NCBI RefSeq assembly: GCF_900112135.1
Contig: NZ_FOLC01000004.1
Coordinates: 1 to 64,000, forward strand
Length of the DNA: 64,000 nt
Source of the DNA: Collimonas sp. OK412
Lineage (GTDB): Bacteria > Pseudomonadota > Gammaproteobacteria > Burkholderiales > Burkholderiaceae_D
Direction of reading: 5' to 3'
The notes beneath the pieces were generated by a model. It ran no database searches and was not told where the DNA came from. It saw only the letters and a program-made list of their open reading frames with translations. Shown piece after piece: positions 1 to 64,000 of this stretch. Made by a program: the position numbers and the translations under genes. The first letter of the stretch is position 1. Each line of letters opens with the position of its first letter.

Positions 1-330
1 CAACTCGGCGGCAGAACGCGCTTTGCGCGGCGTCGCGATCGGCCGCCGCAACTATCTGTTTGCCGGTGCCGACAGCGGCGGCGAACGCGCTGCCGCCATC
101 TACTCCTTGATCGGTACGGCCAAGCTCAATGGTGTCGATCCTGGGGCTTGGTTGCGTCATGTGCTGACCCATATCGCCGACCATCCGGTCAACCGCGTTG
201 ACGATTTCCTACCCTGGAACTGCGCCGCGCAGATCGCTCCTGCCTGAAAAACACGCCGCTTCCCAGCGGTGTGATGCCATCATCGGGCAAGTCAACACCC
301 GGTTCAAGACGTCGCTGGCACGACGCTTAC
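1..330 (+). mobile_element. right end of an IS66-family insertion sequence (partial)
   Basis: The window opens inside the transposase gene of an IS66-type element. The coding frame ends at 247 and is followed by about 80 non-coding bases that finish with cacgacgcttac at 319-330. The reverse complement starts GTAAGCGTCGTG, the GTAAGCG-type terminus known from IS66 elements. The eight bases at 331-338 would be one copy of the expected target duplication; the other copy lies outside the window. The left part of the element is not visible. Confidence 0.7.
2..247 (+). CDS. tnpC: IS66 family transposase (TnpC), C-terminal part
   Basis: The frame is open from base 2 and reads [17 protein letters not shown] and so on to a stop at 245-247, giving about 81 residues. 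The blocks [27 protein letters not shown] and a DHPVNR..DFLPWN ending are the usual C-terminal domain of the IS66 transposase, the DDE subunit of this three-gene family. The start lies upstream of the window, so intactness cannot be judged. The final IAPA residues after LPWN are a little shorter than in many relatives. Confidence 0.85.
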
Positions 331-475
331 TCTTGAAATGCCTAAGCGCCGAGAGATCTCTCTCAATGAAATCTGGTCACGAATGTGCCAGCGTCGAATA
401 ATTCCAATTAAAGCCACGTCGATCACTCCAAACTCCTACCTGATTGCTTAGGTAGGATTGTGTCTCAAACTGGAG
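331..475. other. short stretch between two insertion sequences, with nested inverted repeats
   Basis: No convincing gene is present. A short frame from 338 to 451 starts MPKRREISLNE and could be a remnant of a transposase N-terminus, but it is only 37 codons. At 435-456 the arms cctacct/aggtagg form a 7-bp stem. An outer pair, actcca at 426-431 and tggagt at 471-476, encloses it. The adjoining IS1111-type element begins at the outer right arm, so this hairpin may be its target. Confidence 0.4.
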
Positions 476-481
476 TAATGG

Positions 482-494
482 TATGGACGCCCTC
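482..494 (+). repeat. IS1111-type left subterminal inverted repeat
   Basis: The sequence tatggacgccctc is the exact reverse complement of 1812-1824. It lies 56 bp upstream of the transposase start. Known IS1111 elements carry such repeats a few bases inside the real ends. Confidence 0.85.
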
Positions 495-550
495 TCTCAG
501 GGGGAGGTAGGTTTAAAGTTGAGATTCCTCAACCCTCCAAGGAGTCCACC

Positions 551-1582
551 ATGGAAGCGCATACGATAGGGATTGATCTGGCGAAGAACCTCTTTCAAGT
601 CCACGGCGTAGATCGGCATGGTCAGCTAGCGCTATGCAAAAAACTGCGTCGTTCCGAGATGGCAGCATTTTTTGCGAAGTTGCCCCCAGCGCTGATTGGC
701 ATGGAAGCTTGCGGCGGGGCCCATCATTGGGCGCGTAAGCTGGCAGCTTTCGGCCATCAGGTTCGCTTGATGCCGGCTGAATTTGTAAAACCCTACGTCA
801 AGAGCAACAAGAGCGATATGCGCGATGCGGAAGCCATCTGCGAAGCGGTCGCGCGACCGACGATGCGATTCGTTGCGGTGAAATCTATTGAACAACAAGC
901 TATCCTTTCGTTGCATCGGGCACGGGAAGGTGCGGTGAAGGCCCGTACGGCGCAAGCCAACCAGATCCGCGGCCTGCTCACCGAATACGGCATGGTTTTG
1001 CCGCAAGGGATCGTTCATATTGAGAAGATGTTGCCGTCAATGCTGGCTGACATGCACAATGCATTGCCAGGATTTCTGATTCAGCTGTTCCAAATTTTGC
1101 TGGATAATTTCCGCCATCTTGATCAACTTGCGCAAGAGATTGAGAATGCGATTCGACGCTGGCATCTGGCAAACGAAGAAAGTCGGCGACTCGAGCAGAT
1201 TCCTGGAGTCGGGCCACTGACTGCTACGGCATTAGTCGCCACCATCGGTGAAGCAAAAACATTTCACAACGGGCGACAGTTCGCAGCCTGGCTTGGTCTT
1301 GTTCCGCGACAGCACTCCTCTGGCGGTAGGGAGCGATTACTCGGTATCAGCAAGCGCGGCGACACCTATTTGCGCAAGCTGCTCATCCACGGCGGTCGAG
1401 CGGTCGTTCGCTATGCCGATAGGCATCCGAGTCAATACAACGGCTGGCTTGCCAACTTACTTGCCAGACGACACAAGAACGTCGTCGCTGTGGCGCTGGC
1501 CAACAAAAATGCTCGGATAGCCTGGGCACTGCTGGCGAAAGGACGGGTGTTCTGTCCAGATCCGGTGCTGGTAGAAGCATAA
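551..1582 (+). CDS. IS110 family RNA-guided transposase (recombinase), IS1111 subgroup
   Basis: 343 residues, full length for the family. The N-terminal RuvC-like DEDD domain shows GIDLAKNLFQVHG with D9, MEACGG with E52, and SDMRDAEAI with D89 and D92. The C-terminal Tnp domain contains the helix-hairpin-like IPGVGPLTATAL (about 217-228), then HSSGGRERLLGISKRGD and a YLRKLLIHGGRAV helix. The conserved serine used by IS110 enzymes lies in that region. A strong ribosome site, aaggag, sits 7 bases before the ATG. Enzymes of this family are known to join donor and target DNA using a guide RNA from the element's own non-coding end. No frameshift is visible, so it is potentially active. Confidence 0.93.
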   Translation: MEAHTIGIDLAKNLFQVHGVDRHGQLALCKKLRRSEMAAFFAKLPPALIGMEACGGAHHWARKLAAFGHQVRLMPAEFVKPYVKSNKSDMRDAEAICEAVARPTMRFVAVKSIEQQAILSLHRAREGAVKARTAQANQIRGLLTEYGMVLPQGIVHIEKMLPSMLADMHNALPGFLIQLFQILLDNFRHLDQLAQEIENAIRRWHLANEESRRLEQIPGVGPLTATALVATIGEAKTFHNGRQFAAWLGLVPRQHSSGGRERLLGISKRGDTYLRKLLIHGGRAVVRYADRHPSQYNGWLANLLARRHKNVVAVALANKNARIAWALLAKGRVFCPDPVLVEA

Positions 1583-1811
1583 AACGTTGTGCAGGTAATC
1601 CACCTTTGATTGCAGAGGTATCTCGACGTAATGGCGAAATTGGTAAGACCGCGGTTGATCAAGCCTGAGGGGTTCAGGGACAAACAAGTCCGTTGGAGTG
1701 ATTGAGGCATCAACCGGCAAATTCCATTAGGGTCCAGGCTTTGCCAATGAGACCGAATATATGGATGCAATCTAACCTTTCACCGTGAAACCGAATTACT
1801 GCTTGCAAATT
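1583..1811 (+). ncRNA. candidate bridge/seek RNA region of the IS1111-type element
   Basis: The 229 bp between the transposase stop and the right inverted repeat contain no gene. In IS1111-type elements the guide RNA is known to come from this 3' end. Four segments behave like guides. Segment 1662-1676 is complementary over 15 bases, with one G-U pair, to the right flank 1827-1841. Segment 1694-1702 (tggagtgat) equals left flank 471-479 except for one change that would be a G-U pair. Segment 1757-1765 (atatatgga) is complementary to the right end 1819-1827. Segment 1628-1634 (gtaatgg) equals 475-481 at the left end. RNA ends and fold are not determined. Confidence 0.6.
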
Positions 1812-1824
1812 GAGGGCGTCCATA
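1812..1824 (-). repeat. IS1111-type right subterminal inverted repeat
   Basis: The sequence gagggcgtccata is the exact reverse complement of 482-494. It is followed by tat and then by the flank tgaacccctc. The 132 bp from 1828 to 1959 beyond it are AT-rich and hold no gene that I can recognise. Confidence 0.85.
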
Positions 1825-1959
1825 TATGAACCCCTCGGGCTGGACCAACAGGCCGCTTCAAACCCATATGTGCAACGCAAGATTAGTAACTATTATCCAA
1901 ATTAGCTATTTTTTGTAATTTTTAGAAAAAATACTGGCTAAGAATATCCCAGTTAATAG

Positions 1960-2259
1960 TCACTCAAGGGCTGGCGTATCTTTTGGCTGACCATGCTCAA
2001 CCGATCCTGCCCGGATGCCAAGCCAGAGTTGGCATTGACGGATACCGAAATATCTATGCTTGACCGTATGATCAAGGACTCCAAGAGATCGCGATTAGCG
2101 CTGCCGCTATCGCGCTATCTTGAGAAAATCGCTCAACTCGGGGGCTATCTTGCGCGCTCCAACGACCCAGCCCTAGGCAACGCCGTGATGTGGCGTGGCA
2201 TGCGTCGGCTGGCCGACATGCAGCTTGGTTTCAATCTAGCATCGGAAAGATATGGGTAA
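1960..2259 (+). pseudogene. IS4-family (Tn5-like) transposase, C-terminal remnant
   Basis: The frame reads SLKGWRIFWLTMLNRSCPDA from 1960 and ends at 2259 with GNAVMWRGMRRLADMQLGF and a short tail. WRIFWLTM.NR and YLARSNDP..GN.VMWRG..RL.D..LGF are typical of the last quarter of IS4-type transposases. In-frame stops (taa, tag) lie directly upstream at 1954-1959, so the N-terminal three quarters, including most of the DDE core, are missing. An ATG at 1993 could start an 88-residue product, but this is a decayed fragment rather than a working gene. Confidence 0.8.
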
Positions 2260-2358
2260 TCGGAAGCATGAAACGACGCTTACGATCATCGCCAGCCACA
2301 AAATGGGTCAATCCGGTACGCAAATCTACAGTTTTCGACTTTAATTGCAAGAAATAGT

Positions 2359-2428
2359 AGTTAGCATCCTTGTTCTACGAGTCGTCGCACAGTTAGCAAC
2401 TTTATTAGCCAGTTAGCATCTTTGTTCT
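2359..2428 (+). repeat. three spaced copies of an AGTTAGCA motif, IS-end-like
   Basis: agttagcatccttgttct at 2359-2376 and agttagcatctttgttct at 2411-2428 differ at one base in 18. A third partial copy, agttagcaacttt, starts at 2391. Multiple short direct repeats next to transposase debris resemble the repeated ends of IS21-type elements. No istA or istB gene is present, so the origin is uncertain. Confidence 0.45.
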
Positions 2429-2462
2429 GAAGGACCATCACCATTAGGGGCGTAACGGCACC

Positions 2463-4280
2463 TTATTCGACAGTAACCGACTTAGCCAAATTACGCGGCT
2501 TATCCACATCCGTCCCGCGCGCCAGCGCCGTGTGATACGCCAGCAGCTGCAGCGGCACCACATGCAGGATAGGCGACAGCAGGCCATAGTTTTCCGGCAG
2601 CCGGATCACGTGCACGCCATCGCTCGACCTGATATGCGAATCGGCATCGGCAAAAACGTAGAGCTGGCCGCCGCGGGCGCGCACTTCCTGCATGTTCGAT
2701 TTGAGTTTCTCGATCAGCGTGTCGTTCGGCGCCACAGTCACCACCGGCATTTCCTCTGTCACCAGCGCCAGCGGGCCGTGCTTGAGTTCGCCGGCGGCGT
2801 AGGCTTCGGCGTGGATGTAGGTGATTTCCTTGAGCTTCAGCGCGCCTTCCAGCGCGATCGGATAGTGGATGCCGCGGCCCAGGAACAGGGCGTTTTCCTT
2901 GCGGGCGAAGGCTTCGGCCCAGGCCACGATGTGCGGCTCCAGCGCCAGCACGCTTTGCAGCGCTGCAGGCAGGTGGCGCACCGCTTTCAGGTGGGCGGCT
3001 TCTGCTTCGTCGCTGAGTCGGCCTTTGCTTTGCGCCAGCGCCAGGGTCAGCAGAAATAGTGCGACCAGCTGGGTGGTGAAGGCCTTGGTCGAGGCGACGC
3101 CGACTTCGACGCCGGCGCGGGTGATGTAAGCCAGCGCGCATTCGCGCACCATGGCGCTGGTGGCGACGTTGCAGATGGTCAGGGTATGTTGCATGCCCAG
3201 GGCGCGGGCGTGCTTGAGCGCGGCCAGGGTGTCGGCGGTTTCGCCGCTTTGGGTGATGGTGACCACCAGCGAATTTGGATTTGGCACGCTGTCTCGGTAG
3301 CGGTATTCGCTGGCGATTTCGACGTTGACCGGGATCTTGGCGATCGATTCGATCCAGTATTTTGCAGTCAGGCCGGCGTAATAGCTGGTGCCGCAGGCCA
3401 GGATCAGGACCGAATCGATCTGCTTGAACACTTTGAATGCACCGTCACCGAACAATTCCGGCATGATGGCGGTGACGCCTTCGAGGGTGCTGGCAATCGC
3501 GCGCGGCTGTTCGAAAATTTCCTTTTGCATATAGTGCTGGTACGGGCCCAGCTCAACCGCGCTGCTGTAGGCATGCACGGTCTTGACTTCGCGTTCCACC
3601 GCTTTGCCGGCGGCGTCGACGATCCAGACGCGCTGCAGCTGCAGGTCGACCACGTCGCCTTCTTCCAGGTAAATGATCTGGTCGGTGGTGCCGGCCAGCG
3701 CCATGGCGTCGGAGGCGACGAAGTTCTGGCCTTTGCCGATGCCGACGATCAATGGCGAACCCTGGCGGGCGGCGACTACGCGATGCGGTTCGTCGACGCA
3801 GAACACGGCGATCGCGTAAGCGCCGGCCAGGCGTTTCACGGCCTGCTGCACGGTGGCGAACAGGTCACCGTTATACATGTGGTCGACCAAGTGGGCGATG
3901 ACCTCGGTGTCGGTCTGGCTTTCGAACTGATAACCGGCGGTTTGCAGTTCGGCGCGCAGTTCGTCGTGGTTTTCAATGATGCCGTTGTGGACAAGGGCGA
4001 TGCGGTCGCGCGAGAAATGCGGGTGGGCATTGTGGGTGGCCGGCGCGCCGTGGGTTGCCCAGCGCGTGTGCGCGATGCCGGTGAAACCCGACAGGCTGGC
4101 TTTCTCGACCTGGAATTCCAGGTCGGCCACGCGTGATGTGCTGCGCGAACGCTGCAATTTTCCATCCATGTGCAAGGCGACGCCGCAAGAGTCGTAACCG
4201 CGGTATTCGAGCCGCTTCAATCCTTCCAGCAGGATGGGCGTGACATTAATTTGGGCAACTGCTGCGACGATACCGCACAT
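2463..4280 (-). CDS. glmS: glutamine--fructose-6-phosphate aminotransferase (isomerizing)
   Basis: 605 residues. It makes glucosamine-6-phosphate from fructose-6-phosphate and glutamine, the entry step to UDP-GlcNAc. The N-terminal amidotransferase domain starts MCGIVAA, with Cys2 as nucleophile after Met removal, and has HTRWATHG and HNGIIEN. Two SIS sugar-isomerase domains follow (about 285-415 and 455-590), with ACGTSYYAG and TQSGETADT. The C-tail [12 protein letters not shown] carries the catalytic lysine at 600. It is divergent from an Lrp-type regulator over 160 AT-rich bases. glmU, two steps on in the same pathway, lies 660 bp beyond its start. No glmS ribozyme is seen. Confidence 0.97.
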
Positions 4281-4388
4281 GGCTTTCCTCGGTGTTTGGG
4301 TGAATGAATGAATCTTAAGCTAACATTTATGAAATTAGATTCCAAAATTTAGCTATATATGGATAAATACTTCATCATATAAACGGTG

Positions 4389-4403
4389 TGAAATATTATT
4401 TCA
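4389..4403. promoter_or_regulatory. perfect 15-bp palindrome, candidate Lrp/AsnC operator
   Basis: tgaaatattatttca is a perfect odd palindrome centred on 4396, in the AT-rich divergent region of glmS and the Lrp-type gene, 38 bp before the latter's start. Length and AT-rich core fit the 15-bp sites known for Lrp-family proteins, which often regulate themselves. Binding is inferred. Confidence 0.45.
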
Positions 4404-4440
4404 TTTATACTTAAATTTTTTTAATAAACTGCATATTGTT

Positions 4441-4905
4441 ATGGATATCGTTCTGGACGAACTGGACAAGCGGATTTTGAATGCCTTGCAGGCTGACGCC
4501 GCCCAAACCAACCATCAGCTGGCGCAGCTGGTGCATGCGTCGGCGCCGACCTGCCTGCGGCGCGTCAAGCGCCTGACCGATGCCGGCATCATCCTGCGCC
4601 AGGTGGCGATCGTGGCGCCGGACAAGGTCGGCGCCGGCCTGACCGCGATTGTCGAAGTCACGCTCGATAACCAGGCTGCTGAACGCTTGCAGGAATTTGA
4701 AGCACTGGCGGCAAGCGAACCGGCGCTGCTGCAATGCTACCGGGTGTCGCCGGGGCCGGATTTTGTGCTGGTGATGCAGGTGGCTGACATGGCGGCCTAC
4801 CATGCGCTGGCGCACCAGCTGTTTGCCGCGCAAAAGAATGTGCGCAACGTGCGTACGTATTTCTCGATTCACCGCAGCAAGTTCGATACGCGGCTCGCGG
4901 TATAA
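4441..4905 (+). CDS. Lrp/AsnC family transcriptional regulator
   Basis: 154 residues. The N-terminal winged helix-turn-helix begins LDELDKRILNALQADA, with recognition helix region APTCLRRVKRLTDAGII (about 36-52). The C-terminal RAM ligand-binding domain includes VSPGPDFVLVMQVADM and ends FSIHRSKFDTRLAV. Such proteins bind amino acids and act as local or global regulators of amino-acid metabolism. The target here is not known; glmS is divergent. No clear Shine-Dalgarno precedes the ATG. A shared bidirectional terminator separates it from the convergent glmU. Confidence 0.9.
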   Translation: MDIVLDELDKRILNALQADAAQTNHQLAQLVHASAPTCLRRVKRLTDAGIILRQVAIVAPDKVGAGLTAIVEVTLDNQAAERLQEFEALAASEPALLQCYRVSPGPDFVLVMQVADMAAYHALAHQLFAAQKNVRNVRTYFSIHRSKFDTRLAV

Positions 4906-4907
4906 AA

Positions 4908-4931
4908 AAACGCCGGTCGAAACCGGCGTTT
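4908..4931. terminator. bidirectional intrinsic terminator between lrp-type gene and glmU
   Basis: A perfect 10-bp stem, aaacgccggt (4908-4917) with accggcgttt (4922-4931), has a cgaa tetraloop, an A-run on one side and Ts on the other. It can serve both convergent genes. Confidence 0.85.
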
Positions 4932-4942
4932 ATCCATCTCGT

Positions 4943-6301
4943 TTATTTCTTCAGCTTGACCGGCCGTTGCCAGCCGTCGATGGTGACCTGGCGCGCGCGC
5001 GCGATGGTCAGCTTGCCCTCCGGCGCGTCCTTGGTCAGCGTGGTGCCGGCGCCCAGGGTGGCGCCTTTGCCGACGCGCACCGGCGCCACCAGCTGGGTGT
5101 CGCTGCCTATGAAAGCGTCGTCTTCGATGATGGTGCGCGATTTGTTGGCGCCGTCGTAGTTGCAGGTGATGGTGCCGGCGCCGATATTGACGCGCGATCC
5201 TACCGTGGCATCGCCGATGTAGGCCAGGTGGTTGGCTTTGCTGTGGGCGGCGACCTGGCTGTTTTTCACTTCGACGAAATTGCCGATATGGACGTCTTCG
5301 CCCAGCTCGGTGCCAGGACGCAGGCGCGCATAGGGGCCGATCTGGGAAGCGGCGCCGATCACCGCGTCTTCGATGTGGCTGAAGGGTTTGATGCTGGCGC
5401 CGCGGCCGATGCGGGCATTCTTGACGATGCAATAGGCGCCGACGGTTGCGCCGTCTTCTATGCTGACTTCGCCTTCGAAGATGCAGCCGACATCGATGCT
5501 GACGTCGCGGCCGCAATCCAGCGTGCCGCGCACGTCCAGGCGGGCCGGATCGAGCAGGGTGACGCCTTGTTCCAGCAAGCGCTCGGCGATGGCGCGCTGG
5601 TGGATGCGTTCCAGTTCGGCCAGCTGCAGCTTGCTGTTGACGCCCAGCGTTTCGGCTACGGCCGCCGGCTGGGCCGATACCACCGGCGTGCCGTCGGCGA
5701 CGGCGCTGGCGACGATATCGGTCAGGTAGTACTCGCCTTGCGCATTATTGTTGGACAGACCGGCCAGCCATTTCTTGAGCTGCACGGTAGGCGCGACCAT
5801 GATGCCGGTATTGCATTCGCGGATTGCCCGCTGCTCCGGCGTCGCGTCTTTTTGCTCGACGATGCTGACGATCTTGCCGTGCTCGCGCACGATGCGGCCG
5901 TAGCCGGTCGGATCCGGCAGGTCTACCGTCAGCACCGCCAGCTTGTCGTTGCCGGCGCTGTCGACCAGCCGTTGCAGCGTGCTGCTGGCGATCAGCGGCA
6001 CGTCGCCGTACAGCACCAGCGTAGGCACGGCGTCATCCAGCTGCGCGGCGGCTTGCGCCACCGCATGGCCGGTGCCCAGCTGCGGCTCCTGCCGGGCGAA
6101 CACCAGGTCGGCGGCTGCCAGCGAACTCGGCACGGCGTCGCCACCATGGCCGTAGATGATGCACAAGGTGGTTGGCGACAGGGTGCGCGCCGCCTCGATC
6201 ACGTGCGACAGCAGCGGTTTGCCCGCCAGCGGGTGCAATACTTTCGGTAGCGCGGACTGCATGCGCTTGCCCATGCCGGCAGCGAGAATGACAACGTTCA
6301 T
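4943..6301 (-). CDS. glmU: bifunctional UDP-N-acetylglucosamine pyrophosphorylase / glucosamine-1-phosphate N-acetyltransferase
   Basis: 452 residues. It acetylates glucosamine-1-phosphate and then uridylates it to UDP-GlcNAc for peptidoglycan and LPS. The N-terminal pyrophosphorylase domain opens [20 protein letters not shown], the LAAGxGxRMxSxLPK signature, and has LYGDVPLI. The C-terminal left-handed beta-helix acetyltransferase shows hexapeptide repeats and [17 protein letters not shown] and [12 protein letters not shown] chose the ATG at 6301 because it starts exactly at the family N-terminus; a TTG at 6328 would add nine residues. It converges with the Lrp-type gene. Confidence 0.96.
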
Positions 6302-6421
6302 AGTGGATAGAGAAAGAATAGGTGGCAAATTTTATCACGCGCGGCAACCGGAAATTCAGCGCCGGCGCTGCCTGCATGACAATGTGATGGGAGTGGCCAG
6401 GTTGTTGCGGCGACAAGAAAA

Positions 6422-6457
6422 ATCGCCTCAACGCCGCGTCTGCAGCGTTGAGGCGAT
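6422..6457 (-). terminator. intrinsic terminator of the WxxGxW lipoprotein gene
   Basis: A 13-bp perfect stem (6422-6434 with 6445-6457) and 10-base loop. On the minus strand it is followed by a T-run (6417-6421 region), so it ends transcripts coming from 7080-6490. Confidence 0.8.
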
Positions 6458-6489
6458 GTCCTGTTGACAGTGTCGCTCAAAGGCCAGGA

Positions 6490-7080
6490 TTAATAGCGTT
6501 GCCAGAATCCGCCCGAGAAAGCCCAGCTGTTGCCGTTGCGGACCCAATGTCCCGGGGCCCAGAAATAACCGTCGCGGCGCGCTTCCCAATGGCCGTTGAC
6601 CCAGTCGTGGCGGCCGTTGTTCCAGCGCCAGTAGCCGCCGATCCAGACATGGTTGGGGCTAGGTGCCGGTGTCATGACTTCAATCCGCGGCGGCGGCGGG
6701 GCGACGTTGATCACGACCGGCGGCGCGCTATAGGTATTGTTGATCGCTACCCAGCGGCCGCCATGGAATACCCACTGGCCGCCTTCGTTGGCCCAATAGG
6801 CATGCTGGTAAACCATGTTCTGGCGCGACTGTTCCCAGTGGCCGTTATTCCAGGCGTAGCGGTTGTTTTCCCACTTCCAGTGGCCGGCGATCCAGTAAGA
6901 ATCCGGGTAGGGTGCTGGCGGCGCCACTTCCTCCAGCGGCGCCGGCGGCGCTTGCACTACTTTGACTTCGCGGTACTCGACGCGGGTGCGCGGCGGTTCG
7001 ACCACGCAGCCTGCCAGGGATACGGTGGCGGCTGCCACGGCTGACAATACAAGATAACGTTGAAAACGACGACGGTTCAT
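6490..7080 (-). CDS. lipoprotein with WxxGxW repeats
   Basis: 196 residues. A signal peptide ends in a lipobox, LAGC, with Cys25, so it should be a lipid-anchored envelope protein. After a Pro-rich linker there are five exact W-x-x-G-x-W units (WIAGHW, WNNGHW, WIGGYW, WVNGHW, WAPGHW) and two degenerate ones (HGGRW, SGGFW). Such YXWGXW/BcpO-like proteins are common in Burkholderiales, with no established function. A gggagat ribosome site precedes the ATG. It stands alone, with its own terminator. Confidence 0.85.
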   Translation of the reverse strand: MNRRRFQRYLVLSAVAAATVSLAGCVVEPPRTRVEYREVKVVQAPPAPLEEVAPPAPYPDSYWIAGHWKWENNRYAWNNGHWEQSRQNMVYQHAYWANEGGQWVFHGGRWVAINNTYSAPPVVINVAPPPPRIEVMTPAPSPNHVWIGGYWRWNNGRHDWVNGHWEARRDGYFWAPGHWVRNGNSWAFSGGFWQRY

Positions 7081-7184
7081 TTATATCTCCCAGAAAAAGA
7101 TCCTGGGTATTAAACGATTTGCCGTACGGAACGAATACAGGGCTTACAAATACTTGCAATTTGCCGGCTATCCGGGCCGCTCGT

Positions 7185-7517
7185 TCAGGCTTCGTCCTTG
7201 ACGTCGGTGCTGGGACCGTTTTTCTTGACCGCGTCGATGCCGGCGTCGCGGGCGCTGGTGGTGCTGTACATCTGGCTGCTGCCGATGACCTGGTGATTGG
7301 CGGCTTTCAGGTTGAAATAGAACTTGCCGTTGGAAGCCTGGTTGCGGCTGTAGCGGTCGTCCTGGGTGCTGTTGCTCTGGACCGAGGCGATGCCGTTCTC
7401 GGCGGATGCCTTGGCGACGTACATTTCACTGTTCAGCACGACTTCGCCGTTGCTGGAGTAGAGCAGGAAATAGAACTGTCCATCCACCGACTTCTTGAGT
7501 ACATAGGACCCTGCCAT
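7185..7517 (-). CDS. YegP family protein (DUF1508, two tandem repeats)
   Basis: 110 residues made of two similar halves: GQFYFLLYSSNGEVVLNSEMY (about 13-33) and GKFYFNLKAANHQVIGSSQMY (about 64-84), each followed by a short helix with GI.SV or GIDAV. This is the duplicated DUF1508 fold seen in YegP. The function is unknown; some members are linked to stress. A caggag ribosome site precedes the ATG. No operon partner is obvious. Confidence 0.88.
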   Translation of the reverse strand: MAGSYVLKKSVDGQFYFLLYSSNGEVVLNSEMYVAKASAENGIASVQSNSTQDDRYSRNQASNGKFYFNLKAANHQVIGSSQMYSTTSARDAGIDAVKKNGPSTDVKDEA

Positions 7518-7636
7518 TGCGCGTCTCCTGATAAGTTGCCGGCCAGGCGGCGCAGTTTCGCTGAATCTGCTCAGCTGGTTGTACTGGTCGCCGCTGGTCC
7601 GCTTTGATTATATAGCCGGGCGGGGAAATCGATGGA

Positions 7637-8614
7637 TTAGTCTGCCGGCCGCAACGGAATGATGCTGGCAATGGTTGCCGGCGTCGAGCAAGGATCGTCG
7701 TCAAACGCGATATCGCCGTTGGGATCGGCGATGCCGCTGGCTTTCAGGTCGGCAAAGCCGAACAGGTTGCGGTCCATCAGGTGCGATGGCGCCACCGTCG
7801 ACAGCGAGGAGAAGATGTTTTCCACCCGGCCCGGGAATTTCTTTTCCCATTCGCGCAGCATGCCCTTGATCTGCTTGCGCTGCAGGTTTTCCTGGCTGCC
7901 GCACAGGTCGCAAGGGATGATGGGGAACTGCTTGACCTCGGCATAGCGGCTGAGGTCAGCTTCCTTGACGTAGGCCAGCGGCCGGATCACGATCTGCTTG
8001 CCGTCGTCCGATTGCAGCTTGGCCGGCATGCTCTTCAGCTTGCCGCCGAAGAACATGTTCAGGAAGAAGGTTTCCATGATGTCGTCGCGGTGGTGGCCGA
8101 GGGCGACCTTGGTCGCGCCCAGCTCGGTGGCGACCCGGTACAGGATGCCGCGCCGCAGGCGCGAGCACAGCGAGCAGGTGGTCTTGCCTTCCGGGATCAG
8201 GCGCTTGACGATGCTGTAGGTATCCTGGTTTTCGATATGGTAGGCGACTCCCAGCTTGTCCAGGTAGGCCGGCAGGATGTGGTCCGGGAAATTCGGCTGC
8301 TTCTGGTCCAGGTTGACCGCGACGATCTCGAAATTGATCGGCGCCCGTTCGCGCAAGGTCATCAGGATATCCAGCAGGGCGTAGCTGTCCTTGCCGCCGG
8401 ACAGGCAAACCATTACCTTGTCGCCGTCTTCGATCATGTTGAAATCGCCGATCGCCTGGCCGACCTGGCGGCACAGGCGCTTGTGCAGCTTATTGTTTTC
8501 GTGCGCGATTTTCTCCACGCTGCGGCTGCCGGGAGCGTTGGCTGCGGCGTCGGCCGGCGCCACGGCTGTGATTGGGTCTTGCATAAGGACTTCCTGCTTC
8601 AATAGGTCATTCAT
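7637..8614 (-). CDS. ttcA: tRNA 2-thiocytidine(32) synthetase TtcA
   Basis: 325 residues. It thiolates cytidine 32 in the anticodon loop of some tRNAs using ATP and an iron-sulfur cluster. The PP-loop is SGGKDS at 72-77. Cluster or sulfur cysteines are C147 and C150 (TTCSLC) and C235 and C238 (PCDLCGSQ). I took ATG at 8614; a second ATG at 8584 (MQDPITAV) has a better caggaag ribosome site and may be the true start. It lies 13 bases after folB on the same strand, so they are probably co-transcribed. Confidence 0.95.
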
Positions 8615-8627
8615 GATGATTCCGCGC

Positions 8628-9026
8628 TCAGGCTTTCGGTTTGATCCGGAATACCTCGACGCCGACCGAGTGGCAGTCGGAATAGGCATCGGGTTTTTCC
8701 GAGGAGACCCGCACTGCGCGCACTTTCGGATGCTGCAGCAAGGCGTTGGCGAGGTCGTCGCACAAGGTTTCCTGCAAATGGATATGGCCTTGCGCCATGC
8801 GCTTGGCCACGGTGTTGCGCATGAAATTGTAATCCAGCACCTCATCCATATGGTCTTTGCTGGGCGTCGACAGGGCCAGCGGAACAAACAGGTCGACGTT
8901 GATCAGCGCGCGCTGCTCGCCTTTTTTTTCAAATTCGTAGACGCCGATATTGATCTGCACTTCGTAGTCGCGCAGGAACAGGCGGCGGCAATCGCTAAGG
9001 TCGGGATGGATGAGTGCGGAGAGCAT
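8628..9026 (-). CDS. folB: dihydroneopterin aldolase
   Basis: 132 residues, normal for FolB. It cleaves dihydroneopterin to 6-hydroxymethyl-dihydropterin in folate synthesis. Signature segments are [27 protein letters not shown] near the N-terminus, DEVLDYN in the middle, and [15 protein letters not shown] with the usual glutamate, then VSSEKPDA. I chose ATG 9026 since the longer frame before it overlaps the upstream SDR gene and lacks family similarity. It is 7 bases after an SDR gene with pteridine-reductase features. Confidence 0.94.
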
Positions 9027-9033
9027 GGTGTTT

Positions 9034-9792
9034 TCAGTGAGGATGGGACTGCTGGTTGTGAGCCGCAGCGTGGTCCCGTGGGTGAGGATACAAATGTTGG
9101 CCGCCATCGACCAGCAGCGTGCTGCCGGTAATGGCGGAGGACGCGGCGACGAAACAGACGGTCGCCGCAATGTCTTCTAAAGTCGCCGGCGGCTTCGACG
9201 AGCCTCCGGTCGCCGCCAGCGAAGGCGCAATCGCGACCACCCGCAGCTGCGGCGCAAAAGCCTGCGCCAGCAAGGCAGTGGCGCTATGCAGCGCCGCCTT
9301 GGACAGCGTATACGACAGGAAATCGGGCCGCGGGTTGAACAGCTTCTGGTCCAGCAGGTTGATGACTACCGCCTGCGCGCCGCCGTTCTTGAGCGTCGCC
9401 GCATGCAGCGCTTGCGCCAGCAGCAGCGGTGCGGCCAGGTTGCCTTGCATGTGGCGCTCCAGGACCGCCGCGGAAAAACTGGCAGGACTGTCCTGTTCCA
9501 CGTGGCTGGCGTTGTTGACGATGCAGCGGACGCTGCCGAGTTCGGCCGCCACGCCTGGCAGCAGTGCACTGATCTCGGTTTCCTTGCTCAATTTGCAGCG
9601 GATCGTCATCGCCTGTGCTCCCAGCGCCTGGCAATCCAGCAGCAGCGCCGCCAGCGCCGCCGGCACGGCGTCATCCTGGTAATGCAGCGCCAGGTCCCAG
9701 CCCTGCTGCGCCAGCGCCAGCGCAACGGCGCGGCCGACCGGACTGGCGGCGTCGGTGACAAGGGCTACGGATCGGATCGGCGTGGTAAGCAT
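9034..9792 (-). CDS. short-chain dehydrogenase, pteridine-reductase (FolM/PTR1)-like
   Basis: 252 residues, Rossmann fold. It shows NNAS (about 94), and INLLDQK with an Asp where classical SDRs have Ser, then SYTLSK. The Asp-to-Tyr distance is 13 and Tyr-to-Lys is 4, the spacing of the Asp/Tyr/Lys set in PTR1-type pteridine reductases. It sits directly before folB, supporting dihydropterin reduction in folate or monapterin metabolism. The dinucleotide-binding motif is odd: VTDAASPVGRA has Asp where the first Gly of TGxxxGxG is expected. Activity is therefore inferred, not certain. Confidence 0.75.
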   Translation of the reverse strand: MLTTPIRSVALVTDAASPVGRAVALALAQQGWDLALHYQDDAVPAALAALLLDCQALGAQAMTIRCKLSKETEISALLPGVAAELGSVRCIVNNASHVEQDSPASFSAAVLERHMQGNLAAPLLLAQALHAATLKNGGAQAVVINLLDQKLFNPRPDFLSYTLSKAALHSATALLAQAFAPQLRVVAIAPSLAATGGSSKPPATLEDIAATVCFVAASSAITGSTLLVDGGQHLYPHPRDHAAAHNQQSHPH

Positions 9793-9920
9793 GGTTAACT
9801 AGTCATTATTGCTGGACAGGGTTCCTTGGGGCGGCATGGCCGGGTCTTATTTACCCTGTTTTGCACGGTTTCATCGGCGTTGCTTGCTTTCGCCTGGACG
9901 ATATCTTCTACAATAGCGCC

Positions 9921-11105
9921 ATGCAACTGCAATTACCCGAAGCTTCGGTCGAAGCACAGCGCGCATCGCGCCTGTTACACAATCTGATCGCCACTGAAAT
10001 CCGCCGGCAGCATGGCTGGATTTCATTCGCGCGTTATATGGAACTGCTGCTGTACGCGCCCGACCTTGGTTATTACAGCGGCGGCGCGGCAAAATTGGGC
10101 AAAGACGGTGATTTTACAACCGCGCCCGAGATTACGCCGCTTTTTGGCGCGACTTTGGCCCATTTGACAACAGAATTGCTGCTTTCTTCGCCAGCGCTGC
10201 AGCCCCGGATCCTGGAATTCGGCGCCGGCAGCGGCCAGCTGGCCCACGACATCCTGACCGAGCTGGCCGCCGGCAGCGATGGCGCCGATCCGTTGCAAGC
10301 GTATTACATCGTCGAATTATCGGCCGAATTGCGGGCGCGCCAGCAGCTGAAACTGCAGGCGTTTCCGCAAGTGCAATGGCTGGATCGTTTGCCCGAGGCG
10401 TTTTCCGGAGTGGTGATCGGCAACGAAGTGCTGGATGCGATGCCGGTCGAACTGGTGTTGCGCGGTGAGCAAGGCTGGCTGCAGCGCGGGGTTGGCCTGG
10501 CTGAAACCGGCGTCGACGGCGAGGATGGCCAATTTGTCTACATTGACCGTCCGGCCGGGCCGGCCCTGGTCGCGCAGATTCCCGATGCCGAGTCGCTGAC
10601 GGTCGGCCACCTGACCGAAGTGCATCCGGTGGCGATCGGATTCATGCATTCGCTGGGCAGCATGCTGAAGGCGGGGCAGGGCGGGGTCGCGCTATTTTTC
10701 GACTATGGTTTCCCGGCCGCGGAATATTATCTGCAGCAGCGCGACCAGGGTACATTGATGTGCCATTACCGGCACCACGCCCATCCCGATCCGTTTTACA
10801 TGCCGGGTTTGCAGGATGTCACGGCCCACGTCGATTTCACGGCGATGGCGGTGGCGGCTCTTGATAGCGGGCTGGATTTGCTGGGCTACAGCAGCCAGGC
10901 GGCTTTCTTGCTGGAAGCCGGCATCGGCAAGTTGCTGCTGCGCACATCGCCTGAGGATGCGTTGGCTTATCTGCCGCAAGCCAACGCCTTGCAAAAGCTG
11001 GTGTCGCCGGCCGAGATGGGCGAATTGTTCAAGGTCCTGGCGGTCGGCATCCACGCCGGATTGCCGGAACGTTTTGCTACCCATGACCGCAGCCACCGGC
11101 TATGA
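9921..11105 (+). CDS. class I SAM-dependent methyltransferase, MidA/NDUFAF7-like (DUF185)
   Basis: 394 residues. It carries the DUF185 signatures YMELLLYAPDLGYYSGG and GDFTTAPEITPLFGATLA, a SAM-binding LEFGAGSGQLAHDIL, then GVVIGNEVLDAMPVE and FFDYGFPAAEYY. Eukaryotic relatives methylate an arginine of complex I subunit NDUFS2; the bacterial substrate is unproven. I chose ATG 9921 over an upstream in-frame ATG at 9861 because similarity begins there. A tacaat element ends 7 bases before this ATG, so the mRNA may be nearly leaderless. It is divergent from the SDR gene. Confidence 0.88.
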   Translation: MQLQLPEASVEAQRASRLLHNLIATEIRRQHGWISFARYMELLLYAPDLGYYSGGAAKLGKDGDFTTAPEITPLFGATLAHLTTELLLSSPALQPRILEFGAGSGQLAHDILTELAAGSDGADPLQAYYIVELSAELRARQQLKLQAFPQVQWLDRLPEAFSGVVIGNEVLDAMPVELVLRGEQGWLQRGVGLAETGVDGEDGQFVYIDRPAGPALVAQIPDAESLTVGHLTEVHPVAIGFMHSLGSMLKAGQGGVALFFDYGFPAAEYYLQQRDQGTLMCHYRHHAHPDPFYMPGLQDVTAHVDFTAMAVAALDSGLDLLGYSSQAAFLLEAGIGKLLLRTSPEDALAYLPQANALQKLVSPAEMGELFKVLAVGIHAGLPERFATHDRSHRL

Positions 11106-11127
11106 CCATGCGACCTGAAAGCGCCGC

Positions 11128-11322
11128 ATGATCCGCTGGATGCTGGTGATCTTCATCGCCGTCATCGTGTTCTCCAGCGCCTTGCCCTGGCTGGAAAAGC
11201 TCGGGCTCGGCCGCTTGCCCGGCGACTTGCGGTTTACCCTGTTCGGCAAAAAATTTTCCTTACCGTTTGCCTCGACCATCCTGCTGTCGACGGTGTTGTT
11301 CCTGCTGGTGCGGCTGCTCTAG
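11128..11322 (+). CDS. DUF2905 small membrane protein
   Basis: 64 residues. Two hydrophobic segments (about 1-19 and 45-64) flank a loop with LGRLPGDLRF and KKFSLPFAST, the DUF2905 pattern. The function is unknown. It follows the methyltransferase gene by 22 bp and is probably co-transcribed. Its stop codon at 11320-11322 abuts the stop of the convergent arsC-like gene with no base between, so the two transcripts must overlap. Confidence 0.85.
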   Translation: MIRWMLVIFIAVIVFSSALPWLEKLGLGRLPGDLRFTLFGKKFSLPFASTILLSTVLFLLVRLL

Positions 11323-11679
11323 TCAGGTGTCCATCAATTCGTTGAATACGCCGGGCGGCCGCGCGATCACTGCGCGGTCCCGGTAAGTCACGACTGGCCG
11401 CTGCAACAGTTTCGGATGGGCGGCGAGCGCTTGCAGCAGTGTGGCGTCGTCGGCCTGGGCCAGGTTGAGCGCCGCATATTCGGCTTCGTTGTCGCGCACC
11501 ATGGCGCTGACCGGGCCGCCCAGCTGCTTGTGCAGGGTTTTCAGCTGCGCCAGGGTCAGTGGCGTTTTCTGGTAATCGACGACTTCCAGCTTGAGCTGGT
11601 GCTCATTGCTGTATTGCTCGGCGAGGGCCAAGGCTTCGCGCGATTTCGAGCAGCGCGGGTTGTGATAGATCTTGATCAT
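11323..11679 (-). CDS. arsC: ArsC-family reductase (thioredoxin-fold arsenate reductase type)
   Basis: 118 residues. The N-terminal IYHNPRCSKSR has the catalytic Cys10 with following Ser and Arg, and RPVVTYRDRAVIARPP lies near the C-terminus, as in glutaredoxin-dependent ArsC and its YffB/Spx relatives. A role in arsenate reduction is from the family. Its ATG overlaps the kefC stop (ATGA at 11676-11679) with a caggag site, so it is translationally coupled to the K+ efflux genes. There is no arsenite pump or ArsR next to it, so arsenic resistance is not assured. Confidence 0.85.
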   Translation of the reverse strand: MIKIYHNPRCSKSREALALAEQYSNEHQLKLEVVDYQKTPLTLAQLKTLHKQLGGPVSAMVRDNEAEYAALNLAQADDATLLQALAAHPKLLQRPVVTYRDRAVIARPPGVFNELMDT

Positions 11680-13520
11680 GTCGGCTCCTGTGTGGTTTCA
11701 TCCAGCGGCAGTACTTCATCGTCCCAGCCGCTGGCGGGCATGTCTTCGCGCAAGATGCGGTCGTGCGCAAACATTTCTTCCAGTTCCTCGCGCGCTTTCT
11801 TGGCGATCGAGACGATTTCCTGCTGGTTTTTCTGGTGCGGGTACATATCGTGCAGGGTTTGCAGGTTGTGGGCGCGGAATTTCATCGCCGCCTGGCGCGC
11901 CCGGTAGGCGCCGAAACCCATCGTGCGCAGCGCCTGCCGTCCGAGCTGCAGGGCCGATTCGAAAGTCTCGCGCTCGATGACGGTCACGCCCAGGTCCATC
12001 AAGTCGAAATAGTGCGAAACGTTGCGCGCCCGCGCGATGATCGGCAGGTCGGGAAATACATGGCGCACCGCCGCCACCAGCTTCAGGCTGCCTTCGATGT
12101 CGTCCAGCGCCACCACCAGCAGCCGCGCCTTGGCGATGCCGGCGGCGTGCATCAGGTCCATGCGGGTGGCGTCGCCATAGAATACCTTGAAGCCGAATTT
12201 GCGCAGCAGGTCAATCTGGTCAGGATCGTGGTCGAGCACGGTCAGGCCGATCTTGTTGGCATGCAGCAGACGGCCGATGATCTGGCCGAAGCGGCCGAAG
12301 CCGGCGATGATCACCGGGTTTTCATTGTCGTCGATTTCGTCGTCGGGACGCTTCATCGCGTTCAGGAAATACGGTGCGATGAGTTTGTCATAGGCCACCA
12401 GCAGCAGCGGCGTGGTCACCATCGACAGCGCCACCACCACCACCAGGATCGACGAAGTTTCCTGGGAAAACACGCGGGCGGTGGCGGCGGCGCCGAACAC
12501 CACGAAAGCGAATTCGCCGCCTTGCGACAGCAGCGCCGCAAACAGGAACTGCTGGGCGCGGGCGATCTGGAACGCCTTGCTGAGCAGGTACAGGACCGCC
12601 AGCTTGATCGCCAGGAAACCGGCCACCAGGCCCAGGATCAGCCAGGGCTGGCTGAGCAGCAGGCCGAAATCGACCGACATGCCGACAGCGATGAAGAACA
12701 GTCCCAGCAGCAAGCCCTTGAACGGCTCCAGGTCGGTTTCCAGCGCATGGCGGTATTCGGAATCGGCCAGCAGCACGCCGGCCAGGAAGCTGCCCAGCGC
12801 CATCGACATGCCGACCGATTCCATCAGCAGGCCAATCGCTATCACCAGCAGCAGCGCAAAGGCCGTGAATATTTCACGCAGTCCGGTGCGGGCAATCATG
12901 CGCATCAAGGGCCGCACCAGGTAACGGCCGCCGACGATCAGCGTAGCGATCACCGCCACCACCTTGAGGCCGCCAATCCATCCTTCGCCGCTGCCGTGAG
13001 CGGCGGCGACGCCGAGCAGCGGCACGATGGCAATCATGGGAATGGCGGCGATGTCCTGGAACAGCAGGATGGCAAAGCCGGCGCGGCCGGCAGGTGTGCT
13101 GTTGATCTTGCGTTCGTTGATGGTAGCCAGAGCGATCGCGGTGGACGACAGCGACATGCCGAGCGCGGCGATCAGCGCGGTTTTCCAGTCGACCCCGGCG
13201 GCTACGGCGGCGCCGAACAGCGCCAGCGAAACCGTCACCACCTGGGCCGCGCCCCAGCCGAAAATCGAACGCCGCAGCGACCATAGCCGCTTGGGTTCGA
13301 GTTCCAGGCCGATCATGAACAGCAGCAGCACCACGCCGAATTCAGAGAAATGCAGGATGTCTTCGACATTGTCGATCAGGCGCAGGCCCCAGGGACCGAT
13401 CGCCATGCCGGCCAGCAGGTAGCCCAGCACCGCGCCCAGGCCCAGGCGCTTGGCGATCGGCACGGCGGCGACTGCCGCCGCCAGGTAGATCAAGCCGTTG
13501 AATAAGAGATTCTGTTCCAT
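11676..13520 (-). CDS. kefC: glutathione-regulated-type potassium efflux antiporter (KefB/KefC)
   Basis: 614 residues. The N-terminal monovalent cation/proton antiporter-2 domain has about 12 membrane segments, including FGVVLLLFMIGLELEP, GMSLSSTAIAL and GLFFIAVGMSVDF. A cytoplasmic RCK/TrkA-N domain starts at VIIAGFGRFGQIIGRLL (about 405) and contains GDATRMDLM. It exports K+ in exchange for protons, lowering internal pH during electrophile stress. I chose ATG 13520 (MEQNLLFNG); the longer frame runs into kefF. The gap from kefF is 5 bp and it overlaps arsC by 4. Confidence 0.92.
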   Translation of the reverse strand: MEQNLLFNGLIYLAAAVAAVPIAKRLGLGAVLGYLLAGMAIGPWGLRLIDNVEDILHFSEFGVVLLLFMIGLELEPKRLWSLRRSIFGWGAAQVVTVSLALFGAAVAAGVDWKTALIAALGMSLSSTAIALATINERKINSTPAGRAGFAILLFQDIAAIPMIAIVPLLGVAAAHGSGEGWIGGLKVVAVIATLIVGGRYLVRPLMRMIARTGLREIFTAFALLLVIAIGLLMESVGMSMALGSFLAGVLLADSEYRHALETDLEPFKGLLLGLFFIAVGMSVDFGLLLSQPWLILGLVAGFLAIKLAVLYLLSKAFQIARAQQFLFAALLSQGGEFAFVVFGAAATARVFSQETSSILVVVVALSMVTTPLLLVAYDKLIAPYFLNAMKRPDDEIDDNENPVIIAGFGRFGQIIGRLLHANKIGLTVLDHDPDQIDLLRKFGFKVFYGDATRMDLMHAAGIAKARLLVVALDDIEGSLKLVAAVRHVFPDLPIIARARNVSHYFDLMDLGVTVIERETFESALQLGRQALRTMGFGAYRARQAAMKFRAHNLQTLHDMYPHQKNQQEIVSIAKKAREELEEMFAHDRILREDMPASGWDDEVLPLDETTQEPT

Positions 13521-13525
13521 GGTGT

Positions 13526-14113
13526 TTAGCTGCCTGTAAGCGGTATCGATGGATCGGTTGCCAGCAATTCCGGCCAGTTCGGGTAGTTCGCAAGCCGTTT
13601 CCGGTAGGTCTCGATGTGCGCGGCCAGGGTTTGCTGGTTGATCTGGTGCGCGCCGAACAGCAGGTGCGGCGGCAGCCAGCGCATGCCGCACAGCTGCGCG
13701 GTCTGCTGGTACGGAGGCAGGAATGCCGAGAACGGGAACAGGTTATGGCCTTCCGCCTGGTAAGAGCGCACCGAGCCGCCGGTGGTGGCAACCAGCCAGA
13801 AATCCTTGCCGTGCAAGGCGTCGCCGCCCGGGCCATAGGCCCAGCCGGGGGTGAGGACAGAATCGACCCACTGTTTCAGCAGCGCCGGCATGCTGTACCA
13901 CTGGACCGGATGCTGGAACACGATGAGGTCGGCTTGTTTCAGCAGCGCTTGCTCGCGCCGCACCGGGATATGGAAATCGGGATACAGCTCGTACAGGTCG
14001 TGTACCTGTACGTTGGGCACTTTGGCGGCAACCTGCGCCAGGCGGCGGTTGACGCGCGAGTGGTGCGGCGTCGGATGCGCATACAGGATCAGGATTTGCG
14101 GTGGCTTGGTCAT
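13526..14113 (-). CDS. kefF: KefF/KefG-type NAD(P)H oxidoreductase, ancillary subunit of Kef efflux
   Basis: 195 residues, flavodoxin-like fold. It shows ILILYAHPTPHHSRVN at the start, DLIVFQHPVQWYSMPALLKQW in the middle, WAYGPGG, and WLVATTGGS. These ancillary flavoproteins bind the Kef channel, are needed for its full activity, and can reduce quinones. The gene lies immediately upstream of kefC, the standard kefFC arrangement. Start ATG 14113 (MTKPPQILIL) fits the family; upstream in-frame codons have no similarity. Confidence 0.9.
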   Translation of the reverse strand: MTKPPQILILYAHPTPHHSRVNRRLAQVAAKVPNVQVHDLYELYPDFHIPVRREQALLKQADLIVFQHPVQWYSMPALLKQWVDSVLTPGWAYGPGGDALHGKDFWLVATTGGSVRSYQAEGHNLFPFSAFLPPYQQTAQLCGMRWLPPHLLFGAHQINQQTLAAHIETYRKRLANYPNWPELLATDPSIPLTGS

Positions 14114-14323
14114 GGCGGGCAGGGTGCGTTTCGGACGAAATGGTAAAAATGGGTAACTGGGGATGAACTGATATGGAAAACAATGTTCACACAAGATATC
14201 AAGTCTATACTTTGGCACTACATAAATGGTCCTCGTCCGCGGTCAGGGCATTCTTTTTGCTTACAGCGGACATGCTAGCAGCACTTCCCCCAATTTTTTT
14301 ATTTCTGATAATTTCTGACATAT

Positions 14324-15397
14324 ATGTCCGACTCTCAATCTAAAGATTCCGTCCCCCCGGTTCCCGATGCGGTTCCAGCCGCGGCTCCTGCAACGGCCGC
14401 CGAGGCCAAGCCTGCTGCAGCTCCAGAACCCGTTGCCGCCGAGCCGGCCAAAGCCGAACCGCACGCTGAAGCCAAGCCTGCCGCGGCCAATGCCCCGCCC
14501 AAGGCAGCCGATCCGGTCAATGACTACAGCGCGCCATGGCCGCAAACCTGGAAGCTGATCGCCGCGCGCTTCCGCGCGCTGTCCGACAAGGCCGGCCGCC
14601 GTATGATGCAGCGGACCCTGAAGATCGGCATTTCAGCGCGGATATTTCATCCGGAAGAGGGTGCCAAAGGCTTGCGCGGACGCACCTTGCAATACTTGGA
14701 GGAGTCGATTGCGCAATGGGTCATGTCGCGCAATGTGCTGGTGTTCATGATTCCTACCGTCAACACCAATGGCTTGGTCCATCCAAGCTCAATCCGGCTG
14801 CGCGACTATGCCAAGCACCTGGACGGCCTGGTGCTGCAGGGCGGCGCCGACGTCTCGCCGCAGAGTTACGCGCAAGCCGCTACCCGGCCGGAATGGGGCG
14901 GCGACCGCGTGCGCGACATGTACGAACTGGAACTGCTGCACGAGTTTATCGAAGCCGGCAAACCGGTGCTGGGGATATGCCGCGGCTGCCAGCTGATCAA
15001 TGTGGCCTTTGGCGGCACCTTGTACCAGGACATCGCTACCGATGTCCCGACCTCGATCAAGCACGTGAACGACGAATACGACCGCCTGCACCATGCGATC
15101 CAGTTTCCTCATGGTTCCTCGCTGGCAACGTTGTTCAACAGCCAAGGCAGCGAGCAGAACGAATGGGTGGTCAACTCCATCCATCACCAGGCGGTACGCG
15201 ACCTGGGGCGCGACCTGACGGTGGAGGCGATCTCGGGCAGCGACAATATTGTCGAGGCGATACGTTACCGCAAGGCAGCCTTTGTCATGGGTTTGCAATG
15301 GCATCCGGAATTCCACCGCGCCGGCGGTCCGCAATTGCTCGATTGCACGCCGATACTCGATGGCTTTCTAAGAGCTGCACGCGAGACGCGTTTCTGA
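14324..15397 (+). CDS. gamma-glutamyl-gamma-aminobutyrate hydrolase family protein (peptidase C26)
   Basis: 357 residues. The class I glutamine-amidotransferase-like fold carries a nucleophilic Cys219 in GICRGCQ, plus HHQAV and QWHPEFH for the catalytic His and Glu. PuuD of this family hydrolyses gamma-Glu-GABA in putrescine breakdown. The first 65 residues are unusual: almost only Ala, Pro, Glu and Lys, of low complexity, ahead of the enzyme domain that begins near LKIGISARIF (about 98). No other puu genes are nearby, so the substrate is uncertain. No Shine-Dalgarno is clear. Downstream, only a weak hairpin (aagcg/cgctt, near 15425) might end transcription. Confidence 0.85.
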   Translation: MSDSQSKDSVPPVPDAVPAAAPATAAEAKPAAAPEPVAAEPAKAEPHAEAKPAAANAPPKAADPVNDYSAPWPQTWKLIAARFRALSDKAGRRMMQRTLKIGISARIFHPEEGAKGLRGRTLQYLEESIAQWVMSRNVLVFMIPTVNTNGLVHPSSIRLRDYAKHLDGLVLQGGADVSPQSYAQAATRPEWGGDRVRDMYELELLHEFIEAGKPVLGICRGCQLINVAFGGTLYQDIATDVPTSIKHVNDEYDRLHHAIQFPHGSSLATLFNSQGSEQNEWVVNSIHHQAVRDLGRDLTVEAISGSDNIVEAIRYRKAAFVMGLQWHPEFHRAGGPQLLDCTPILDGFLRAARETRF

Positions 15398-15524
15398 TAT
15401 TATCTCGCCCCTTGGCCGGTGAAGCGTTTTTTGCGCTTTTTCCCGATTCCGGCCAGGCCCGGCAGCAGTCCGACGGTGAAACTGAAAAAACTAAGAAATA
15501 TTTAGAAGAAATCGGTTTCCATGG

Positions 15525-15553
15525 TTGACACTCTAGGGGTGCTTTACTATAAT
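15525..15553 (+). promoter_or_regulatory. consensus sigma70 promoter of the tRNA-tuf unit
   Basis: TTGACA at 15525-15530 and TATAAT at 15548-15553 match the sigma70 consensus perfectly with a 17-base spacer. Transcription should begin near 15560, just before tRNA-Tyr. Such a strong promoter fits stable RNA and tuf expression. Confidence 0.93.
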
Positions 15554-15567
15554 CTGGGGTTCCCTGC

Positions 15568-15653
15568 GGAGAGGTGGCCGAGTGGTTAATGGCAGCAGAC
15601 TGTAAATCTGCCCTCTTACGAGTACGCTGGTTCGAATCCAGCCCTCTCCACCA
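15568..15653 (+). tRNA. tRNA-Tyr (GTA)
   Basis: 86 bases with a long variable arm (class II). The acceptor arm ggagagg (15568-15574) pairs with cctctcc (15643-15649). The anticodon loop contains gta, the T-arm is ggttcgaatcc, and CCA is encoded at 15651-15653. It is the first of three tRNAs ahead of tuf. Confidence 0.97.
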
Positions 15654-15711
15654 TTTAGGGAAGTAGCAACAGGTACAAAATTGTAGCGGTGAAGTGAAAA
15701 TTCGGTAATTT

Positions 15712-15785
15712 GCGGGTGTAGCTCAATGGTAGAGCTGAAGCCTTCCAAGCTTATGACGAGGGTTCGATTCCCTTCACCCGCTCCA
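15712..15785 (+). tRNA. tRNA-Gly (TCC)
   Basis: 74 bases. The acceptor arm gcgggtg (15712-15718) pairs with cacccgc (15775-15781). The D-arm is gctcaatggtagagc, the anticodon is tcc in cttccaa, the T-loop is ttcgatt, and CCA is encoded at 15783-15785. Confidence 0.97.
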
Positions 15786-15847
15786 GTAGTTTTTTGCAGG
15801 AACATTAAGTTGGGCGTGTTGTAGTTAAGAAGCACGCGTACAGCATA

Positions 15848-15922
<75 letters not shown>

Positions 15923-16086
15923 GAATTGGTTTGTTGCTGGTGTCCGCATAGGGCACGGCAAGCGCAGTAAAAGCTGGATATCAAATTTTTGATTCGCAAG
16001 TTTCTGATTCGATGTCTGTCGAATTCAATCTGTAAGACGGTCGGGCGCGGGCCTGGACATTCTCATCAAATCTTTAGGAGTCTAAG

Positions 16087-17280
16087 ATGGCAAAAGGCAA
16101 GTTTGAGCGGACCAAGCCGCACGTCAACGTTGGCACTATCGGCCACGTCGACCACGGCAAGACCACGCTGACAGCAGCGATCGCGACAGTATTGTCGAAG
16201 AAGTTTGGCGGCGAAGCCAAAGCATACGATCAGATTGACGCAGCGCCAGAAGAAAAAGCGCGCGGCATCACGATCAACACAGCGCACGTTGAATACGAAA
16301 CTGCCAACCGCCACTACGCCCACGTTGACTGCCCAGGCCATGCTGACTATGTGAAGAACATGATCACCGGCGCGGCACAGATGGACGGTGCGATCCTGGT
16401 TTGCTCGGCAGCTGACGGCCCGATGCCACAGACCCGTGAGCACATCCTGTTGTCGCGCCAAGTTGGCGTGCCATACATTATCGTGTTCCTGAACAAAGCC
16501 GACATGGTCGACGACGAAGAGTTGCTCGAGCTGGTTGAAATGGAAGTGCGTGAGCTGTTGACCAAGTATGATTTCCCAGGCGACGACCTGCCAATCATCA
16601 AGGGTTCGGCGAAACTGGCGCTGGAAGGCGACACTGGTCCTCTGGGCGAGCAAGCGATCATGGCTCTGGCTGAAGCGCTGGATACTTACATCCCGACACC
16701 GGAACGTGCTGTTGACGGCGCTTTCCTGCTGCCAGTGGAAGACGTATTCTCGATCTCGGGCCGCGGTACTGTTGTCACTGGTCGTATCGAGCGCGGTATC
16801 GTCAAGGTTGGCGAAGCGCTGCAAATCATCGGTATCCGTGATACACAAGATACAACATGTACTGGCGTTGAAATGTTCCGCAAGCTGCTGGACCAAGGTC
16901 AAGCGGGCGACAACGTTGGTGTGTTGCTGCGCGGTACCAAACGTGAAGACGTAGAGCGGGGCCAAGTGCTGGCCAAGCCAGGTTCGATCAAGCCGCACAA
17001 GCATTTCACAGGCGAGATCTATGTTCTGTCGAAAGACGAAGGCGGCCGTCATACACCGTTCTTCAACAACTATCGTCCACAGTTCTACTTCCGTACAACG
17101 GACGTGACTGGTTCGATCGAGTTGCCAAAGGACAAGGAAATGGTCATGCCTGGCGATAACGTGTCGATCACAGTGATGCTGATCAACCCGATCGCGATGG
17201 AAGAAGGCCTGCGTTTCGCGATCCGCGAAGGTGGCCGTACCGTTGGTGCAGGTGTTGTCGCCAAGATCCTGGCTGACTAA
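16087..17280 (+). CDS. tuf: elongation factor Tu
   Basis: 397 residues. It is the GTPase that delivers aminoacyl-tRNA to the ribosome. The G-domain motifs are GHVDHGKT (P-loop), DCPGHADY and NKAD, with the effector segment [13 protein letters not shown]. Beta-barrel domains 2 and 3 follow and the protein ends [12 protein letters not shown] ggag site lies 7 bases before the ATG. Its upstream neighbours (tRNA-Tyr/Gly/Thr) are those of a tufB locus, while its downstream neighbour rpsJ is that of a tufA (str-S10) locus, so this copy joins two contexts. Confidence 0.98.
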
Positions 17281-17340
17281 TAGTAGTTGTAGTGCAACAA
17301 GCAAGCCGCCTTGGCGGTTTGCTGTCAACGTAACAATATG

Positions 17341-17373
17341 CCGTGGGTGGCGTTCATCCACGGTTCGTTCTTT
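17341..17373 (+). terminator. terminator-like hairpin between tuf and rpsJ
   Basis: ccgtgggtg (17341-17349) pairs with catccacgg (17355-17363), including one G-U, over a 5-base loop. It is followed by the T-rich ttcgttcttt, which runs up to the rpsJ ribosome site. A second stem, gcaagccgcc/ggcggtttgc, lies just upstream near 17303-17324. It could attenuate tuf read-through into the S10 genes. Confidence 0.5.
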
Positions 17374-17384
17374 AAAGGAAAATC

Positions 17385-17702
17385 ATGTCCGCTGCTAACC
17401 AAAAAATCCGTATCCGCCTGAAGGCGTTCGACTACAAGCTGATCGACCAGTCCGCACAGGAAATCGTTGATACAGCCAAGCGTACCGGTGCAGTTGTCAA
17501 AGGCCCGGTGCCTCTGCCGACACGTATCCAGCGTTTTGACGTCCTGCGTTCGCCGCACGTCAACAAGACATCGCGCGACCAGTTCGAAATCCGCACCCAC
17601 CAACGCCTGATGGACATCGTTGACCCAACCGACAAGACTGTCGATGCGTTGATGAAGCTGGACCTGCCAGCCGGCGTGGACGTAGAAATCAAACTGCAGT
17701 AA
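17385..17702 (+). CDS. rpsJ: 30S ribosomal protein S10 / NusE
   Basis: 105 residues. It is a small-subunit head protein that also works as NusE in antitermination complexes. Recognised by [26 protein letters not shown] and [20 protein letters not shown]. In the classical S10 operon rplC follows at once; here 265 bases with a hairpin and a promoter-like sequence intervene. An aaagg ribosome site precedes the ATG. Confidence 0.98.
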
Positions 17703-17717
17703 GCCACAACAATTGCG

Positions 17718-17764
17718 GGACAGAGTTTAGGGGCCACCGCAGCGTGGCGAATTACTCTGTCCCC
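17718..17764 (+). promoter_or_regulatory. nested hairpin after rpsJ
   Basis: The outer stem gggacagagt (17718-17727) pairs with actctgtccc (17755-17764). Inside it gccac (17734-17738) pairs with gtggc (17745-17749). There is no T-run, so it is not a simple intrinsic terminator. It may protect the rpsJ 3' end or take part in regulation. Confidence 0.5.
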
Positions 17765-17833
17765 AACTGTTCAGTAGGTGTTGTAAATAAGGTGTGGCCG
17801 GTTAAAGTTTGACATACCACGACAAAGATGGTC

Positions 17834-17862
17834 TTGCAAATAAAAATTTACCCGGTTATACT
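17834..17862 (+). promoter_or_regulatory. candidate sigma70 promoter for rplC and following genes
   Basis: TTGCAA (17834-17839), a 17-base spacer, then TATACT (17857-17862). Transcription would begin near 17869 and leave a leader of about 100 bases before rplC. Confidence 0.6.
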
Positions 17863-17873
17863 GATCGGCTTCG

Positions 17874-17953
17874 GTGCAATTGCGGCGGCTTTCGTCTAGC
17901 AATTGCACTCATTTTAGTAGTACAAACATCAGCCCCGCCCAATCGTAGGCGGG
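17874..17953 (+). promoter_or_regulatory. structured rplC leader, candidate autoregulatory element
   Basis: Right after the predicted start point, gtgcaattgc (17874-17883) and gcaattgcac (17899-17908) form a perfect 10-bp stem with a 15-base loop. A second stem, cccgcc (17934-17939) with ggcggg (17948-17953), ends 3 bases before the ggag ribosome site of rplC. In E. coli the S10 leader upstream of rpsJ is bound by L4; a displaced equivalent here is an inference. Confidence 0.45.
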
Positions 17954-17967
17954 AATGGAGAAAAACA

Positions 17968-18624
17968 ATGAGCCTAGGCCTTGTTGGTCGCAAGGTTGGT
18001 ATGATGCGCATCTTCACGGAAGATGGGGATTCGATCCCTGTAACCGTGCTGGACGTGTCGAACAACCGCGTGACCCAAATCAAAACGCCTGAAACAGACG
18101 GTTATACCGCTGTTCAAGTTGCATTCGGTCAGCGTCGCGCTTCACGCGTGACTAAAGCTGCTGCTGGTCACTACGCCAAAGCTGGCGTCGAGGCTGGTAC
18201 CATCCTCAGAGAATTCCGCATTGATTCAACCAAGGCTTCCGAGCTGAAGGCCGGCGAAGTTATCGCTGCCAGCCTGTTCGAAGTCGGTCAAAAGGTTGAC
18301 GTTCAAGGTGTCTCGATCGGTAAGGGTTACGCTGGTACCATCAAGCGTCACAACTTTGCATCCGGTCGTGCCAGCCACGGTAACTCCCGTTCGCATAATG
18401 TCCCAGGTTCCATCGGTATGGCGCAGGATCCAGGTCGCGTTTTCCCTGGTAAGCGCATGACCGGTCACATGGGTGACGTTACTGTAACCACGCAAAACCT
18501 CGAAATCGCACGTGTTGACGCTGAGCGCCAACTGCTGCTGGTCAAGGGCGCGGTTCCAGGTGCTAAGAACGGCCAAGTTGTGGTTAGCCCTGCGATCAAA
18601 ATCAAAGCTAAGAAGGGAGCCTAA
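17968..18624 (+). CDS. rplC: 50S ribosomal protein L3
   Basis: 218 residues, starting [16 protein letters not shown], with the [23 protein letters not shown] segment whose extended loop reaches toward the peptidyl-transferase centre in L3 proteins. A ggag site stands 7 bases before ATG 17968; the frame is open upstream to 17809 but without similarity. It is the first gene of the continuous block that runs to rpsQ, with a 3-base gap to rplD. Confidence 0.97.
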
Positions 18625-18627
18625 TTC

Positions 18628-19248
18628 ATGGAACTCAAGCTCCTGAATGACCAAGGTCAAGCTGCTTCGAACGTTGCTGCTCCGGATACCATTTTCGGCC
18701 GCGACTACAACGAAGCTCTGATTCACCAGGTCGTAGTTGCTTACCAGGCTAACGCTCGCAGCGGTAACCGTAAGCAAAAAGACCGTGAAGAAGTTCATCA
18801 CACGACTAAAAAGCCATGGCGCCAAAAGGGCACTGGCCGCGCGCGTGCCGGTATGTCGTCTTCGCCACTGTGGCGCGGCGGTGGTCGGATTTTCCCGAAC
18901 TCGCCTGACGAAAACTTCACGCACAAAGTAAACAAGAAGATGTATCGCGCAGGTCTCTGCTCGATTCTGTCGCAGTTGGCACGCGAAGGTCGTCTGTCGG
19001 TCGTCGAGAACTTCTCGGTTGAAGCGCCAAAGACCAAATTGCTGTCGCAAAAGCTGAAGACCATGGGTCTGGATTCCGTGTTGGTGATTACCGACAACCT
19101 GGAAGAAAACCTGTTGTTGGCGTCGCGTAACCTGCCAGGCTTCCTGGTATGTGAGCCACGTCACGCTGACCCAGTATCGCTTGTGTTCTACAAGAAGATC
19201 CTGATCACCAAGCAAGCTTTGGCTAAGATTGAGGAGATGCTGGCATGA
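18628..19248 (+). CDS. rplD: 50S ribosomal protein L4
   Basis: 206 residues. The conserved exit-tunnel loop region reads [26 protein letters not shown] (about 63-88). In E. coli L4 also represses the S10 operon by acting on its leader. The gene follows rplC after 3 bases and overlaps rplW by 4 (ATGA). Confidence 0.97.
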
Positions 19249-19562
19249 ACGCATTAGTTAAACATAGCGAAGAGCGCTTGATGAAAGTGCTGCTGGCGCC
19301 GGTCATTTCCGAAAAGGCAACGATGGTTGCGGAGAAAAACGAGCAAGTCGTTTTCCGTATCGCACCAGACGCTACCAAGCTGGAAGTCAAGGCTGCTGTC
19401 GAACTGCTCTTCAAAGTTCAGGTTGAGTCGGTGCAGGTTGCCAATCGCCAGGGTAAGCAAAAGCGTAGCGGCAAGACCATGGGTCGCCGCAACCACACCC
19501 GTCGCGCATTCGTATGCTTGAAGCCGGGTCAAGAGATCAACTTCACCGAGGAGGCTAAATAA
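19245..19562 (+). CDS. rplW: 50S ribosomal protein L23
   Basis: 105 residues. L23 lies at the tunnel exit and is the docking point for trigger factor and SRP. It shows [45 protein letters not shown] and [11 protein letters not shown]. It overlaps rplD by 4 bases and its stop overlaps the rplB ATG by one base, indicating translational coupling. A second ATG at 19281 ([12 protein letters not shown]) is a possible alternative start. Confidence 0.97.
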
Positions 19563-20389
19563 TGGCACTCGTTAAAGTTAAACCAACCTCGCCGGGCCGC
19601 CGTGGCATGGTCAAGGTCGTTAATCCCGACCTGTACAAAGGCCGTCCATTTGCTGCCCTGATCGAGAAGAAGTCGAAAACAGCTGGTCGTAACAACAACG
19701 GTCATATCACTACTCGCCACATCGGCGGTGGTCATAAGCAACATTACCGTCTGATCGACTTCAAGCGCACCAAGGATGGCATTCCAGCGAAAGTGGAACG
19801 TATCGAATACGATCCAAACCGCACTGCGAATATCGCCCTGTTGTGCTACGCCGACGGCGAGCGTCACTACATCATCGCCACCAAGGGCATGGCTGTAGGC
19901 GACCAGGTAATGAGCGGCTCGGAAGCGCCGATCAAATCCGGCAACTGCCTGCCAATCCGTAACATTCCGGTTGGTACGATTCTGCATTGCGTCGAAATGC
20001 TGCCAGGTAAGGGCGCCCAGATGGCCCGTACCGCCGGCGCCGGCGTTGTGCTGATGGCTCGTGAAGGTACTTACGCTCAGATTCGTTTGCGTTCCGGTGA
20101 AGTTCGCCGTGTTCACATCGAATGCCGCGCAACCGTAGGCGAAGTCGGCAATGCCGAACACAGCCTGCGCAAGATCGGTAAAGCGGGTGCGATGCGTTGG
20201 CGTGGTGTTCGTCCTACCGTTCGCGGTGTGGTCATGAACCCGGTTGACCATCCTCACGGTGGTGGTGAAGGCAAGACCGCAGCTGGTCGTCATCCAGTTT
20301 CGCCATGGGGTCAACAGACTAAGGGCAAGAAGACACGCAGCAACAAGCGTACTACTTCCATGATCGTCTCGCGCCGTGGCAAGAAATAA
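19562..20389 (+). CDS. rplB: 50S ribosomal protein L2
   Basis: 275 residues. L2 is needed for subunit association and peptidyl transfer. It shows [21 protein letters not shown], and the late [17 protein letters not shown] with the conserved histidine region important for activity, then a basic C-tail. It overlaps the rplW stop by one base and is followed by rpsS after 10 bases. Confidence 0.98.
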
Positions 20390-20399
20390 GGGGTAACAC

Positions 20400-20675
20400 A
20401 TGACACGTTCATTGAAAAAAGGGCCGTTCTGCGACGCCCATCTGGTGAAAAAAGTTGAAACTGCGCAAGCAGTCAAAGACAAAAAGCCAATCAAGACTTG
20501 GTCCCGTCGCTCGACCATCATGCCGGATTTTATCGGTCTGACGATTGCTGTGCATAACGGCAAGCAACACGTCCCGGTATATGTGTCCGAGAACATGGTT
20601 GGTCACAAGCTCGGCGAATTCGCGCTGACCCGTACGTTCAAGGGTCATGCTGCTGATAAGAAGGCTAAGAAATAA
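20400..20675 (+). CDS. rpsS: 30S ribosomal protein S19
   Basis: 91 residues, starting [19 protein letters not shown], then [23 protein letters not shown] and the [16 protein letters not shown] signature. S19 sits in the 30S head beside S13. Spacings of 10 bases upstream and 6 downstream keep it in the S10 unit. Confidence 0.98.
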
Positions 20676-20681
20676 GGTCCG

Positions 20682-21014
20682 ATGATGGAAACTAAAGCTA
20701 CCCTCCGCGGTGTGCGCCTTTCGGCTCAAAAGGGCCGTTTGGTCGCCGACCTGATTCGCGGCAAAAAAATTGATCAAGCACTTAACATCCTGGCCTTCAG
20801 CCCGAAAAAAGGTGCAGCTATCATCAAGCGTGTTCTGGAATCCGCAATTGCGAATGCCGAACACAATGACGGTGCTGATATCGACGAGCTGAAAGTCACG
20901 ACGATATATGTGGAAAAAGGTTCGGTCCTCAAGCGCTTCACAGCGCGTGCAAAAGGCCGTGGCGATCGTATCTCGAAGCAATCCTGTCACATTTACGTGA
21001 CTGTCGGAAACTAA
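20682..21014 (+). CDS. rplV: 50S ribosomal protein L22
   Basis: 110 residues, with [23 protein letters not shown] and the tunnel-wall hairpin region [28 protein letters not shown]22 lines the exit tunnel near macrolide sites. Two adjacent ATG codons (20682 and 20685) are possible starts; an aaggt site fits the first. rpsC starts 9 bases later. Confidence 0.97.
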
Positions 21015-21023
21015 GGAGTCACG

Positions 21024-21869
21024 ATGGGACAGAAGATTCATCCAACCGGTTTTCGCCTTGCGGTTACACGTAACTGGGGATCCCGCTGGTATGCAGGCAA
21101 CAGCAATTTTGCCCAAATGCTCGGCGAAGATCTGAAAGTACGCGCTTTCCTCAAGAAAAAACTGAAGAACGCATCGGTCGGCCGCGTTGTTATCGAGCGT
21201 CCTGCAAAGAACGCACGCATCACGATTTACAGCTCGCGTCCTGGTGTTGTTATTGGTAAAAAAGGCGAAGACATCGAAGTACTGAAGTCGGCGCTGACCA
21301 AGCTGATGGGTGTGCCGGTTCACGTTAATATCGAAGAAATTCGTAAACCTGAAATCGACGCACAGCTGATCGCTGATTCGATCGCGCAACAGCTCGAAAA
21401 ACGCATCATGTTCCGCCGCGCGATGAAACGTGCGATGCAGAACGCAATGCGTCTGGGCGCGCAAGGGATCAAGATCATGTCGTCCGGCCGTCTGAACGGT
21501 ATCGAAATCGCACGTACTGAATGGTACCGCGAAGGTCGTGTACCACTTCACACGCTGCGCGCTGACATCGACTACGGTTTCGGCGAAGCTGAAACCACGT
21601 ACGGCATTATCGGCATCAAAGTCTGGGTTTACAAGGGCGATCGTCTGGCTAACGGCGAAGCGCCGGTAATCGACGTACCTAACGACGACGACAAGAAACG
21701 CCGTGGTCCACGTCGTGATGATGGCAAACCAGCTGGTCGTCCACGTGCTAAAACTACAACGGCAGGTCCAGGAGCGCCAGCTGCGCGTCCAGCCCGTGCC
21801 AAGAAGCCGGATGGCGCTGCTGAAGGTGTTGTTGCTGTTGCTGCGCCGGCTGAGAAAGCAGGAGAATAA
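21024..21869 (+). CDS. rpsC: 30S ribosomal protein S3, with basic Ala/Pro-rich tail
   Basis: 281 residues. The N-terminal and KH domains include [17 protein letters not shown] and the KH loop [11 protein letters not shown], and the C-terminal S3 domain contains [23 protein letters not shown]3 helps form the mRNA entry channel. After about residue 215 comes a low-complexity tail rich in Arg, Lys, Ala, Pro and Gly ([20 protein letters not shown] onward), making it about 50 residues longer than E. coli S3. rplP begins 2 bases after the stop. Confidence 0.96.
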
Positions 21870-21871
21870 TC

Positions 21872-22291
21872 ATGCTGCAACCAGCACGCAGAAAATATCG
21901 TAAAGAGCAAAAGGGCCGCAACAAAGGCATTTCGCATTCGCGCGGCACTGCCGTGTCGTTCGGCGAATTTGGCTTGAAGGCGATCGGCCGCGGTCGTATC
22001 ACCGCGCGCCAGATTGAGGCAGCTCGTCGCGCAATGACCCGTCATATCAAACGGGGTGGTCGTATCTGGATCCGCATTTTCCCGGATAAGCCAATTTCGC
22101 AAAAGCCTGCTGAAGTCCGGATGGGTAACGGTAAGGGTAATCCCGAGTACTACGTGGCTGAAATCCAGCCAGGTAAAGTGCTGTACGAGATGGATGGCGT
22201 CGACGAAGCTCTGGCGCGTGAGGCATTCCGTTTGGCTGCAGCTAAATTGCCGCTTTTGACCACGTTCGTCGTGCGTCAAGTTGGCCAATAA
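21872..22291 (+). CDS. rplP: 50S ribosomal protein L16
   Basis: 139 residues, starting [17 protein letters not shown], with the [24 protein letters not shown] segment and [21 protein letters not shown]16 helps position the A-site tRNA near the peptidyl-transferase centre. Spacing is tight: 2 bases after rpsC and 12 before rpmC, with a ggag site for the latter. Confidence 0.98.
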
Positions 22292-22303
22292 TTGGAGTGA
22301 ATC

Positions 22304-22495
22304 ATGAAAGCATCTGAACTCCGCGACAAAGATCAAGCGGCCTTGACGAAAGAGCTGAACGAGTTGCTGAAGGCGCAGTTTAGCCTTCGCATGCAAATCG
22401 CTACTCAGCAATTGAGCAATACGTCGCAATTGAAGAAAGTTCGTCGCGATATAGCACGGGTCAAGACCGTCATCAATTCGAAGGGCGCCCTGTAA
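22304..22495 (+). CDS. rpmC: 50S ribosomal protein L29
   Basis: 63 residues forming the usual helical hairpin: [21 protein letters not shown] and then [29 protein letters not shown] (read in parts). L29 lies by L23 at the tunnel exit. Its stop overlaps the rpsQ ATG by one base (taATG), so the two are coupled. Confidence 0.97.
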
Positions 22496-22767
22496 TGAAC
22501 GATCAAGTGAAACAAGCGCTCAAGCGCACGCTGGTTGGTAAAGTTGTGTCCGATAAAATGGACAAGACTGTTACCGTCCTGATCGAACGCCACGTCAAGC
22601 ATCCTCTGTATGGCAAAATCATCGTGCGTACTAACAAGTACCATGCACATGACGAAACCAACCAGGCCAAGGAAGGCGACGTAGTCGAGATCCAAGAAGG
22701 ACGTCCAATCTCCAAGACTAAAGCTTGGAGCGTGACACGTGTGGTACAAGTGGCACAAGTCCTGTAA
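22495..22767 (+). CDS. rpsQ: 30S ribosomal protein S17
   Basis: 90 residues, an OB-fold protein with [32 protein letters not shown] and [17 protein letters not shown]. It closes the S10 block, as in E. coli. It is followed by a 216-base gap with a strong hairpin before rplN. Confidence 0.98.
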
Positions 22768-22779
22768 GTATTTGTTGCG

Positions 22780-22811
22780 AGCCAAGCATTTTGATGTAAT
22801 AATGCTTGGCT
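22780..22811 (+). promoter_or_regulatory. strong hairpin at the S10/spc boundary
   Basis: agccaagcatt (22780-22790) pairs perfectly with aatgcttggct (22801-22811) across a 10-base loop; the stem can extend through gcg/cgc with a one-base bulge. It lacks a T-run. The position, right after rpsQ, is where the S10 operon ends in E. coli. The rest of the 216-base gap (to 22983) holds no gene that I recognise; I found no strong promoter match in it. Confidence 0.55.
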
Positions 22812-22983
22812 TCGCTCCTGTTGGCTTCCAATAAGAGCGAAATAAACACCCTGCAGTATCTAGCAAGAAGTTTTGGAAGTCGTCCACCTAAGCAGTGCGC
22901 TCAGCAGAGTTGCCCTGACAGGACCAAGACTGACCGTAAATCCGCATCGTGCGGCAGCGAGTTAAGTTGGGAAAGAAAATATT

Positions 22984-23352
22984 ATGATTCAAACGGAAAG
23001 CCGGCTCGAAGTAGCCGACAACACTGGTGCACGCGAAGTTATGTGTATCAAAGTTCTGGGTGGTTCCAAGCGTCGCTATGCCAGCATTGGTGATGTGATC
23101 AAGGTTACCGTCAAAGTGGCAGCGCCACGTGGTCGCGTCAAAAAAGGCGAGATCTATAACGCCGTTGTCGTGCGGACCGCTAAAGGTGTTCGCCGTCAAG
23201 ATGGTTCGTTGGTCAAGTTCGATGGCAATGCAGCAGTGCTGCTGAACGCGAAGCTTGAGCCAATTGGTACGCGTATTTTTGGACCAGTCACTCGTGAACT
23301 GCGCACTGAGCGCTTCATGAAGATTGTGTCGCTCGCGCCTGAAGTGCTGTAA
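22984..23352 (+). CDS. rplN: 50S ribosomal protein L14
   Basis: 122 residues, with [28 protein letters not shown] and the [22 protein letters not shown] segment. L14 contributes to intersubunit bridges and binds the silencing factor RsfS. As first gene of the spc group it follows a structured 216-base gap. rplX starts 9 bases after. Confidence 0.98.
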
Positions 23353-23361
23353 GGAGTCGAG

Positions 23362-23676
23362 ATGGATAAGATTCGGAAAAGCGACGAAGTAATCGTCCTG
23401 ACTGGTAAAGACAAGGGCAAGCGCGGTGTTGTTAAGCAACGCGTTGATGCTAACCATGTTGTCGTAGAAGGCATCAACGTTGCTAAAAAAGCAACCAAGC
23501 CGAACCCGATGACTGGTGTAACTGGTGGCATCATTGACAAGTTGATGCCAATTCACGTGTCAAATGTGGCGTTGTTCAACGCTGCAACTGGCAAGGCAGA
23601 TCGCGTTGGTTTTAAAGATGTGGATGGCAAGAAAGTCCGCGTTTTCAAGTCCAGTGGCGAAGTTGTTAAGGTTTAA
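23362..23676 (+). CDS. rplX: 50S ribosomal protein L24
   Basis: 104 residues with the KOW motif [20 protein letters not shown] at the N-terminus and [15 protein letters not shown] in the middle. L24 is an early assembly initiator of the large subunit. An aaggag site precedes the ATG, with 6 bases to rplE. Confidence 0.98.
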
Positions 23677-23682
23677 GAGATC

Positions 23683-24222
23683 ATGGCCCGTCTCCAAGAA
23701 TTCTATAAAGAAAAAGTCGTTACCGACCTGACAGCGAAATACGCTTACAAGTCCGTAATGGAAGTGCCGCGCATCCTGAAGATCACCCTGAACATGGGTC
23801 TGTCGGAAGCGATTGCGGACAAGAAGATCATTGAACACGCTGTTGGCGATTTGACCAAGATTGCAGGTCAGAAGCCAGTCGTGACCAAGGCACGGAAAGC
23901 TATCGCGGGTTTCAAGATCCGTGAAGGCTATCCAATCGGTTGCATGGTTACATTGCGTGGCGCTCAGATGTACGAGTTCCTGGATCGCCTGATCACTGTC
24001 GCGCTGCCGCGCGTTCGTGACTTCCGTGGCGTTTCCGGTCGCGCATTTGACGGTCGTGGTAACTACAATATCGGTGTGAAAGAGCAGATCATTTTCCCCG
24101 AAATTGAGTACGACAAGATTGATGTGTTGCGTGGTATGAATATCAGTATCACGACGACTGCAAAGACCGACGACGAAGCAAAATCGCTTCTCGCCGCATT
24201 TAAATTTCCGTTCAGAAACTGA
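23683..24222 (+). CDS. rplE: 50S ribosomal protein L5
   Basis: 179 residues, with [49 protein letters not shown] and [19 protein letters not shown]5 binds 5S rRNA in the central protuberance and contacts the P-site tRNA. It sits 6 bases after rplX and 7 before rpsN. Confidence 0.98.
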
Positions 24223-24229
24223 GGTTGCC

Positions 24230-24535
24230 ATGGCAAAACTGGCACTGATTAACCGTGAACAAAAGCGCGCTGACCTGGTAAAGAAATACGCCGGCAAGCG
24301 TGCCGAGTTGAAGGCAATCATTGATGACCAATCGAAATCGGAAGAAGAGCGCTACGAAGCTCGCTTGAAATTGCAAGCGCTGCCACGTAACTCGGCTCCG
24401 ACACGTCAACGTAATCGTTGCTCCCTGACTGGTCGTCCACGTGGCACTTTCCGCAAGTTCGGTCTGGGCCGTATTAAGCTCCGTGAAATCGCCATGCGTG
24501 GCGAAATTCCGGGTATGACTAAAGCAAGCTGGTAA
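24230..24535 (+). CDS. rpsN: 30S ribosomal protein S14, zinc-free type
   Basis: 101 residues. It is the long, cysteine-poor form (no CxxC zinc ribbon), with [41 protein letters not shown] and the C-terminal [25 protein letters not shown]14 is in the 30S head. rpsH follows after 14 bases with an aggaga site. Confidence 0.98.
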
Positions 24536-24549
24536 TAGGAGAATATGCA

Positions 24550-24945
24550 ATGAGTATGAGCGATCCTATCGCCGATATGCTGACCCGTATCCGCAATGCG
24601 CAAGTAGTTCACAAGACAACCGTGGCAATGCCATCGTCGAAGGTCAAGATTGCGATTGCCAACGTCCTCAAGGACGAGGGTTACATTGAAGATTTCGCTG
24701 TCGCAGAAGAAGGCGGCAAAGCGGAACTCAAAATCGGTTTGAAGTATTACGCCGGCCGTCCTGTTATCGAACGTCTTGATCGTGTGTCCCGTCCAGGGCT
24801 GCGGATCTACAAGGGCAAAGATGACATCCCTAACGTGATGAACGGCTTAGGTGTGGCAATTATTTCGACACCTGCTGGTGTCATGACGGACCGCAAAGCG
24901 CGCGCAACCGGTGTCGGTGGCGAAGTTATTTGCTACGTCGCCTAA
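24550..24945 (+). CDS. rpsH: 30S ribosomal protein S8
   Basis: 131 residues: [43 protein letters not shown] and the end [28 protein letters not shown] (read in parts). S8 organises the central 16S domain and in E. coli represses the spc operon by binding near rplE. ATG 24550 has the best-spaced aggaga site; 24556 is an alternative. Confidence 0.98.
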
Positions 24946-24955
24946 GGAGTGCAAC

Positions 24956-25489
24956 ATGTCTCGTGTAGGTAAAATGCCGATTGCACTGCCAACTGGCGCG
25001 GAAGCGACCATTACAGCAGCGCAGATCACAGTTAAGGGCCCATTGGGCTCACTTTCCCAGGCTTTGAATGGCCTGGTAAAAATCGAAAACAACAACGGCA
25101 CGCTGAATTTCGCTGCCGCTGACGATAGCCGCGAAGCCAATGCGATGTCAGGCACCCTGCGTGCTCTGGTCAACAACATGGTCAATGGCGTAACCAAGGG
25201 TTTCGAAAAGAAGCTGAACCTGGTTGGCGTGGGTTTTCGTGCGCAAGCACAAGGTGACAAGTTGAATCTGTCGCTCGGTTTTTCGCATCCGGTGGTTCAC
25301 CAAATGCCGCAAGGCGTGACCGTGGCAACTCCGACGCAAACCGAGATCCTGATCAAGGGTATCGACAAGCAACGTGTTGGTCAGGTTGCTGCAGAAGTTC
25401 GTGCTTACCGCGAACCTGAGCCGTATAAGGGCAAGGGCGTTCGTTACTCGGACGAAGTGGTAATCCTTAAAGAAACCAAGAAGAAGTAA
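24956..25489 (+). CDS. rplF: 50S ribosomal protein L6
   Basis: 177 residues, starting [19 protein letters not shown]. Two similar domains contain [15 protein letters not shown] and [25 protein letters not shown], and the late [30 protein letters not shown] signature follows in parts. ATG 24956 has an aaggag site; an upstream in-frame start at 24911 would lie inside rpsH. rplR follows after 12 bases. Confidence 0.98.
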
Positions 25490-25501
25490 TAGGGGTTGAC
25501 G

Positions 25502-25864
25502 ATGGATAAGAAACAATCACGTCTGCGCCGCTCACGCCAAACGCGTGCCAAGATCGCAGAGTTAAAGGTGAACCGCCTGGCAGTGCATCGCACCAACTTG
25601 CACATTTACGCCAGCATCATCGGCCCTGACGCTAAAGTGCTGGCTTCGGCCTCCACACTGGAAGCTGAAGTACGTGCAGAACTGGCCGGCAAGTCCGGTG
25701 CAGGCGGCAATACGGCAGCTGCATCTCTGGTTGGCAAGCGCGTTGCCGAGAAGGCACTGAAAGCAGGAGTTACCGAAGTTGCGTTTGATCGCTCCGGTTT
25801 CCGTTACCACGGCCGCGTCAAGGTGCTGGCAGATGCCGCCCGTGAAGCCGGTCTGAAGTTCTAA
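25502..25864 (+). CDS. rplR: 50S ribosomal protein L18
   Basis: 120 residues, starting [17 protein letters not shown], with [16 protein letters not shown] and [25 protein letters not shown]18 binds 5S rRNA with L5 and L25. I took ATG 25502 over an in-frame TTG at 25496. rpsE begins 12 bases downstream. Confidence 0.97.
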
Positions 25865-25876
25865 GGAAGAATCGTC

Positions 25877-26395
25877 ATGGCAAAAATGCAATCGAAAATG
25901 CAAAGCGATAAGCCGGATGATGGCATGCGCGAAAAAATGATCGCGGTCAACCGTGTGACCAAAGTGGTCAAGGGTGGTCGTATCATGGGTTTCGCAGCAT
26001 TGGCTGTTGTTGGTGATGGCGATGGCCGTATCGGCATGGGCAAGGGCAAATCCAAGGAAGTGCCGGTTGCAGTGCAGAAGGCTATGGAAGAAGCCCGTCG
26101 CAAGATGATCAAGGTAACGCTGAAGAACGGTACATTGCAACACGCAATCTCCGGCAAGCACGGCGCCTCATCGGTGCTGATGCTGCCAGCAAAAGACGGT
26201 ACTGGCGTCATCGCCGGCGGTCCAATGCGCGCAATCTTCGAAGTACTGGGTGTGACGAACGTTGTGGCCAAGTCCACTGGTTCGACCAATCCTTACAACA
26301 TGGTTCGTGCTACTTTGAACGGCTTGTCAAAGATGAACACGCCATCGGAAATTGCTGCCAAGCGCGGCAAGTCCGTTGAAGAAATTCTGGGCTAA
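25877..26395 (+). CDS. rpsE: 30S ribosomal protein S5
   Basis: 172 residues, with the double-stranded RNA-binding-like domain [25 protein letters not shown], then [24 protein letters not shown] and [20 protein letters not shown]5 guards decoding accuracy and mRNA entry; the spectinomycin-contact loop VVKGGR is normal. rpmD starts 10 bases later. Confidence 0.98.
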
Positions 26396-26405
26396 GGTGA
26401 TCAAA

Positions 26406-26585
26406 ATGACAAAGACTGTAAAAGTACAATTGATCAAGGGTTTGATCGGCACGCGCGAAACTCATCGCGCGACAGTTCGCGGCCTGGGCCTGCGTCGTGT
26501 CAATTCGGTTTCCGAATTGCAAGACACCCCAGCTGTGCGCGGCATGATCAATAAAGTGTCCTATCTTGTGAAAGTGGTGTCGTAA
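26406..26585 (+). CDS. rpmD: 50S ribosomal protein L30
   Basis: 59 residues: [35 protein letters not shown] and [18 protein letters not shown], the complete bacterial L30. A ggtga site lies before ATG 26406. The open frame before it is inside rpsE. rplO follows after 26 bases. Confidence 0.96.
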
Positions 26586-26611
26586 GCTTAGGCTTGCGAA
26601 CGGAGCAAATT

Positions 26612-27043
26612 ATGGAATTGAATACTATTCAACCTGCAGATGGCGCCAAGCATTACAAGCGTCGCGTTGGTCGTGGTATCGGCTCGGGCCTGGGTAAGAC
26701 AGCCGGCCGCGGTCACAAGGGTCAAAAATCGCGTTCGGGCGGTTTCCACAAGGTCGGCTTTGAAGGCGGTCAGATGCCTCTGCAACGTCGTTTGCCAAAA
26801 CGCGGCTTCAAGTCGATGGCAACGCCGTACAAGGCTGAAGTTCGTTTGTCGGACCTGGAAAACCTGCCGGTAACTGAAATCGATATCCTGGTGTTGAAGC
26901 AAGCTGGCGTGATCGGTGAGCTGGCACGCGTGGTACGCGTCATCCTGTCGGGCGAAGTCACCAAGAAGGTAACGCTCAAAGGCTTGATCGCTACTAAGGG
27001 TGCAAAAGCTGCGATTGAAGCGGCGGGCGGATCGGTTGCTTAA
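26612..27043 (+). CDS. rplO: 50S ribosomal protein L15
   Basis: 143 residues: [22 protein letters not shown], then [21 protein letters not shown] and [18 protein letters not shown], the glycine-rich N-terminal extension typical of L15. ATG 26612 has a ggag site; an upstream TTG at 26594 is less likely. secY follows after 34 bases. Confidence 0.97.
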
Positions 27044-27077
27044 TTTGTCGTTCTAACTCGTAGCAATGGAGCAATAA

Positions 27078-28409
27078 GTGGCGACTTCTCCCCAACTTGC
27101 AAAGAGTGCTGCGAGCGGCTTCCCTTGGGGCCGTCTGTGGTTCTTGCTTGCTGCATTGGTTGTATATCGTATTGGTGCGCATATTCCTGTACCGGGAATT
27201 GACCCATCGCAGTTAGCGCAATTGTTTAAGCAGCACCAGGGCGGCATTTTGGGCATGTTCAACATGTTCTCTGGTGGTGCGTTGTCGCGATTCACCGTGT
27301 TTGCGCTGGGGATCATGCCGTATATCTCGGCTTCGATCGTGATGCAATTGATGTCGATTGTGTCGCCTCAGCTGGAAGCGTTGAAGAAAGAAGGCGAATC
27401 CGGTCGCCGCAAGATTACCCAATACACCCGTTACGGTACGCTGTTGCTGGCGACGTTCCAGGCCCTGGGGATTGCAGTAGCGCTGGAATCGCAACCTGGC
27501 CTGGTGCTGGATGCAGGCTTGGCTTTCCGCTTCACGACAGTTGTGACGCTGGTGACAGGAACGATGTTTTTGATGTGGTTGGGTGAACAGATTACCGAGC
27601 GTGGTCTTGGTAATGGTATCTCGATCATCATTTTTGCAGGTATCGCAGCTGGTTTGCCAAATGCGGTTGGTGGTTTGTTCGGACAGGTAAGTACCGGTTC
27701 CATGAGTGCCTTGTCGGCGATCCTGATTTGTCTGATCGCAGCCGGCGTGACATACCTGGTGGTGTTTATCGAACGCGGCCAGCGCAAGATCCTGGTGAAT
27801 TATGCCAAGCGTCAAGTAGGCAACAAGATTTATGGCGGTCAAAGCAGTCATTTGCCGCTGAAGCTGAATATGGCTGGTGTAATTCCTCCAATCTTTGCTT
27901 CCTCGATCATCTTGTTTCCTGCGACAATCACGAGTTGGTTTACTTCCGGTGATTCAACCAATCCGGTGGTCAACTTCCTGAAGGATATGGCGGCTTCACT
28001 GGCGCCAGGCGAGCCGATTCATGCTTTGCTGTATGCGATTGCGATTGTATTCTTCTGCTTTTTCTACACTGCGCTGGTATTCAACAGCAAGGAAACAGCA
28101 GACAACCTGAAGAAAAGCGGCGCGTTTGTGCCGGGGATTCGTCCAGGTGAACAGACAGCACGTTATATCGACAAGATCTTGATGCGTTTGACTCTGGTTG
28201 GCGCGGTCTATATCACGGTAGTGTGTCTGGTTCCGGAATTCTTGATCGCTCGCTGGAAGGTACCGTTCTATTTTGGTGGTACATCGCTGTTGATTATCGT
28301 AGTGGTCACCATGGACTTCATGGCGCAGGTACAGAATTACGTGATGTCGCAGCAATATGATTCGCTGCTGCGTAAGGCAAATTTCAAGGGCGGCGTTTCG
28401 ACGCGGTAA
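27078..28409 (+). CDS. secY: protein translocase subunit SecY
   Basis: 443 residues, starting with GTG at 27078 after a ggag site. It is the channel of the Sec translocon, with ten membrane segments. It shows the plug-region [36 protein letters not shown], and the cytoplasmic loops [15 protein letters not shown] and [16 protein letters not shown] needed for SecA and ribosome contact. Its place between rplO and infA is standard for the spc operon. Confidence 0.98.
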
Positions 28410-28444
28410 GTTGAGATGAACGACCAGAGGAACCAGTAGACCGA

Positions 28445-28663
28445 ATGGCAAAAGACGACGTTATCCAGATGCAAGGCGAGATTCTTGAGAATCTCCCCAA
28501 TGCAACATTTAGAGTCAAGTTGGAAAACGGACATATCGTCCTCGGTCATATTTCTGGCAAGATGCGCATGAACTATATTCGTATCCTGCCAGGAGATAAG
28601 GTGACAGTGGAATTGACACCTTATGATTTAAGCCGGGCACGGATTGTGTTCCGTACCAAGTAA
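28445..28663 (+). CDS. infA: translation initiation factor IF-1
   Basis: 72 residues, an OB fold: [40 protein letters not shown] and [23 protein letters not shown]-1 occupies the A site during initiation. The gene lies between secY and rpmJ, as in many betaproteobacteria. The ribosome site is weak (agagga, 12 bases upstream). Confidence 0.97.
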
Positions 28664-28688
28664 CTTTTAGTATAGAAAGAAGACGAAA

Positions 28689-28802
28689 ATGAAAGTGCTC
28701 GCATCAGTCAAGCGGATCTGCCGCAACTGTAAGATCATTAAGCGCAAAGGCGTAGTTCGCGTCATTTGTACGGAACCGCGCCATAAACAGCGCCAAGGTT
28801 AA
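28689..28802 (+). CDS. rpmJ: 50S ribosomal protein L36
   Basis: 37 residues, too short for routine ORF calling: [20 protein letters not shown], ending [13 protein letters not shown]. The zinc ribbon is Cys11, Cys14, Cys27 and His32 (CRNC, then C.EPRH), so this is the zinc-binding type. An aagaaga site precedes the ATG. It sits 25 bases after infA and 27 before rpsM. Confidence 0.97.
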
Positions 28803-28829
28803 TTAACGTTATTGATCGAGGAATAACGA

Positions 28830-29195
28830 ATGGCACGTATTGCAGGGGTCAACATCCCCAATCATCAGCACACCGTCATCGGCTTGACAGCCATCTACGG
28901 TGTTGGCCGCCCACGCGCACAAGAAATTTGCGAGAGCACGGGTATTTTGACTACGAAGAAGATCAAAGATCTCGACGATAACGAGCTGGAAAAGCTGCGC
29001 GACGAAATTGCAAAATTCGTCGTCGAAGGTGACCTGCGTCGTGAACTGTCGATGAACATCAAGCGTTTGATGGATCTGGGTTGCTATCGTGGTATGCGTC
29101 ACCGTAAAGGCTTGCCTTGCCGTGGCCAACGTACTCGTACCAATGCTCGTACCCGCAAGGGCCCGCGCAAAGCCGCTCAATCGCTGAAGAAATAA
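28830..29195 (+). CDS. rpsM: 30S ribosomal protein S13
   Basis: 121 residues: [26 protein letters not shown] (in parts), the helix-two-turn-helix region, and a basic C-tail [16 protein letters not shown] that reaches the P-site tRNA. It is the first alpha-operon gene. The aggaa site is 7 bases from the ATG. Confidence 0.98.
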
Positions 29196-29201
29196 TTAAG
29201 C

Positions 29202-29219
29202 TGCCACGCTTCCGTGGCA
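29202..29219 (+). promoter_or_regulatory. small hairpin between rpsM and rpsK
   Basis: tgccacg (29202-29208) pairs with cgtggca (29213-29219) around a cttc loop. There is no T-run. It may be an RNA-processing or regulatory structure in the 63-base gap. Confidence 0.4.
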
Positions 29220-29258
29220 ACTGATTGTTCTTAGGTAGTCGGATTCAAGGAAATTATT

Positions 29259-29663
29259 ATGGCAAAGTCCCCAAATAACGCCGCAGCAGCACGTGTGCGT
29301 AAAAAAGTTAAAAAGAACGTTGCTGAAGGCATCGCGCACATCCACGCGTCTTTCAACAACACCATCATCACGATTACCGATCGTCAAGGTAACGCGTTGT
29401 CGTGGGCGACATCTGGTGGCGCTGGCTTTAAAGGCTCCCGCAAGTCGACTCCATTTGCAGCGCAGGTTGCAGCCGAAGCCGCTGGTAAAGTGGCTGTGGA
29501 ATGTGGCGTGAAGAACCTGGAAGTTCGCATCAAGGGCCCAGGCCCAGGTCGCGAATCCGCGGTTCGTGCATTGAACAACCTGGGCATCAAGATCACCCAG
29601 ATTCAAGATGTCACTCCAGTACCGCATAACGGCTGCCGCCCACCTAAGCGTCGTCGTATCTAA
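29259..29663 (+). CDS. rpsK: 30S ribosomal protein S11
   Basis: 134 residues: [60 protein letters not shown] and the end [17 protein letters not shown]. The Asn-Gly pair near the C-terminus is the known isoaspartate site of S11. The gene is followed by a terminator-like hairpin at 29710. Confidence 0.98.
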
Positions 29664-29709
29664 ATCGATTCTGATTGTCGCTGCTGCCTGCAGTAGCGAT
29701 TGCAAGTTG

Positions 29710-29740
29710 CCCGCCAATGACCTTGGCGGGTTTTGTTCTT
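29710..29740 (+). terminator. intrinsic terminator or attenuator between rpsK and rpsD
   Basis: cccgccaa (29710-29717) pairs perfectly with ttggcggg (29723-29730), followed by ttttgttctt. It has all features of a Rho-independent terminator yet lies inside the alpha operon, so partial read-through or a separate rpsD promoter in the next 100 bases is implied. Confidence 0.75.
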
Positions 29741-29842
29741 AAGCCCACTGTCTGGTTGAAAGCAAACCGGACTAGCGCCAGGTCGGTTGTCGACCGCAAA
29801 AGGCAGTAATGTCTCGGCGTCATATTTTTAAAAGGAAACATC

Positions 29843-30466
29843 GTGGCACGTTATATCGGACCTAAAGCAAAACTCTCCCGCCGTGAAGGTACGGATCTGT
29901 TCCTGAAGAGCGCACGCCGCTCGCTGGATTCCAAGTGCAAACTGGATTCCAAGCCAGGTCAGCATGGCCGCACATCGGGCGCACGTACCTCCGACTACGG
30001 CAACCAATTGCGCGAAAAGCAAAAGGTCAAGCGTATGTACGGCATCCTGGAACGCCAGTTCCGCCGTTATTTCGCTGAAGCGGACCGTCGCAAGGGCAAC
30101 ACCGGCGAAACATTGCTGCGTTTGCTGGAAGCGCGTCTGGACAACGTTGTTTACCGTATGGGTTTCGGTTCGACCCGTGCTGAAGGCCGTCAATTGGTCT
30201 CGCACAAGGCGTTCACCGTCAACGGCAACGTGGTCAACATCGCGTCTTACCAAGTGAAGCCAGGCGACGTTGTTGCCGTCCGCGAAAAAGCCAAGAAGCA
30301 AGTGCGTATCGTTGAAGCTCTGTCGCTGGCAGAACAAGGCGGCATGCCATCGTGGGTTTCGGTCGATGCGAAGAAAATGGAAGGTACTTTCAAGTCCCTG
30401 CCAGACCGCAACGAAATCGCCAACGATGTCAACGAATCGCTGATCGTCGAACTGTACTCGCGTTAA
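29843..30466 (+). CDS. rpsD: 30S ribosomal protein S4
   Basis: 207 residues: [40 protein letters not shown], and the S4 RNA-binding domain [31 protein letters not shown] (in parts). It starts 16S assembly. In E. coli S4 also represses the alpha operon. Here it is bracketed by two terminator-like hairpins, so its dose could be set separately from rpsM-rpsK. An aaagga site precedes the ATG. Confidence 0.98.
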
Positions 30467-30480
30467 TTTCAGTTTTTCCG

Positions 30481-30520
30481 GCCCTGCCCGCAGTCATATT
30501 TTCCGCAGGCGGGGCTTTTT
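30481..30520 (+). terminator. intrinsic terminator between rpsD and rpoA
   Basis: gccctgcccgc (30481-30491) pairs with gcaggcggggc (30505-30515), with one G-U and one mismatch, then ttttt. It is a second terminator-like element inside the alpha operon; rpoA would need read-through or its own promoter in the 100 bases that follow. Confidence 0.75.
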
Positions 30521-30620
30521 CATCAGGGTGGCGCCGGCAATCTTCAGGATTATCGGCGGCGCCCTTAATGCCATCAGCCTTATCGGTGTAACGAGCCGAG
30601 GGTATTGAAAAGGACATTTC

Positions 30621-31598
30621 ATGCAAAACAGCTTGTTGAAGCCACGTATTATCGAAGTAGAAGCACTGGGTGCCGGCCACGCTAAAGTCGTGATGGAACC
30701 GTTTGAACGTGGTTACGGCCACACCCTGGGCAATGCGCTGCGCCGCGTGCTGCTGTCGTCGATGGTTGGCTACGCGCCGACTGAAGTGACGATCGCCGGC
30801 GTGGTTCACGAATACTCGTCGCTCGACGGCGTGCAGGAAGACGTAGTCGATATCCTGCTGAACCTGAAGGGTGTCGTATTCAAGCTGCATAACCGTGACG
30901 AAGTCACGCTGACCTTGAAAAAAGATGGCGAAGGCGCAGTCCTGGCTTCCGACATCGACCTGCCGCATGACGTCGAACTGGTCAATCCGGAACACGTGAT
31001 TGCCCACCTGACAGCCGGTGGCGCACTCGACATGCAGATCAAGGTTGAAAAAGGCCGTGGTTACGTGCCCGGCAACGTCCGTCGCTTGACGGAAGATGCC
31101 AACAAGACCATCGGTCGCATCATCCTGGACGCATCGTTCTCGCCGGTCCGCCGTGTTTCCTACGCTGTTGAATCGGCGCGTGTGGAGCAGCGTACCGACC
31201 TGGACAAGCTGGTCATCAACATTGAAACCAATGGCGTGATCACTCCGGAAGAAGCGATTCGCCAATCGGCGCGTGTGCTGGTTGACCAGCTGAACGTGTT
31301 CGCTGCGCTGGAAGGCACCGAAGCTGCTGCCGAAGCTCCATCGCGCGCACCGCAAGTCGATCCGATCCTGTTGCGCCCGGTAGACGACCTGGAACTGACA
31401 GTACGTTCGGCGAACTGCCTGAAAGCAGAAAACATTTACTACATTGGCGATCTGATCCAGCGTAGCGAAAATGAACTGCTGAAGACGCCAAACCTGGGCC
31501 GCAAGTCCTTGAACGAAATCAAGGAAGTCCTGGCGTCCCGTGGCCTGACACTGGGCATGAAGCTGGAAAACTGGCCGCCTGCAGGCCTGGAAAAGTAA
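30621..31598 (+). CDS. rpoA: DNA-directed RNA polymerase subunit alpha
   Basis: 325 residues. The N-terminal assembly domain shows [18 protein letters not shown] and [16 protein letters not shown] linker rich in Ala, Glu and Pro sits near 235-245. The C-terminal domain that contacts UP elements and activators includes [22 protein letters not shown] and [19 protein letters not shown]. An aaagga site precedes the ATG. rplQ follows after 185 bases, a longer gap than usual. Confidence 0.98.
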
Positions 31599-31601
31599 TA
31601 T

Positions 31602-31630
31602 TTGTTGTTCAGCCCGGGGTGGGATAGAAT
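31602..31630 (+). promoter_or_regulatory. candidate promoter for rplQ
   Basis: TTGTTG (31602-31607), a 17-base spacer and TAGAAT (31625-31630) lie just after the rpoA stop. The long rpoA-rplQ gap (185 bp) supports a separate start. The match to consensus is moderate. Confidence 0.4.
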
Positions 31631-31783
31631 CTCGCCCTTGGGCCGCGCTCCTGAGCGAGTTTTACCGGTTCCACCCTTGTTGTATTCATTGTTGTACTTA
31701 ATTTCAACCGGCCCGCGACCCAGGCAACATGCCGAAGTCGATCGAAGAGCTGGATGTAAACTCAAAAACTGAAAGGAATTACC

Positions 31784-32179
31784 ATGCGTCACCGTCACGG
31801 CCTCCGTAAATTAAATCGTACTTCTTCCCACCGCCTCGCCATGTTGCGCAACATGACTGTTTCGCTGCTGCGCCACGAAGCAATCAAGACCACATTGCCG
31901 AAGGCAAAAGAACTGCGTCGCGTGATCGAACCGATCCTGACACTGGGCAAGACCGACACACTGGCGAACAAGCGCCTGGCATTCGCCCGTCTGCGTGACC
32001 GCGAAATGGTCCTGAAGCTGTTTGCTGAACTGGGCCCACGTTACGCAAATCGTAACGGCGGCTACCTGCGCATCCTGAAAATGGGTTTCCGCGTTGGCGA
32101 TAACGCTCCAATGGCTTACATCGAGCTGCTGGACCGTCCTGAAATCAGCGATGCTGCTGATGTACCGACAGCTGACTAA
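31784..32179 (+). CDS. rplQ: 50S ribosomal protein L17
   Basis: 131 residues: [44 protein letters not shown] and [27 protein letters not shown] (in parts). It closes the ribosomal cluster and is followed 50 bases later by a strong terminator. An aaagg site precedes the ATG. Confidence 0.98.
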
Positions 32180-32227
32180 GCTAGTCAACTCAGTTAGCTA
32201 ACTTAACCAGCTCAGCTGCGTTAAAAT

Positions 32228-32255
32228 CAAAAGCCAGGCCTAGCCTGGCTTTTTT
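32228..32255 (+). terminator. intrinsic terminator after rplQ
   Basis: caaaagccaggc (32228-32239) pairs with gcctggctttt (32243-32253) over a 3-base loop, with a run of six Ts. It marks the end of the S10-spc-alpha cluster. Confidence 0.92.
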
Positions 32256-32338
32256 GCGTTTTGCGCGCCATTCCCTGGCCCTGCGCCATGATATTGAATC
32301 GCGGCGCCGGTTGTAAGGATCACCTTGGGGAATCGACT

Positions 32339-32671
32339 ATGTCAGATGCCTTGCTTATACTCACCAACTTGCCGGATGCGGCCAGCGCACAAGCGCTGGC
32401 ACGGCAGCTGGTAGAACGAAAACTGGCAGCTTGTGTCAATATCCTGCCAGCCGTGCAAGCGGTGTATCGCTGGCAAGGCGTGGTGGAGCAGGCCAGCGAA
32501 GCGACTTTGCTGATCAAGACCGCCGCCGCTCGCTACGCGGAGCTGGAGGCTGCAATCAAGGCGGCCCACCCGTACGCGTTGCCGGAAATAATTGCCTTGC
32601 CGATCGTGGCCGGTTTGCCGGCCTACCTGGACTGGATTACTGCAGAAACCCAAAAGGACGTGAATGTTTAA
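32339..32671 (+). CDS. cutA: divalent cation tolerance protein CutA
   Basis: 110 residues, a small trimeric ferredoxin-like-fold protein linked to copper tolerance. Signature segments are LLILTNLPDAASAQALARQLVERKLAACVNILP (in parts), QAVYRWQG, LLIKTAAARYAELEAAIKAAHPY and PEIIALPI. I chose ATG 32339; the open frame before it lacks similarity. It overlaps the start of dsbD by 8 bases, the same cutA-dsbD pairing known in E. coli. Confidence 0.94.
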   Translation: MSDALLILTNLPDAASAQALARQLVERKLAACVNILPAVQAVYRWQGVVEQASEATLLIKTAAARYAELEAAIKAAHPYALPEIIALPIVAGLPAYLDWITAETQKDVNV

Positions 32672-34505
32672 GTACCTTGTTAAGCACATTAGGCAATTGT
32701 CCCTGTTGTTTGCCATGATGTTCGCGCTGTGCCTGGCGCATGCCGAGGAAGACGACTACCTGGCGCCGGAAGTGGCGTTCAAGTTTTCAGCGCGCATGGC
32801 CGATGCCAAGACAGCCGAAGTGACCTACGCGATTGCCGACGGCTATTACATGTATCGCGAGCGTTTCCATTTCAAGGCTGAAGGCGCCACGCTGGGCGAA
32901 CCGCAGATCCCCGCCGGCACGGTCAAGTTCGACCAGACCTTCAACAAGAATGTCGAGACCTATCATCACAGCGTGACCATCCGCCTGCCGGTCGAGGCAA
33001 ACGGCAGCTTCACGCTGATTTCCACCGGCCAGGGCTGCGCCGACAAGGGGCTGTGCTATCCGCCCATGGATTCGAACATCAGCCTGTCTACCACCGGCGG
33101 CAGCTCCACAGGCGGCCTGTTGAGCGCGATGGGTATCGCGAAAGGCAGCAGCGCCATCGATACGCCGGTCGCAGGCGGTAATGCCTCTGCGGCCGCCGTA
33201 CAGGCGCCTGGGAGCGTGATTCCATCCGCTCCCGCCGATACCGAGAGCGGCCGCATCGAATCATCGCTGAAGGGCGGCAAACTGCTGGTGATCATGCCGC
33301 TGTTCCTGCTGCTGGGCCTGGGGCTCGCCTTCACGCCCTGCGTCCTGCCCATGGTGCCTATCCTGTCGTCGATCATTGTCGGCGAAGGCACCAAGGTCAG
33401 CCGCGGCCGCGGTTTCCTGCTTTCAGTGACCTATGCGCTAGGGATGGCGCTGGTCTACACCGCGCTGGGCGTTGCAGCCGGCCTGGCTGGCGAAGGCCTG
33501 GCCGCCACTTTGCAGAATCCGTGGGTATTGTCGGCGTTCGCTTTGCTGATGGTGCTGATGTCGCTATCCATGTTCGGTTTCTATGAGCTGCAACTGCCGG
33601 CGGCTTTCCAGACCAGGCTGACGCAAGCCTCCGGCCAGCAATCGGCCGGCAAGCTGATTGGCGTGTTTGTGATGGGCGCGATTTCGGCATTGATTGTCGG
33701 ACCGTGCGTGGCAGCCCCGCTGGCCGGCGCCTTGGTGTACATCAGCCAGACCCGTGACGTAGTGGTTGGCGGCAGCGCGCTGTTTGCGATGGCGGTCGGC
33801 ATGAGCGTGCCGCTGGTGCTGGTCGGCATTTCCGCCGGTTCCCTGCTACCGCGCGCCGGCGCCTGGATGGAATCGGTAAAGCGTTTCTTTGGCGTGCTGA
33901 TGCTGGCAGTGGCGTTATGGATGGTGGCGCCGGTGATGCCGGCGCTGGCGCAGATTCTGGGCTGGGCCGCGCTGGGCATAGGCTACGGCGCATACCTGCT
34001 GTGGGGTAAATCGTCGGCCTGGTTCGCCAAGGCATTCGGCGTGGTGTTCATGGTGTGCGGCGTGGTGCAGCTGGTCGGCGGCATCAGCGGCGGGCGCGAT
34101 GTGCTGGCGCCGTTGGCGCACCTGGGTGGAGCGCAGCAAAGCGCGCATACGCAATTTGTCCGAGTCAAATCAGTGGCCGAACTGGATGCTGCCCTGGCAC
34201 AGACCAACGGCAAGCCGGCATTGCTGGATTTTTATGCGGACTGGTGCGTGTCGTGCAAGGAAATGGAAAAACTCACGTTCACCGACCCGCGCGTGCAAGC
34301 GCGCTTCGGCGAAATGATTTTGCTGCAAATCGACGTCACGGCCAACAACGCGGACGACAAGGCCATGCTCAAGCGCTTTAATCTGTTTGGACCGCCAGGC
34401 ATCATATTGTTTGACGGACAGGGACAGGAAGTCCCTCGCGGACGCGTCATCGGTTACCAGAACGCCGATAAGTTCCTGCAATCATTATCGGTGCTGGATA
34501 GCTGA
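32664..34505 (+). CDS. dsbD: thiol:disulfide interchange protein DsbD
   Basis: 613 residues. It passes electrons from cytoplasmic thioredoxin across the inner membrane to periplasmic reductases, and so supports cytochrome c maturation. A signal peptide ends near AHA (27). The N-terminal periplasmic domain has a Cys pair in GQGCADKGLCYPP (about 126-132). Eight membrane segments contain TPCVLPM and GPCVAAP. The C-terminal thioredoxin-like domain has DWCVSCK. All three redox pairs are present. It is translationally coupled to cutA; System II cytochrome c assembly genes lie 9 kb away. Confidence 0.95.
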   Translation: MFKYLVKHIRQLSLLFAMMFALCLAHAEEDDYLAPEVAFKFSARMADAKTAEVTYAIADGYYMYRERFHFKAEGATLGEPQIPAGTVKFDQTFNKNVETYHHSVTIRLPVEANGSFTLISTGQGCADKGLCYPPMDSNISLSTTGGSSTGGLLSAMGIAKGSSAIDTPVAGGNASAAAVQAPGSVIPSAPADTESGRIESSLKGGKLLVIMPLFLLLGLGLAFTPCVLPMVPILSSIIVGEGTKVSRGRGFLLSVTYALGMALVYTALGVAAGLAGEGLAATLQNPWVLSAFALLMVLMSLSMFGFYELQLPAAFQTRLTQASGQQSAGKLIGVFVMGAISALIVGPCVAAPLAGALVYISQTRDVVVGGSALFAMAVGMSVPLVLVGISAGSLLPRAGAWMESVKRFFGVLMLAVALWMVAPVMPALAQILGWAALGIGYGAYLLWGKSSAWFAKAFGVVFMVCGVVQLVGGISGGRDVLAPLAHLGGAQQSAHTQFVRVKSVAELDAALAQTNGKPALLDFYADWCVSCKEMEKLTFTDPRVQARFGEMILLQIDVTANNADDKAMLKRFNLFGPPGIILFDGQGQEVPRGRVIGYQNADKFLQSLSVLDS

Positions 34506-34563
34506 TCGCTATGCCTACTCATTTGTATCCAACCTGCGGTTATGTAGATAGTAGATAAAATTC

Positions 34564-34592
34564 TTTAAGCTGTGGCTGCGACAGGGTATAGT
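34564..34592 (+). promoter_or_regulatory. candidate promoter of the peroxiredoxin gene
   Basis: TTTAAG (34564-34569), 17 bases, TATAGT (34587-34592), 50 bases before the peroxiredoxin ATG. The -35 match is weak; no OxyR site was identified. Confidence 0.35.
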
Positions 34593-34641
34593 TTTAGTTC
34601 GATGTTTTCGCAATTCCCCATGCAATCCAAAGGAGACTGAA

Positions 34642-35283
34642 ATGACTTTACGCCTTGGCGACGTCGCCCCCGATTTTGAGCAGGACTCATCGCTCGGCAA
34701 GATCAATTTCTATGACTGGGCCGGCGATTCGTGGGTGGTGCTGTTTTCCCATCCGGCTGACTTTACGCCGGTCTGCACCACTGAACTCGGCCTGACTTCC
34801 AAATTGAAATCGCAGTTTGAACAGCGCGGCGTGAAAGTGATCGCGCTGTCTGTGGATCCTGCCGACAAGCATCAGGAATGGATCAAGGACATCAACGAAA
34901 CGCAGAACACCGTGGTTGGTTTCCCGATCATCGCCGATGCCGACCGCAAGGTGTCGGAACTGTATGACCTGATCCATCCGAATGCCAGCGCAACGGCGAC
35001 TGTGCGTTCGCTGTTCGTGATCGATCCGGCCAAGAAAGTGCGCCTGACCATTACCTATCCAGCCAGCACCGGCCGCAATTTCGACGAGATCCTGCGCGTC
35101 ATCGACTCCCTGCAGCTGACCGATAATTATTCGGTCGCCACGCCAGGAAACTGGAAAGATGGGGAGGATGTCGTGATCGTGCCATCGCTGCAGGACCCCG
35201 AGGTACTGAAGCAGAAATTCCCTAAGGGTTACAAGGCGATCCGCCCTTATCTGCGCTTGACTCCGCAGCCGAACCGCGACTGA
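34642..35283 (+). CDS. 1-Cys peroxiredoxin (Prx6 type)
   Basis: 213 residues. It reduces hydrogen and organic peroxides. The peroxidatic Cys45 lies in HPADFTPVCTTELG. The long C-terminal part, with PASTGRNFDEILRVIDSLQLTD, TPGNWKDGEDVVI and FPKGYKAIRPYLRLTPQP, is typical of the Prx6 group rather than AhpC, and no resolving Cys is present. A perfect aaggag site precedes the ATG. It is a single gene between its own promoter region and a strong terminator. Confidence 0.93.
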   Translation: MTLRLGDVAPDFEQDSSLGKINFYDWAGDSWVVLFSHPADFTPVCTTELGLTSKLKSQFEQRGVKVIALSVDPADKHQEWIKDINETQNTVVGFPIIADADRKVSELYDLIHPNASATATVRSLFVIDPAKKVRLTITYPASTGRNFDEILRVIDSLQLTDNYSVATPGNWKDGEDVVIVPSLQDPEVLKQKFPKGYKAIRPYLRLTPQPNRD

Positions 35284-35308
35284 TCCTGCCGCCGGTCCAG
35301 ATGCCGAA

Positions 35309-35337
35309 AAAAAGCCCCGTCGAGAACGGGGCTTTTT
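35309..35337. terminator. bidirectional terminator between peroxiredoxin and corA
   Basis: aaaaagccccgt (35309-35320) pairs perfectly with acggggcttttt (35326-35337) over a 5-base loop. A- and T-runs on either side let it serve the two convergent genes. Confidence 0.88.
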
Positions 35338-35355
35338 ATTGCGGGAGGCGGCTTC

Positions 35356-36516
35356 TCAGCGCCGGTCCAGCGCCTGGCTCTCCAGGTAGCGGCGGCGCTG
35401 GAAGAATACCAGCATGACGACGATAATCAGCGCCATGCTGCCCATTGTCAGCCAGAAGCCGAATGCATTTTTGAGCAGAGGCATGACTTCGAAATTCATG
35501 CCAAAGATCCCTGTGATCAGGGTCAGCGGCATGAACAATGCGGTGATGACGGTCAGCGTGCGCATGATTTCATTGGTACGGTGGGCGACCGCGGAAAAAT
35601 GGATCTGCACCGCCGATTCGATCGACGACTCCAGCCGCCGCGCGTGGTTCAGCACTCGCGTAATGTGTTCCATCACATCGTTGATGCGCACCAGCAGCAA
35701 GTCCTTGGCGCGGCTGATTTCGACGCCGTCATCGATGTCGACGAAATAATCGCGCAATTCCTGCATGGCGTCGTGCTGCTCTTCACACAGGTTTTCCAGC
35801 TTGCGCAATTCGATCCGCGCATCCAGCAGCGCCATCCAGTCCTTGAACGGCCGGCGCGGATCGAGCAGCGCGCGCTGCCAGCGATCCAGTTGCGTGGTCA
35901 GCGGCTGGCGCAGGTCCAGGTATTGGTCGACCATGGCGTTGATCAGGCGCAGCAGCAGATCTTCCGGAGAGGTTGGCGGACGCGTCGAGTGCGGCGTCTT
36001 TTCAGTCTTGTTGCAAAGGTCGAGCAAACGCGCACGCGCCGCATCGATGGTGCGGCTGGCGCGTTCGTGAACGGTAACCAGCGCATGGTCCATGATCAGG
36101 AAGGTCACCGGCTGCGTCGCCAGCTTGCTCAAGGCTGCGGGAATCCGGCGCTTGCCGGCTTCGCTGTCGGCAGCCGCGGCTGGCGGCGCAGCAATCTTGT
36201 CGACGGCGATCGGGACGCCGTTTTCAGTCGTGCGAAGATTGCCGTTGCCATTCAGCATGAGCTTGCGAAACACCACCATGCCGTAATCCTGGGTCGAATC
36301 GAAATACGAAGGGTGGTTCGGATTGAGCGTATCCGTCATGTGCGGATCGTAGATCTGCACGCCGGTGGCAAGCGCGATGGCGTTGCGCCAGGCTTCAGGA
36401 TCGGCGCCTACTTCTTCGTGGGTGGCGTCGATCCACAGGAAACCTTTGACCGGTACGGCATCTGGTATTTCCTTGCTTTGGCTGACCTGGTTGTCACTGA
36501 TGAGAAAGATGTCCAT
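35356..36516 (-). CDS. CorA-family divalent cation transporter
   Basis: 386 residues. A large cytoplasmic N-terminal funnel domain precedes two C-terminal membrane segments. The signature GMN follows the first (GIFGMNFEVMP, about 342-352), and the short basic end FFQRRRYLESQ follows the second. It transports Mg2+, Co2+ or, as in ZntB relatives, Zn2+. The insert near 110-130 (APPAAAADSEAGKRR) is low complexity. The ATG at 36516 lies inside the end of the upstream sterol-desaturase gene, a 23-base overlap, so the two are coupled. No clear ribosome site is seen. Confidence 0.88.
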   Translation of the reverse strand: MDIFLISDNQVSQSKEIPDAVPVKGFLWIDATHEEVGADPEAWRNAIALATGVQIYDPHMTDTLNPNHPSYFDSTQDYGMVVFRKLMLNGNGNLRTTENGVPIAVDKIAAPPAAAADSEAGKRRIPAALSKLATQPVTFLIMDHALVTVHERASRTIDAARARLLDLCNKTEKTPHSTRPPTSPEDLLLRLINAMVDQYLDLRQPLTTQLDRWQRALLDPRRPFKDWMALLDARIELRKLENLCEEQHDAMQELRDYFVDIDDGVEISRAKDLLLVRINDVMEHITRVLNHARRLESSIESAVQIHFSAVAHRTNEIMRTLTVITALFMPLTLITGIFGMNFEVMPLLKNAFGFWLTMGSMALIIVVMLVFFQRRRYLESQALDRR

Positions 36517-37750
36517 GCATTGTCGAGAAGCGTTTAAATATAAGCCAGAGGGCGATCGTCGAGAGCAGCGATACGGCGATGATGCCGCCTTGGACCAGCG
36601 GTGACAAGGATACCGCACCAAACCAGGCCTTGCCGATCACTACCCCGGCGCCGGTTGCAACCAGGCGCAATGCTTCCAGCGCGATGTAGTGCGGCCGCAT
36701 CTCCATCAGGCCGCCGACTATCCATAACCCTGCCACCAGCCAGGCAGCGTAAGCCAGCCCCGGCGGCCACGACATGATGGCCTGCGCCGCCAGGAAATGC
36801 GTGGTGACCAGCAGCACGATGGTGAATTGCACCAGGCAGTAGACTTGTGCGGCAAGACTAAGCTGCGGATGATACGGCGGCCGGGCGATATCGAAAGGCG
36901 TGGCCGGCCATTTTGCCGCAACATCTTCCGGACGCCAGCCCGGCGCCTTCAGCCAGACCCGCAGCTTGTCGCCCAGCCGTTGCGCGCGCCAGGCATCCAG
37001 CCACAAGACTTTGTAGACTTCGAAATTGGCCCAGATCGGGTTCCAGCTGCGCAGGGGACTGCGGGTGCCATACACCACGGGATCCTGGTCGCGCTCTTCG
37101 ATGAAGGTGCCGAACAGGCGATCCCACAGGATCAGGATGCCGCCGTAATTCTTGTCCAGGTAGATATCATTGACGCCATGGTGCACGCGGTGGTTGGAAG
37201 GCGTCACCAGCACCCGGTCCAGCCATCCTAGTTTGCCTATCTGCTGCGTATGCACCCAGAACTGGTAAAGCAGGTCGATCAGCGCCACGGCGGCAAACAC
37301 TTCGACCGGATAGCCCAGCAGCGCCATCGGCACATAAAAGATCCAGCTCAGGAACGGGCCGCTGCTGGTCTGGCGCAGCGCGGTCGACAGATTGTAGTCT
37401 TCGCTTTGATGGTGCACCACGTGGGCTGCCCACAAGATGTTGACTTCATGGCCGCAGCGATGCAGCCAGTAGTAGCACAGGTCGTAGAGCAGCAAGCCGG
37501 ACAGCCATACCCACAGGCTGTCGGCCGGCAGCTTGAACAGACCGATGTGGCTGGCCAGCCAGGCATAGATGCCGATGCGCAGCACTTGCATGAACACGCC
37601 GGAAACCTGGCTCAGGACACCCAGGCTGATGCTGTTGATCGCATCGTTGAGGCGGTAGGTATTGCGCCGACGCAGCAGGCCGACGGCCAGCTCGATGAAT
37701 ATCAATAAAAAGAATACCGGCGTGGCCAGGGTAATCACTTTCTCTTGCAT
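36494..37750 (-). CDS. sterol desaturase / fatty acid hydroxylase family membrane protein
   Basis: 418 residues. It belongs to the di-iron membrane oxygenases. The histidine boxes HRCGHE, HVVHHQSEDYN and NHRVHHG, with YDLCYYWLHR before the first, are intact. Several membrane segments precede the boxes, and three or four more form a C-terminal extension (about 300-410) absent from short members. The substrate is unknown; bacterial relatives act on lipids such as alkylglycerols or hydroxylated fatty acids. A caggag site lies 7 bases before ATG 37750. It overlaps corA by 23 bases. Confidence 0.87.
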   Translation of the reverse strand: MQEKVITLATPVFFLLIFIELAVGLLRRRNTYRLNDAINSISLGVLSQVSGVFMQVLRIGIYAWLASHIGLFKLPADSLWVWLSGLLLYDLCYYWLHRCGHEVNILWAAHVVHHQSEDYNLSTALRQTSSGPFLSWIFYVPMALLGYPVEVFAAVALIDLLYQFWVHTQQIGKLGWLDRVLVTPSNHRVHHGVNDIYLDKNYGGILILWDRLFGTFIEERDQDPVVYGTRSPLRSWNPIWANFEVYKVLWLDAWRAQRLGDKLRVWLKAPGWRPEDVAAKWPATPFDIARPPYHPQLSLAAQVYCLVQFTIVLLVTTHFLAAQAIMSWPPGLAYAAWLVAGLWIVGGLMEMRPHYIALEALRLVATGAGVVIGKAWFGAVSLSPLVQGGIIAVSLLSTIALWLIFKRFSTMHGHLSHQ

Positions 37751-37840
37751 CTTTGTCTCCTGTCGCTTGCCGCGATCGATGTTGTTGCTTTGCATGGTAA
37801 CCGAAAGCCCGGGCAATACAGGAGGAGGGTTTCCTCGAAC

Positions 37841-37873
37841 AAAAATGGAAGCCGGGACCGGGCTTCCATTTTT
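37841..37873 (-). terminator. intrinsic terminator after the TonB receptor gene
   Basis: aaaaatggaagcc (37841-37853) pairs perfectly with ggcttccattttt (37861-37873) over a 7-base loop. It lies 38 bases past the receptor stop in the minus direction. Confidence 0.85.
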
Positions 37874-37910
37874 TCGCTGCGTGCGGCAAAAGCCGCTGTA
37901 TGGCAACTGT

Positions 37911-40028
37911 TTAGAACGTATAGCGTCCTTGCACGTAAACCATGCGCGGCGCGCCGACCATGCGTCCGGCATTGCCGTCGACGTTGCGGGTGTAATAACG
38001 TTTGTCGGCCAGGTTGTTGACGCCGGCCAGGATGTCGAAGCCTTTGGCGCCCGGCACCTTCCAGTCGACCTGGGTATTCCAGGTGCGGAAACCGGGAATC
38101 TCGCCGTTGCTGCCGTCCGCGCTTTCGGCGATGGTATTGGCATTGTCGGCGAACTGCTTGCCTTGATGCGTGCTCGACAGGTTGAGGCCCCACGGACCAT
38201 GCTGGTAGCGCAAGCCGACGGTATCGGTATTGCGCGAATAGAACGGCACGTCCAGGCCGCGGGTCGGTCCCGATTCCTGCAGCGCGCGGGTGTAGCTGTA
38301 GTTGGCGAACAGGTTCAAGCCCGCCAATTTGCCGTCCTTGTCGAAGGTATAGTCAACTGCGGTTTCAATACCCTGGTGCCTGGTTTTGCCGATATTCATG
38401 AAGGTTGCCGGCACTGTCCCTGCAACCTGCTGGATCTGGTTATCGAAGCGCATGTCAAATAGCGTCACCTCGGCCGACAGCCGGCGGCTTTTCCAGCGGG
38501 CGCCGGCTTCCACCGTTTTCGCCAGTTCCGGGATCAGCGGATTGGCCGCGGACTGCGAATTCAGCTGCAGGTTCTGCACCGGCCCGAACGAGGTAGTGTA
38601 GTTGGTGAACAAGGTCAGGTCCGGCGTCAGCAGGTAGGCGATATTGAGCGACGGCAAGGCCTTGTTGTTGGTGGTCTGGTAGGTGCTGCGCGCCTTCAGG
38701 TCGTCGCGGGTAGAGTTGATATGCTCGAAACGCACGCCCGGCGTGACGCGCCATGCGCCAAACGAAATCTTGTCGTCGATATAGGCGGCATGGGCATCGG
38801 TGGCGTTGTTGAAGGTGGTCTGCGGCGCCAGCAATCCGCTGGCGATGGACTCATTGAAGCTGTTGTCGTCGCCGCGCTCGCGGATATAACGGTAGCCGAC
38901 CGAGACATCGTTGGTGGTCTGGCCCAGATCGAAACGCTGCGTGTAGCGCGGTTCGATGCCCAGCACCTCGTAATTGCGCGGCTGGTGGACCAGGTTGGCG
39001 CCCGAGATCAATACGCTCTGGCGGAAGCTTTCGTTGTAGTAAGTGCGGACTTCGAATTCCTGGGTGGCCGACAGCGTGTTGAGGTAGCCGGCATCGATGC
39101 CTTTGCGCGTGCCGCTCCAGAAATCGGTAGGGCGCGTGTTCTGGAAAGGATCGGCATTATATTGCGCCACGGTCAGGCCGCCGGGCGTACGCGAGTTGAC
39201 GTCGTAATACGATACCTTGCCGTAGAGTTCCGAGCCCGGAGTCAGCTGGTAACGGAATTTCAGCGCAAAGTCGTTGACCGTTTCCCGGCTGCCGGCGCGC
39301 CAGCTGGAGCCGTCGGAGCCGGAGTACAGCAGCGCCAGGCCGAGGCCGGGGTCGAGGTCAGTACCGAGCTGGCTGCCGATGAATGCACTGTATTGCTTGT
39401 TCGTTTCGCCGCCGCTATAGCCGTTGTAGCGCACGCTGGCGTCGCCGTTGAAACCAGGCTCGGCCGGAATCGAGCGTGTCTTGAAATTGATGATGCCGCC
39501 GACGTTTTGCGGACCGTAGCGCACCGCGCCGCCGCCGCGCACGACGTCGATTGCTTCGATGTTGTTCAGGCTGACCGGCGCAAACGACAGCTGCGGCTGG
39601 CCATATGGCGCCACCGCCATCGGGATGCCGTCCAGCAGCACGGTAGAGCGTGGCGAATAACGTCCGGTCAGTCCGCGCACGCCGATATTGAGCGAGATCG
39701 CGCTGCCGGCGGTGCCGGAATTGTCGGTCGACTGCACGCCCGGGATGCGGCGCATCACATCGCCGATGTTGGACGCGCCGCTATTTTCGATTTCTTCTTT
39801 CTTGACCACGGTGCGCGCCCCCGGAAAACGTTTCACGCTGTTTTGCAGGCCGCTGCCGAGCCAATCGGCGCTGACCTGGATCGATTCCAGCGTCGAAGTG
39901 CTGGCATCGTCGGCGGTGATCGGAGCGGCAGCGGTTTGGGCCAGCCCAGGCAGGCTCAGGAAAGCCAATGCAACCGCTGCGGAACAGCGGCGGACGATAA
40001 GATGGTGAGGACTCTTGAGCGAGGTCAT
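37911..40028 (-). CDS. TonB-dependent outer-membrane receptor, siderophore / ferric-citrate type
   Basis: 705 residues. The signal peptide ends near GLAQ (31). The plug domain holds RRIPGVQSTDNSGTAGSAISLNIGVRGL (in parts), STVLLDGIPM, IEAIDVVRGGGAVRYGP and NVGGIINFKTR. A 22-strand barrel follows and ends in the C-terminal YVQGRYTF with final Phe. Segments resemble FecA-like receptors. No extended N-terminal signalling domain or fecIR genes are present, so it should be a plain transporter. A Fur-box-like site upstream (40134-40152) implies iron repression. Confidence 0.9.
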   Translation of the reverse strand: MTSLKSPHHLIVRRCSAAVALAFLSLPGLAQTAAAPITADDASTSTLESIQVSADWLGSGLQNSVKRFPGARTVVKKEEIENSGASNIGDVMRRIPGVQSTDNSGTAGSAISLNIGVRGLTGRYSPRSTVLLDGIPMAVAPYGQPQLSFAPVSLNNIEAIDVVRGGGAVRYGPQNVGGIINFKTRSIPAEPGFNGDASVRYNGYSGGETNKQYSAFIGSQLGTDLDPGLGLALLYSGSDGSSWRAGSRETVNDFALKFRYQLTPGSELYGKVSYYDVNSRTPGGLTVAQYNADPFQNTRPTDFWSGTRKGIDAGYLNTLSATQEFEVRTYYNESFRQSVLISGANLVHQPRNYEVLGIEPRYTQRFDLGQTTNDVSVGYRYIRERGDDNSFNESIASGLLAPQTTFNNATDAHAAYIDDKISFGAWRVTPGVRFEHINSTRDDLKARSTYQTTNNKALPSLNIAYLLTPDLTLFTNYTTSFGPVQNLQLNSQSAANPLIPELAKTVEAGARWKSRRLSAEVTLFDMRFDNQIQQVAGTVPATFMNIGKTRHQGIETAVDYTFDKDGKLAGLNLFANYSYTRALQESGPTRGLDVPFYSRNTDTVGLRYQHGPWGLNLSSTHQGKQFADNANTIAESADGSNGEIPGFRTWNTQVDWKVPGAKGFDILAGVNNLADKRYYTRNVDGNAGRMVGAPRMVYVQGRYTF

Positions 40029-40343
40029 TATTATATTTCTTTGCGGGTGGGGGAGTGCTGGTGCTGGCTGGTCTTGCTCGCAGCGCGACGTAGTCGGGTT
40101 TGAGAAGAATGGCTGACCGGGAATAGAGAGGTGAATGATAATTATTATCGTCTATGCAGTCAAACCTAAATGCATGAACTTTTAATTACTGTGGCCTGGA
40201 TGCAAAAAGAAGGGGTTTCAAGCTGATATGCCGACTTTTGGGGCATGTTCGCCGACGTTGCCAAGGGTAACGTCGGCGGTGTGTTCGTTGGAGGCGAGGC
40301 CGTTTTTGCCGATCCGGCACGGCTCTTTTTCTGCAGCGGGCGC
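40029..40343. other. intergenic region between the TonB receptor and hemB
   Basis: It contains the Fur-type site at 40134-40152, AT-rich promoter sequence for the receptor, and a hairpin cgccgacgtt (40250-40259) / aacgtcggcg (40269-40278) without a clear T-run, lying in the minus direction about 65 bases after hemB. I see no gene here. Confidence 0.6.
40134..40152. promoter_or_regulatory. Fur-box-like operator
   Basis: aatgataattattatcgtc matches the known Fur box core (GATAATGATAATCATTATC type) in its tgataattattatc heart. It lies about 106 bases upstream of the receptor ATG. Iron-dependent repression is inferred from the match. Confidence 0.7.
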
Positions 40344-42315
<1,972 letters not shown>

Positions 42316-42514
42316 GGATTGAGCAGAAAATGCGGTAAGGGGAGGCAAAAATGCCGGAAAGCTATTGTACAATAAGGGGTTATGTACTGCTGTTCCGCTT
42401 AGCATTACCTTATACGCAGCTGATAGCCTTTGGGAGCCAGGCGATCGGTTGATGTAGCTTAGTCGGCCAGCTTCGTCGCCACCGAATTCTAAAATCAAGT
42501 CTCAGGGTGTTTGA

Positions 42515-43180
42515 ATGAACCGTGCGTTTTTTCCAGTAGTGACATCTTTCTTCGTTGCAGTGCTCGCGCTTTCCTCCGTTGCCCATGCAGCGGATGCGCC
42601 AAAAGCAGGGCCTGCCAAAGCGGATCCAGCCAAGGGCGAAGCACTGTATACCAATGGCGACGCAGCGCGCAACATCACCGCCTGCGTCTCTTGCCATGGC
42701 GCAGCGGGGGCCTCGACCATCAGCACCAACCCGAAGCTGGGCGGCCAGCATGCGGCATACATCCACAAGCAATTGACGAATTTCCAGGGCGCGGACCGGA
42801 ACAATCCGATCATGTCGCCGCTGGCCAAAGTGCTGACCGACGATGAAATGAAAAACATCGCAGCCTACCTGGATGCGCAGCCGGCCAAGCCGGGCGCCGC
42901 CAAGGACAAGGATACGCTGGAACTGGGCAAGAAGATTTATCGCGGCGGGATCGCCGAAAAGAGCGTTCCGGCCTGCGCCGGCTGCCACAGCCCGAACGGC
43001 GCCGGCATCCCGGCCCAGTTCCCGCGCGTCGGCGGCCAGCACCAGGACTACACTGTGACCGAGCTGACCAACTTCCGCAATGGCACCCGCAAGAACGGCC
43101 CGATGATGGCGACGATAGCCAAGCGCATGTCGGATGATGAAATCAAGGCTGTCGCAGACTACATCGCTGGATTGAGATAA
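42515..43180 (+). CDS. cytochrome c4 (di-heme)
   Basis: 221 residues. The signal peptide ends near AHA (25). Two similar domains each carry a heme site, CVSCH (about 56) and CAGCH (about 155), with distal methionines in NNPIMSPLA and NGPMMATIA. Cytochrome c4 is a periplasmic electron carrier to terminal oxidases. A terminator follows. Next come the ResB and CcsB genes that attach heme to such proteins, so the cluster makes functional sense. Confidence 0.95.
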   Translation: MNRAFFPVVTSFFVAVLALSSVAHAADAPKAGPAKADPAKGEALYTNGDAARNITACVSCHGAAGASTISTNPKLGGQHAAYIHKQLTNFQGADRNNPIMSPLAKVLTDDEMKNIAAYLDAQPAKPGAAKDKDTLELGKKIYRGGIAEKSVPACAGCHSPNGAGIPAQFPRVGGQHQDYTVTELTNFRNGTRKNGPMMATIAKRMSDDEIKAVADYIAGLR

Positions 43181-43205
43181 AACAATAACAATGGTTTGTG
43201 AATTC

Positions 43206-43230
43206 AGGGGTGGCCTAGGCCGCCCCTTTT
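43206..43230 (+). terminator. intrinsic terminator after cytochrome c4
   Basis: ggggtggc (43206-43213) pairs with gccgcccc (43218-43225), with one G-U, over a ctag loop, followed by ttttt. It lies 25 bases after the c4 stop and just before resB. Confidence 0.82.
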
Positions 43231-43254
43231 TCTTTTCAAAGAGACAAATTGGCT

Positions 43255-45411
43255 ATGAGCACTGGTAACGAAATCAAGGTTGACGAGATAACTACTGCGG
43301 GAATCCAGCTGAAGACCAGCCAGCGCTGGCTGGCTGACGCGGTGGAATTGTTGTCGTCGATGCGGTTTGCCATCAGCTTGCTGACGATCATCGCGATCGC
43401 CTCGGTGATCGGCACGGTGCTCAAGCAGAACGAGCCGATGCCGAACTACGTCAACCAGTTCGGCCCGTTCTGGTTTGAAGTGTTCGGCAAGCTGGGTTTG
43501 TACGCGGTGTATTCGTCCTGGTGGTTCCTGCTGATCATGACTTTCCTGGTGATTTCGACTTCCCTGTGCATCGTGCGCAATGCGCCGAAGATGTTGAAGG
43601 ACGTGCGCAGCTGGCGTGAAAACGTGCGGGAACAATCACTGCGCAATTTCCATCACAAGTCCGAATGGACTTCGGCCACGGCGCCGGCCGTGCTGGCCGG
43701 GCAGCTGGCGGCGCGGATTGCCGCCAAGGGCTACAAGACCAAGCTGGTGGCCAAAGACAACGCCACCCTGATCAGCGCCAAGCAAGGCGCCGCCAACAAA
43801 TGGGGCTACATCTTTGCCCATAGCGCGATCGTGATCATCTGCATCGGCGGTTTGCTGGACTCCGACCTGCCGATACGCGCCCAGCAATGGCTATACGGTA
43901 AAACGCCGTTCAACGGCAGCGGCATCATCGCCCAGATCCCGGAAGAACATCGCCTGGGGCTGGGCAATCCTACCTTCCGCGGCAATACGCTGATTCCCGA
44001 AGGTTCCGCCAGCAGCACCGCCATCATCCCGCAGAAAGACGGCGTGATGATCCAGGATCTGCCGTTCACGATCCAGCTCAAGAAATTCATCATCGATTTC
44101 TACAGCACCGGCATGCCCAAGCTGTTCGCCAGCGAAGTCGTGATCCGGGATAACGCCGACGGCCATACTTTCCCAGCCACCATCAAGGTCAACCAGCCCT
44201 TGATCTACAAGGGCATCGCGGTCTACCAGTCGAGTTTCGAGGACGGCGGCAGCAAGCTCAAATTGACTGCGTACCCGATGGCCGGCAGCAGCCGGGCCAC
44301 CTTCCCGGTGAGCGGCGAGGTCAACGGCAGCACGCCCTTAGCCAATAACGGTAATACCGACTATACGATTGAATGGTCTGGTTTCCGCCCGTTTAACGTG
44401 GAAAATATGGCGCAGTCGGGTGACGATTTGCGCGCCGTGACCAAATCCAAGAGCCTCAACCAGCGCCTGAGCGACGATTTGAGCAGCCACCTCGGCAATG
44501 CGGCGAAAAGCGCCAACAAGAAGGATTTGAGGAATGTCGGCCCGAGCGTGCAATACAAGCTGCGCGACAAGACCGGCCAGGCGCGCGAGTTCAGCAATTA
44601 CATGCAGCCGATCAAGGTCGACGATGCCTACGTGTTCCTGGCCGGGGTGCGCGACGCGCCGGACGAGCCGTTCCGCTATTTGCGGATTCCCGCCGATGAC
44701 GAGGATACCGTGCAAGAGTGGATGCGCATGCGGGCGGCGCTGCTGAATCCCGAATTGCGCCAGGCGGCGGCGCATCGTTACGCGCAGCGCGCGATTCCCG
44801 AAAGCCGCGAGGGCATCGCCACCCTGCGCATGCAGCTGGAGCAGTCGGCCATGCGCGGCTTATCCTTGTTCGCCGGCAGCGACAAGCAGGCCGGCGGACA
44901 GGCCGGCTACCTGGCGATATCCAGGTTCCTGGAACAGGTGCCGCCGCAGGAACAGGAAAAGGCCGCTGACATCTTCATGAAGATCCTCAACGGCAGCATG
45001 TGGGACCTGTGGCAAGTTGCGCGGGAGAAAGACGGGTTGAAAGAACTGCCGGCCGATGAAAAGCATGCGCGCTTCCTGCAGCTGGCCACCAATGCGCTGT
45101 CGGATGCAAGCTTCTATAATGCGCCTGTATATCTGCAAATGACCGGTTTTGACGAGATCAAGGCATCGGTGTTCCAGGTCACCCGCTCGCCGGGCAAGAA
45201 GGTGGTATACCTGGGCTGCCTGCTGCTGGTGCTGGGCGTGTTCTCGATGCTGTATGTGCGTGAACGCAGGCTGTGGGTGTGGATCCGTCCGGACCAGGAT
45301 GCGGCAGGGCAGTCGCATGCATTGATGGCGATGAGTTCGCAGCGCAAGACACTGGATTTTGAAAAAGAATTTGAAGTGTTGAAAACACAATTAAAGCAGT
45401 CGGAAGCATAG
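43255..45411 (+). CDS. resB: cytochrome c biogenesis protein ResB (Ccs1), System II
   Basis: 718 residues. With CcsB it forms the System II cytochrome c synthase that exports heme and ligates it to CxxCH motifs. Membrane segments lie near 33-55 (LSSMRFAISLLTIIAIASVIG), 82-105 and 185-205, with a fourth near the C-terminus (VVYLGCLLLVLGVFSMLYV). Between them is a large periplasmic domain with QPLIYKGIAVYQSSFEDGGS. ATG 43255 has an aaagaga site; an in-frame TTG at 43249 is less likely. ccsB follows after 51 bases. Confidence 0.92.
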   Translation: MSTGNEIKVDEITTAGIQLKTSQRWLADAVELLSSMRFAISLLTIIAIASVIGTVLKQNEPMPNYVNQFGPFWFEVFGKLGLYAVYSSWWFLLIMTFLVISTSLCIVRNAPKMLKDVRSWRENVREQSLRNFHHKSEWTSATAPAVLAGQLAARIAAKGYKTKLVAKDNATLISAKQGAANKWGYIFAHSAIVIICIGGLLDSDLPIRAQQWLYGKTPFNGSGIIAQIPEEHRLGLGNPTFRGNTLIPEGSASSTAIIPQKDGVMIQDLPFTIQLKKFIIDFYSTGMPKLFASEVVIRDNADGHTFPATIKVNQPLIYKGIAVYQSSFEDGGSKLKLTAYPMAGSSRATFPVSGEVNGSTPLANNGNTDYTIEWSGFRPFNVENMAQSGDDLRAVTKSKSLNQRLSDDLSSHLGNAAKSANKKDLRNVGPSVQYKLRDKTGQAREFSNYMQPIKVDDAYVFLAGVRDAPDEPFRYLRIPADDEDTVQEWMRMRAALLNPELRQAAAHRYAQRAIPESREGIATLRMQLEQSAMRGLSLFAGSDKQAGGQAGYLAISRFLEQVPPQEQEKAADIFMKILNGSMWDLWQVAREKDGLKELPADEKHARFLQLATNALSDASFYNAPVYLQMTGFDEIKASVFQVTRSPGKKVVYLGCLLLVLGVFSMLYVRERRLWVWIRPDQDAAGQSHALMAMSSQRKTLDFEKEFEVLKTQLKQSEA

Positions 45412-45462
45412 GCAGGCATAGAGTAAAGTCCCGTTGCGCCTCCGGCGCCACGGCGGGACGAC

Positions 45463-46620
45463 ATGGAGAAAATGATGGAATTGACGCAAACGTATTCCCC
45501 TCCCGGCAGTTTTATCAAGCGGCTGTCGGTGGTCGACTGGCTGTTTGCCGTCGCGCTGGTGGCGGCTTCGCTGTTCGCCCTGAACCGCTACGGCAGCCAT
45601 ATGGACTACTACGAAAAAGGCGTGCTGCTGCTGGCCGCGCCAACGTTCGCCTGGCTCGGCTGGCACTGGAAATCGGTGCGCTGGCTGATGGCTTTGCTGG
45701 CGGTGTTGTCGCTGTCGGCCATCGCCATGTATGGCGGCGTGCTGGACATGGCCAACCAGAAATTTTTCCTGAAATACATGCTCTCCAGCCAGTCGGCGAT
45801 CCTGTGGATGAGCACGCTGTTTTTCCTGTCGACCCTGTTTTTCTGGGGCGGCCTGATCACGCGCTCCGGCTTTGGCGCATCGATCGGTTCCAAGCTGTGC
45901 TGGGCTGCGGTGGTGATGGGTTTTACCGGCATGCTGGTGCGCTGGTACGAGTCCTACCTGATCGGCGCCGATATCGGCCATATCCCGATTTCCAACCTGT
46001 ATGAAGTGTTCGTGCTGTTCAGCCTGATCACCGCCCTGTTTTACCTCTATTACGAACAGCACTACCGCACCCGCCAGCTGGGCGCCTTCGTGCTGCTGGT
46101 GATCTCGGCCGCGGTAGGTTTCCTGCTGTGGTACATGGTGTCGCGCGACGCCGCGGAAATCCAGCCGCTGGTGCCGGCGCTGCAGAGCTGGTGGATGAAA
46201 ATCCATGTGCCGGCCAACTTCATCGGCTACGGCACTTTTGCCTTGTCGGCGATGGTGGCGGTGGCGTACCTGCTGAAATCGCATGGCTACCTGGCGGACC
46301 GCCTGCCGGCGCTGGAAGTGCTGGACGATGTGATGTACAAGGCGATCGCGGTCGGCTTCACCTTCTTTACCATCGCCACCATTCTCGGCGCCCTGTGGGC
46401 GGCAGAAGCCTGGGGCGGCTACTGGTCGTGGGACCCGAAGGAAACCTGGGCGCTGATCGTCTGGCTCAACTATGCGGCCTGGCTGCACATGCGCCTGATG
46501 AAGGGATTGCGCGGCCAGGTTGCGGCATGGTGGGCGCTGATCGGCTTGCTGGTGACGACTTTTGCTTTCCTCGGCGTGAACATGTTCCTGTCCGGCCTGC
46601 ATTCGTACGGGGAATTGTGA
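45463..46620 (+). CDS. ccsB: cytochrome c biogenesis protein CcsB (CcsA/ResC), System II
   Basis: 385 residues, with eight or so membrane segments. The heme-handling WWD motif reads WGGYWSWDPKETWALIVW (about 312-329), and conserved histidines flank it (KIHVPANFIGYG and AAWLHMR). It partners ResB. The start is uncertain: ATG codons at 45463, 45472 and 45475 are in frame and the ggag at 45465-45468 favours the later two. HAD phosphatase follows within 5 bases. Confidence 0.94.
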   Translation: MEKMMELTQTYSPPGSFIKRLSVVDWLFAVALVAASLFALNRYGSHMDYYEKGVLLLAAPTFAWLGWHWKSVRWLMALLAVLSLSAIAMYGGVLDMANQKFFLKYMLSSQSAILWMSTLFFLSTLFFWGGLITRSGFGASIGSKLCWAAVVMGFTGMLVRWYESYLIGADIGHIPISNLYEVFVLFSLITALFYLYYEQHYRTRQLGAFVLLVISAAVGFLLWYMVSRDAAEIQPLVPALQSWWMKIHVPANFIGYGTFALSAMVAVAYLLKSHGYLADRLPALEVLDDVMYKAIAVGFTFFTIATILGALWAAEAWGGYWSWDPKETWALIVWLNYAAWLHMRLMKGLRGQVAAWWALIGLLVTTFAFLGVNMFLSGLHSYGEL

Positions 46621-46624
46621 TCAG

Positions 46625-47284
46625 ATGGCGAAGTCGGAAAACATGGCTGTAGATTTAGTGATTTTTGATTGTGACGGTACGCTGGTCGACAGTGAAACGG
46701 TGGCCACCGATGTGATGGTGGATTACCTGGACGAGCTGGGCATGCAGCTGTCGGCCGAAGTTGCCCTGGCGCGCTTCAAAGGCGGGCGGATGGCGGATTG
46801 CGTGGCCGAGCTGGAGCAGATGTTCGGCCGTTCGCTGCCGGCTGATTTCACCAAGGTCTTGCGCGACCGCATCGCGCCGGTGCTGCAGCAGCGCCTGCAG
46901 CCGATCGAAGGCGCGCTGGAACTGGTGCAATCGCTGAAAGTGCCGTTTTGCATGGCCTCCAACGGCCCTTTGCACCAGATCAAGGTGTCGCTTAGCGTCA
47001 CCGGCCTGTGGCCCTATTTCGAAGGGCGCATCTTCAGCGCCTACGAAGTCGGATCCTGGAAGCCTGCGCCGGACCTGTTCCTGCATGCCGCCAGGACCAT
47101 GGGCGCCGAGCCTGCCCGCTGCGCGGTGGTCGAGGATAGCCTGCCGGGCGTGCAAGCGGGCGTTGCCGCCGGCATGCAGGTGTTCGCCTTGCAGGCGGAG
47201 CAGGTCGAAGCGGAACTGCCGAAACAGGCCAAAGTGATTTCCCGGCTGGCGGAGTTGCACGAGCATATCAATATCGCCGGGTAA
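46625..47284 (+). CDS. HAD-superfamily hydrolase, subfamily IA (YieH/Gph-like phosphatase)
   Basis: 219 residues. Motif I is FDCDGTLVDSE with Asp15 and Asp17, motif II Ser lies in MASNGP, motif III Lys in WKPAPDLF, and motif IV is VVEDSLPGVQAG. The cap lies between about 25 and 85. This pattern fits small sugar-phosphate phosphatases such as YieH; the substrate cannot be told. It begins 5 bases after ccsB and is probably co-transcribed. A second ATG at 46643 (MAVDLVIFDCDG) could be the true start. Confidence 0.88.
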   Translation: MAKSENMAVDLVIFDCDGTLVDSETVATDVMVDYLDELGMQLSAEVALARFKGGRMADCVAELEQMFGRSLPADFTKVLRDRIAPVLQQRLQPIEGALELVQSLKVPFCMASNGPLHQIKVSLSVTGLWPYFEGRIFSAYEVGSWKPAPDLFLHAARTMGAEPARCAVVEDSLPGVQAGVAAGMQVFALQAEQVEAELPKQAKVISRLAELHEHINIAG

Positions 47285-47378
47285 ATCGTGCCGGCAGATT
47301 TTCGGCTTGCCCTTGTAAGGAATCGTCGGCTGGCCTGACTAAACATCGTTAGCCTCAACAAATTTGCCGGAGATGTAC

Positions 47379-48359
47379 ATGCCGCTTTATCGTCGCCCCA
47401 ACGGAATCGATCTCCCGTTTTCTTCAGAAATCACGCCACGCGAAGTATTTGAATCACGCCGCGGCTTCATGCGGCAACTTGCCGTAGGCGCGGCAGGCGC
47501 GGGCGGTTTGCTGGAGTTGTCGACGGGCGACGCCTGGGCCCAGGCCAGCGGCGCCCAGAAACTGGCGGCAAAGGCCAATCCTGCGTATGTGGTGATGGAC
47601 AAGGCGACGCCATTCAAGGACGCCACCACCTATAACAATTTCTACGAGTTCGGCACCGAAAAAACCGATCCCGCCGAAAATGCCGGGACATTGAAAACGC
47701 GGCCATGGACCATTGCCATCGAGGGCGAGGTCAAGAAGCCGCTGACCCTGGATATCGACAGCCTGCTGAAACTGGCGCCGCTGGAAGAACGCATCTACCG
47801 CCTGCGCTGCGTCGAGGGCTGGTCGATGGTGATTCCATGGATCGGCTATTCCCTGTCTGCGTTGATCAAGAAAGTGGAGCCGACCGGCAACGCCAAGTAT
47901 GTTGAATTCACGACGCTGGCCGACAACCGCCAGATGCCGGGCTTGCGTGCGCCGGTGCTGGAATGGCCGTATATCGAAGGCTTGCGCATGGATGAAGCCA
48001 TGCATCCGCTGGCCTTGCTGGGTTTCGGCATGTACGGCCAGGTGCTGCCGAACCAGAATGGCGCGCCGGTGCGCATGGTGCTGCCCTGGAAGTACGGCTT
48101 CAAGTCGGCGAAGTCGATCGTCAAGATCCGTTTCCTGAAGGAGCAGCCGCGCACGGCATGGAATATCGCCGCCGCGCGCGAATACGGTTTCTATTCCAAC
48201 GTCAATCCGGACGTCGATCATCCGCGCTGGTCGCAAGCCACCGAGCGCCGCATCGGCGAAGACGGTTTCTTTACCAAGAAGCGCAAGACCCTGATGTTCA
48301 ACGGCTACAACGAGGTTGCCCCGCTGTATGCCGGCATGGATTTGAAGAAATTCTTCTAG
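47379..48359 (+). CDS. msrP: protein-methionine-sulfoxide reductase catalytic subunit MsrP (YedY)
   Basis: 326 residues from ATG 47379, which follows a ggag by 7 bases. It is a periplasmic molybdopterin enzyme that repairs oxidised methionine in envelope proteins. The Tat signal [12 protein letters not shown] has twin Arg at 27-28. The molybdenum ligand Cys144 lies in [29 protein letters not shown] and [10 protein letters not shown] are family hallmarks. msrQ follows 7 bases later, forming the usual msrPQ pair. Confidence 0.95.
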
Positions 48360-48366
48360 GTCGAGA

Positions 48367-49032
48367 ATGCGCAGCATGTTCAATCCGGCACCCGGGCAAT
48401 TCAAATTCCTGAAAGCTTTCCTGTTCGCACTGGCGTTGCTGCCCGCGGCGCGGCTGCTGCTGTTCGGTTTTACCGATCGCCTGGGCGCCAACCCCATCGA
48501 ATTCATCACGCGCAGCAGCGGCGACTGGACTCTCTATTTTATTTGCATCACCTTGGCGGTGACGCCGCTGCGGCGATTCACCAGCTGGAACTGGCTCGTC
48601 AAATTGCGGCGCATGCTGGGTTTGTTCGCCTTCTTTTATGCCTGCCTGCATTTCACGACGTTCCTCTGGTTCGATCATTTCTTCGATGTCGGCGAGATGC
48701 TCAAGGATGTCGTCAAACGCCCGTTCATTACCGTCGGCTTCATTGCTTTCGTCCTGCTGATACCGCTTGCGCTGACCAGCACCAACGGCATGATCCGCCG
48801 CCTTGGAGGCAAGCGCTGGCAATGGCTGCATCGCAGCCTGTATGGGGTTTCGATGCTGGGCATCCTGCATTTCTGGTGGATGCGCGCCGGCAAGCACAAT
48901 TTTGAAAAGCCGATCGTGTTCGGGACTATCGTTGCCGCGTTGCTGCTGGTGCGCGTGTACTTCGCCTTGCGTAACCGCAGCAGCCAGCGGGCCGCGCTTC
49001 AGAAGCGCCAGGTCACGCCGACGCCGAGCTGA
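48367..49032 (+). CDS. msrQ: protein-methionine-sulfoxide reductase heme-binding subunit MsrQ
   Basis: 221 residues, six membrane segments, b-type heme protein that feeds quinone-derived electrons to MsrP. Heme-ligand histidine regions are FFYACLHFTTFLWFD and WLHRSLYGVSMLGILHFWWM. RRMLGLFAF and TSTNGMIRRLGGKRWQWLH are typical. The last 34 bases overlap the convergent outer-membrane protein gene. Possible starts are ATG 48367 and 48376. Confidence 0.93.
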   Translation: MRSMFNPAPGQFKFLKAFLFALALLPAARLLLFGFTDRLGANPIEFITRSSGDWTLYFICITLAVTPLRRFTSWNWLVKLRRMLGLFAFFYACLHFTTFLWFDHFFDVGEMLKDVVKRPFITVGFIAFVLLIPLALTSTNGMIRRLGGKRWQWLHRSLYGVSMLGILHFWWMRAGKHNFEKPIVFGTIVAALLLVRVYFALRNRSSQRAALQKRQVTPTPS

Positions 49033-49766
49033 CGCTGGGTTTGCGCTGCGCAGGCGCCGCAGCCGAGGCCGAATTTGATGCCGGCGTCCAGGTCAAGGTT
49101 GGGATTGGGTGAATAGATCACGCCGGTCAGGATGAAACCGGGATTGCTGCTGCTGTGGCGGTCGCCGCTGCTGTCGCTGGCGCGTTCTGTATTGCTGACG
49201 ATGCCGGTGTCGAATGCCAGGCTCCACTTCGGATTCACCGCATATAGCGCAGAAGCAGAAGCGCGCCAGACCACGCTGCGGTTGGCTTGCTGGTCGGCCA
49301 GCAAGCGATAGCGGTTGTAATAGGCCGCCAGGTTGCCGCTGAATGCCCAGGAATCGATCTGGTAGCTGCCGATCAGCGTCAACGACATGCTGCCGCGGCC
49401 GTGGCCCAGTCCTCGGTTCGGATCGCCGCTGGGCAGCGTCAGTTCCGGTTTAAGGCCAAGGCTGAAATCGCCATCCTCGAACAGGCGCCATTTGACGCCT
49501 AGCGCGACGTCGTTGATGCCGGATGGACTCGATAGCGTCGCCGGCGGATTGGCATACACGTCGAGATTCTTCAGCAAGCCGTAGGTGTAGGTGAAATTCA
49601 CCACGTGGCTATGGATGGCGTCCTGGCGCAGCCAATCAGTGTTCAATTCGACCTGGTGGTTGCCGCTGTCCTGGGTGCTGGTATCGTCGGTCACCAGCGG
49701 ATGGGCGGCGTGCGCGGCCTGGATCAGGAAACAGGAAGATATGGCGCTGAGCATGAACTGTCGCAT
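48999..49766 (-). CDS. outer-membrane beta-barrel protein, phenol-degradation MetA/transporter-like
   Basis: 255 residues. A signal peptide ends near HAA (21). The mature start HPLVTDDTSTQDSGNHQVELN is the typical opening of the MetA-like transporter family (PF13557 type), followed by repeated amphipathic strands (GLLKNLDVYANPPA, DVALGVKWRLFEDGDFSLGLKPELTLPSGD) and a C-terminal Phe (GVGVTWRF). The ligand is unknown. The 3' end overlaps msrQ by 34 bases, tail to tail. It lies 20 bases after lysA on the same strand and may be its operon partner. Confidence 0.75.
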   Translation of the reverse strand: MRQFMLSAISSCFLIQAAHAAHPLVTDDTSTQDSGNHQVELNTDWLRQDAIHSHVVNFTYTYGLLKNLDVYANPPATLSSPSGINDVALGVKWRLFEDGDFSLGLKPELTLPSGDPNRGLGHGRGSMSLTLIGSYQIDSWAFSGNLAAYYNRYRLLADQQANRSVVWRASASALYAVNPKWSLAFDTGIVSNTERASDSSGDRHSSSNPGFILTGVIYSPNPNLDLDAGIKFGLGCGACAAQTQRQLGVGVTWRF

Positions 49767-49786
49767 GGTCTTCCTGTGCTCTTGGC

Positions 49787-51073
49787 TTAAGGCGATATGA
49801 GCGATTCCAGGGCAAACAGGTCGGCCGGATTTTCGCGCTGGCGGATCAGGTGTACCTGGGCGCCATCCACCATCACTTCAGCCGCCCGGCCGCGGGTATT
49901 GTAGTTGGACGACATCGTCATGCCGTAAGCGCCGGCCGACATCAGCGCCAGCAGGTCGCCTGCTTCGATTGCCAGCGAACGGGATCGCGCCAGCCAGTCG
50001 CCCGACTCGCATACCGGCCCGACCACATCGTATACCTGGGCTTCCGTGCTGCGCTGGCCGACGGTCTGCACGCCGTGCCAGGCCTCGTACAATGCCGGCC
50101 GCATCAAGTCGTTCATGGCAGCATCCACCACCGCAAAATTCTTGGCTTCGGAATGCTTCAGGTACTGGACTTCGGTCAGCAGGATGCCGGCATTGCCGAC
50201 GATCGAACGGCCCGGTTCAAACATCACTTTGATCGGCGCGCCCTGGTATTTTTCTTCGCGCCAGGCATTGATGCGGGCAAACAGGCGGGCCAGGTAGTCG
50301 CCGATCACGACCGGCTGTTCATCGTCATAGGTGATGCCGATGCCGCCGCCGATATCCAGGTGGTGCAAATGAATGCCTTCGCTGGCCAGCTGGTCGACCA
50401 GCTCGATCAGCTTGTCCAGCGCTTCCAGCATCGGCGCGTCGTCCAGCAGCTGCGAACCGATATGGCAATCGATTCCCGCCACATCGATATGCGGCAGCGC
50501 GGCGGCAGTACGGTAGCAGGACAGGGCGTCGTCATACGCTACGCCGAATTTGTTTTCCTTGAGGCCGGTCGAGATGTAAGGGTGGGTCTTGGCATCGACG
50601 TCGGGGTTGACGCGCAGCGAGATGGCCGCGCGTTTACCCATGGCGCCGGCGACTTCGTTCAGGCGGTGCAGCTCCGGAATCGATTCCACGTTGAAGCAGA
50701 GGATGTCGTGCGACAGGGCCAGGCGCATTTCCTCGCGCGATTTGCCGACGCCGGAAAAAATCACCTTGGACGGATCGCCGCCGGCAGCGATTACGCGCAA
50801 TAATTCGCCTCCCGAGACGATGTCGAAACCAGAGCCGAGCTGGTTCAGCAATTGCAGCACCGCCAGGTTGGAATTGGATTTGACCGAATAGCAGATCAGT
50901 GCGCCGTCCGCTTCACGGCTGTGTTGTTTGCAGGCGTTCGCGTAAGCTGAAAAATTGGCTGTCAGCGCGGCCTTGGAGTAGACATAGGTAGGGCTGCCAA
51001 ATTGCTGCGAAATAGCGTTTAGCGCAACGTTTTCAGCGTGCAGGACGCCATTCTTGTATGAAAAATACGACAT
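49787..51073 (-). CDS. lysA: diaminopimelate decarboxylase
   Basis: 428 residues. It makes lysine from meso-diaminopimelate. It is a fold-III PLP enzyme: the PLP lysine is K65 in [21 protein letters not shown] follows, HIGSQ and LDIGGGIGI are in the barrel, [11 protein letters not shown] and CESGDWLA form the substrate side, and [13 protein letters not shown] completes the PLP site. It lies 9 bases after lptM; cyaY is divergent. This lptM-lysA/cyaY order is widespread in proteobacteria. Confidence 0.96.
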
Positions 51074-51082
51074 AAGGGCAGC

Positions 51083-51322
51083 TTATTTGGTGGTGGCGGG
51101 TGTTGTTGGCATGTCCACGGCTTCCGGCCGTGCCGGAGTCATGGTTTCATCAGATGTCGCCGGAGCAACATTTGGCTTGGCCGGCGCTGTCCTGACGATA
51201 GGCGGCGGCAGCTTGGCCGGCATGAACAGCGGGCCTTTCTGGCCGCACGCAGCCAGGCTGAGTGTAGCGGCGACCATGGCGACGATCATGGGAATACGCG
51301 GCAAATCAAAAATGGGCTTCAC
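51083..51322 (-). CDS. lptM: small lipoprotein LptM (YifL-like)
   Basis: 79 residues. The lipobox LAAC places the lipidated Cys at 26, followed at once by GQKGPLFMPA, the conserved LptM start. In E. coli LptM helps fold the LptD/LptE LPS export complex. The rest is Pro/Ala/Thr-rich and disordered. It sits upstream of lysA and divergent from cyaY, the usual context. Confidence 0.9.
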   Translation of the reverse strand: MKPIFDLPRIPMIVAMVAATLSLAACGQKGPLFMPAKLPPPIVRTAPAKPNVAPATSDETMTPARPEAVDMPTTPATTK

Positions 51323-51363
51323 GGATTAGAATCACAGTTTAACGAAATGGATTGGAGTGTAGC

Positions 51364-51690
51364 ATGACAGAATCAGAATTCCTGGCTGCGGCAGAGGCTG
51401 CCTTGGGCAAGATCGAGACGGCGCTGGAGCAGGCCGCCGACCATACCGGCCTGGATGTGGAGTGCAGCCGCAGCGGCAATGTGCTGGAGATTGAATTTGT
51501 CGACAACGGCAGCAAGATTATCGTCAACAGCCAGGCGCCGATGCAGGAATTGTGGATTGCGGCCAAATCCGGCGGCTTCCACTACCGGCAAAAGGGAGAT
51601 GCCTGGATTAACACACGTGACGGCTCAGAGTTCTTTGCTGCCTTGTCGGCCATGATCAGTTCCCAGGGCGGGGTATCGATAACGCTGTAA
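51364..51690 (+). CDS. cyaY: iron-sulfur cluster assembly protein CyaY (frataxin)
   Basis: 108 residues. It binds iron and tunes IscS-IscU cluster assembly. It shows MTESEFLAAAEAALGKIETALEQ with the acidic first helix, then GNVLEIEFVDNGSKIIVNSQAPMQELWIAAKSGGFHY (in parts) and the end DGSEFFAALSAMIS. I took ATG 51364; an upstream in-frame ATG at 51352 adds four residues. The 160 bases after it are AT-rich and lead into the accessory island. Confidence 0.94.
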   Translation: MTESEFLAAAEAALGKIETALEQAADHTGLDVECSRSGNVLEIEFVDNGSKIIVNSQAPMQELWIAAKSGGFHYRQKGDAWINTRDGSEFFAALSAMISSQGGVSITL

Positions 51691-51850
51691 GTTTTTATTG
51701 ACGGAGAAGCTGGGCAAGAGATATTCCAGGCTGCATTTGTCGTAAGATATGAACAATACAATATTATTTTGATACCGGTTTGCTTTTGGGCTGGGGGGAA
51801 ACTGTATCAAGGAGAGTTGTTCAACGCTTCTCAACCATCGATAGCCACCA

Positions 51851-53068
51851 ATGAACACGATGATAATCAGGGATTCGGAAGAACCAAGTGATTGGCGTGA
51901 TGGATTTGCCTGCAGCGAGGCAAGCGGCTATCGATCCCCATCGAGGCGGATGCGGGCTGGCCTGAACACCGTTTTTTTATTTGGCGCATTGCTATCCATG
52001 ACGAAGCCGGTCGAGGCCGCCAATGTTCCCGCCGCTGTCAGCGCAGCCAACCTGAACAATCCGGTGGGCAGTAATGTGGCTGAAACACCCAGGCACTGGA
52101 TTGCCGATACCAGCAATGGCTGTAAAGTATGGAGCCCGGAGCCGCTCGCCGAGGGCATTACAGCGCGCTGGAGCGGGGGCTGCGAGAACGGCCTGGCGCA
52201 GGGACCGGGAACGGTGCGCTGGATGAGCAACAACAAGCAGGTGGCAGAGCTGACAGGCGCCATGGAGCAAGGAAAAATGCGCGGCCATACCACCGGTGTT
52301 GAAGAGCCGGGCAACCGCTTTGACGGCATGTTCATCGATTCGCTGCCGGAAGGCGAGGGCAAGGCCAGCTTTGCCGATGGCACCACTTATAGCGGGATAT
52401 GGCATCGCGGCCGTCAGCTGGGCTATGGAGTCATGACTTTTCCCCCTGCCCACCCGCAGTACCAGGAGATGCTGAACGACGGTAAAGGCAGGAAAGCGGA
52501 GAATGGCATTTACGTGCTGCGCGGCTGGTGGGAGGGTAAAACCTTCGTGATCCCATGCGATAGTGAAGAAGAATGTGAAAAGGCCGTGGTGGCCTTGATG
52601 AAGCGTGAGCAAGCCGCCGCAGCGGCCAAGGCGGGTACCCCTGTGGCGCCTGCGTCGGCGCCGACGGTTGCTCCTGCTGCAGGGCCTGTCGCCGCTCCCG
52701 CAGCGCCGGCGCCGACGCCGGCCATCCCCGCCATGGCCCCTGCGGTAACGGTGCCAGAGTTGCCCCCCATGAAGCCGCTTACCCCCGCCACGGAACCTGT
52801 CCCGGCAACGCCGGCGCCCGGCGCGCCCGATGTCGAGCCGGCGCCGGTGCCTGCCGCAACGGCGCCAGATCCCGGACCGCCTGTCGCGGAGCCGGCCGCC
52901 GTGCCGCCGATTTCAGCGCCGGCGATTCCCGCCGCCGAGCCCGGCGAGCCTGTGCCGCAGGTCGCCCCCGATACGGTGCCTGCTGTCATGCCGGCGCCTG
53001 AGGCAACAACGCCCGCTACCACGGATGCCGGACCTGGCGTCCCGCTTTTTACAAACGGATCTAGCTGA
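51851..53068 (+). CDS. exported MORN-repeat-like protein with long Pro/Ala-rich tail
   Basis: 405 residues, function unknown. A hydrophobic stretch at about 38-51 followed by VEAA suggests a signal peptide; ATG 51950 (Met34) would give a more normal signal. Residues 110-220 hold MORN-like units: GLAQGPGTVRWMSNNK, GKMRGHTTGVEEPGNRFDGMF, GEGKASFADGTTYSGIWHRGRQLGYGVMTFP (in parts). Residues 265-405 are almost only Ala, Pro, Val and Thr, as in cell-wall-spanning or disordered tails. Its stop overlaps the next start region by one base. It opens the DUF2827 island. Confidence 0.7.
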   Translation: MNTMIIRDSEEPSDWRDGFACSEASGYRSPSRRMRAGLNTVFLFGALLSMTKPVEAANVPAAVSAANLNNPVGSNVAETPRHWIADTSNGCKVWSPEPLAEGITARWSGGCENGLAQGPGTVRWMSNNKQVAELTGAMEQGKMRGHTTGVEEPGNRFDGMFIDSLPEGEGKASFADGTTYSGIWHRGRQLGYGVMTFPPAHPQYQEMLNDGKGRKAENGIYVLRGWWEGKTFVIPCDSEEECEKAVVALMKREQAAAAAKAGTPVAPASAPTVAPAAGPVAAPAAPAPTPAIPAMAPAVTVPELPPMKPLTPATEPVPATPAPGAPDVEPAPVPAATAPDPGPPVAEPAAVPPISAPAIPAAEPGEPVPQVAPDTVPAVMPAPEATTPATTDAGPGVPLFTNGSS

Positions 53069-53718
53069 TGATGCATGCACCACCTATTTTGAAAGCAGGC
53101 GAACCAAGTGATTCAACCAGTCCATCAAGGACATGCCGGCGGCCATGGGCGGCATTGTTCTGTACCGCTCTTATATTGACGATGCCGGCCGCACACGGGC
53201 AAATGAAATCCGACCTGCCTGGCGCCAAAGCCGCTGCCGCAGCGCCGAAGAACTTGCTGGCGGAAGCAGCGCGCAGCGTCGGCGTCAAGCAATGCCAGCC
53301 AGCCGTCACGCGCTTGTCGGCGCTGGCTATCAACGGCACCAGCGCCCATGATGTGCTGGTGGACTGGGACCGCGCCCACCCGGATCGCGGGCCGTTCTTT
53401 TCCCTGACCGGGATCGAATATGCCGGCGCATCGGCGGCGGTATCGATTACTGCGGTGCCGCAGGATGGCGGCGCATGTTCGGTGGCCGCGGAGCGCATTT
53501 CCATCGCCCCGTATTCATGCAAGAGCATTGCCGATACCGAATTGAAAGGCTACAGCGCCACACCTTTGCTGCCGACTTTCACGGTATATGTGTCGCCGGC
53601 CGAGCCAGGCGGTTCGGTCTCTCTGGTGGATTCGCCGCCGGGCTGCCTGATCATCCGGCGCTATGTGCAATACAACTGGACCGAGCAGACCAAAATGGCG
53701 GCGCCGGCGCGCAAATGA
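53068..53718 (+). CDS. hypothetical exported protein
   Basis: 216 residues; I do not recognise it. Residues 25-44 look like a signal peptide (RPWAALFCTALILTMPAAHG) preceded by Arg residues. The mature part has four or five cysteines, PFFSLTGIEYAGASAAVSITAVP in the middle and SPPGCLIIRRYVQYNW near the end. Its ATG overlaps the preceding gene's stop (tgATG), so the two are coupled and are likely exported together. The first DUF2827 gene begins 34 bases later. Confidence 0.65.
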   Translation: MMHAPPILKAGEPSDSTSPSRTCRRPWAALFCTALILTMPAAHGQMKSDLPGAKAAAAAPKNLLAEAARSVGVKQCQPAVTRLSALAINGTSAHDVLVDWDRAHPDRGPFFSLTGIEYAGASAAVSITAVPQDGGACSVAAERISIAPYSCKSIADTELKGYSATPLLPTFTVYVSPAEPGGSVSLVDSPPGCLIIRRYVQYNWTEQTKMAAPARK

Positions 53719-53752
53719 CAAACACGATACACCCTTAATTTGAATCCAAGAC

Positions 53753-54886
53753 ATGAACACAGGCACCTTGCGTATCGGCATCACCATCGGTTTGCACCAG
53801 GAAAACGAATCGCTATGGAACAACGGCATCAAGCAGAATGCCGTGTACCTGGCTGAAACCTTAAAGCAGTGCCCGAGCGTCGCATCGGTGCATCTGGTGA
53901 ATACCACCGCGGTTGCCATCACCGCGGCGCTGCCGTGGGACCAGGCGCGCTGGCCGACGGTCAGCTTCGAGCAGGCCAAGGACAACCTGGATGTGCTGAT
54001 CGAACTCGGCGGCCAGATCAGCGCTGACCAGACTGCCTACCTGAAGACGCAAGACTGCCGATTGATATCCTACTGCTGCGGATTCGAGTATGTGCATGTG
54101 ATGCAATCGGTATTGTTCAACCGGCCGATGTGGGGTTACGACCTGTTCGTCAACCAGCGCTACGATGCGATCTGGATGGTGCCTCAGGTCGCCACCAACA
54201 GCCAGTCTTACTTCGAAACCCTGCGCCGGCGGCCGGCGCAAGTGGTGCCGTTTGTGTGGGACCCGATTTTCGTCAACCAGCGCAGCCAGGATTTTGACCA
54301 TCACGGCGAATATCGCCCGCGTCCCGGCCCCAAGCGGCTGACCGTGATGGAGCCGAATAACGATATCGTGAAATTCTGCATGTATCCGGCATTCATTGCC
54401 GAAGAAGCTTATCGGCAGCGGCCGCAAGATATCGAGATTCTGCAGGTCACCAATGCCGAGCGCCTGGCGCGCGAGAGCAAGGAGTTCATTGCAGTGATGA
54501 ACCAGCTCGATATCGTGCGCCAGCACAAGGCAGTGTTCCTGGGGCGTTTCGATACACCGCAGTTCCTGAGCCAGATGACCGATGTAGTGATTTCCCACCA
54601 GATCGAGAATGCGCTGAATTATTTTTATTTCGACGTCTGCTGGCAAGGTTATCCACTGGTGCATAACGCTTATATGTGCAGCGACCTCGGCTACTACTAC
54701 GAAGGCAATAACGTGAAAGACGGCAGTCGCAGGTTGCTCGAAGTATTGGGTACGCATGACGGCAGCTGGCAGGATTATCTGGCGCGCCAACGGCAGGTGT
54801 TGAACCGTTACCTGCCCGGCAGTTCGCAAGTCACGGCGGAATATGAGCGCTTACTGGCCGCATTGCTGGAACAGCCGATTGTATGA
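53753..54886 (+). CDS. DUF2827 family protein, copy 1
   Basis: 377 residues, no signal peptide. Blocks shared by all three copies: LRIGITIGL then LWNNGIKQNAVYL (about 21-33), DVLIELGGQI (about 80), VPFVWDPIFV (about 165), MEPNNDIVKFCMYPAFIAEEAY (about 200), and SHQIENALNYFYFDVCWQGYPLVHN (about 280). The last block, Glu then Asn-Tyr then Gly-Tyr-Pro-Leu, is like the donor-site motif of GT-B glycosyltransferases, an inference. It is the most divergent copy. The biochemical role of DUF2827 is not established. Confidence 0.85.
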   Translation: MNTGTLRIGITIGLHQENESLWNNGIKQNAVYLAETLKQCPSVASVHLVNTTAVAITAALPWDQARWPTVSFEQAKDNLDVLIELGGQISADQTAYLKTQDCRLISYCCGFEYVHVMQSVLFNRPMWGYDLFVNQRYDAIWMVPQVATNSQSYFETLRRRPAQVVPFVWDPIFVNQRSQDFDHHGEYRPRPGPKRLTVMEPNNDIVKFCMYPAFIAEEAYRQRPQDIEILQVTNAERLARESKEFIAVMNQLDIVRQHKAVFLGRFDTPQFLSQMTDVVISHQIENALNYFYFDVCWQGYPLVHNAYMCSDLGYYYEGNNVKDGSRRLLEVLGTHDGSWQDYLARQRQVLNRYLPGSSQVTAEYERLLAALLEQPIV

Positions 54887-54914
54887 ACCAATGATTTTCA
54901 ATCTTTCCTAATTC

Positions 54915-56060
54915 ATGAAAAAAATCAACGTAGGCATCTCCATCTTTCCCGTCCAGGGCGCGCAGCTTTGGTCCAACGGCCTCAACCAGAACCTGGCGTT
55001 CCTGGTGCTGCTGTTGCAGCAGAGTCCGCAAGTCGGCCGGGTGTTTTTATTGAACGGCGGCGCGCTTGACCATATGCCTGAGGCGATGGGATTGAATGGG
55101 CTGGAAGCGCCCCTGGTGAAACCGGAGGATGTCACCTTCGAACTTGATGTCGTGATCGAAATGGGGGCGCAATTGCCGCTGGAATGGTTGCGTCACGTGC
55201 GCGCGCTGGGCGTCAAGATCATCACTTTTTTTGTCGGCCACACTTATGCCGACAATGCCGAAGCGCCGATGTTCGACCGCCCCAGCGGCCAGATCTTCAA
55301 CGGTACGCCTTGGCATGAGATATGGACGCTGCCGCAATTCATGAAAAGCAGCGGGCCATTGCTGCGCACCGTGTCGCGGGTGCCGGTGTTTTCCATACCG
55401 CACATCTGGTCGCCGCTGTTTATCCAGCAGCATGTCGATGTGGTTGAAAAAGGCGGCCATCAATTCGGTTACCAGGCCAGGACCGGCGCCGACCGCCCTG
55501 GCTGGCGCACGGCGATTTTCGAGCCGAATATATCGGTCGGCAAAAACTGCTTTATCCCGATGCTGGTATGCGAGCAGGCTTACCGCCTGGACCAGCGCTC
55601 GGTGAGCATGATGATGGTCATGAACACGGTGCATATGAAAGAGCATCCAACCTTCAACCGTTTCGCCATCAATCTCGATCTGACCAGGCATCATAAGGCC
55701 AGTTATGAGCCGCGCGTGGCGTTTGTCGAATGCATGGCGCAGCAGAAGATGGACGCCGTGGTCTCGCATCATTGGGAGTGGGGCTTGAATTACCTGTATT
55801 ACGACGCGCTCTACGGGGGCTATCCACTGATACATAATTCGGAATACCTGAAGGCCGGCGGCGTCGGCATCTTTTATCCGGATTTCGAAGCCAGCGCCGG
55901 CGGCCATGCCTTGCTCGACGCCTGGAACCAAGAGCCTGAATTCTGGGACGACTATAAAAAAGCGGGAGCGGCTTACCTGAGCAAGCTCGATCCGGTACGC
56001 CCCGAGAACGTGGACGCATTTGTGAAAAGACTACAGCACACCACGGAGGGCCAGTCATGA
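54915..56060 (+). CDS. DUF2827 family protein, copy 2
   Basis: 381 residues. It starts MKKINVGISIF and then LWSNGLNQNLAFL (about 18-30), DVVIEMGAQLPLEW, VPVFSIPHIWSPLFIQQ, FEPNISVGKNCFIPMLVCEQAY and SHHWEWGLNYLYYDALYGGYPLIHNSEYL (in parts) near 280. It resembles copy 3 more closely than copy 1 by eye. It lies 28 bases after copy 1 and overlaps copy 3 by 4 bases (ATGA), so translation is coupled. A cytoplasmic glycosyltransferase-like role is possible but unproven. Confidence 0.85.
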   Translation: MKKINVGISIFPVQGAQLWSNGLNQNLAFLVLLLQQSPQVGRVFLLNGGALDHMPEAMGLNGLEAPLVKPEDVTFELDVVIEMGAQLPLEWLRHVRALGVKIITFFVGHTYADNAEAPMFDRPSGQIFNGTPWHEIWTLPQFMKSSGPLLRTVSRVPVFSIPHIWSPLFIQQHVDVVEKGGHQFGYQARTGADRPGWRTAIFEPNISVGKNCFIPMLVCEQAYRLDQRSVSMMMVMNTVHMKEHPTFNRFAINLDLTRHHKASYEPRVAFVECMAQQKMDAVVSHHWEWGLNYLYYDALYGGYPLIHNSEYLKAGGVGIFYPDFEASAGGHALLDAWNQEPEFWDDYKKAGAAYLSKLDPVRPENVDAFVKRLQHTTEGQS

Positions 56061-57193
56061 ACCACCCTCTGCCACAACGCAAGCTGCGCGTCGGAGTGAC
56101 GTTGTATGTACGTCCCGGACCGCAATCGATCTGGGAAAACGGTATCTTCCAGAACTGCGCATTCCTGGTGCAGCTGTTCAACCAGTCGCCTGCAGTCGAA
56201 CGCGCAGTGCTGGTGCTGGACGGCCAGACCGACCAGGTCAACGACGCCATGATGATGGGCGACCTGGGAATCGACATGATCGGCCTGGAGCAGGCCATGG
56301 AAACCCTGGACGTCGTGATTGAAATGAGCGCCCAGCTGAACGAAGACTGGGTCAGGAGATTCCGCGAGCGCGGCGGGCGTTACGCCTGGATGCGGGTCGG
56401 CAATGACTACGTGATCGACGTTGAACGCGCGATATTCGACAAGCCGCATGGCGGCCTGTGCAGCGACAAGCCCTACGACGCGGTGTGGACCTTGCCGGAG
56501 TACCTGCGCAGCTGCAAGGATTATTTCAGCCTGACGGCGCGGGCGCCGGTGCACATCGTGCCGCACCTGTGGACGCCGCTGTTCTTTGCAAAAGGCATCG
56601 CTACCTTGCCCAGCCATCTCAGCTATGGCTACCAGCCTGGCAAGCCGCGCTGGCGGGTGTGCAGCTTCGAGCCAAACGTCTGCATGGTGAAAACCTCACT
56701 GCTGCCGATGCTGGCCTGCGAAGAGGCATATCGTGCGCAACCGGGATTCCTGCAGCACCTGAGCGTTTGCAACACCTTGCATCTGAAAGAGCACCTGAAG
56801 TTCTCGCAGTTCGCGCGTGCATTGGATGTGGTGAATCACGGCCTGGCGTCGTTCGAAGGGCGCTTCGCGGTGTACGAGTTCATGGCCAATTATGGCGACT
56901 GCATCATTTCGCATCACTGGGAAAACGGCCAGAACTACCTGTACTACGAAGCTTTGTACGGCGCCTATCCGCTGATCCACAATTCGGAATTCATCAAGGA
57001 CTACGGCTACTATTATCCGGAGTTCGATTCTTTTGCCGGCGGCCAGGCGGTACTGCAGGCGTTTGCCACGCATGACGCCCAGCTGGAGGATTACAGGCGC
57101 CATGCGCAGACTTTGCTGCGTACGCTGGATGTGAGCTTGCCGGAGAATATTGAAATCTATACCCGTCGCTTGCTGGACCTGTATTCAAATTGA
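56057..57193 (+). CDS. DUF2827 family protein, copy 3
   Basis: 378 residues. RKLRVGVTLYV then IWENGIFQNCAFLV (about 25-38), DVVIEMSAQLNEDW, VPHLWTPLFF, FEPNVCMVKTSLLPMLACEEAY and SHHWENGQNYLYYEALYGAYPLIHNSEF (in parts). All blocks kept in copies 1 and 2 are intact, so none of the three looks decayed. A strong terminator shared with convergent mrcA follows 3 bases after the stop, closing the island's transcript. Confidence 0.85.
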   Translation: MNHPLPQRKLRVGVTLYVRPGPQSIWENGIFQNCAFLVQLFNQSPAVERAVLVLDGQTDQVNDAMMMGDLGIDMIGLEQAMETLDVVIEMSAQLNEDWVRRFRERGGRYAWMRVGNDYVIDVERAIFDKPHGGLCSDKPYDAVWTLPEYLRSCKDYFSLTARAPVHIVPHLWTPLFFAKGIATLPSHLSYGYQPGKPRWRVCSFEPNVCMVKTSLLPMLACEEAYRAQPGFLQHLSVCNTLHLKEHLKFSQFARALDVVNHGLASFEGRFAVYEFMANYGDCIISHHWENGQNYLYYEALYGAYPLIHNSEFIKDYGYYYPEFDSFAGGQAVLQAFATHDAQLEDYRRHAQTLLRTLDVSLPENIEIYTRRLLDLYSN

Positions 57194-57195
57194 AA

Positions 57196-57225
57196 AAGGC
57201 TTCCCTGGATTGCCAGGGAAGCCTT
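57196..57225. terminator. bidirectional terminator between DUF2827 copy 3 and mrcA
   Basis: aaggcttccctgg (57196-57208) pairs perfectly with ccagggaagcctt (57213-57225) over an attg loop. It is A-rich on the left and T-rich on the right, so it can stop both convergent genes. Confidence 0.88.
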
Positions 57226-57255
57226 GTTGTCTGTCCGGCCGCCTGCCCGGTTTGA

Positions 57256-59628
57256 TCAGAACAATTCGTTCTTGACTTCGTCCCTGGCTTTTTCCTCTTC
57301 CGTCGGCGCTGTGGTGCCGACGCCGAGGCTTTGGGTGGCGATGCCAGGCGGGTATTCTGCGTAATAATATTCGCCGCCGGAATGGACCAGGCCTTCCGGC
57401 ACCGCGCGCTCTTCTGTCGGCACACCTTTCAATGCCTGCTGCATGAAGCTGATCCAGATCGGCAGCGCCAGGCCGCCGCCGGTTTCCTTGTCGCCCAAGG
57501 TGCGCGGCTGGTCGTAACCCATCCAGCCGACCGCCACCAGCGACGGCTGGTAGCCGGCAAACCAGGCGTCCAGCGAGTCGTTGGTGGTGCCGGTCTTGCC
57601 GGCCAGGTCGGTACGATTGAGCGACAGCGCCTTGACTGCGGTGCCGTAGCGCACCACGTCGCGCATCATGCTGTCCATCATGAAGGCATTGCGCGGGTCG
57701 ATGATGCGGTTGGCTTCATCGCCTGCGGTTTCCGGATGCACCTGCGACAATACGTTGCCGTTGGCGTCGGTAATCTTGCTGATGATGTAGGGACTGACCT
57801 TGTAGCCGCCATTGGCAAATACCGCATAGCCGCCCACCATTTGCAGCGGCGTCACCGCGCCGGCGCCCAGGGCCAGGGTCAGGTAGGGCGGATTTTTATC
57901 AGCATCAAAGCCGAAACGCGTCACATATTCCTGTCCGTATTTGGCGCCGATCTTGTCCAGGATGCGCACCGAGACCACGTTCTTCGACTTGGTCAGCGCC
58001 TTGCGCATGCTCATCGGACCCTCATATTTGTTGCCGTAGTTCTTCGGCTGCCAGATCTGGCCGCCGGTCTGGCCGCCGCCATAGCTGAGCGGCGCATCAT
58101 TGATGATGGTGGCCGGCGACAAGCCCTTTTCCAGCGAGGCGGAATAAATGAAGGGTTTGAACGACGAGCCCGGCTGGCGCCAGGCCTGGGTGACGTGGTT
58201 GAATTTGTTGCGGTTGAAATCGAAGCCGCCGATCAGGGCGCGGATGGCGCCATCCTTGGTGTCGGCCGCGACAAAGGCCGATTCCACCGCCGGCATCTGG
58301 GTAATGGTCCAGTTTTTACCGTCCAGCATGACGCGGATGATGGCGCCGCGCTTGACCTTGCGTTGCGGCGGCGCTTTGTCGCTCAGCAGGTTGGTGGCGA
58401 TGCCCAGGCCGGCGCCGCTGATGCTGATTTCCTGGCCCGATGACAGCACCGCGCGCACCAGTTTCGGATTTGCCTCCAGCACCACCGCAGCGACGATTTC
58501 ATCGCTGTCGGGATGGTCGGCCAGCTCCACTTCGATCGCGTCTTCAGCTTCTTCCTTGGTGCCGTCGGGGATTTCCATATAACCCTCGGGGCCGCGGTAG
58601 CCGCGCCGCTTTTCGTAATCCATGACGCCACGGCGCAGCGCTATATACGCTGCATCCTGGTCCGCCTTGGTGATGGTGGTGAAGACGTTGAGCCCAAGCG
58701 TATAAGTATTTTCCTTAAATTGTTCGTACACCAGCTGCCGCGCCATTTCAGCGACGAATTCGGCATGGATGCCGAATTCGCTGGCGCCGGTCTTGATGTG
58801 CAAGGCTTCATTCTTGGCTTGTTCATACTGCGTCGTGCTGATGTAGCCCAGCTGCAGCATGCGCAGCAGGATGTACTGCTGGCGCACCGTGGCCCGTTTC
58901 GGATTGACGACCGGATTGTTGGCCGACGGCGCCTTCGGCAGGCCGGCCAGCATCGCCGCTTCCGCGGTGGTGATGTCTTGCAGCCGCTTGCCAAAATAGA
59001 TTTGCGCGGCAGAGGCAAAACCGTAGGCACGCTGGCCCAGGTAAATCTGGTTCATGTAGACCTCGAGGATCTGGTCCTTGCTCAGGTTGCGCTCGATTTT
59101 CCACGCCAGCGGGATTTCATACAGGAATTTGCGCGATGCTTTCTGGAAGAAGGTCGGCTCGTTGCTGGTCAGGAAAAAATTGCGGGCGACCTGCTGGGTG
59201 ATCGTGCTGGCGCCGCCGCCGCCGCCGGTCAGGTTGGAAAAACTGGCGCGCAAGATACCCTGGTAGTCAACTCCGCCATGCTGGTAAAAACGATCATCTT
59301 CAATCGCCAGTACGGCTTTTTTCATGACATCGGGAATTTCGTTGATGTGAACCAGGCTGCGCCGCTCTTCACCGAATTCGCCAATCAGCACGCCGTCGGC
59401 CGAAAAAATGCGCAGAGGAATCTTGGGTTTGTAGTCGGTGAGCGAATCGAGTTCCGGCAAATTCGGATAAGCCATCGCCAGCATCAGGAAAAAAGTTAGG
59501 CAGCCGATAACAGCCAGGCCGACAACGATGCCAAAAAAGCCAAGCAGGAGCCGTAGCAGCAGCGGCAAGCGACGGCGCGAAGGAGAGGGGTACTGCTGGG
59601 TGTCGCTGGCTGTGTCTGGAGGCGTCAT
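57256..59628 (-). CDS. mrcA: penicillin-binding protein 1A (class A, bifunctional)
   Basis: 790 residues. It polymerises and cross-links peptidoglycan. A cytoplasmic tail, then one membrane segment (about 25-55). The glycosyltransferase-51 domain shows AIEDDRFYQHGGVDYQGI, GASTITQQVARN and KDQILEVYMNQIYLGQRAYG. An OB-like insert is followed by the transpeptidase: serine in QPGSSFKPFIY, SKN, and GKTGTTND. I chose ATG 59628 because a TATAAT (minus strand, 59661-59666) lies just upstream of the alternative GTG at 59658. It is divergent from pilM, as in many proteobacteria. Confidence 0.95.
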   Translation of the reverse strand: MTPPDTASDTQQYPSPSRRRLPLLLRLLLGFFGIVVGLAVIGCLTFFLMLAMAYPNLPELDSLTDYKPKIPLRIFSADGVLIGEFGEERRSLVHINEIPDVMKKAVLAIEDDRFYQHGGVDYQGILRASFSNLTGGGGGASTITQQVARNFFLTSNEPTFFQKASRKFLYEIPLAWKIERNLSKDQILEVYMNQIYLGQRAYGFASAAQIYFGKRLQDITTAEAAMLAGLPKAPSANNPVVNPKRATVRQQYILLRMLQLGYISTTQYEQAKNEALHIKTGASEFGIHAEFVAEMARQLVYEQFKENTYTLGLNVFTTITKADQDAAYIALRRGVMDYEKRRGYRGPEGYMEIPDGTKEEAEDAIEVELADHPDSDEIVAAVVLEANPKLVRAVLSSGQEISISGAGLGIATNLLSDKAPPQRKVKRGAIIRVMLDGKNWTITQMPAVESAFVAADTKDGAIRALIGGFDFNRNKFNHVTQAWRQPGSSFKPFIYSASLEKGLSPATIINDAPLSYGGGQTGGQIWQPKNYGNKYEGPMSMRKALTKSKNVVSVRILDKIGAKYGQEYVTRFGFDADKNPPYLTLALGAGAVTPLQMVGGYAVFANGGYKVSPYIISKITDANGNVLSQVHPETAGDEANRIIDPRNAFMMDSMMRDVVRYGTAVKALSLNRTDLAGKTGTTNDSLDAWFAGYQPSLVAVGWMGYDQPRTLGDKETGGGLALPIWISFMQQALKGVPTEERAVPEGLVHSGGEYYYAEYPPGIATQSLGVGTTAPTEEEKARDEVKNELF

Positions 59629-59996
59629 TCGATGCGTTTTATGAAAGATGGATGCCACGCATTATAACGGCACAGCCCTTGGCTCAAAACTTGCTCTGCA
59701 TCATGCGTTCTTGATGAACCGCAAACTACGTTGCGAAATTCAGACAGAAATTGTCGATAAAAACCAAATTTGGACCGGTGAGGGCGCTATGGAGCGGTTT
59801 TTTGCACTACTTGAACAATTTCCCTGTGGAAAATTTCTTTACAGTAGGCCCCTCTTATTGCTACGATTTCACGTTACAAAATTTAACATTGCTGTAAGCC
59901 CTGTTTTACAGGTTTTTCCTAACTTCGAGACGGTATCCCGCTAATGCGACCGCCTTGCAGGCAGAATGTTCCCCAAATAATACATACTCGGGAGAA
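59629..59996. other. divergent promoter region of mrcA and the pil operon
   Basis: The 368 bases hold the mrcA -10 box TATAAT (minus strand, 59661-59666) with a weak TTGAGC 15 bases before it, AT-rich sequence around 59860-59900, and the cgggag ribosome site of pilM. A 98-codon frame at 59648-59944 has no family features and crosses the promoter, so I do not call it a gene. Confidence 0.6.
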
Positions 59997-61082
59997 ATGC
60001 TCTTGGCATTAGATCTTGGATCGCTGATCGGTAAAAAGAACCCGCCTCTGGTGGGGATTGATATAAGCACGTCGGGCGTCAGGCTGGTTGAGCTGTCGGA
60101 GACGGGCAAGGATCAATTGCGCCTGGAGCGCTATGCCTCGGAACCGTTGCCGCGTGGCGCGGTGGTGGATGGCAATATTGAAAACATCGAGCAAGTCACG
60201 GAAGTGGTGCGGCGGCTGTGGAAAAAAAGCGGCTCGAGCACCAGGCTGGTGGCTCTGGGCATGCCGCCGGCGTCGGTGATTACCAAAAAGATCATCCTGG
60301 CCAGCGGCATGCTGGAAGAAGAGCTGGAGATGCAGGTCGAATCCGAGGCCAGCCAATATATTCCATTTGCTTTGGATGAAGTCAGCCTTGATTTTGACGT
60401 GATCGGCCCGGCGCAGCATTCGCCGGAGGATGTTGAAGTGCTGCTGGCGGCGACCCGCAAGGAAAAGGTCGAAGACCGGGTGGCGGTGGCGGAGGCTGCC
60501 GGCCTCAAGCCGACCGTGATGGACATCGAGTCCTACGCGGCGCGTGCCGCGATCAACCGCATCATCGGGCAGTTGCCGAAAGCCGGGCAGGGGCAGATTG
60601 TCGGCCTGTTCCAGATCGGCACGCAAACCACGCATGTGTCGGCCTTGCTGGATGGCCAGCTGATTTATGAGCGCGAGCAGCCGTTTGGCGGCAACCAGCT
60701 GACCCAGGACATCGTGCGCGCCTACGGCCTCTCGTATGAAGAGGCGGAAACAAAAAAACGCAACAATGACCTGCCTGAAGGCTACGAGCGCGAGATTCTC
60801 AATCCGTTCCTGGAGAGCGCTGCGCTGGAAGTCACGCGGGCGATCCAGTTCTTCTTTACCTCGACGCCATATACCCGCCTCGACCAGCTGTTCCTGGCCG
60901 GCGGATGCGCCACTATTCCGGGCCTGGTTGAAGTGGTGGCCGGGCGCGCCAAGATTTCCACTTCGGTGGTCAGTCCTTTCACCGGCATGCAACTGGGGCC
61001 GAATGTGCGGGAAAAACAATTACGCATGGATGCACCGTCTTACCTGGTTGCCTGCGGCCTGGCCATGCGGAGGTTTGGCTGA
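59997..61082 (+). CDS. pilM: type IV pilus assembly protein PilM
   Basis: 361 residues. It is an actin-like ATPase-fold protein at the cytoplasmic side of the type IV pilus machine, bound to the N-terminus of PilN. Motifs: VGIDISTSGVRLVELS (phosphate 1), LFQIGTQTTHVSALLDGQL, FGGNQLTQDI and LAGGCATIPGL. The start is uncertain: ATG 59997 lies 3 bases after gggag, while TTG 60003 has ideal spacing. pilN overlaps the stop by one base. Confidence 0.95.
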   Translation: MLLALDLGSLIGKKNPPLVGIDISTSGVRLVELSETGKDQLRLERYASEPLPRGAVVDGNIENIEQVTEVVRRLWKKSGSSTRLVALGMPPASVITKKIILASGMLEEELEMQVESEASQYIPFALDEVSLDFDVIGPAQHSPEDVEVLLAATRKEKVEDRVAVAEAAGLKPTVMDIESYAARAAINRIIGQLPKAGQGQIVGLFQIGTQTTHVSALLDGQLIYEREQPFGGNQLTQDIVRAYGLSYEEAETKKRNNDLPEGYEREILNPFLESAALEVTRAIQFFFTSTPYTRLDQLFLAGGCATIPGLVEVVAGRAKISTSVVSPFTGMQLGPNVREKQLRMDAPSYLVACGLAMRRFG

Positions 61083-61780
61083 TGATCAAGATTAATCTAC
61101 TGCCGCACCGCGAAGCCAAGCGCAAGCAGCGCAAGAATACTTATTTCGCCATGTTGCTGCTGTCGGCAATCGTGGGCCTGGTAGTGGTGTTGCTGGTCGG
61201 CGCATTCTTCGCCAACAGCATCTCCAACCAGACCGAACGCAATCGTTTCATTACGGCGGAGAACACCCGTCTTGATGGAGAAATCAAGGAAGTCGCCACC
61301 CTCAAGCAGGAAATCGAAGCGTTGAAGGCGCGCCAGCAAGCCGTCGAGGATTTGCAAAGCGATCGCAACCAGCCCGTGTACCTGATGGATGAGCTGGTCA
61401 AGCAGGTGCCGGAAGGCGTGTACCTGAACTCCCTCAAGCAGGAAGGCCAGCGGGTAGCGTTGAATGGTTATGCCCAATCGAATGAGCGGGTGTCGGAGCT
61501 GCTGCGTAACCTGGGTAACAATTCGGCCTGGCTGGAACGCCCTGACCTGATTGAAATCCGTTCCGCCAATATCGGTGGTACTGGCCGCGACAGCAAGCGT
61601 GTTTTCGCTTTCACTGTCAATGTCGGCATCAAGCGACCGTCTGACAAGGACGCCAAAGATGCGGCAGGCGTTCCTGCGGCAGGCGTTCCTGCCGCAGGAA
61701 CGCCAAAAACGGCGGCAGCTGCTGCAACCGGCGCCGGCGCCGCAGTCGCGCCCAAAGCAACCTTGAAAGACGCCAAGTGA
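61082..61780 (+). CDS. pilN: type IV pilus assembly protein PilN
   Basis: 232 residues. The short cytoplasmic start IKINLLPHREAKRKQR is the known PilM-binding motif (INLLP). One membrane segment (about 22-44), a coiled coil (45-90) and a ferredoxin-like periplasmic domain follow. The C-terminal 35 residues are Ala/Pro/Gly-rich and contain AAGVPAAGVPAAGTP, encoded by two direct copies and one inverted copy of an 11-bp unit. pilO overlaps the stop by one base. Confidence 0.95.
   Translation: MIKINLLPHREAKRKQRKNTYFAMLLLSAIVGLVVVLLVGAFFANSISNQTERNRFITAENTRLDGEIKEVATLKQEIEALKARQQAVEDLQSDRNQPVYLMDELVKQVPEGVYLNSLKQEGQRVALNGYAQSNERVSELLRNLGNNSAWLERPDLIEIRSANIGGTGRDSKRVFAFTVNVGIKRPSDKDAKDAAGVPAAGVPAAGTPKTAAAAATGAGAAVAPKATLKDAK
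61667..61704. repeat. short direct and inverted repeat inside pilN
   Basis: ggcgttcctgc occurs at 61667-61677 and 61682-61692, and its exact reverse complement gcaggaacgcc at 61694-61704. The last two can form an 11-bp hairpin with a one-base gap (the actual loop would open a few pairs). It encodes the AGVPAAGVPAAGTP linker. Confidence 0.85.
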
Positions 61781-62436
61781 TGGATATGAATAATTTGAGC
61801 GCCTCGCTGAGCGCGCAATTCCGCGGACTGAATGGCCGCCATCCCGGCCAATGGCCGATAGTTCCTCGCGTGCTGTCTGGCGTGGCAGTGTTCCTGCTGG
61901 TGCTGCTGGTGGGCTGGTATTTTTACTGGAGCGACCAGCAGGATGAGCTGAACGCCGGTGAACAGAAGGAAGTGCAGCTGAAAGAGCAGTACAAATCCAA
62001 GATCCAGCAAGCGATCAACCTGGATGCTTTGCAAAAGCAAAAACTGCAGGTGGCGGATTATGTCGCTACGCTGGAGAAGCAACTGCCTAGCAAAGCCGAA
62101 ATGGATGCCTTGCTGTCCGATATCAACCAGGCCGGCCTGGGGCGCGGCCTGCAGTTTGAATTGTTCAAGCCAGGCCAGGTGGTGGTGAAGGATTACTACG
62201 CCGAGTTGCCGATCAATATCAAGGTAACCGGCAATTATCACGATGTCGGCTCATTTGCCAGCGACATCGCTAACCTGCCGCGCATCGTGACCTTGAACAA
62301 CATGAATCTGACAGCCGGCAAGGATGGAGCGCTGAGCCTGGACGCGATTGCCAAGACCTTCCGCTATCTGGACAAGGACGAAGTGGCGGCACAGCGCAAG
62401 GTCGCCGATACAGCTAAGCAGAAAGGTCAAAAATGA
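61780..62436 (+). CDS. pilO: type IV pilus assembly protein PilO
   Basis: 218 residues. It forms the inner-membrane alignment complex with PilN and PilP. A cytoplasmic start, one membrane segment (about 28-48, GVAVFLLVLLVGWYFYW), a coiled coil and the PilO domain with LPSKAEMDALLSDINQAGLGRGL, VKDYYAELPINIKVTGNYHD and LPRIVTLNNMNL. An ATG at 61780 overlaps the pilN stop; GTG 61777 and ATG 61786 are alternatives. It overlaps pilP by 4 bases. Confidence 0.94.
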   Translation: MDMNNLSASLSAQFRGLNGRHPGQWPIVPRVLSGVAVFLLVLLVGWYFYWSDQQDELNAGEQKEVQLKEQYKSKIQQAINLDALQKQKLQVADYVATLEKQLPSKAEMDALLSDINQAGLGRGLQFELFKPGQVVVKDYYAELPINIKVTGNYHDVGSFASDIANLPRIVTLNNMNLTAGKDGALSLDAIAKTFRYLDKDEVAAQRKVADTAKQKGQK

Positions 62437-62981
62437 CGTTTTTTCGCATTGGGCGTCTGACCCAGGTGACATTTTTTGTCGTATTTATCTCAACTTTGTC
62501 AGGTTGTGGTGACAGCGGCGTGCAGGAGCTGAAGGAGTGGATGGCTGACGTCAAGAGCCATACCAAAGTAGGAATCCCGAAGCTGACCGAACCGAAGAAA
62601 TTCATTCCCTTTACTTATGCCGGCGCGACCAGCATCGATCCCTACAATCCCAGCAAGCTGCTGGTGGCGCTGGCCAAGCTGCAAGGCAAGTCTAACGGCC
62701 TGAAGCCGAATATGGACCGGCGCCGTGAAACGCTGGAAAACTATCCGCTGGACACCATCAAGATGGTGGGGACGTTGCAAAAAGTGGGTTTGAGCTATGT
62801 CTTGCTGCAAGTCGACAAGACCGTGTTCCAGGCCAAAGTGGGGAATTACATAGGGCAGAATTTCGGCATGGTCACCGGCATCACTGAGTCCGAGGTAATT
62901 TTGAAAGAAATCGTACAAGATGCGTCCGGCGAATGGGTCGAGCGCGAAGCCAAGTTAGCGTTGCAGGAGAGCACAAAATGA
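62433..62981 (+). CDS. pilP: type IV pilus assembly lipoprotein PilP
   Basis: 182 residues. A lipobox LSGC gives a lipid-anchored Cys25. The disordered part that binds PilNO is followed by a small beta-domain (about 90-170) with GTLQKVGLSYVLLQVDKTVFQAKVGNYIGQNFGMVTGI (in parts), the segment that contacts the PilQ secretin. ATGA overlaps link it to pilO and pilQ. Confidence 0.94.
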   Translation: MTFFRIGRLTQVTFFVVFISTLSGCGDSGVQELKEWMADVKSHTKVGIPKLTEPKKFIPFTYAGATSIDPYNPSKLLVALAKLQGKSNGLKPNMDRRRETLENYPLDTIKMVGTLQKVGLSYVLLQVDKTVFQAKVGNYIGQNFGMVTGITESEVILKEIVQDASGEWVEREAKLALQESTK

Positions 62982-64000
62982 TTGCAGCAGGAAAAAAATT
63001 CGTTAACCTGAGCGTGAGCCGGCTGAGCGTGGTTCGGCAAAAAGCCTTGATGTTAGGTGCGCTGCTGTGTTTGCTGGTATCAGGAGCGCCGGTAATGGCG
63101 GCGGAAGATAATGCGATCACCTCGATCAACGCCAACCAGCAAGGCGCCAATGTCATTGTCAAGATCAATTTCAAGCGTCCTCTGAGTACGCAGCCGACTG
63201 CGTTTACCGTGATCAGCCCGGCGCGCATTGCTTTCGATTTCATCGGGATTGGCAACGCTACCGGAAAAACATCGCAAGATATCAGCATGGGCGACGTGCG
63301 CAATGTGGTGGTGGCGCAAGCTGACGACCGCTCACGCCTGGTGTTCAACCTGAAACGTTCTTTGTCGTACGCTACCGCCATGGACGGCAATTCCCTGATC
63401 GTCACCATCGACGGCTCTGGCGGCCTGGCGACGCCGGTCAATGCTGCCGGCATGCCGGTACGTCCCGCGGCAGCCGCAGCTGCACCTGTGGCCGCGGCGC
63501 CAGCCCCTGCAGCATTGCTGAACGGGAAACCCGCCCTGCGCGATATCGATTTCCGTCGCGGCACCGCGGGTGAAGGCCGAGTTGTGATTGACCTGCCGAA
63601 TACCCAGGTTGGTGTCGACGTCCGCCAGCAAGGCCAGACAATCGTGGTGGATTTCCTGAAAACCAGCTTGCCGGATGTCTTGCGCCGCAAGCTCGATGTC
63701 GGTGATTTTGGCACTCCGGTCAAAACCATCACGACCGTCACGCAAGGTGAAAATGTACGCATGATCATCGAGCCGAAAGGTCTTTGGGAGCAAAGCGCTT
63801 ACCAAAGCGACAGCCAGCTGGTGATCGAAGTCAAGCCAATCAAGGAAGACCCGAACAAGCTGGCACAGGGCGCGCAGGGATATCGCGGCGACAAGCTTTC
63901 CCTGAATTTCCAGAACGTGGAAGTGCGTTCGGTGCTGCAGGTGATTGCTGACTTTACCGGCCTGAACATCATTACCAGCGATACCGTCGGCGGCAACCTG
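62978..64000 (+). CDS. pilQ: type IV pilus secretin PilQ, N-terminal part (runs off the window)
   Basis: 341 codons are visible with no stop. A signal peptide ends near VMA (41). Two AMIN domains that bind peptidoglycan follow (about 45-150 and 180-280), separated by an Ala/Pro-rich linker with PVRPAAAAAAPVAAAPAP. The secretin N-domain begins GDKLSLNFQNVEVRSVLQVIADFTGLNIITSD (in parts) at about 305. The barrel-forming secretin domain lies beyond the window. It is the last gene of the coupled pilMNOPQ operon seen here. Confidence 0.95.
   Translation, partial: MIAAGKKFVNLSVSRLSVVRQKALMLGALLCLLVSGAPVMAAEDNAITSINANQQGANVIVKINFKRPLSTQPTAFTVISPARIAFDFIGIGNATGKTSQDISMGDVRNVVVAQADDRSRLVFNLKRSLSYATAMDGNSLIVTIDGSGGLATPVNAAGMPVRPAAAAAAPVAAAPAPAALLNGKPALRDIDFRRGTAGEGRVVIDLPNTQVGVDVRQQGQTIVVDFLKTSLPDVLRRKLDVGDFGTPVKTITTVTQGENVRMIIEPKGLWEQSAYQSDSQLVIEVKPIKEDPNKLAQGAQGYRGDKLSLNFQNVEVRSVLQVIADFTGLNIITSDTVGGNL

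What the first reader, a model, noticed from the sequence alone, without database searches (positions are those of the whole stretch)
1628..1841. IS1111-type element whose 3' end matches its own flanks and end like a bridge/seek guide RNA
Seen directly: 1662-1676 is complementary to right flank 1827-1841 over 15 bases with one G-U pair; 1694-1702 equals left flank 471-479 except one position that would still pair as G-U; 1757-1765 is complementary to the element's right end 1819-1827; 1628-1634 equals 475-481 at the left end. Known: IS110-family enzymes use a guide RNA with target and donor loops, encoded in the 3' end in the IS1111 group. Inference: this copy inserted here guided by this RNA, with a core AT at 478-479 / 1826-1827. 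The original target would read tggagtaAT-gaacccctc. The long right guide (15 bases) would give high specificity.
Basis: partly seen in the sequence, partly recalled or inferred. Interest (0 to 1): 0.8.

Follow-up and report, generated by a model that had tools for sequence, protein, structure and literature searches.

The report
RNA-guided jumping gene targeting IS3 ends
A bacterial jumping gene carries a guide RNA whose sequence matches both the site it jumps into (the tip of another kind of jumping gene) and its own ends; relatives confirm this with corrections, and the end-matching part had been uncertain for this group.

Summary
Window 476-1826 is an intact IS1111-group insertion sequence with a DEDD transposase, 12-bp subterminal inverted repeats, 7/3-bp extensions and a 3' guide-RNA region. 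The target is the terminal inverted repeat of an IS3-family element. Target guides are 1662-1676 (right) and 1693-1701 (left).

Both proposed end matches need other readings. 1628-1634 fits the 5' strand of a conserved RNA stem. 1757-1765 only looks complementary to the right end because ATATAT is palindromic. Across 66 sTIR-delimited elements (44 discovery, 22 hold-out) that segment is same-sense: 65 of 66 match the last three bases of the right end plus the first base of the left end, including 34 of 34 with a right end other than ATA. It is a left donor guide. A right donor guide (1723-1729) covaries with left-end bases 6-7. Guide order is RTG-LTG-RDG-LDG.

It is a new member of a known kind. 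The gain is family-wide covariation support for IS1111 donor guides, which lie too far downstream to be in the published short seekRNA.

The parts
476..1826 (+). IS1111-group insertion sequence, 1351 bp (477-1827 is equivalent because T476 and T1827 are the same base)
   Evidence: sTIR plus 7/3 extensions; empty sites TGGA[G/C]|TGAACCCC in other genomes; single full copy in the own genome
471..475 (+). left half of target, TGGAG
1827..1848 (+). right half of target, TGAACCCCTCGGGCTGGACCAA, IS3-family terminal-repeat sequence
476..482 (+). left 7-bp extension TAATGGT (right donor; bases 1 and 3-7 are pairing candidates)
483..494 (+). left subterminal inverted repeat ATGGACGCCCTC
1812..1823 (+). 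right subterminal inverted repeat GAGGGCGTCCAT
1824..1826 (+). right 3-bp extension ATA (left donor)
551..1582 (+). transposase, 343 aa, open, with D9, E52, D89, D92 and S257-G258 of the DEDD and GL-P----SG motifs
   Evidence: Pfam PF01548 and PF02371; NCBIfam NF033542, 360.1 bits; motif positions
1629..1634 (+).
   Evidence: consensus fold; not present in the single-sequence minimum-energy fold
1653..1658 (+). P2 stem, 5' strand (partner 1710-1715)
1662..1676 (+). right target guide (RTG), complementary to 1827-1841; 1664-1666 is also the 5' strand of stem P3 (partner 1705-1707)
1678..1691 (+). P4 hairpin between the two target guides (1678-1681/1688-1691)
1693..1701 (+). left target guide (LTG), same-sense as target TTGGAG|TGA; family-wide covariation covers 1694-1699
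1723..1729 (+). right donor guide (RDG) candidate, complementary to left-end bases 1-6 (476-481); covariation at left-end bases 6 and 7
1731..1754 (+). P5 hairpin between the two donor guides (1731-1734/1751-1754)
1758..1763 (+). left donor guide (LDG), TATATG, same-sense as the right end plus core (1823-1826 plus T)

Best explanation
An IS1111-group element whose 3' region encodes a guide RNA with four guides in the order RTG, LTG, RDG, LDG. The first pair, separated by a hairpin, pairs with the two strands of a target that is the terminal repeat of an IS3-family element (TTGGA[G/C]|TGAACCCCTCGGGC). [quoted passage not shown] The DEDD transposase then recombines target and circularised element at the shared core base T. 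Shown here by sequence: element limits, empty and filled sites, covariation of LTG, RTG and LDG, and covariation of RDG at two positions. Inferred: that the region is transcribed and loaded, that it pairs, and that a circle is formed, all by analogy with ISEc11 and IS621.
For: sTIR, 7/3 extensions and a downstream NCR. Empty versus filled sites. Blind mutual-information scan of 43 elements: the leading pairs are left-flank bases -1 to -5 with 1694-1698, left-end base 1 with 1762 and 1699, right-extension bases with 1759-1760, left-end base 6 with 1724. Permutation tests: LDG versus right extension 130 of 132 against 92.6 expected in discovery, 66 of 66 against 44.0 in hold-out; LDG core base 43 of 44 and 22 of 22. 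All four LDG positions match in 65 of 66 elements; the exception is L017. On a transposase tree the right-extension bases and left-end base 1 changed at least 5, 13, 3 and 10 times, and the joint states needed only 5, 14, 4 and 11 changes. RDG: left-end base 6 complementary in 58 of 65, base 7 in 41 of 65. Delimiting ISEc11 by the same rules gives 1443 bp, the published length, and its RNA reads ATAAA = right end ATA plus left end AA.
Against: PMC11187229 reports that the 82-nt short seekRNA alone supports ISEc11 transposition, better (42%) than the 154-nt form (about 15%); in ISEc11 the RTG start to LDG end spans 99 nt, so that RNA cannot hold both. RDG evidence is ambiguous: base 1724 pairs with left-end base 6 in 58 of 65 and with RNA base 1634 in 57 of 65; of 11 discordant elements 6 follow the left end and 5 the RNA stem. 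Left-end base 2 shows no support (16 of 43 and 4 of 22, near the null). The window's own minimum-energy fold does not form P1 and pairs 1724-1727 with 1761-1764 instead. Left target guide positions beyond five bases are at chance (18 of 85, 9 of 44). In a loose RTG scan only 30 of 64 elements scored their own target above all others. A clade-linked pair with no pairing logic (sTIR base 7 with 1715) also reached z 10 in the scan.
Confidence: 0.8

Rival explanations
1. Target-only seekRNA: the RNA recognises the target, while the transposase recognises the ends through the sTIR; the LDG match has another role or is a by-product of how new elements arise.
For: The 82-nt seekRNA of ISEc11 suffices for transposition in PMC11187229 (passages and sections read), and the LDG cannot lie in an 82-nt RNA that also holds the RTG. 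Long near-perfect sTIRs are present in every element counted, by selection.
Against: LDG follows the right extension in 34 of 34 elements with a non-ATA extension and over many independent changes, and in a hold-out (66 of 66). A by-product would decay.
Confidence: 0.2
2. One reading: insertion at tggagtaAT|gaacccctc with core AT, 1628-1634 as left-end guide and 1757-1765 as complement of the right end.
For: All four letter matches are present in this copy.
Confidence: 0.02
3. Shared ancestry rather than pairing: ends and RNA segment are inherited together, so they look matched.
For: One clade-linked pair without pairing logic reached z 10, and the elements are related.
Against: Identity, not mere association, at each position; at least 5, 13, 3 and 10 independent changes of the end bases with the RNA following; hold-out 66 of 66 with two right extensions (ATC, ACG) not seen in discovery.
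Confidence: 0.03

Closest known systems
ISEc11 and the IS1111 seekRNA (PMC11187229)
   Same: DEDD transposase of the same group, sTIR with 7/3 extensions, downstream NCR, top-strand guide before bottom-strand guide, guides overlapping at the core
   Different: Different target; that paper describes target matches only, and gives no role for the long RNA; here donor guides are placed outside the span of the short form
IS621 bridge RNA (PMC11208160, PMC11208158)
   Same: Four guides in two loops, each pair separated by a stem-loop; left guides pair with the bottom strand, right guides with the top strand; core base included
   Different: RNA is 3' of the gene rather than 5'; right guide precedes left guide in both loops here, the reverse of IS621 as described in those papers; long sTIR; only the first core base is shared between target and donor
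IS4321/IS5075 (IS1111 group; recalled, and title seen in reference lists)
   Same: IS1111-group elements that insert into the terminal inverted repeats of another mobile element
   Different: Their host elements are Tn21-family transposons; here it is an IS3-family element

Membership tests
IS1111 group (IS110 family) | DEDD transposase of about 330-350 aa with Pfam DEDD_Tnp_IS110 and Transposase_20 domains and a GL-P----S(t)G motif | tested here: met
   343 aa; PF01548 and PF02371 above cut-off; NF033542 360.1 bits; GLVPRQHSSG at 249
IS1111 group (IS110 family) | Subterminal inverted repeats of about 11-13 bp with 7-bp left and 3-bp right extensions | tested here: met
   12 bp perfect, 483-494/1812-1823; limits agree with empty sites
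IS1111 group (IS110 family) | Long non-coding region downstream of the transposase | tested here: met
   229 bp between stop codon and right sTIR
IS1111 group (IS110 family) | Top-strand target guide 5' of bottom-strand target guide in the NCR | tested here: met
   1662-1676 before 1693-1701; covariation over 66 elements
IS1111 group (IS110 family) | No target duplication | tested here: met
   Filled and empty sites differ by the element only, one shared T
IS1111 group (IS110 family) | NCR RNA bound to transposase; circular intermediate | not testable with these tools
   needs RNA and protein work
Bridge RNA (donor-recognising guide RNA) | Left donor guide same-sense as left donor, covarying with it | tested here: met
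   65 of 66 elements at four positions; hold-out 22 of 22
Bridge RNA (donor-recognising guide RNA) | Right donor guide complementary to right donor, covarying with it | tested here: inconclusive
   left-end bases 6 and 7 covary (58 of 65, 41 of 65), base 2 does not; an RNA stem explains base 6 equally well
Bridge RNA (donor-recognising guide RNA) | Donor guides needed for recombination | not testable with these tools
   needs mutants; a published short RNA without room for the LDG is active (PMC11187229)
Described Rfam RNA family | Match to a covariance model | tested here: not met
   window 400-1900, no match at E up to 1

The most novel reading that the evidence does not exclude
IS1111 elements encode a complete bridge RNA with the guide order of both loops inverted relative to IS621. 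The long seekRNA is the donor-reading form and the short seekRNA a target-only product. The right donor guide is held in a stem whose other strand (UGAUGG/UAAUGG) imitates the element's left end, so that left-end DNA could displace it when the circle junction is bound.
Probability: 0.4. Interest if true: 0.7.

Novelty: new member of a known kind. Interest (0 to 1): 0.5.

Why it matters
Two published models disagree about IS1111 elements: one gives their RNA target guides only, the other proposed donor guides from manual inspection of a few elements. The covariation found here over 66 elements, with a hold-out, says evolution keeps a segment of the RNA matched to the element's own junctioned ends. 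That makes a direct experiment possible (change the right extension and the LDG, singly and together, with long and short RNA) and would matter for reprogramming these compact systems. The target, the terminal repeat of an IS3-family element, shows one jumping gene specialised on the tip of another.

Tried and rejected
Rfam gave nothing. A same-locus empty site was sought with both window flanks in 15 congeners: only pieces of dispersed repeats matched, so no allelic empty site was found; the empty sites used are other copies of the target. Left-end base 2 as part of the RDG was tested and is not supported. Extension of the left target guide beyond five bases is not supported family-wide.

Rows left out: of 57 loci in the discovery set 44 were delimited; 13 were dropped for no clear sTIR or a cut contig. 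Of 27 hold-out loci 22 were delimited under a rule that required a TG[G/A] start in the sTIR, 5 were dropped. In the discovery set the repeat pair was picked by hand from the printed candidates, and L013 and L150 were re-anchored by hand before the RNA alignment was seen. The scan used 43 of the 44; the RTG scan used 64 of 66; the consensus fold used 55 of 66 (L129 left out for Ns, ten more left out without a test). L129 carries Ns in the NCR; L111 has only two bases of right flank.

Full report
What was checked. The four letter matches are present at the stated coordinates. The 15-base complement to the right flank is unlikely by chance: 1 of 5000 random 20-base flanks from the window gave as long a run from its first base.

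What it is. Window 551-1582 encodes a 343-aa IS110-family transposase. A perfect 12-bp inverted repeat, ATGGACGCCCTC at 483-494 and GAGGGCGTCCAT at 1812-1823, lies 7 bp and 3 bp inside the ends of a 1351-bp element, 476-1826. These are the defining ends of the IS1111 group as given in PMC11187229 (parts 1-3 of the text, sections 13 and 14 and passages read; figures not seen). The own genome holds one full copy and a 61-bp right-end match on another contig.

Where it sits. A right-flank pattern with up to one mismatch was searched in 60 genomes: 13 had a match, 23 places in all. Reading each place: 8 are filled, that is, they follow a right end like this element's; 2 are unrelated sequence; 13 are unfilled. 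Of the 13 unfilled, 11 have TGGAG or TGGAC directly before TGAACCCC and 2 do not (L087, L099). A further unfilled TGGAG site (L045) and a further, diverged filled site (L103) came. Two solitary left ends follow GTGGAC (L108) and GCGGAG (L109). So the empty site is TTGGA[G/C]|TGAACCCCTCGGGC, and the element begins after TGGAG in the window. In one congener two copies of the site face each other 1283 bp apart around an IS3-family transposase gene, so the target is the terminal inverted repeat of an IS3-family element. Other filled copies run on into interior sequence of that IS3 element, on either side of it (G004 and G007). The window's own copy of the repeat has no recognisable IS3 interior beside it and is taken as a relic (inference).

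Target guides. 1694-1701 matches the rejoined site 8 of 8; with base 1693 it reads TTGGAGTGA, as in the unfilled sites L046, L081 and L091. 1662-1676 pairs with the right half. In 44 elements delimited only by their ends, left-flank bases -5 to -1 equal RNA positions 1694-1698 in 186 of 215 cells against 59.4 after shuffling; right-flank bases 1-9 are complementary in 195 of 389 against 110.8. In 22 hold-out elements the figures are 97 of 110 against 31.5 and 120 of 198 against 62.1. Beyond five left bases the match is at chance. A looser scan for the right guide put the own target above all others in only 30 of 64 elements.

Donor guides. Right extensions other than ATA decide the matter. There are 34 such elements (ACA 11, AGA 8, GTA 7, CTA 3, GCA 2, AGG, ATC and ACG one each); RNA positions 1759-1761 equal the extension in 34 of 34, while the reverse-complement reading holds in 2 of 34. 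With ATA it is 31 of 32 (L017 fails). Position 1762 equals the first base of the left end in 65 of 66. Where that base differs from the first base of the right flank (8 elements), 1762 follows the left end in 7. The segment therefore copies the junction right end|left end of the circular form. On a tree of the 66 transposases the three extension bases and left-end base 1 changed at least 5, 13, 3 and 10 times, with 5, 14, 4 and 11 joint changes, so shared ancestry is not enough to explain it. A blind scan of all RNA columns against all end positions found the same pairs. The same scan also gave a clade-linked pair without pairing logic (sTIR base 7), so z-scores alone are not trusted.

The other donor half is less sure. 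RNA positions 1724 and 1723 are complementary to left-end bases 6 and 7 in 58 and 41 of 65 elements, and in hold-out 21 of 22 and 14 of 22 against 10.9 and 5.7 expected. But 1724 also pairs with RNA base 1634 in 57 of 65. Of 11 elements in which the two disagree, 6 follow the left end and 5 the RNA stem. Left-end base 2 shows no support.

RNA architecture. The consensus fold of 55 elements has 26 pairs, 20 of them with at least one change on both sides: P1 (1629-1634/1724-1729), P2, P3, a hairpin P4 between the target guides and a hairpin P5 between the RDG and the LDG. The order is RTG, P4, LTG, then RDG, P5, LDG. IS621 as described in PMC11208160 and PMC11208158 (section 12 of the former and passages of both) has left before right in both loops. 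The window's own minimum-energy fold (z -2.3; 4 of 200 shuffles as low) has P2, P3, P4 and P5 but not P1; it pairs 1724-1727 with 1761-1764.

Positive control. ISEc11 on a plasmid record, delimited by the same rules, is 1443 bp, the published length; its RNA carries CAGTATTTT and GTGAAAATA, which fit the published target GTGAAAATACTG, then TACAT against left-end ATGTA, then ATAAA = right end ATA plus left end AA. From the first base of the RTG to the last of the LDG is 99 nt and from P1 to the LDG end 142 nt (IS positions 1241-1382). So the published 82-nt RNA, if it holds the RTG, cannot hold the LDG, whereas a 154-nt RNA can; the mapped ends of those RNAs are in figures that were not seen. 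That short RNA was nevertheless active in the published assay, which counts against an essential donor guide.

What is known and what is new. PMC11208160 predicted donor-binding nucleotides in IS1111 RNAs from manual inspection of six elements of the family, three of each group. PMC11187229 describes target matches only. Searches of the held library showed no later paper on IS1111 donor guides; the library holds CC-licensed PMC papers only, so absence there is weak. The element is a new member of a known kind; the family-wide covariation with hold-out is the addition. Insertion into another element's terminal repeat is known for IS4321/IS5075 with Tn21-family transposons (recalled; title seen in reference lists).

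Noticed in passing
window 1-330: C-terminal part of what looks like an IS66-type transposase (recalled family name, not searched) and its end; window 240-330 matches four more contigs of the own genome at 100% and a fifth (240-334) at 99%, so it is a multi-copy element.
   Followed up: no
window 331-470: A dispersed repeat of about 110-140 bp with 74-85% matches in many congeners, ending right where TGGAG begins. Copies elsewhere run on into GTGGGTCAATTTT, which recalls the end of an IS21-type element.
   Followed up: partly
window 2300-2460: Short pieces here (motifs such as GTTAGCATCTTTGTTCTGAAGGACCA) recur at several places of the own genome and of congeners, next to glmS at 2463-4280.
   Followed up: no
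L102 (G004:C179): A nearly identical 3' fragment of this element also lies beside a glmS 3' end, so the region downstream of glmS collects mobile-element pieces in this genus; glmS is read from the protein (recalled).
   Followed up: no
L103 (G014:C29, about 1620-1868): A diverged, decayed copy whose left target guide reads CTGGACTGG, fitting the TGGAC form of the IS3 repeat instead of TGGAG.
   Followed up: partly
window 551-1582: The transposase also matches the TIGR-Tas endonuclease model weakly (33 bits, cut-off 100).
   Followed up: no
L017 (G081:C19): The only one of 66 elements whose LDG (AGTC) does not match its right extension plus left-end base; a second IS110-type copy lies beside it, so the ends may be mixed.
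   Followed up: no
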